Virus record (IMG/VR): IMGVR_UViG_3300002145_000185
Span: 1-21,394 of that record
Length of the DNA stretch: 21,394 nt
From: a virus
Reading direction: 5' to 3' (one strand)
How positions within the stretch are numbered: the first letter of the stretch is position 1; every line of letters begins with the position of its first letter. This document shows, in pieces, positions 1 through 21,394 of this stretch. The position numbers and the translations under genes are program-made. The notes under the pieces are model-generated. The model saw only the letters and a list, made by a program, of their open reading frames with translations. It was not told the DNA's origin and made no database searches.

Positions 1-324
1 AGATGGGTGCGCGAGAACAATGAGTCGTTTGCAAAACTAAGGAATGACCTGCTGCCACCGGGGACCGTCGTGCAGCAGCCATCGTTGCCGTTCGGGTTCG
101 GAATCGTCGCTGTTACCGGAGAAGGCTGCCCGCCAGACAGGATCGCCGTCAAAACAGAGTCAGGCGTAGTGCGCTGGATGCGAGTCGAAGAGTTAGAACC
201 GTGTGAGGATCAGGAGCAGTGGCCGTGGTGGGTCAATCGTGCGAAGGGAATTCAAACAGAAGAGAGGGGCGACGATGACGATGATCGATGTGGCAACTAT
301 TCTTCAACCACTCGACGCTTGTAG
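1..324 (+). CDS. Hypothetical protein, probably 5'-truncated by the window edge
   Basis: The frame is open from the first base of the window, so the true start probably lies upstream. If it starts inside the window, the only early candidate is GTG at 7, giving 105 residues. I do not recognise the family. The middle part (PGTVV, GFGIV, DRIAVK, VRWMRVEELEP) alternates hydrophobic and polar residues and looks like a small beta-rich domain. It is followed by a Trp-rich stretch and an acidic run of five Asp near the C-terminus, encoded by GAC/GAT repeats at 271-285. The last 50 bases overlap a tiny ORF in another frame that begins at 275. Function unknown. Confidence 0.55.
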   Translation, partial: RWVRENNESFAKLRNDLLPPGTVVQQPSLPFGFGIVAVTGEGCPPDRIAVKTESGVVRWMRVEELEPCEDQEQWPWWVNRAKGIQTEERGDDDDDRCGNYSSTTRRL

Positions 325-352
325 TCAGAAAACGAATCAGGAAACAGAATGA
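275..352 (+). CDS. Possible 25-residue coupled ORF
   Basis: ATG at 275 follows a good Shine-Dalgarno (AGAGAGGGG at 261-269, five-base gap). The frame ends at TGA 350-352, which overlaps the ATG of the next gene (ATGA at 349-352). That arrangement suggests translational coupling to the helix-turn-helix gene downstream. The peptide begins MTMIDVATILQPLDACSQ and has no recognisable family. It overlaps the end of the preceding ORF in another frame, so only one of the two may be real over 275-324. Support is limited to the ribosome-binding site and the stop/start overlap. Confidence 0.3.
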   Translation: MTMIDVATILQPLDACSQKTNQETE

Positions 353-630
353 GCACTCCACCAGTGACGCAAACACCACGGCTGCCAGCCAGCGCGTTGG
401 TATTTCAGATGCTTCTCAGGAAGCCACACACGATCGATGAAATGGCGATTGCAACAGGACTCAGCCGGAAAAGCATTGACGCTGGTCTAAAAAAACTCCG
501 AGTGAAGTTCGCTCTGCGGAAACGGCCAAGAGGAATGAGCGGCCAACCTCAGAAGGAGTGGTCACTGGTCTCTGACGAGGCGGAGCTTCTCGACCTCTGC
601 CGTCGAGCAGATGCCGGAGAAGACTGCTGA
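349..630 (+). CDS. Small winged-helix/HTH-like DNA-binding protein
   Basis: Ninety-three residues. Residues 27-51 (HTIDEMAIATGLSRKSIDAG and following) fit a helix-turn-helix: a first helix, a short turn at TGLS, then a recognition helix rich in Lys/Arg. The basic segment after it (LRKRPRGMSG) and WSLV could be a wing. The start is ATG 349, preceded by AGGAAA and overlapping the stop of a 25-codon ORF. It may regulate the phage genes or act in replication or packaging; the sequence does not say which. An eight-base-pair inverted repeat lies 17 bases after the stop and is a candidate binding site. Exact family not recognised. Confidence 0.6.
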   Translation: MSTPPVTQTPRLPASALVFQMLLRKPHTIDEMAIATGLSRKSIDAGLKKLRVKFALRKRPRGMSGQPQKEWSLVSDEAELLDLCRRADAGEDC

Positions 631-647
631 GAAAAAGAAGGTGACAA

Positions 648-674
648 ACTCGGAGCGGTTGATAGACTCCGAGT
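648..674 (+). promoter_or_regulatory. Perfect 8-bp inverted repeat, candidate operator or RNA hairpin
   Basis: ACTCGGAG at 648-655 is the exact reverse complement of CTCCGAGT at 667-674, with an 11-base spacer. It lies in the 77-base gap between the HTH gene and the 328-residue gene, about 30 bases before the latter's start. No T-run follows, so it is not a classical terminator. It could be an operator for a dimeric DNA-binding protein or a mRNA stem. Confidence 0.35.
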
Positions 675-707
675 CAAGAGGAAACCGCACACATTCTCAG
701 GGGAAAC

Positions 708-1694
708 ATGGTGGATCGACGAACGACAATCCTGAAGGCCACTACGGCACTGATTGAGGCATTCGATCAGTGGGCGGCATCGAAGGAAACAGTCATCGAG
801 GAACAGTCGCCGCTCGGCCTCGCTCTCGATGTGGTCATCAATGCGTGCAGGTATGGTGATGTGCCTGGGGACTGTCGCGAGATTGTCGAAGCGGTCGGAA
901 AGCTCGGCGTGAGATATCACGCGTACAACTTCGAAGATGAGTTCCAGACGTCCACAGGAGAGCCTTTGCCCGTGTTTTACGACGCGTACAAAGGCGTTCT
1001 GGAAGCGTATCAGGGCGTCAGGTATCGAGTAGATCGGCGAGTGATCGAGTCAGTAGCGGCACTGAAAGCTGAAGGGCTCGATTCTCATCAAATCGCACGG
1101 TGTTACGGGCGACGGAATCACGGGACCGGCATATGGGAAGGCGTCTTCTTTGGTCCGCAGGGGCAGACGCTGCTCGGACTGATCGAGCAGGAATTGCAAA
1201 AGCCCGGCAGCGTGATCACAACAGACTGGCGGCATCCAGACGACGAGACGGAAGCGGAGAGCGTCCGGGATCGACTGGCTGGACGGCTGGCAAGAGCCGA
1301 ACAGCTTGCAGAGATCACGAAGACTGATCAGATTTTGAGAGAAGAGGCGCAGAAACCACCGGTGAACGAAGGCGATGTCGTCGATTATCTGCGTGAGGGG
1401 GCGTTTCCTCAGCAGGTTGTGTCCCGTTTCGGTCTGACAATCGATCAGGTCAATGCGATCGCCAGGAAGCACGGCATCGTCAAGGAAGACGATGCCGTGG
1501 AAATTGAGCCGGTCAAAACTGGCGAGCAAGAGCAGGAGCAGGAGAAAACACTGGCCGAGCGGTGTGCCGAACTCAGCGCCGAAGGCAAGAACCCGAGCCA
1601 GATCGCCGGTCTCGTCTCCAAAGAATTCAAACGACCGATTAAGACCGGCGATGTCGTTGGGTTGTTATCCGAATCTGTCAAAACAAGTGCGTAA
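708..1694 (+). CDS. Hypothetical protein with three HTH-like segments
   Basis: A 328-residue protein of unknown family. ATG 708 follows AGGGGAAAC, a usable ribosome-binding site. Three segments have the same outline, a helix containing Glu-Gly followed by a helix-turn-helix-like run: residues 112-134 (AALKAEGLDSHQIARCYG), 224-256 (YLREGAFPQQVVSRFGLTID) and 283-321 (AELSAEGKNPSQIAGLV). The middle is charged and helical, and residues 273-280 are a Glu/Gln run. Lying just upstream of a small-terminase-like gene, with only a short gap, it probably binds DNA in packaging or regulation, but that is inferred from position and the repeated motif. I know no named homologue. Confidence 0.6.
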   Translation: MVDRRTTILKATTALIEAFDQWAASKETVIEEQSPLGLALDVVINACRYGDVPGDCREIVEAVGKLGVRYHAYNFEDEFQTSTGEPLPVFYDAYKGVLEAYQGVRYRVDRRVIESVAALKAEGLDSHQIARCYGRRNHGTGIWEGVFFGPQGQTLLGLIEQELQKPGSVITTDWRHPDDETEAESVRDRLAGRLARAEQLAEITKTDQILREEAQKPPVNEGDVVDYLREGAFPQQVVSRFGLTIDQVNAIARKHGIVKEDDAVEIEPVKTGEQEQEQEKTLAERCAELSAEGKNPSQIAGLVSKEFKRPIKTGDVVGLLSESVKTSA

Positions 1695-1707
1695 ATGGTG
1701 GCAACAG

Positions 1708-2133
1708 ATGGCAGAAAATCAAATTCAAACACCAGATGACGAAAACGAACCAGAGGAAGATCCATTACTGGTTCGTGAAGCCCAACTGATCGAGATGCTT
1801 GCCCGAGGCATGAAGGTGGCGGAAGCGTCTCGCCGAACGGGAATGTCGCTGTCGACGATTCACCGTCGATTGAGGTGCCGCAAATTCAAGGCTCAGGTCG
1901 ATGAGTTCCGGGAAGACCTGATGTCCGGCGCAGCAAGCCGGACAGCCGGACTGATGGATCAGGCTCTCGACACGCTGGCCGAATTGATGGACGCTCAGCA
2001 GACGCCGGGTGTGCGAATGCAGTCGGCAAAGTGCGTGCTCGAAACGGCGGTCAAGTTCCGCGAGACGCTGGTGCTGGAAAAGCGGATCAACGCGCTCGAA
2101 GAGATCGCGAAGCAGAGCTCGAGGGGGGATTGA
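1708..2133 (+). CDS. terS: Terminase small subunit-like HTH protein
   Basis: One hundred and forty-one residues from ATG 1708; GTG 1687 would add seven residues and overlap the upstream stop. After an acidic N-terminus (residues 8-19), residues 25-58 form a clear helix-turn-helix: LIEMLARGMKVAEASRRTGM, then SLSTIHRRL as recognition helix. Residues 75-135 are long helices ending in LEKRINALEEIAKQ, a probable oligomerisation coiled coil. An N-terminal HTH with a helical C-terminus at this size is typical of small terminases, which recognise phage DNA and load it on the large subunit. The large subunit gene lies about 2.9 kb downstream rather than adjacent, so a general DNA-binding role is possible. 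The last ten codons are duplicated at 2324-2353. Confidence 0.6.
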   Translation: MAENQIQTPDDENEPEEDPLLVREAQLIEMLARGMKVAEASRRTGMSLSTIHRRLRCRKFKAQVDEFREDLMSGAASRTAGLMDQALDTLAELMDAQQTPGVRMQSAKCVLETAVKFRETLVLEKRINALEEIAKQSSRGD

Positions 2134-2157
2134 TGGCCAGACTGGAAAGGCGGGGAT
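2101..2157 (+). repeat. Direct repeat copy 1 (end of small terminase gene)
   Basis: Bases 2101-2133 match 2321-2353 with one mismatch (2109 G versus 2329 A). They encode the final residues EIAKQSSRGD and the stop, and include a GAGGGGGG ribosome-binding-like run. Similarity continues after small gaps through AAAGGCGGGGA. Confidence 0.85.
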
Positions 2158-2369
2158 GTATCGGGCATAATGTTCTCACAGTTTGAGTGTGTGCCCCTGT
2201 ACCTGCTTGGCGGCGTGATGGCAGGGGCGAGTGATGTGTGATGCGAGCGAGCCCGGCCATACGGTCGGGCTTGCTTCGTTTCGGGCTCAGCGGTGCCACT
2301 GGCCGGCGAACTGTCAGACGGAGATCGCAAAGCAGAGCTCGAGGGGGGATTGACCAGAAAGGCGGGGAT
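2134..2369 (+). other. Intergenic region with two stem-loops between direct repeats
   Basis: The largest gene-free stretch in the window. First stem-loop: GCCCCTG 2193-2199 pairs with CAGGGGC 2222-2228. Second: CGAGCCCGGCC 2248-2258 pairs with GGTCGGGCTTG 2263-2273 over the loop ATAC, with two G-T pairs, and extends to 2245-2276. No long T-run follows either stem, so termination is doubtful. A 17-codon ORF starting at ATG 2133 behind GAGGGGGG is present but too short to call. The region could be a small RNA, a mRNA leader or a recombined insert. Confidence 0.4.
2321..2369 (+). repeat. Direct repeat copy 2, supplies the ribosome-binding region of the next gene
   Basis: Second copy of the 33-base unit at 2101-2133, followed by a shortened version of its flank (CCAGAAAGGCGGGGA). 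It ends immediately before ATG 2370, so the duplicated DNA provides the ribosome-binding region of the downstream gene. The copies start 220 bases apart. Confidence 0.85.
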
Positions 2370-3674
2370 ATGGGTGCGAGGAAGTGCAGACGGTGTGGAT
2401 TGCCATTGCAGAGCCACGAACGCGACGACACTGCGTGCGGGCAATGCAACGAGGTATCGCTCTCGCAATGGCTGGCTCCTGCGGTGCTGTTGCGAAAATA
2501 CGAAGCGGCAGAGCAACAGGAGCGAACGAGAGAAAACGTTGATCCCGAACGGCTATTTGCTGCACAGCAGGCCGTTGAGCGATTCAGCACATATCTCAGA
2601 AAGCAGTGGCGTCTCGCTCCGAGTAATAGTGGCCAGTGCCGACTGTCTGTGGTTCTCGTTCGGGTATGGCCTCTTGGGGACGCCAGGCGGCGTGCGCACG
2701 AGTTCTTCGACGACGAATACGAGCGAGCTAAGCTGTTGATTGAGTGGCTCGAATCAGACTCCGATGAAATCCGAGAGCTGCGGACAGACCCGCTGGTGTC
2801 ATGCGAAGCGGTGGCGGAAGTGCTGTTGCTAGACATGTCCCAAAGGACGTTTTACTCGACAGCGGAATCGACGTGCTGGGACGAAGCTGGACTGTCAGAA
2901 GCTGAAGTGCCCCAGGTTTTGAAGAGAAGGACATTCCGGTGCGAGTACGACTTGCAGCGGTATCTCAATGCGGTGAAAACAGCCGGTCGTCACGCAGGCT
3001 CTCTTGCTTTCTTGCTGGCACCGGCAATTCGGGTCTATCTGCGAGAGATTGAAGAGGACAAGCAGCATCAGAGATATCGCGACAAAATTGCCGCTCGGAA
3101 AGAAGCGGAAGAACGCGGCATTAAATGTCCGGAAGCTGGCGTGATACGGCAGCAATCAGTGTGGGAGAAAACGAAGGCCGAAACGGACGCGGCGAGAGTT
3201 TCGTTGAATGGTTACTGGGCGGAGTGGCCAAGTTCTCAGCAGCAGAAGCGTCTCAATGATGAGTTGCATCGACGCTGGCTGGGATACGAAGTCAGCTCAC
3301 TTCCGAAGTGGCGGGAGTGGGACTCTTACAGCATAGTCGAGGAGTGGGAGAGTGACAGACGGGAATCATGCGTAGATGCGGTGTCTCGCATGTTTGCCGA
3401 ACGAATGGAGAGACTGAAAAACTGGCGACATAGAGATCAGTATTTCCGAGCGATGGAGTTGGCCTATTGGCTGTGGGTGAAGTTTTGGTACGTTGGCAAA
3501 TATGAGATTTCAGCTCGACTGTCAGATTTAGACGCAGCAGAGTGGCTGGCGCGAGAGTGGCGTGAGATGGTGGAAACATTCATCATAGATGTGGATATGA
3601 ATCAGGAGATACCAGACGATGACGAGTACGACGAGTACGACGAGTACGACGACGACGAGTACGAGTACGACTGA
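2370..3674 (+). CDS. Zinc-ribbon hypothetical protein with acidic Asp-Glu-Tyr tail
   Basis: Four hundred and thirty-four residues from ATG 2370, behind GGCGGGG; the frame is open further upstream, but that part is unlike a protein and overlaps the duplicated DNA. Residues 6-26 hold CxxC-x13-CxxC (C6, C9, C23, C26), a probable zinc ribbon. The body is helical, charged and Trp-rich, with no family I recognise. Residues 416-434 are almost only Asp, Glu and Tyr (DEYDEYDEYDDDEYEYD). This tail is encoded by a repeated GACGAGTAC unit that also seems to encode the N-terminus of the next gene in the +1 frame. Nucleic-acid binding through the ribbon is plausible; the rest is unknown. Confidence 0.6.
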   Translation: MGARKCRRCGLPLQSHERDDTACGQCNEVSLSQWLAPAVLLRKYEAAEQQERTRENVDPERLFAAQQAVERFSTYLRKQWRLAPSNSGQCRLSVVLVRVWPLGDARRRAHEFFDDEYERAKLLIEWLESDSDEIRELRTDPLVSCEAVAEVLLLDMSQRTFYSTAESTCWDEAGLSEAEVPQVLKRRTFRCEYDLQRYLNAVKTAGRHAGSLAFLLAPAIRVYLREIEEDKQHQRYRDKIAARKEAEERGIKCPEAGVIRQQSVWEKTKAETDAARVSLNGYWAEWPSSQQQKRLNDELHRRWLGYEVSSLPKWREWDSYSIVEEWESDRRESCVDAVSRMFAERMERLKNWRHRDQYFRAMELAYWLWVKFWYVGKYEISARLSDLDAAEWLAREWREMVETFIIDVDMNQEIPDDDEYDEYDEYDDDEYEYD

Positions 3675-3861
3675 CGACGACTTTCACGTGAACGCAACGG
3701 AGGCCAGTAAAGCAGGCTGGTTCCTGAAGCGGATCGAGCGACTCACTCCCATCGAGCAACAGGAGGTGTGGCGAGTCACGCTTGAGCGAAGAGGCATAGT
3801 ATCGACAGCAGAAGGATGCACGATCGGTGCAGCAATTCGAGCTGCAAGCAAATGTCACTGA
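3619..3861 (+). CDS. Small hypothetical protein with Thr/Ser-repeat N-terminus
   Basis: Eighty residues if it starts at ATG 3619, which has AGGAGA about ten bases upstream (3604-3609). A shorter form from GTG 3688 (58 residues) lacks a clear ribosome-binding site. With the longer start, residues 2-18 are only Thr and Ser, from the repeat shared with the upstream gene (56-base overlap in another frame). The remainder (KAGWFLKRIERLTPIEQQEV, then VWRVTLERRGI) looks like a small helical protein. The stop overlaps the next ATG by ten bases, suggesting coupled translation. Family not recognised. Confidence 0.45.
   Translation: MTSTTSTTSTTTTSTSTTDDDFHVNATEASKAGWFLKRIERLTPIEQQEVWRVTLERRGIVSTAEGCTIGAAIRAASKCH
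3621..3671 (+). repeat. GACGAGTAC tandem repeat read in two frames
   Basis: Three exact nine-base units at 3621-3647, then degenerate units to 3671. In one frame it codes (Asp-Glu-Tyr)n, in the +1 frame a Thr/Ser run starting with ATG 3619. Confidence 0.85.
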
Positions 3862-4088
3862 AAGCACGACTCAAGCAGCTTGAAGAGAAAATGCTCGCGG
3901 AAGAGGACCGGGGCGAATGGTTGCCGGACGTCTTTGCATTTCGGGTGGCAGGTATCTCACGCGAAGAAGCTCGACGGCAGGCGATCGAACGGGCACAGCG
4001 ATTCACGGAAGACAGCCGCGCGACGCCGCAGCAGGTGGCGGAGTGGCAGCGGCTGGCGAGGCAGTTGACGAAATTGGTGGGCAACTAA
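3852..4088 (+). CDS. Small helical hypothetical protein
   Basis: Seventy-eight residues from ATG 3852; ATG 3816 upstream would add 12 residues that look like frame shadow. The sequence is strongly helical and charged: LKARLKQLEEKMLAEEDRGE at the start, then SREEARRQAIERAQRF and TPQQVAEWQRLARQLTKL, consistent with a coiled-coil or helical hairpin. The start overlaps the stop of the preceding small gene, and the methyltransferase gene follows 17 bases after the stop, so these three genes look translationally linked. Function unknown. Confidence 0.5.
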   Translation: MSLKARLKQLEEKMLAEEDRGEWLPDVFAFRVAGISREEARRQAIERAQRFTEDSRATPQQVAEWQRLARQLTKLVGN

Positions 4089-4105
4089 AAGCAAGTGGAG
4101 AGGCG

Positions 4106-4666
4106 ATGGCGACTTACGGCCAAACAAAACGGCAGGACGAGCACTCGGGTTCACCCGCTTGTTATCCGCCTGTTCTCGATCCTTGTTGCGGTACTCGAAT
4201 GTTTTGGTTTGACAGAACTGACGAGCGAGCAGTTTACAACGACATTCGGAAAGGCGTGCGGGTTATTGATGTTGGCACGCCAGGAACAAAGGGACGAAAG
4301 CCGAAGGTTGTGGCACCGGATGAAATCGCTGATTTTCGCCAGATGGTTTACCCAGATGAGACGTTCTGGCATGTGGTGTTTGATCCGCCTCACTTTCATA
4401 AAGGGGCGGGAGCGACAGGTCGAATTGCGTTTGACTTTGGGTTGCTGGCGGAAACGTGGCGTGAAGATTTGCGGGCTGGTTTTGTGGAATGTTTCAGGGT
4501 GCTCAAACCGTGCGGGACGCTGATATTCAAGTGGTGCGAGGCAGAGATACCATTGCGGGAAGTGTTAGCGTTGACGGACGAAAAGCCGCTGTACGGGCAC
4601 CGGAGCGGGAAGAAGGCGCAGACCCATTGGGTGTGTTTTATGAAGTCACCAGCGGTTGACGGATAA
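4106..4666 (+). CDS. Phage class I SAM-dependent DNA methyltransferase
   Basis: One hundred and eighty-six residues from ATG 4106, behind GGAGAGG. VLDPCCGTRMFWFDR (residues 23-37) matches the SAM-binding loop of a common small phage methyltransferase family, and VVFDPPHFHKGAG (90-102) holds the DPPH form of the catalytic DPPY/F/W motif. FVECFRVLKPCGTLIFKWCE (126-145) and THWVCFMKS (173-181) complete the conserved core of that family. It would transfer a methyl group from S-adenosylmethionine to a base in DNA, most likely an exocyclic amino group given the DPPH motif. The usual role is protecting phage DNA from host restriction or marking it. No target-recognition domain or cognate nuclease is visible nearby; substrate base and site cannot be read from sequence. 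Confidence 0.85.
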   Translation: MATYGQTKRQDEHSGSPACYPPVLDPCCGTRMFWFDRTDERAVYNDIRKGVRVIDVGTPGTKGRKPKVVAPDEIADFRQMVYPDETFWHVVFDPPHFHKGAGATGRIAFDFGLLAETWREDLRAGFVECFRVLKPCGTLIFKWCEAEIPLREVLALTDEKPLYGHRSGKKAQTHWVCFMKSPAVDG

Positions 4667-4750
4667 CGACTTCGATCAGCGGGGACGTGTGGTCGTGCTG
4701 GTCGGTGTAGTCACACAGCCGCAGAATGTGAAGCGAGAAAAGGAGAAGAG

Positions 4751-5020
4751 ATGATCGGACGAAACGCAGAAGTTGACGCGAAACTACGGGCCGAAATTTA
4801 TCTTCACGGTGATCACTGGCGAAAGGAACACAACGCGATGGGTGAAGAGCAGCGAAAGGAACTGCTCGACAATCTCATCGCGAAGCGAAAGGCTGATCCG
4901 CAAAGGCTAGAGGAACCAGAATTGCGAGGTGATTACTCGGGCAAGCCTGTAGGCTGTACGCTTCAGTGTGGGACTGGCGGCGGGTTTAGAGTGATTCGCA
5001 GCACGAAGCCGTTTAGTTGA
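4751..5020 (+). CDS. Small hypothetical protein
   Basis: Eighty-nine residues from ATG 4751, with a strong AGGAG six bases or so upstream. The first half is helical and charged (AEVDAKLRAEIYLHGDHWRK, then EEQRKELLDNLIAKRK). The second half has two Cys and a glycine-rich strand (GCTLQCGTGGGFRV). No family recognised. It sits directly in front of the large terminase gene with a 21-base gap and is likely part of the same transcript. Confidence 0.55.
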   Translation: MIGRNAEVDAKLRAEIYLHGDHWRKEHNAMGEEQRKELLDNLIAKRKADPQRLEEPELRGDYSGKPVGCTLQCGTGGGFRVIRSTKPFS

Positions 5021-5041
5021 TCTCTGCCAGATTGGTGATCG

Positions 5042-6571
5042 ATGCCCGAAGCAGTTGAAGCAATCGTCGACGCTGGCGTCATTTCAACGCTCGATAACGC
5101 CTATTGGTTCTTTGAGCCGAGGCCAGACAACGTCGAGCGCGGCGATGAACAGACGACGTTCGTGAACTCGATGAATCCGGGCGTCACGTTTTTGCTGGGC
5201 GGAAACGGATCAGGCACAACAACTGCTGGTTTGTTCAAGGTGGCGAAGTTCATACTAGAGCAGCAGCCTCCACCGCATCGAGACACTCCGTTCTGGATCA
5301 TCGCGGAGAGTTATCAGCAGGTGATGGACGCCTGCTGGAAAGAGAAGCTGTTCGGACGCGGGATGATCCCGGAATCGGAGATCGATCGTCCGAGAATCAG
5401 TTGGTACAAGCCGAACCAGAACTGGCCATACCGCGTGCCGTTGAAGCCGTGGCCGGGGCGTCCCGGCAAAAACTGGGTGCTGGAATTCAAGTCGTATGCT
5501 CAGGGCCGGGCACAGATGCAGGCGTCCGCCATCGGCGGGTTCCTGTTCGTGGAACAATTCCCGTGGGGCATCCTCGAAGAAGTCCTGCGAGGCTGCCGCG
5601 AGTACGAGTTCCGGGGATCGAAACTGGCTGAGTTTACGCCGGTCGATCCGGAGCGGTCGATCAACCTCGAAGAGATGATTGATCGGGACGAACTGCCGCA
5701 GGGCTGGCAGGTCTGCCATGCGAACACGGAGTGTGCCGTCGAAGCCGGGCAGGTGTCACAGGAGTGGTTCGACGAGTTCTTCGGGATGCTGCCGGACGAG
5801 GTCAAGCCGGTCCGTTGCCGTGGAGAATTTGGGAAGTTTGCCGGCCAGATTTACGCCGGCTGGAACGCGAAAATTCACTTGGTCGATGATGACGTGATCG
5901 ACTTTCCGGACGGCGTGCAGTATCGCCGGACAATCGACTGGGGAGCTGGCCCGCAGAACGCGTTCGTTTGCTTGTGGCTTTACCGCAACGGGCTCGGTCA
6001 GTGGTTCGTCTTCGACGAGTATTACTCGACCGACCAGATGCGGGACACTGTCGAACATCTGGTCGCGGTGCAGGAGCGGTCGGCTATATGGCAGTGGAAG
6101 GAAGGCCATCCGCTGTACGGCACGACCTACGCGGACCCATCGAGCCCGGCCAGCATCCGGATCGCCAGCAAGCTCACAAACTATCGACCGGACGTGAAGC
6201 CGATTTCGATCACGCCAGCGAACAACAGCGTGCTCGAAGGGATCGAACACGTGCAGTACCTGCTGAAGTGCGAGCCCGCACTCGATGGACATCCGCGTCT
6301 GTTCGTTCATCAGGACCGGTGCCCGAAGCTGGCACAGCAGATGCGAATTTACCGCTGGGAGCGAGGCTCCGAGTCAGGACTGAATCCGCGAGACGCACGA
6401 CGGCAACCGCTGAAGAAAGACGATCACACGTGCGACGCGTTACGCTATTGTGTATTCACCGAGGCGAGCCGCGTTGGCGGCACGATCGATCGAGTCGCCA
6501 ACGGGCACAAGACGCGAGCGGTGCAGATTCAACGGCATGATCTTGACGCGGTGTTCGATAGGGAGAGGTAA
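5042..6571 (+). CDS. terL: Terminase large subunit with atypical ATPase motifs
   Basis: Five hundred and nine residues, the usual size for the packaging motor. It should translocate DNA through the portal using ATP and cut concatemers with a C-terminal RNase H-like nuclease. The nuclease half looks intact: TIDWGAG (D299), FVFDEYY (D325/E326), YADPSSP (D365) and KKDDHTCDALRY (D460/D461/D465), typical acidic metal-binding positions. The ATPase half is odd. The P-loop is GGNGSGTTT at residues 53-61: the essential Walker A lysine is Thr59. The likely Walker B strand is GFLFVEQ (166-172), with Glu-Gln in place of Asp-Glu. Either the family uses a displaced lysine, or this copy is impaired. The start is ATG 5042, with only a weak ribosome-binding site. 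The KTSC gene follows four bases after the stop. Confidence 0.85.
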   Translation: MPEAVEAIVDAGVISTLDNAYWFFEPRPDNVERGDEQTTFVNSMNPGVTFLLGGNGSGTTTAGLFKVAKFILEQQPPPHRDTPFWIIAESYQQVMDACWKEKLFGRGMIPESEIDRPRISWYKPNQNWPYRVPLKPWPGRPGKNWVLEFKSYAQGRAQMQASAIGGFLFVEQFPWGILEEVLRGCREYEFRGSKLAEFTPVDPERSINLEEMIDRDELPQGWQVCHANTECAVEAGQVSQEWFDEFFGMLPDEVKPVRCRGEFGKFAGQIYAGWNAKIHLVDDDVIDFPDGVQYRRTIDWGAGPQNAFVCLWLYRNGLGQWFVFDEYYSTDQMRDTVEHLVAVQERSAIWQWKEGHPLYGTTYADPSSPASIRIASKLTNYRPDVKPISITPANNSVLEGIEHVQYLLKCEPALDGHPRLFVHQDRCPKLAQQMRIYRWERGSESGLNPRDARRQPLKKDDHTCDALRYCVFTEASRVGGTIDRVANGHKTRAVQIQRHDLDAVFDRER

Positions 6572-6575
6572 CGAG

Positions 6576-7529
6576 ATGGCCAAGAAGAAACACCCACTGT
6601 TCGGAAATTTCGGCAGCGGGCAGGAAGCGTCGGCAGCACGGCAGGCGGCTGCCGCAGGACCGGCACGACTGGCCGGGAAAATCTTCAAGGGCATCGGATC
6701 GCTGATTCACAGGGGCGGAATGGCCGGCTGGAATCAGGCACTGAAGGCACTCGGACCGGCTGCACCAATTGTGGACATGCTCTTGCGAGCTGGTGGGCAC
6801 GGCCCCGGGGCAAAGCCGAGCGAGTCAGCAATCGACAAGGCGCTCGATGCGGCTGAGGCGTTTCTGCGGCAGCACAGGCCGCAGTTGTTCGGCGAGGCGT
6901 TCGGCGAAGGTGTCCGAATGCAACCGGACGACAGTCCGCTGTTTGATTTTGCGGACGCGCGGGACGACACGCGGCGACAGGTCGGCGGGCGCACGATCTA
7001 CGTCAGCCCGGATGACCCGCTCGCGACGGGCGAGATGATTCCTGTCGAGTCGAGCAACGTGCATTCGATCGGCTATGACTGGAACGAAGCGAACCCGATG
7101 AAAGGCACACTGAAGGTGCGTTTCCTTCAAGGAGACCGCAAACGAGGCGGCAAGGCGAAAGTGGCGGGGCCGCAGTACCGCTATGAAGACGTGCATCCGT
7201 ACGTATTCGAAGCCATGCGTCGGGCCAGTTCGAAAGGGACATTCGTCTGGGACCGGCTTCGAATTCGCGGGTCAGTCTCCGGGCATCAGTACCGCTACAA
7301 GCTGACGGGAGTCGCTCAGGGATACGTGCCGAGGCAGGCCGTCAGTTACGGGCAGGGCGAAAAACGAACGCAGTACCTCGTCCAGCGGCAGGTGACGGCG
7401 AACACGCCCAGCGGCAAGCGAGTGATCACCAGCCAACTCGAAGACCGGAAGATCGGGCGATATCAGCCAGACTTGCGGAAGGTGATGAGTCGTGGCGCTC
7501 CAAATCGCGGCGAGCCGTTCAGGGGGTAA
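6576..7529 (+). CDS. KTSC-domain protein
   Basis: Three hundred and seventeen residues from ATG 6576, behind GGGAGAGG; the longer open frame upstream overlaps the terminase gene and is not protein-like. Residues 1-110 are Ala/Gly-rich and helical. Residues 158-244 match the KTSC fold outline: ESSNVHSIGYDW, then LKVRFLQG, a tyrosine-rich YRYEDVHPYVFEAM, ASSKGTFVWDRLRIRG and YRYKL. KTSC domains occur in small bacterial and phage proteins, some fused to tRNA synthetases or predicted nucleic-acid-binding factors; their biochemical role is not settled. The basic C-terminus (residues 245-317) adds a possible nucleic-acid contact. Position between terminase and portal suggests a virion or packaging role, but that is inference. 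Confidence 0.65.
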   Translation: MAKKKHPLFGNFGSGQEASAARQAAAAGPARLAGKIFKGIGSLIHRGGMAGWNQALKALGPAAPIVDMLLRAGGHGPGAKPSESAIDKALDAAEAFLRQHRPQLFGEAFGEGVRMQPDDSPLFDFADARDDTRRQVGGRTIYVSPDDPLATGEMIPVESSNVHSIGYDWNEANPMKGTLKVRFLQGDRKRGGKAKVAGPQYRYEDVHPYVFEAMRRASSKGTFVWDRLRIRGSVSGHQYRYKLTGVAQGYVPRQAVSYGQGEKRTQYLVQRQVTANTPSGKRVITSQLEDRKIGRYQPDLRKVMSRGAPNRGEPFRG

Positions 7530-7556
7530 GCCGTGTTTCATTAAGGAAGGCGATCG

Positions 7557-7775
7557 ATGGCCAAAAACGAGCAAGCGAAAACACCGGACGAATTGTTCCT
7601 GTTCCGGTGCCCTTTCTGCCGGACATCAGGGATAGTCATAGAAACACCGAGCATCCTGTGCCCATATTGCGGTAAGCGTTTTGGTTGGATGGAGATGCGG
7701 CAAGTACGGGTTAAGTTGCGACCAGACGAGAGAGAGAAGTTCGAAGCGGAGGGGCGTAAGACGCGCGGAAGCTGA
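7557..7775 (+). CDS. Small zinc-ribbon protein
   Basis: Seventy-two residues from ATG 7557, preceded by AAGGAAGG. CPFC (C18, C21) and CPYC (C35, C38) form a CxxC-x13-CxxC zinc ribbon of the rubredoxin-like type, flanked by FRCPFCRTSGIV and ILCPYCGKRFGW. The C-terminal third is charged and helical. Such small ribbons are common in phage late operons, where they may bind nucleic acid or stabilise another protein; no partner is evident here. Confidence 0.65.
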   Translation: MAKNEQAKTPDELFLFRCPFCRTSGIVIETPSILCPYCGKRFGWMEMRQVRVKLRPDEREKFEAEGRKTRGS

Positions 7776-7861
7776 CGATCTCGACAAACAGGCGGTGAAC
7801 CTGCTAAATGGCCCGCTCACGCGGCGTACGGATTCGATTCACTTTTCTGAGGACGTTTGAA

Positions 7862-8086
7862 ATGCGATTGCAGCTTGCAGCGACGATTCTGGCAGGACTG
7901 GCATCAGGACCAGAGGCACACGGGATTCAGAGAGGCGACAGCGGGGCGATTGAACTGGCCGTGAAGACGGCATTGTCGCTGGCTGATGCGTTGATTGCCG
8001 CAGCGGAGCAGGTGGAGCTCGATCCCCCGGAAGCCGAGCAGGTGGAGCCGGTCGCGAACGTGCCGCCAACGAAAAAGAAGCCGTAG
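7862..8086 (+). CDS. Small phage protein, helical
   Basis: Seventy-four residues from ATG 7862, chosen because GAGGA lies eight bases upstream; ATG 7808 would add 18 basic residues without a ribosome-binding site. The pattern LAATILAGLASGPEA, later ELAVKTALSLADALIAAAEQ, resembles short phage proteins found among structural genes, often beginning with a Leu/Ala helix and ending near ADALIAEL. The C-terminus is Pro/Val/Lys-rich (PPTKKKP). The stop codon TAG marks the beginning of the duplicated intergenic segment in front of the portal gene. Function unknown. Confidence 0.5.
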   Translation: MRLQLAATILAGLASGPEAHGIQRGDSGAIELAVKTALSLADALIAAAEQVELDPPEAEQVEPVANVPPTKKKP

Positions 8087-8182
8087 CAGTGCGTGAGGAC
8101 AATTTGACGGCATCGAAACAATCGAGCCCAGTAATCGGACAACCAGTCTGATTACTGGGCTTTTTTTATTGCCTGGACGATC
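8084..8182 (+). repeat. Duplicated intergenic cassette, copy 1 (before portal)
   Basis: This whole segment, from the TAG of the small gene to the base before the portal ATG, matches 14808-14905. Shared blocks include TAGCAGT, ATCGAAACAATCGAGCCCAG and GGGCTTTTTTTATTGC, then CTGGAC or TGGAC just before the start codon. By hand alignment of 8098-8178 with 14821-14900 I count 11 mismatches and one gap. Confidence 0.9.
8125..8167 (+). terminator. Rho-independent terminator upstream of portal gene
   Basis: AGCCCAGTAATC (8125-8136) pairs perfectly with GATTACTGGGCT (8150-8161) over a 13-base loop, followed by seven T (8161-8167). The portal ATG is only 16 bases downstream of the T-run, leaving no room for a promoter between them. 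Confidence 0.9.
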
Positions 8183-10315
8183 ATGAACTACGACGAAATC
8201 ACGCACTCAGTAGACGCGAGAGCAGGCGACATTCTGGATCCGTCCCGGCTCGCTGGTGGTCTGCCGGGTGGTGGGAAGTCTCCGTTGCCTCACGTGCTCA
8301 CGTTTTCCGCATTACTGGGTTCCGTCGCGCGCGTTTATCGGCAGTCTGACGAGGCGATCAAAGCCAGTCGCGACAACGCACGCTTCATGCGAAACGACGT
8401 CGGAATCATGGAGTGTCTGGAGTCGAGGCAGCGGTTGACGGCGCTGCTCGACTGGCACATCCAGCCCGAAGACGAGAAGTCTCACGAGCAGGAAGAACTC
8501 TGCGAGGTCGTCACGAAAATCCTGACACGCATGCGGCGGTTCACAGAATATCGACGCTGCATGTTAGAGGCGATCTGGTACGGTCGGACGGCAATTCAGC
8601 ATCGCTGGGGCAAGCAGGACATTGGCGGGCGTCAGTACACGATGCCGATGCCGGAATCTGGCAGAGAGCATTACGGCTGGACACCGATCAACGGTGACAA
8701 GCTCGTCTTCCGGTACGAAGACCCGCGATGGGAAGAGGCGGCTGAGAAACGGGGAGCACTGGGCGGCGTTGGAATCCTGATCAACACCGCCGCCGCCGCC
8801 GGTCAGGGTCTCGATCGGCAGTTTGTGTCGCAGACAGACCGTGGCATGGCCTACTTTCTGCCGACCTGGCAGCGGAAGCTGATTGCGATTCACCGGCACC
8901 AGATTGAAGACGGGCCGTGGGAGTCGCCGCTTGACGCCGGGGCCGTGCATGGTGTCGGCATCCGGAGCCGCATTTACTGGGAGTGGTTCCAGAAACAGGA
9001 ATGCCTGGCGTACCTGCTGGAGTACCTGGAACGCTCAGCGGCGGGGATCGAAATCTGGGAGTATCCGTCAGGCAACGCGGATGCGAAAACCGCAGTTGAA
9101 GAGGCAGCCAGCCAGCGAGGCGGCGGAAACAAGAACGCGATTCTGTTCCCCAAGCCTGCGGGCGACGATGCGGCACTGTTCAACATGCACGTCGTTGAGC
9201 CAGGCATGGCCGGGGCTCAGGTGATTCGCGAACTGCTGGAGCAATACTTCGGGCATCGCATCAAGCGGTACATTCTCGGGCAGACGCTGACGTCAGAAGC
9301 GGACGCGACGGGACTGGGGTCAGGACTGGCAGACCTGCACCTTGACACGCTGATGCAAATCATCAAATACGACGCGCGAAACCTCGAAGAGACGATGACG
9401 TACGAGCTGGTCCGTCCGATTCTCGACTTCAATTTCCCGCACGCACGCGGGATTCACTTGGAGTTCAAGATCCACACTGAAGAGCCGAATCAGGAATCGG
9501 TTCTGCAATCGTATCAGGTGGCCTGGACGATGGGGGCGAGACTCAAGGAGTCCGACGTGTTGGACGCGATTGGGGCGAGCGTGCCGGAAGGCGAGGATGT
9601 GGTGCTCCAGAATCCGCAACTGGCACAGCAGCCAGGACAAATGCCGGGACAGATGCCGGACGATGGCGCGAATGTGTCCGGACAAACCGGACACATTGAG
9701 CAGGGACAGGAGCCGACGACACCGGGACCGGCCAGTGATGTCACGGCAGCCATCGACCTGCACGCCGCGCTCGCGACGGTCGGCAACGACGGAGCCAGCG
9801 GGGACGGGCGAGAGTTTTACGCCCGCGACATTCGAGCGGCACTGGTCGAGGCGGCAGCACTCACGGACATGGATCCGAGCCCAGAGCGAAAGGCGGCAGG
9901 CAACTACCGCAAGGGCTCGTTCTGGTGTCATGGGTTCGAAGTCACGATCGAGAACCCAGCAGGCTCCCAACGTCGCGGCACCGACAAGGACGGCAAGGAG
10001 TGGTCAGTCACGATGCCGCACCACTACGGATACCTGCGACGCACGAGCGGCGCGGATGGTGACCAAGTGGACGTGTTCGTCGGTGACGATCCGGCCTGCG
10101 ATCTTGTCTTCGTCGTCGATCAAATCAAGCCGGACGGCAAGTTTGATGAGCACAAGTGCATGATCGGTTTCCACACGGAAGCTGACGCGCTGAAGGCTTA
10201 CCGCGATTCGTATTCACGCGACTGGAAAGGCTTCAGCGCGATCACCGGCATGACGTGGAAGCAGTTCAGTGACTGGCTGGCAACGGGTTCACAGCGGAAG
10301 CCGGTCGCACCATGA
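8183..10315 (+). CDS. Mu gp29-like portal protein fused to a pyrophosphatase-like domain
   Basis: Seven hundred and ten residues. Residues 40-470 fit the Mu gp29 (DUF935) portal family: NDVGIMECLESRQRLTALLD (71-90), WYGRTAIQHRW (132-142), GWTPI (165-169), YWEWFQKQECLAYLLEYLER (265-284) and the hallmark LGQTLTSEADATGLGSGLAD (365-384). Portals form the dodecameric ring through which DNA passes. A Pro/Gln/Gly-rich linker (480-520) follows. Residues 573-700 form a second domain: GNYRKGSFWCHGFEVTIENP, MPHHYGYLRRT, then DGDQVDVFVG (626-635). That is close to the family I inorganic pyrophosphatase signature (D-x-D-x-x-D; D626, D628, D631), and it is known as a domain of phage polyvalent proteins. 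Upstream lies a terminator, and the ribosome-binding site is weak (TGGAC). The stop overlaps a tiny downstream ORF. Confidence 0.85.
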   Translation: MNYDEITHSVDARAGDILDPSRLAGGLPGGGKSPLPHVLTFSALLGSVARVYRQSDEAIKASRDNARFMRNDVGIMECLESRQRLTALLDWHIQPEDEKSHEQEELCEVVTKILTRMRRFTEYRRCMLEAIWYGRTAIQHRWGKQDIGGRQYTMPMPESGREHYGWTPINGDKLVFRYEDPRWEEAAEKRGALGGVGILINTAAAAGQGLDRQFVSQTDRGMAYFLPTWQRKLIAIHRHQIEDGPWESPLDAGAVHGVGIRSRIYWEWFQKQECLAYLLEYLERSAAGIEIWEYPSGNADAKTAVEEAASQRGGGNKNAILFPKPAGDDAALFNMHVVEPGMAGAQVIRELLEQYFGHRIKRYILGQTLTSEADATGLGSGLADLHLDTLMQIIKYDARNLEETMTYELVRPILDFNFPHARGIHLEFKIHTEEPNQESVLQSYQVAWTMGARLKESDVLDAIGASVPEGEDVVLQNPQLAQQPGQMPGQMPDDGANVSGQTGHIEQGQEPTTPGPASDVTAAIDLHAALATVGNDGASGDGREFYARDIRAALVEAAALTDMDPSPERKAAGNYRKGSFWCHGFEVTIENPAGSQRRGTDKDGKEWSVTMPHHYGYLRRTSGADGDQVDVFVGDDPACDLVFVVDQIKPDGKFDEHKCMIGFHTEADALKAYRDSYSRDWKGFSAITGMTWKQFSDWLATGSQRKPVAP
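9671..9697 (+). repeat. Perfect 11-bp inverted repeat inside the portal linker
   Basis: AATGTGTCCGG (9671-9681) and CCGGACACATT (9687-9697) are exact reverse complements around ACAAA. It lies in the codons for the linker between portal and pyrophosphatase-like domains (residues 497-505). No T-run follows. It could be an mRNA hairpin, a protein-binding palindrome or a scar of the fusion. Confidence 0.85.
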
Positions 10316-10380
10316 TTCGGTTCATTCGATTCATCGCGGTGGTCGAAGCGATCGTCATCGCACTCACAGCAAAGATTTAG
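10312..10380 (+). CDS. Possible 22-residue hydrophobic micropeptide
   Basis: ATG 10312 overlaps the portal stop as ATGA, and TAG is at 10378-10380, 11 bases before the next start. The peptide has a basic N-terminal end (MIRFIRF) followed by IAVVEAIVIALTA and a final Lys-Ile, which looks like one short membrane-spanning or amphipathic helix. No separate ribosome-binding site, so translation would depend on termination at the portal stop. It may be a real small membrane peptide or only a coupling spacer. Confidence 0.4.
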   Translation: MIRFIRFIAVVEAIVIALTAKI

Positions 10381-10391
10381 GATCACGTCCG

Positions 10392-13300
10392 ATGGTCGCA
10401 CACGCTCTCACTGAAGAAATCAACCGAGCCGTCGCACTCCGCCAGCGAGAGTCGTACGCGAAGCACAAATCAGCCCCTGGCCAGAAGGAGCTTCAGTGGA
10501 TCACGATCGGCGGGACGCCTGACGGTGACAAGAAGCACGCTGGCGGCACGCCGGTTCAGATCACGAAGACAGGCCAGATCACGAAGGGGCCGAAGGATCT
10601 GACCGGGCACAAGGTCGGTGAGCTGGGTGCGAAGACGCGCAAGGCGAACGAGGCGAAAGCGAGCGCCGAGACGGCGGCGAAGAAGAAACCGGCGAAGGTA
10701 GAGAGCATCGGTGGTAGCAGCAGTGAGCTTGAACCGTGGCAAAAAACACGCGAGGAATATGAAGGCGAAAATCGCGGGCGAGGATTACCAAAAGGCAACT
10801 ATGACGCAGAGATTGAGACAGCCATCGAAGAGGGCAAGCCCGTTCCTCGTCATATCGTGAAGGAGTTTGCGTCAGTCGCAAAAGAACACGCTCCACACTT
10901 ACTGACTCAAGCAGAGTATCAAAAGCAAAGGTATGGCGACGACGACGGCAAAGGCGGACACTTCCACGAACTGCATGTGGCGCATCGAGAGAAACTTGCA
11001 AAGGAGCATCGAAAGTATGTTGAGGATGCGATCAGTAACGGCAAGCATGTTCCTGACGATGTTCTGGCGGAGCATAAGGTCGACGAACTGGGGAGCAAGA
11101 CGCGGCGAGAGAATGAGGCGAAAGCGAACGCGGGGAGCAGCGGACAACCTGCGGATGAGTCACGTGCTGAACTGAAGAAAAAACCAGCATCACCCAAAGG
11201 CCCGCAATCGTTCGATGCGCTGAATGTCACGGCCACGAAAGAGGGCCGTCGAGTGTGGTTGTCCGGCAAGACGTTCGACCACAAAGACACCATCAGGGCG
11301 GCTGGTGGAAAGTGGGACAGTGATTCACAGCGGTGGTGGATCGGCTCCGCAAAGTGGAGCGATCTGGAAAGCAAGCTCCAAGCGAAAAACGACAAGCTGG
11401 CGAAATTTGCACCCGCAGAACAGAAGGCGACTCCGGCAACGGATTCGCCGAACGAGCCAAAGCCAGCACCAGCCAGCAAAATCACAATTGGCGGAAACAC
11501 GTTCGCGCATAAAGACAAGATTCGAGCGGCTGGGGGGAAGTGGGACGGCGCCCGCAAAGTATGGACGGTGGACAGCAAAGCGGCGGAGAAGCTGCGGAAC
11601 CTGTCTGGTCTGAAGTTCTCAGATGACGCGGCGAAACAGCAGGCGGCGAAAGCCGAGACGATGGCGGCAGGTCAAGCGGAGTTCGAGGCTGCGGAGAAGT
11701 CGCATCCGCACCGATCATCTATGTCGGCAAACGATACCGATGCAGCATTTGCGAAAGCCCTGATCGAGAAGCACGGCGGTAAGAATTTTCCAGACAGGCA
11801 TCAATCTCGATTTGAGACTGCCGAGCAGAGGGACGCGTTCGAATCCGAAGCCCGTGCCACTGTGGCGAAAATGCAAGCGGACGAGACAACTAAAGCACAG
11901 GAAAAACACGTCGCGACAGTCCAGAAGCACGGTCGGACGCCACGCGGAAACGGCAGGGCGTCCAGCTTCACCGCACACGCTGGGCACGGGCGGCGGGCAC
12001 AGGTGGAAGCAAACTACGAACAGAGGCAGCCCGGGGACATCATCCACCGCAAAGATGGCCCGTGGATGGTCACTGAATCGAGCCGTCCGCATTTCGTGAG
12101 TGACGATCATATCGAGGATATGGACGCCTGGAGTAATTTCAAGCAGGGAGCAGGCTGGTACGCTGAGTATAAGGCCGTGCCTGTCGAGCCGAACGATGTG
12201 GACGTCGCCACTGCCAAAGCCGCAGAAAAGGCGAAGGTCAGAGCGACCGCCATCGAGGATATCAAGCGGACAGCGAGGCAAATGCAGGCACTCGCGGCGG
12301 ACGATGACCGGCATTACGAGTCGGCAAACTATAAGCAGGCGATGGCGAACCTGAAGCGACTGGAAGCGGGAGAGGACGCGGTCGAGATCATCGGCGGTGC
12401 GGAGAAATACGCACTTCGCCGCGAGTTCGATCGAGCGTTTGCAGTCGAGCGCGAGCAGTACGCGAAACGCAAATCAGCTCCCGGCCAGAAAACTCTGAAG
12501 TGGATCACGCTGAAGAACGACGATGGTGGCGGCGGGACTCACGTCCAGATCGACGGCAAGGGGCAGATCCAGAAGGGGCCGCAGTCGCTCACAGGGCACA
12601 AGGTCGGCGAACTGGGAGTGGCGAAGCGGCGGGAGAACGAGGCGAAGGCGAACGAGCCGGAGACGAAGGCACAAACCCCGGCACCAGTCAACAACGACAA
12701 GCCAAAGGCACGGCCTCTCAGTGCCACAGCGTCGATCGGACAGGCAATGCACGCCATGACGGAACTCGGGTACTCCGTCGCCCACAAGCCACTGAGGTAC
12801 GACCTGAAGACGAAAACGGCATGGTATGAGGTGACGAAACCCAGCGGCGACGTCGTGCCGATGACCGCCGATGACATTCGCGCCACGGTGAAAGCCGGAG
12901 CCAAGCCGAAGCCAGCACCTGCACAGGCTGCACCGGCACCAGTCAATAAAGGGAACAGCGAACACAAGGCCGAGACTGCCGCGAAGAAGAAACCGGCGAT
13001 GAAACTCGATGAAACTCGACGAAACTCGACGAAACCAGACACCGGAATTCCGCGAGTACCGAACGAGGAGTTCGTTTCTGGCGAACTGGCACCGGCGAAG
13101 CCAGAAGAAAAAAACGACCGAACGTACTGGTACGGGATGCGTCTCCGCCCACCGGGACCGGGGGCAACTCCCCGTGACCACAGCGAACTGGGAGAGCACG
13201 AAGATTTCAGGCACGGAATGATTGGATACGCCGAACCACTATCGGAAAAGGATATTTACGATCACGACCTAACGCCGATTCGAGAAGCGGGCGACATCCC

Positions 13301-14588
13301 GGCAGTGGCATCCGCCGTCGCGAAAAAACTGGGCCGGTATGCGAGCCGATACATCAACGACCCTAACCAGAAGCTGTTGGATGACCGACTCAAGAAGGAC
13401 GACATGCGGACGATTATCGGACACGCAGACATGGATGCTGTTAAATCCGAGTTAAAGCGGGCGCACGAGTCCGCTAAGAAGACAGCACCGCAGCCAGTGA
13501 ACAGCACACTCGGCGACAAGCCGAAGCCATCCGCACCTGCCCCGTTCAAGCCCGCCCCAGTCCCCGGACAACAGATGGGGCTGTTCGGCCAGACAAACAG
13601 CGGGCAGGGGCAACTGTTCAACGTTGCCAAGCCCGGAAAGCGGGACGCGAAAGCAGCAGCTCAGGCGTCGATGCTTGAACAGATCGAAGACTCGATCAAG
13701 AAACGCGAGGCCGAGGCAGTACCGCTCAAGGGGCAGCGGGAAATGTTCTCACGAAGCCTGACGGACGAGATCAATCGTGCTGTTCGCGTTGAGCGATACG
13801 AATTGCGGCCAGCGACTGAGCCAGCAAAGCGGAAACGGAGACGTCAGCCGGACAAGGTCACCGCCCCGAAGAAACGACAACCGGGCGACGGCTCTGCAGG
13901 CTGGCAGCGAGTCGGCGGGGCTCCGGTGTTCGTCAACGGCGACGGCAAGATCACCAAAGGATGCCCGGGTCTCAAGAACGAGCACGTCAGTGACCTGATC
14001 GACGAGCCGGATGATTCCCGCGAGCGTCGCGAGGTGAGACAGGCACACGCGAAAGCGGAAGGGATCGACGGCAAACAATACTCCGCCAGCGACAGACGCC
14101 GTCATGAGACGAAAAAGGCACAGGCGGCACACGCAAACGCGAAGGCCGCAGCAAAGCAACACGGAGTTGCGACGCACGAGGTGCTGAAGGAAATGCCCGC
14201 GCAGCACGAGGCGACGTCGTTCGAGGATCGTGAGACGGAAGCAGCACGCAAGCGGGCTCGGCAGATGACCGGCCTGACGGCAGGGCGGCAGGCTGCGATC
14301 GAGAATCGTTACGAGGATTACAGCACGTTCCCAGGCTTCGATGAGTCGTCACGGGATTTCGCGTCAGAGTACCCGCACCTGTTCGATCCTGACGGCGACG
14401 ACACGCCCGCGCAGGTCTGGGAGTTCATCCGCGAAGGCAAGCAGTCAGCAGAGTCCGCAAACAGCGAATCCGTCGCAGGTCGCGCGGCAGAGAGACTGGC
14501 CAGCCTGCGAAATAGCGTCGCTACGGAGCTCGATGACGCATTGTCGTTCGGATTCGGGGCCAATGTGCCCGAAGACGACAGTTTCTAG
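10392..14588 (+). CDS. Giant mosaic (polyvalent-type) phage protein
   Basis: One thousand three hundred and ninety-eight residues from ATG 10392, with TTAGGA about nine bases upstream. The upstream open frame is a shadow of the portal end. It is a string of modules with Ala/Pro/Lys linkers. Module A occurs three times: residues 6-90 (LTEEINRAV, KSAPGQK, ITKGPKDLTGHKVGELG), 674-754 (KSAPGQK, IQKGPQSLTGHKVGELG), and diverged at 1120-1205 (LTDEINRAV, ITKGCPGL). A partial tail copy is at 225-246. A GGKWD motif appears at 294-316 and 370-393, resembling DUF5710-type units. Residues 912-965 (YWYGMRLRPPGPGATP, then DHDLTPI) form another apparent domain. QQMGLF and QGQLF (1060-1076) resemble sliding-clamp-binding peptides. 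No enzyme active site is evident. Such proteins are often injected with phage DNA; that role is inferred. Confidence 0.7.
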   Translation: MVAHALTEEINRAVALRQRESYAKHKSAPGQKELQWITIGGTPDGDKKHAGGTPVQITKTGQITKGPKDLTGHKVGELGAKTRKANEAKASAETAAKKKPAKVESIGGSSSELEPWQKTREEYEGENRGRGLPKGNYDAEIETAIEEGKPVPRHIVKEFASVAKEHAPHLLTQAEYQKQRYGDDDGKGGHFHELHVAHREKLAKEHRKYVEDAISNGKHVPDDVLAEHKVDELGSKTRRENEAKANAGSSGQPADESRAELKKKPASPKGPQSFDALNVTATKEGRRVWLSGKTFDHKDTIRAAGGKWDSDSQRWWIGSAKWSDLESKLQAKNDKLAKFAPAEQKATPATDSPNEPKPAPASKITIGGNTFAHKDKIRAAGGKWDGARKVWTVDSKAAEKLRNLSGLKFSDDAAKQQAAKAETMAAGQAEFEAAEKSHPHRSSMSANDTDAAFAKALIEKHGGKNFPDRHQSRFETAEQRDAFESEARATVAKMQADETTKAQEKHVATVQKHGRTPRGNGRASSFTAHAGHGRRAQVEANYEQRQPGDIIHRKDGPWMVTESSRPHFVSDDHIEDMDAWSNFKQGAGWYAEYKAVPVEPNDVDVATAKAAEKAKVRATAIEDIKRTARQMQALAADDDRHYESANYKQAMANLKRLEAGEDAVEIIGGAEKYALRREFDRAFAVEREQYAKRKSAPGQKTLKWITLKNDDGGGGTHVQIDGKGQIQKGPQSLTGHKVGELGVAKRRENEAKANEPETKAQTPAPVNNDKPKARPLSATASIGQAMHAMTELGYSVAHKPLRYDLKTKTAWYEVTKPSGDVVPMTADDIRATVKAGAKPKPAPAQAAPAPVNKGNSEHKAETAAKKKPAMKLDETRRNSTKPDTGIPRVPNEEFVSGELAPAKPEEKNDRTYWYGMRLRPPGPGATPRDHSELGEHEDFRHGMIGYAEPLSEKDIYDHDLTPIREAGDIPAVASAVAKKLGRYASRYINDPNQKLLDDRLKKDDMRTIIGHADMDAVKSELKRAHESAKKTAPQPVNSTLGDKPKPSAPAPFKPAPVPGQQMGLFGQTNSGQGQLFNVAKPGKRDAKAAAQASMLEQIEDSIKKREAEAVPLKGQREMFSRSLTDEINRAVRVERYELRPATEPAKRKRRRQPDKVTAPKKRQPGDGSAGWQRVGGAPVFVNGDGKITKGCPGLKNEHVSDLIDEPDDSRERREVRQAHAKAEGIDGKQYSASDRRRHETKKAQAAHANAKAAAKQHGVATHEVLKEMPAQHEATSFEDRETEAARKRARQMTGLTAGRQAAIENRYEDYSTFPGFDESSRDFASEYPHLFDPDGDDTPAQVWEFIREGKQSAESANSESVAGRAAERLASLRNSVATELDDALSFGFGANVPEDDSF
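10407..10661 (+). repeat. Module A copy 1 in the giant protein
   Basis: Encodes residues 6-90: LTEEINRAV, SAPGQK, ITKTGQITKGPKDLTGHKVG and NEAKA. Closely similar to copy 2 at 12411-12653. Confidence 0.7.
11250..11345 (+). repeat. GGKWD unit copy 1
   Basis: Encodes residues 287-318 with KTFDHKDTIRAAGGKWD followed by a Trp-rich end. Pairs with the unit at 11481-11570 (NTFAHKDKIRAAGGKWD). Confidence 0.75.
11481..11570 (+). repeat. GGKWD unit copy 2
   Basis: Encodes residues 364-393. Eleven of the core residues (HKD-IRAAGGKWD) are the same as in copy 1. Confidence 0.75.
12411..12653 (+). repeat. Module A copy 2 in the giant protein
   Basis: Encodes residues 674-754: REFDRAFAVEREQYAKRKSA, PGQKTLKWIT, VQIDGKGQIQKGPQSLTGHK and RRENEAKANE. 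Followed, as in copy 1, by a low-complexity linker. Confidence 0.7.
13001..13035 (+). repeat. 10-bp tandem repeat within a coding region
   Basis: GAAACTCGAT at 13001, GAAACTCGAC at 13011 and 13021, then GAAAC at 13031: 3.5 units of ten bases. The period is not a multiple of three, so unit gain or loss shifts the frame. Loss of one unit moves translation into a frame that stops at 13219-13221. Confidence 0.9.
13749..14006 (+). repeat. Module A copy 3, diverged
   Basis: Encodes residues 1120-1205: RSLTDEINRAVRVER, a basic insert, WQRVGGAPVFVNGDGKITKG, then CPGLKNEHVSDLID. Same order of blocks as copies 1 and 2 but lower identity and no SAPGQK. Confidence 0.55.
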
Positions 14589-14590
14589 GC

Positions 14591-14619
14591 TTGACGTGAC
14601 TTGCGAAAATGTGAAATGC
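14591..14619 (+). promoter_or_regulatory. Weak sigma70-like promoter candidate
   Basis: TTGACG at 14591-14596 is a good -35; 17 bases on, AAATGC (14614-14619) is a poor -10. It lies just after the giant gene and before the small gene at 14637, where an internal promoter would make sense. Only the -35 is convincing. Confidence 0.2.
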
Positions 14620-14636
14620 TGCACAATACAAGGAGC

Positions 14637-14810
14637 ATGCAGTTGAGCGAACAAAGTCAGCGATTACGAGCGGAAGCGCCGAAACGGCTTGCCGAGCTGC
14701 TGAGCGACGCAGAGAGGACACGCCGATTTGGCGTGATTGCCGTTGAAGTGACAGTGCAGGACGGTCGAATCCAGCACTACAAAGTCACGGAAGCGGAAAC
14801 GCACAAGTAG
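14637..14810 (+). CDS. Small hypothetical protein
   Basis: Fifty-seven residues from ATG 14637. AAGGAG at 14630-14635 is too close to that ATG, so TTG 14643, seven bases downstream of the site, is an equally good start (55 residues). The sequence has a basic helix (SQRLRAEAPKRLAELLSDAE) and then a beta-rich end with RFGVIAVEVTVQDGRIQHYK, which resembles short phage or bacterial proteins of a helix-strand-strand type. No family recognised. The TAG stop begins the second copy of the intergenic cassette. Confidence 0.5.
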   Translation: MQLSEQSQRLRAEAPKRLAELLSDAERTRRFGVIAVEVTVQDGRIQHYKVTEAETHK

Positions 14811-14905
14811 CAGTCTCGCAGACAAAGTGACGGTATCGAAACAATCGAGCCCAGTGATCAGGCAATCAGCCAGATCATTGGGCTTTTTTTATTGCTGGAC
14901 TCCCA
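14808..14905 (+). repeat. Duplicated intergenic cassette, copy 2 (before protease/scaffold)
   Basis: Counterpart of 8084-8182, about 6.7 kb downstream. Like copy 1 it spans exactly from a small gene's TAG to the base before the next ATG. Confidence 0.9.
14848..14890 (+). terminator. Rho-independent terminator upstream of protease/scaffold gene
   Basis: AGCCCAGTGATC (14848-14859) pairs with GATCATTGGGCT (14873-14884), with one G-T pair, over a 13-base loop, then seven T (14884-14890). The gene starts 15 bases after the T-run. Confidence 0.9.
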
Positions 14906-16507
14906 ATGCAGCCGCTCTGTCATCCACATCCCGGAGAGTCGCAACCCGCATTCGCGGTGCGATTCCACTCGTCCATGCGGCGAGCGATGCCGGACACGGA
15001 CCAGCGCAACCGCGCGATGTTTGCGGCGTGGCAGGAAGTCGGCGACGGCGGGCAACTGAATCGGATCGCGTCGCAGGAATTCCCGGCAGAGAAATACGTT
15101 CGCGTCCCGTGCGCTCCAGTGTTCAAAGAGCACGCGACGCGAGAAGGCCGTGATCGGCGTCCGGTCAAATACGGTCGCGATGAACTGATCGCGTTAATCG
15201 ACTCGAACAATCATCGGATCGCGGACACCGGCAACTTCTCGCCGATCACAGACGGCCACACGCCATCTGATGAAGACGTGGAGTCTGGTCGGGCAAAGCG
15301 TCCGGACGTGCTCGGATACGCTGGACCGTACTACCTCGGGATGATCGGTCGCAAAGAGCCTCGATGGGCAATCTTTGCCGACGAGCATCACCGCAAAGAG
15401 TGCTTCGAGCGATCGAAAGCCAAGCGATACCGCAGCCCGGAAGTGTGGCTCGAAAGCCGCATGGAAGACCGGTTCTTCAGTCCGATCGCCGCGCTGGAAT
15501 CCGAGACCCCGCGACTTGAACTCGGCATGGTCCGGTACGGTCGCAAGCCGTCCGGGGCACTGGTCGAGAAATACTCGGCGGCGGCGTTCCCGTCTGCCGC
15601 GAGCGTCGTCGTTAAATCAACCAAATATGCCGCAGACAGCGGCGAAGAGGACTCGACTATGCTGAGCCCGGAAGACCGACAAGAGCTTGTCAATGCGATT
15701 CTGAATTCGGCCCCGATGCAGTGGGTGCTGGAGCAGATGCAGGGCGGAGAACCGGACGGTGACGAGCAAGCCACTGATGGGTTCGGCGAGTTCGACGACG
15801 ACGACGACGCAACGGACAGTTACCCAGGACAAGGGAACGGTCCAGCCAGTCCACCACAGGATCAACCACAGGCACCACCGACACAACCACAAGCAGCCGC
15901 ACCACAACCGCAGCCAGCCGCACCGCAGCCAACTGACGGCATGGATGACGATGAGCGAGAAGAGTACGCCTCTTTGAGTTCGGACGGTCAGGCAGGCTAC
16001 ATGAAGGCCCGCAAGCGATACATGTCCGCAGGTTCCGCCGAGCAGTATTCGCGACGCGGGAACGCCGAGCAGATCGCCCGCGACCGTGCGTTGCGTGAGG
16101 ACTATTCACGAGTCAGTGCGGATAATCAGAGGCTTCGGGAAGACCTTGCTGTCGCTACCGCATCCAACAAAGTGGCGACCCGTCGCGAGCGATACTCGAA
16201 GCTGAAAGACGCCGGATACATCTTCGACATCGACAAGGAGTTGTCCCGTTCAGCCGGCCTCGATGATGACGCGTTCGAAATTCAGCTTGAGACGATCGCG
16301 GAGCACTATCAACGAGCCCCGCTGTCATCGTCGGTCCCTGAAATTCCCGTCGAACGATCGCCACAACTGAGGGCGGATTCCACGACGGATTCCGAGCGCG
16401 AAAACTACTCGAAACGTGCGACGGAATACGTGTTGTCTCAACGTCAGGCAGGCAAGAAGATCACGTTTGCCGAAGCGATGGCTATCGTCAATCCGCCAAA
16501 AGCCTGA
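14906..16507 (+). CDS. Mu I-like capsid protease with scaffold C-terminus
   Basis: Five hundred and thirty-three residues. Residues 5-45 (CHPHPGESQPAFAVRFHSSM, then TDQRNRAMFAAW) form a short module found at the start of other phage prohead proteases or adjacent proteins. Residues 60-235 fit the Mu I-type protease: FSPITDGHTP with H118, DVLGYAGPYYLG, RWAIFADEHH, RYRSPEVW and RFFSPIAALESETPRL. Residues 297-345 are an acidic run then a Pro/Gln-rich linker. Residues 346-533 are charged and helical with a probable coiled coil (385-430), as expected of a scaffold that is cleaved away as the capsid matures. ATG 14906 has only a weak TGGAC upstream; no other in-frame start exists before the TGA at 14855. 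Catalytic residues are not proven here. Confidence 0.75.
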   Translation: MQPLCHPHPGESQPAFAVRFHSSMRRAMPDTDQRNRAMFAAWQEVGDGGQLNRIASQEFPAEKYVRVPCAPVFKEHATREGRDRRPVKYGRDELIALIDSNNHRIADTGNFSPITDGHTPSDEDVESGRAKRPDVLGYAGPYYLGMIGRKEPRWAIFADEHHRKECFERSKAKRYRSPEVWLESRMEDRFFSPIAALESETPRLELGMVRYGRKPSGALVEKYSAAAFPSAASVVVKSTKYAADSGEEDSTMLSPEDRQELVNAILNSAPMQWVLEQMQGGEPDGDEQATDGFGEFDDDDDATDSYPGQGNGPASPPQDQPQAPPTQPQAAAPQPQPAAPQPTDGMDDDEREEYASLSSDGQAGYMKARKRYMSAGSAEQYSRRGNAEQIARDRALREDYSRVSADNQRLREDLAVATASNKVATRRERYSKLKDAGYIFDIDKELSRSAGLDDDAFEIQLETIAEHYQRAPLSSSVPEIPVERSPQLRADSTTDSERENYSKRATEYVLSQRQAGKKITFAEAMAIVNPPKA

Positions 16508-16559
16508 TCGTTAGTCTCTCATACCACCACACAGTTCACCCAGTACGGAGAATAGATAA

Positions 16560-16970
16560 ATGCCAGCCAGTGCTTACCGCGCGAGCGGAACAATCCATCG
16601 AGCCCGATTCGTCGCAATCAGCGGCAGCAACACAGTCGCACAGGCTGAAGCCAACGATCGCATTTTCGGAGTCAGTCAGCTGGGCGGTCGAGCGGCTCCG
16701 ACACCAGACAACTCCAACACGACCGAGTGTGCCGTGTCTGGCGAGTCGCTGCACGTTTACTGCGTGCCAGGCGACGAGCCGATGGTCGAATGCGGCGGAA
16801 CGGTCACCGCTGGAGCACTGCTCAAGAGCGACTCGAACGGTAAGGCGGTTGTGGCGGCGGAAACCGCTGGGCTGAAGGAGAACGTCGGGGCGATCGCCGT
16901 AACGTCCGGCGCATCTGGCGAGTTGATCACTGTTCGTCTGATGCCGCAAACAGTGACGACTGAGACATAA
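16560..16970 (+). CDS. Capsid decoration-like protein (DUF2190-like)
   Basis: One hundred and thirty-six residues from ATG 16560, with GGAGAA about nine bases upstream. The sequence is Gly/Ala/Val/Thr-rich. Its latter half (GGTVTAGALLKSDSNGKAVV, GLKENVGAIAVTSGASGELI and TVRLMP) follows the pattern of phage head decoration proteins, which stud the outer surface of the mature capsid. Position between protease/scaffold and major capsid supports this. No signal peptide or membrane segment. A weak five-base-pair stem and six T follow the gene. Confidence 0.65.
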   Translation: MPASAYRASGTIHRARFVAISGSNTVAQAEANDRIFGVSQLGGRAAPTPDNSNTTECAVSGESLHVYCVPGDEPMVECGGTVTAGALLKSDSNGKAVVAAETAGLKENVGAIAVTSGASGELITVRLMPQTVTTET

Positions 16971-17052
16971 GCAAACGAGGCAGCGTTTTTTCACATTTCA
17001 ACGACGTCGGTATTGGAACAACCAGGCCGCGTGATCTTTCGGAGGTCAACAC

Positions 17053-18102
17053 GTGGCTCAATTTCCTTCAAGCACTAACGTCTTTGTCAAAAGTCCCGAG
17101 GCAAGCGGCAACTTGATCGTGGACTTCTCGCGTGATCCGAGCAAGTTTGCCGTCTCGGAGTATGCTCAGATCGTCCCGGTGAAGAAACCGGCCGGACTGT
17201 ACCATGTAATGACAGTCGAAGAGGCTGGCCGTGTTCTGGGGGCCGATGCCGCCGAATACGACTGGGCAGATGGAGCCGACGCGCCGGATGGCAGCGACGG
17301 AACCGAATCGTTCGACTTGCCGCAGTTTCAGACTCGTCGATCGGCGTATCCGTACCGGCTCGGTCAACGGACTGTCGATAACGCTGAATGGGAGATCGCC
17401 GCGCAGCATGGCCGGATTCACGCTCAGAAAGCGATGACCGTCCGCACAATGCGAGCCGTCACGGCTCTGACGACGTCGGGCAATTACGACTCGACGCACG
17501 TCTCTGCGATTAGTGGCGGCTCGATCACTGGAACGACTGGCACCTGGGCACAGTCAACGTCAACGCGTCAGGATATCAAGCGGTCGCTCAACCATGCGGC
17601 TGAATTGATCATGCTGGACACGCTCAGCGCGATCGACATTGACGAGCTGATGGTCGTGATCAGTCCGACGTTGGCTAAGGAGATGTCTGTCTCGCAAGAA
17701 ATTGTGGACATGATCAAGCAGTCGTCTGACGCGAAATACTACGTGTCGGGCGAAGGCAAGTTCACGAACAAGAACGCCAAATTCGGACTTCCGCCGACGC
17801 TGTACGGTTACCCAATCGTGATCGAAAACACGGTTCGGGTGACGAGCCGCAAGGGCGCGACAAAGGCTCGGTCCTTTGTGATGCCGGCGTCGTCCGCAGT
17901 CATGTGCAGCCGCCCTGGTGGAATCGATGGCGTGGCCGGTCAGCCGTCGTTTTCGACGCTGACGATGTTCATGCTCGAAGAGATGACAGTCGAGACAAAG
18001 CAGGATCCGGACAACCGCCTGACGAAAGGTCGCGTTGTCGATGATTACGCCACGGTCATGACGGCTCCAGTGTCCGGGTTCCTGTTCACTGGCTGCTCGT
18101 AA
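17053..18102 (+). CDS. Major capsid protein
   Basis: Three hundred and forty-nine residues from GTG 17053, chosen for the strong GGAGGT seven bases upstream, fitting a highly expressed structural gene. Size, position after decoration protein and downstream terminator all fit the capsid subunit. Features of HK97-fold capsids include an N-terminal arm, RSAYPYRLGQRTVDNAEWEI (96-115) leading into long helices, IDIDELMVVISPTLAKEM in the middle, and GYPIVIENTVRV near the P-domain. The ISPTLAKEM and YPIVI blocks are common in phage capsid proteins. No cleavage site can be proved. Family assignment rests mainly on gene order and these patterns. Confidence 0.75.
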   Translation: MAQFPSSTNVFVKSPEASGNLIVDFSRDPSKFAVSEYAQIVPVKKPAGLYHVMTVEEAGRVLGADAAEYDWADGADAPDGSDGTESFDLPQFQTRRSAYPYRLGQRTVDNAEWEIAAQHGRIHAQKAMTVRTMRAVTALTTSGNYDSTHVSAISGGSITGTTGTWAQSTSTRQDIKRSLNHAAELIMLDTLSAIDIDELMVVISPTLAKEMSVSQEIVDMIKQSSDAKYYVSGEGKFTNKNAKFGLPPTLYGYPIVIENTVRVTSRKGATKARSFVMPASSAVMCSRPGGIDGVAGQPSFSTLTMFMLEEMTVETKQDPDNRLTKGRVVDDYATVMTAPVSGFLFTGCS

Positions 18103-18118
18103 CGGCTGACACCTCAAT

Positions 18119-18147
18119 GGCCGCAGGGATGCGGCCTTCTTCTCTTT
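18119..18147 (+). terminator. Rho-independent terminator after major capsid gene
   Basis: GGCCGCA (18119-18125) pairs with TGCGGCC (18130-18136) over GGGA, followed by a pyrimidine-rich TTCTTCTCTTT. It starts 16 bases after the capsid stop and ends 12 bases before the next ATG. Confidence 0.75.
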
Positions 18148-18159
18148 GGAATCAGTATC

Positions 18160-18666
18160 ATGGCTGCTTACGCAACAGTCGCCGACATGCGGATTCGCTT
18201 CGACGAGCGGGACATTGCCCAGCTCGTCAGCGATACCGGTGCGGCTGTTGAGTTGGCGGATTTGAATACCGACGCCGTCGCGCTGGAATTCCTGGCAGAA
18301 GCGTCGGGAGACGTTGAAACGGCGCTAATGGCAGGTGGGCGGTATTCGGTCGAAGACCTGGCCGGGCTCACCGGCAATTCGCAGGCGAAACTAAAGCGGA
18401 TTGTCTGTGCGTTGGCGATGGCCTACCTGCTGGACCGCCGCAGTGGATTCAACCGCGACGATTACGAGTCGCGGATCGAGTCGGCACAAAAAGACCTGAA
18501 GAAACTACAAGACGGCGTCAATCTGTTCAATCTGGCGGAAGCGGTCAGCGCGTCTCTACCCACGTTAGACGCTCCGACGATCGCACAACGCGAGCATCCG
18601 AACCTGATTCGAGATCGTTCCACCAATTATTACCCTCGTGTCGTCCTGCCAGGGCGAGTCCAATAA
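18160..18666 (+). CDS. Mu gp36-like head-tail connector (DUF1320)
   Basis: One hundred and sixty-eight residues from ATG 18160. YATVADMRIRFDERDIAQLV at the start is the hallmark of the Mu gp36 family; the rest (ETALMAGGRYSVEDLAGLTG, KLKRIVCALAMAYLLDRR, NRDDYESRIESAQKDLKKLQ and DGVNLF) follows that family's all-helical pattern. Such proteins bind the portal and form part of the head completion ring. It directly follows the capsid terminator, and has only a weak ribosome-binding site (GGAA). The tail protein gene follows 12 bases after its stop and has a strong site. Confidence 0.8.
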   Translation: MAAYATVADMRIRFDERDIAQLVSDTGAAVELADLNTDAVALEFLAEASGDVETALMAGGRYSVEDLAGLTGNSQAKLKRIVCALAMAYLLDRRSGFNRDDYESRIESAQKDLKKLQDGVNLFNLAEAVSASLPTLDAPTIAQREHPNLIRDRSTNYYPRVVLPGRVQ

Positions 18667-18678
18667 GGAGCCATGCCA

Positions 18679-19188
18679 ATGGCCATTTCTGTTCAGTTTG
18701 ATGGGCCGTGCAAAATCAGTGTTGGCACTGGTGATCAAGGCGCGCTCGAAGTGCTGGGTTACACGGTCGACGGTGTTTCTATTCGAGAGACGTCGCGAAC
18801 GGCGGACGTGCCAGGTGACCAGAATGGCGGCACTGAGGGTCCGCCAATCGACGTGCAGTTCTTCGGGCAGATTCACGAGGTTTCGATCGACATGTCAAAG
18901 TTTGACCTCGCAATCCTGAACAAGCTCCGACCGATCGTGAAAGGTGGTACGGCTGGATCAATCAGCCAGCCAGGCACGCTATTGAGCGGCAACAGCTTCC
19001 GGCTCCTGCTGGCTCCGGACAACGTGGACGGCTCTGGCGATCCGATCATCAATAACCCGCGAAACTACCTGATCGCGATTCCTCGCGAACCGATTGAGAT
19101 CAACAAAGGCACGAAATTCACGCGGGTCCGAATGTCGTTCCAGTGTCACGCGTCCGCTGGCGTGATGTATAACGCGACAACCACGTAA
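18679..19188 (+). CDS. Probable tail tube protein
   Basis: One hundred and sixty-nine residues from ATG 18679, eight bases after AAGGAG; ATG 18673 is only two bases from it and less likely. The sequence is beta-rich (AISVQFDGPCKISVG, IDVQFFGQIHEVSIDMSK, NSFRLLLAPDN, YLIAIPREPIEINKGTKFTR), in line with a tail tube subunit, and it sits between the connector and the tail chaperone where the tube gene is expected. I see no direct family motif, so the call depends mostly on size and gene order. A neck or tail-terminator protein is the alternative. Confidence 0.55.
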   Translation: MAISVQFDGPCKISVGTGDQGALEVLGYTVDGVSIRETSRTADVPGDQNGGTEGPPIDVQFFGQIHEVSIDMSKFDLAILNKLRPIVKGGTAGSISQPGTLLSGNSFRLLLAPDNVDGSGDPIINNPRNYLIAIPREPIEINKGTKFTRVRMSFQCHASAGVMYNATTT

Positions 19189-19215
19189 CACGCAGACCTG
19201 AAAACAGGACGCTCG

Positions 19216-19647
19216 ATGTTCAACTTTCTTCGCCGCCGCATGGAGTCTCGACGCCGTGCGGTGTTTTCGTTCTGGGATGGGCATTGCGTTCGTCGGTGTG
19301 ATCCGATGGTCGTGATCCGGTCACTGAAATCACATCCAACATTCGACTGGTCCACGACTCCGAAACTCCTCACGGCTTCCAACGAAGAGATTGCCCTCGA
19401 AGCGATGACGCTGACTGTCGACGCGGTCCGAACGGCATTCTCCATCGATCCGCCGAACGTGGATGGAGTCGGTCTGACGGAGCTGGAGTGCGTCGATCTT
19501 CTGTCGGCGTTCGTCGGCTACCTCGGGACAGTCAAAAAAAAAGCCAATACTGGTCAGACATGGCCAACCAGTACGGAATCGGAGTCGTTCCCCGACGACG
19601 AGGCCGAATTGACGCCGAGCTTGAATTCGGACTCTGGCTCAACCTGA
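19216..19647 (+). CDS. Tail assembly chaperone, short (G-type) form
   Basis: One hundred and forty-three residues from ATG 19216, with AGGAC about eight bases upstream. It begins with a basic helix (FNFLRRRMESRRR), then FSFWDGHCVRRCDPMVVIRS, and ends with LTELECVDLLSAFVGYLGTV before the Lys-Lys-Lys slip site. Without slippage it continues in frame to a Ser/Thr/acidic tail. In lambda-like phages the short product coats the tape measure and works together with a frameshifted longer form. The run of nine A at 19534-19542 and the following stem are described separately. Next to the probable tape-measure gene, this is the expected place for it. Confidence 0.75.
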   Translation: MFNFLRRRMESRRRAVFSFWDGHCVRRCDPMVVIRSLKSHPTFDWSTTPKLLTASNEEIALEAMTLTVDAVRTAFSIDPPNVDGVGLTELECVDLLSAFVGYLGTVKKKANTGQTWPTSTESESFPDDEAELTPSLNSDSGST

Positions 19648-19826
19648 ATCGAGCAGCGTTGCGAAACGGGGCTGAGGTGCTGTCCGGCATCAACTTCGCG
19701 ACGGCGAAAGAGTTGCCGAGAGACCTGTTTCTTGCGATCCATGATGACGAAGCTGAGGCGGTCGCGATGCACGCAAAACATCAGTCGGACGTGGCGATGG
19801 CAGCAGCACGAAGGGACTCAGAGTGA
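19216..19826 (+). CDS. Tail assembly chaperone, long (GT-type) form by -1 frameshift
   Basis: If ribosomes slip back one base at the A-run, translation joins codon 109 to the frame ending at 19826, giving 203 residues. The added part begins SQYWSDMANQYGIGV and continues DAELEFGLWLNLNRAALRNG, SGINFATAKELPRDLFLAIH and a C-terminal Ala/Asp/Arg tail. It is a plausible folded domain with no stop until 19824-19826, where its TGA overlaps the GTG of the next gene. That this frame is long, open and coupled to the tape-measure candidate supports real frameshifting rather than an error. Confidence 0.75.
19534..19573 (+). other. Programmed -1 ribosomal frameshift signal
   Basis: Nine A at 19534-19542 read as AAA AAA AAA in the G frame, containing an A-AAA-AAA slip heptamer. 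After a five-base spacer, TACTGGT (19548-19554) pairs perfectly with ACCAGTA (19567-19573) over a 12-base loop. Slip sequence, spacer and stem are the three parts of classical -1 signals. Confidence 0.85.
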
Positions 19827-21394
19827 CCGAGAAACCAGACAAGCCGCATGGTGCAGCCTGGCCGTTCCGGTCTCTTGGGGAGATCCTGTCCGGGCTGATG
19901 CTGGATCGCAGAAGCCTGAAGCCAGGCGACGAAGCGGACTTCGATCCTCGCCCGAAATCGATGGCACAGAAAGCGACCGCCAGCATCAGTGCCGCGTTTT
20001 CCCGTCCGCTCTCTGCCGTGGCGAGTGGCGTGGCGTTGACGACGCAGGCCGTGAAGTACGCAACCAATCGCGTGCAGCGTGGAGCCGGTGGGGACCGAAT
20101 CGTCAGCGAGGCGGAGGCGGCAGGGTTCGCGAACATTCCGCCGAACGAGTTCCGCGAACTGCTCAATCGGCATCCAGAGTTAAAGGTCGCTGCGATTCGT
20201 GAGGGGAAGCCTCACTATTGGGTCAACGACATCATTCAGGCCGCCAGTCGAGACGCGGAGATCGGCCAGCAGTGGCTCGCGTCCGGGAAGCCGGGCACTG
20301 AGACTCCTGTCGCCGAGGCTCCGGGACTGTCGCTGTCTCCGTTCGCGGCGTTCCGTGCGAGCATTCCGGCACCGGCAGTGACTGAGCCGGGCGTGATGCG
20401 GTCGCTGGCGGGGTTTTCGCCTGCGTCGCCTGAGCCTGCTGCGCTGACATCGGCTGCACCGGATGCGATCGACATCAGAACGCTGCAATCAGAACTGGCC
20501 CGGCTCAACAAGGAGTCTGCCGCACTCGGTTCCGGTCGAGGGATGCCACCAGCAGAGTATTCGGCTCGCCAGCGAGAGTTGTCGAACGAAATCGCCTCCG
20601 TGAAGCGGGCAATGCTGTCACAGCTCAAACCGTCGCAGAGCCTCACGCCCGCAATGGACGACTGGCGTTCTGCCGTCAACCTGTCCGCCGAATCTGCGGC
20701 TGAGCCACCTGGCAATCCTGCCAAGCCGGAAACGACGTTCACGACCGCCAAAGAGCAGAACCTGACTCCGGAATCGTCAGCAGTAGCCGCAGCATGGCAG
20801 CAGCATCAGGACGGCTACCCGCGAGCAGAAGACGTGCAGATTCAGGAATCGCCGCGACGGGAGAAGAAATCGTGGTGGCGTGCCGCTATTGCTCGTTTGG
20901 CTGGATCAACCAGCCGGACAGGGGGCGACGAAACCGAAGGAGCTGGAGCAGGCTCGGATACGGACGACGATCCACAACAGAAGCAACGACGACCGGCCAA
21001 AAAGAGGTCACGACGACAACCCAGTTCGGCGCACACAGTTGCCCGCGTGGCGAGGTCGTTCGAGTCGTCTTTCGGGACTGGTCGCCTGGGGCGGTTTTTT
21101 GGCCAGGTAGGTGACGCTGCTGAGTCGTGGGATGATGACGACGACGACGACGACGACGATGATGACGACGATCGAACAAAGAGGCGCGGCTCCAATCGGC
21201 GAAAGCCATCCAAGGCGGTGAAAGGGATTGCCGGAGCTGCTCGCGGATACCGCACTGGCGGACTCAGGGGTGCATTGTCCGGCGGAATCCGAGGCGTGCT
21301 CGGCGTCGGTGGCGCGGCTGCTGGTGGTGGCGCGGCTTCTGGCGCTGGTGGCGCGGCTGCAATCGTCGCAGGCGGTGCCGCTCTGACTGTCGCT
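19823..21394 (+). CDS. Probable tape-measure protein, 3'-truncated by the window edge
   Basis: I translated this frame by hand to the edge: 524 codons without a stop. It starts at GTG 19823, overlapping the chaperone stop (GTGA), with AAGGGA six bases upstream. The N-terminal 150 residues contain helical stretches (FRSLGEILSGLMLDRR, then SAVASGVALTTQAVKYATNR) and a PPNEFRELLNRHPELKVAAI segment. The middle is long, Pro/Ala/Ser-rich, with a coiled-coil-like run (IRTLQSELARLNKESAAL). Then comes basic-acidic-basic patterning: QRRPAKKRSRRQ, 14 consecutive Asp (residues 437-450), and RTKRRGSNRRKPSK. The last residues are Gly/Ala-rich and hydrophobic. Position after the chaperone and this composition suggest the tail length-determining protein; full length is unknown. 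Confidence 0.65.
   Translation, partial: MTEKPDKPHGAAWPFRSLGEILSGLMLDRRSLKPGDEADFDPRPKSMAQKATASISAAFSRPLSAVASGVALTTQAVKYATNRVQRGAGGDRIVSEAEAAGFANIPPNEFRELLNRHPELKVAAIREGKPHYWVNDIIQAASRDAEIGQQWLASGKPGTETPVAEAPGLSLSPFAAFRASIPAPAVTEPGVMRSLAGFSPASPEPAALTSAAPDAIDIRTLQSELARLNKESAALGSGRGMPPAEYSARQRELSNEIASVKRAMLSQLKPSQSLTPAMDDWRSAVNLSAESAAEPPGNPAKPETTFTTAKEQNLTPESSAVAAAWQQHQDGYPRAEDVQIQESPRREKKSWWRAAIARLAGSTSRTGGDETEGAGAGSDTDDDPQQKQRRPAKKRSRRQPSSAHTVARVARSFESSFGTGRLGRFFGQVGDAAESWDDDDDDDDDDDDDDRTKRRGSNRRKPSKAVKGIAGAARGYRTGGLRGALSGGIRGVLGVGGAAAGGGAASGAGGAAAIVAGGAALTVA
21131..21172 (+). repeat. GAY trinucleotide run coding 14 Asp
   Basis: Fourteen GAC/GAT codons in the tape-measure candidate. Smaller Asp runs from the same kind of codon repeat occur at 271-285, 3648-3656 and 15794-15808. 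Confidence 0.85.
21308..21358 (+). repeat. Three copies of a 12-base Gly-Gly-Ala-Ala unit
   Basis: GGTGGCGCGGCT at 21308-21319, 21326-21337 and 21347-21358, exact each time, separated by 6 and 9 bases. It codes GGAA inside the Gly/Ala-rich hydrophobic end of the truncated ORF. Confidence 0.85.

Follow-up and report, generated by a model that had tools for sequence, protein, structure and literature searches.

In the virus described here, a portal protein of the Mu gp29 family is continued, in one reading frame, by an InPase domain that retains its active-site aspartates and is under purifying selection, and the same fusion recurs in related loci. Within this clade, the tail of the portal serves as a slot for exchangeable cargo, which holds nothing, an InPase, an ADP-ribosyltransferase, a helicase or a sigma-70-like stretch. 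Portal-InPase fusions as such are already known, and what is new here is the Mu-type portal family. InPase fusions are thus found on both Phage_portal_3 and Mu-type portals, and the Mu-type cargo changes among close relatives, so that the portal tail offers a natural experiment on how effectors are loaded into phage heads. Our preferred reading, tentatively given a probability of about 0.45, is that the InPase would be C-terminal virion cargo of the portal, freed by a protease, ejected and active in the new host.

A pyrophosphatase-like domain on a Mu-type portal

The window, meaning the whole stretch of DNA analysed, corresponds to an IMG/VR virus record 21,394 bases long, and its genes and motifs located below between 5042 and 18102 lie on the plus strand. 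The fusion gene (8183-10315; 710 aa) is one uninterrupted open reading frame of 710 codons, from the ATG at 8183 to the stop at 10315. Residues 69-464 (8387-9574) match Portal_Mu (PF06074) with 137 bits against a cut-off of 23.9 (E 1.2e-39) and the portal family phrog_113. Together with the nearby genes for a large terminase subunit (5042-6571; phrog_2, E 5.7e-15) and a probable major capsid protein (17053-18102; phrog_1005, E 2.3e-4), this bears out the Mu gp29-type portal first proposed for the region. A low-complexity linker rich in P, G and Q follows (residues 471-542; 9593-9808), in support of the flexible connection that had also been proposed, and then the InPase domain (PF18823; residues 568-699; 9884-10279), which scores 178 bits against a cut-off of 26.8 (E 1.3e-52) over profile positions 2-134 of 135. 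Both profile scores are far above chance. The protein carries a single effector domain, where polyvalent proteins carry several. By analogy with the portal family and with phage JBD30, twelve subunits would form a ring at one vertex. The host phylum is probably Planctomycetota, since six genome relatives of the portal sit in Planctomycetota genomes. At the far end of the window, a 3′-open reading frame (19823-21394) contains a run of about 14 aspartates.

The initial annotation had also recognized a family I pyrophosphatase-type domain, and two of the checks that it proposed, profile search and structure prediction, point to that family. We aligned 15 InPase domains of viral loci, and the AlphaFold2 model based on them reached a pLDDT of 86.5 and a pTM of 0.80. 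Its best Foldseek matches in the PDB were without exception inorganic pyrophosphatases of family I (28 at E<=1e-3), with probabilities near 1.00 and TM scores of about 0.3-0.48, and the portal of Serratia phage MTx appeared among the best viral structure matches. The classical Pyrophosphatase profile (PF00719) gave 15.8 and 19.0 bits on the fusion protein, below its cut-off of 23.5, and judged by sequence the domain is a relative, not a member, of the classical soluble inorganic pyrophosphatases.

The motif DGDQVDV (residues 625-631; 10055-10075, or DGDQVDVF to 10078) is paired by hhalign with DGDPVDV of the E. coli pyrophosphatase (ppa), which makes D625, D627 and D630 the counterparts of D65, D67 and D70. 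E590 and Y615 probably correspond to E20 and Y55 of the E. coli enzyme. InPase domains are described as lacking a beta-hairpin that cellular pyrophosphatases have between their first two strands; compared by length alone, E590-Y615 spans 25 residues against 35 for E20-Y55, 10 fewer, which is the direction that such a loss would predict. An FDEHK block (residues 654-658; within FDEHKCM, 10142-10162) is invariant in all 15 aligned domains and, paired by eye, is tentatively the counterpart of D102/K104.

The two nearest relatives, L024 and L025, come from two different metagenomes and present the same one-frame order of portal, linker and InPase in 936 aa, with 72% identity to the window in the portal and 64% in the InPase. 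Between the window and L024, Nei-Gojobori estimates, with dS near saturation, were dN 0.238, dS 1.56 and dN/dS about 0.15 for the portal core, dN 0.239, dS 1.47 and dN/dS about 0.16 for the InPase, and dN 0.66, dS 1.0 and dN/dS 0.66 for the roughly aligned linker (residues 480-540). Purifying selection on the InPase is therefore as strong as on the portal. The source is a single metagenomic contig, from which one might fear that annotation or assembly had joined two genes; however, frame and order are repeated in contigs from two other samples, dN/dS is equal in both parts, and GC3 is 0.737 and 0.738 on the two sides of the fusion. We rejected such an artefact, whose probability is negligible. 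In L024, a nucleotidyltransferase-like stretch (7558-8010; NTP_transf_2, E 0.0022, below the cut-off) lies between portal and InPase.

Known fusions and the variable portal tail

The domain had initially been thought foreign to portals, which is wrong. InPase versions fused to a portal domain (BcepF1.124), and proposed to be packaged and possibly injected, were described in 2017 (Iyer et al. 2017, PMC5512222), and another is present in the Pa193 portal (PDB 9b41). A literature search under “pyrophosphatase domain” retrieved no portal, the point being covered as “InPase” in the same work. The search for other portal fusions that had been recommended found them in hundreds of Pseudomonas phage records and in PDB 9b41. 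The combination of Phage_portal_3 (PF06381) and InPase occurs in BcepF1.124, Pa193 gp19, E. coli phage Bas98 and Aeromonas phage Gekk3-15, and in the metagenomic loci L014, L019 and L020. In L019 and L020, another residue stands in place of the first DGDxxD aspartate (AEGDMEWMD), and their InPase is possibly inactive or altered.

The gp124 protein of the Burkholderia phage BcepF1 likewise bears the InPase (PF18823) at the C-terminus of its portal; however, that portal belongs to Phage_portal_3 (PF06381), whereas the portal of the window belongs to the Mu gp29 family (PF06074). The window protein is a portal-InPase in the 2017 sense of an in-frame fusion; the PF06381 portal, which it lacks, characterizes the published case and does not define such fusions. 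The portal gp19 of Pa193 and E217 (PDB 9b41, 8FVH; 765 aa) is also a Phage_portal_3 protein, unlike that of the window, and in Pa193 its InPase lies at about residues 635-753 (phmmer E 1.3e-30 to the window domain). The published model of the Pa193 portal covers residues 94-528, and residues 529-765 had no density in the cryo-EM map (PMC11042391); the text of that paper contains no match to “pyrophosphat” and does not mention the InPase. The E217 portal, of the same architecture, was modelled for residues 97-528 of 765, with a C-terminal barrel that projects into the head (PMC10329688). The Mu gp29-type portals of JBD30 (gp32, of known structure) and DMS3 are related to the window portal by tblastn, with about 26% identity, and match it without the InPase part. 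MuF proteins with C-terminal effectors and polyvalent proteins similarly combine a head protein with swappable enzymatic effectors (Iyer et al. 2017, PMC5512222), but in the window this part is played by the portal ring.

Among 50,697 cultured phage records, where matches always fell short of 80% query coverage and a distant case could be missed, we found no Mu-type portal with an InPase; the best matches of the portal part were DMS3/JBD30-like portals. A “putative portal” with an InPase in Achromobacter phage CF418P1 showed no portal domain by Pfam in the part examined and was not counted.

The Mu-type portals of related loci differ chiefly in what follows the core. The tail is little developed or absent in L002/L026, L003, L005, L032-L034 and L044-L046, as it is in five complete Planctomycetota genome portals of 502-572 aa. 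Besides the window, an InPase is carried by L024/L025, L006, L037-L041 and L048, and ART-PolyVal ADP-ribosyltransferase domains are fused to the portals of L027, L028, L036 and L051. Two sister loci load several effectors on one portal: the L028 tail combines a PAPS reductase with the ADP-ribosyltransferase and a weak methyltransferase match, and L048 (5857-11106) encodes portal, InPase and a Strawberry-notch-like SF2 helicase in one frame of 1,749 aa. Further long tails have no assigned domain, in proteins of up to 2,250 aa in all (L047). The portals of L037-L041, of about 1,260 aa, contain between the core and the C-terminal InPase a sigma-70-like stretch, which in L037 (5893-9678) matches TIGR02937 with E 9.4e-10 and 38.4 bits, slightly below the cut-off of 42.9, and which a PDB profile search relates weakly to RpoS (0.12). 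On these sequence matches, a virion-borne sigma factor on the portal is possible.

In L032 and L005, a short portal is followed by a separate downstream gene for the InPase. On the portal tree, the InPase label needs at least 5 changes (about 4, counted by eye, without the truncated contigs L042/L043), which speaks against the fusion having arisen once. The InPase tree, however, has too little resolution to tell repeated gain from repeated loss, and one ancestral InPase may have moved between the portal tail and the neighbouring gene.

A motif shared by linker, scaffold and cargo

About 20 residues before the InPase, the sequence REFYARD (9809-9829) forms a candidate site for the maturation protease. 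It is one of the seven occurrences of E-x-Y-[AS]-[RK] in the linker, the downstream protein and the scaffold part of the protein encoded at 14906-16507. Two of them lie in the downstream protein, one near its N-terminus (ESYAK, 10449-10463) and one between its modules (EQYAK, 12453-12467), and four in the scaffold part: EQYSR (16040-16054), EDYSR (16097-16111), ERYSK (16187-16201) and ENYSK (16400-16414). These seven compare with 0.12 expected, and none of 5,000 shuffles reached as many, while ten control proteins or domains held none (0.16 expected). Since the motif was picked after inspecting the window, 23 other loci offer a fairer test. There, in shuffle statistics that ignore the shared ancestry of related loci, Y[AS][RK] exceeded expectation in portal tails (23 against 6.9 expected, sd 2.6) and in downstream genes (35 against 12.8, sd 3.7), whereas portal cores (4 against 6.1) and upstream genes (17 against 20.1) showed no excess. 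Many of the copies lie where two modules meet, and a [FW]DExxHPRxxxGxF segment often comes next.

We propose that the motif marks maturation-protease sites, and such sites would explain why scaffold, cargo and portal linker all contain it. Much of the pattern would also follow from a linker repeat prone to recombination; a shared linker could spread the motif without its being a protease site. The initial suggestion that the capsid protease could cut the domain free is strengthened by this shared motif and stops short of proof.

The downstream gene (10392-14588) encodes a polyvalent-type protein with DarA_C and DUF5710 domains, a probable second virion cargo, whose family phrog_1926 is annotated as “released from the phage upon host infection”. 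The protein, of about 1,400 aa, has a repeated module of YAKxKSAPGQKxLxWIT followed by GGTxVxI and GxIxKGP. DarA of phage P1, an ejected protein from which the prohead protease removes an N-terminal piece (PMC12810830), provides a precedent for protease-cut, ejected cargo, and the downstream protein shares its DarA_C domain. The gene at 14906-16507 occupies the protease/scaffold position by gene order, and its homologues keep GHT, S-x-E-x-W and P-I-x-x-L invariant. Its product had no match in PHROGs, Pfam or NCBIfam and none by Foldseek from a mediocre model (pLDDT 67), and may represent a new branch of the prohead proteases.

Possible roles of the InPase domain

According to our preferred reading, about twelve InPase domains would sit inside the head, each on a flexible linker, at the head-facing C-termini of the portal, a position taken from published portal structures of other phages. 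During head maturation, the phage protease would cut the linker at residues 544-548, and at the same motif would destroy the scaffold and trim the neighbouring cargo protein. The freed InPase would leave with the DNA into the newly infected cell and hydrolyse pyrophosphate or another phosphoanhydride, such as a nucleotide defence signal, and thereby favour early phage gene expression. Delivery to the host cell is favoured because ADP-ribosyltransferase, helicase and sigma-like activities suit a cell and not a DNA-filled head. The missing density for residues 529-765 of Pa193 is also what one would expect of tethered or freed domains. Against this reading, twelve copies are few for an enzyme that is to be injected, and the channel of the related Mu-type portal of JBD30 is about 30 Å wide, so that a folded InPase might need to unfold to pass. 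The linker motif common to several proteins is a concrete prediction for the cutting step; the fusion occurs in the Pa193 group, described as therapeutic, and in E. coli phage Bas98, and cutting, ejection and activity are thus directly testable. A wider version, which we hold to be rather doubtful, would make the portal a general cargo loader, the phage's own protease recognizing E-x-Y-[AS]-[RK] to cut scaffold, linker and polyvalent proteins alike and freeing effectors such as InPase, ADP-ribosyltransferase or even a sigma-like factor for ejection with the genome.

Terminase motors release ADP and phosphate and not pyrophosphate. Packaging therefore supplies no substrate, and we rejected on these grounds the role during packaging that the initial annotation had offered. 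Newly made portal, whether free or already on procapsids, could instead hydrolyse, before assembly, the pyrophosphate of phage DNA and RNA synthesis in the producing cell, and the domain would be inert in the virion. This requires neither cutting nor ejection and would agree with a domain that is intact and constrained. However, portals are made late and in few copies, the host already possesses a pyrophosphatase, and the ADP-ribosyltransferase, helicase and sigma-like cargoes of sister loci, together with the DarA_C neighbour, fit delivery better. We regard it as improbable, even with the general proposal that pyrophosphate removal aids polymerases (Iyer et al. 2017, PMC5512222).

The target of a delivered InPase could also be, instead of pyrophosphate, a nucleotide signal induced by infection, in which case the domain would counter defence. 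Iyer et al. suggested that InPases might act on nucleotides or on pyrophosphate, the nucleotide-like substrates being suggested from NUDIX, GNAT and TmrB neighbourhoods (Iyer et al. 2017, PMC5512222), and the shorter E590-Y615 segment might leave the active site more open. On the other hand, the domain has the motifs of a pyrophosphatase; this variant, which overlaps with our preferred reading, is possible but on the unlikely side. Decidedly unlikely is a domain that stays permanently on the portal with a structural role in the head, as a plug, a DNA contact or a spacer, possibly without catalysis. The C-terminal region of Pa193, which belongs to the deposited chain and merely lacks density, would agree with it, as would the changed aspartate, one of three, in L019/L020, but the window retains these residues. 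Moreover, the close relatives L005 and L026 have no such domain on their portals and other relatives bear unrelated ones, which would not be tolerated if the domain were an essential structural part.
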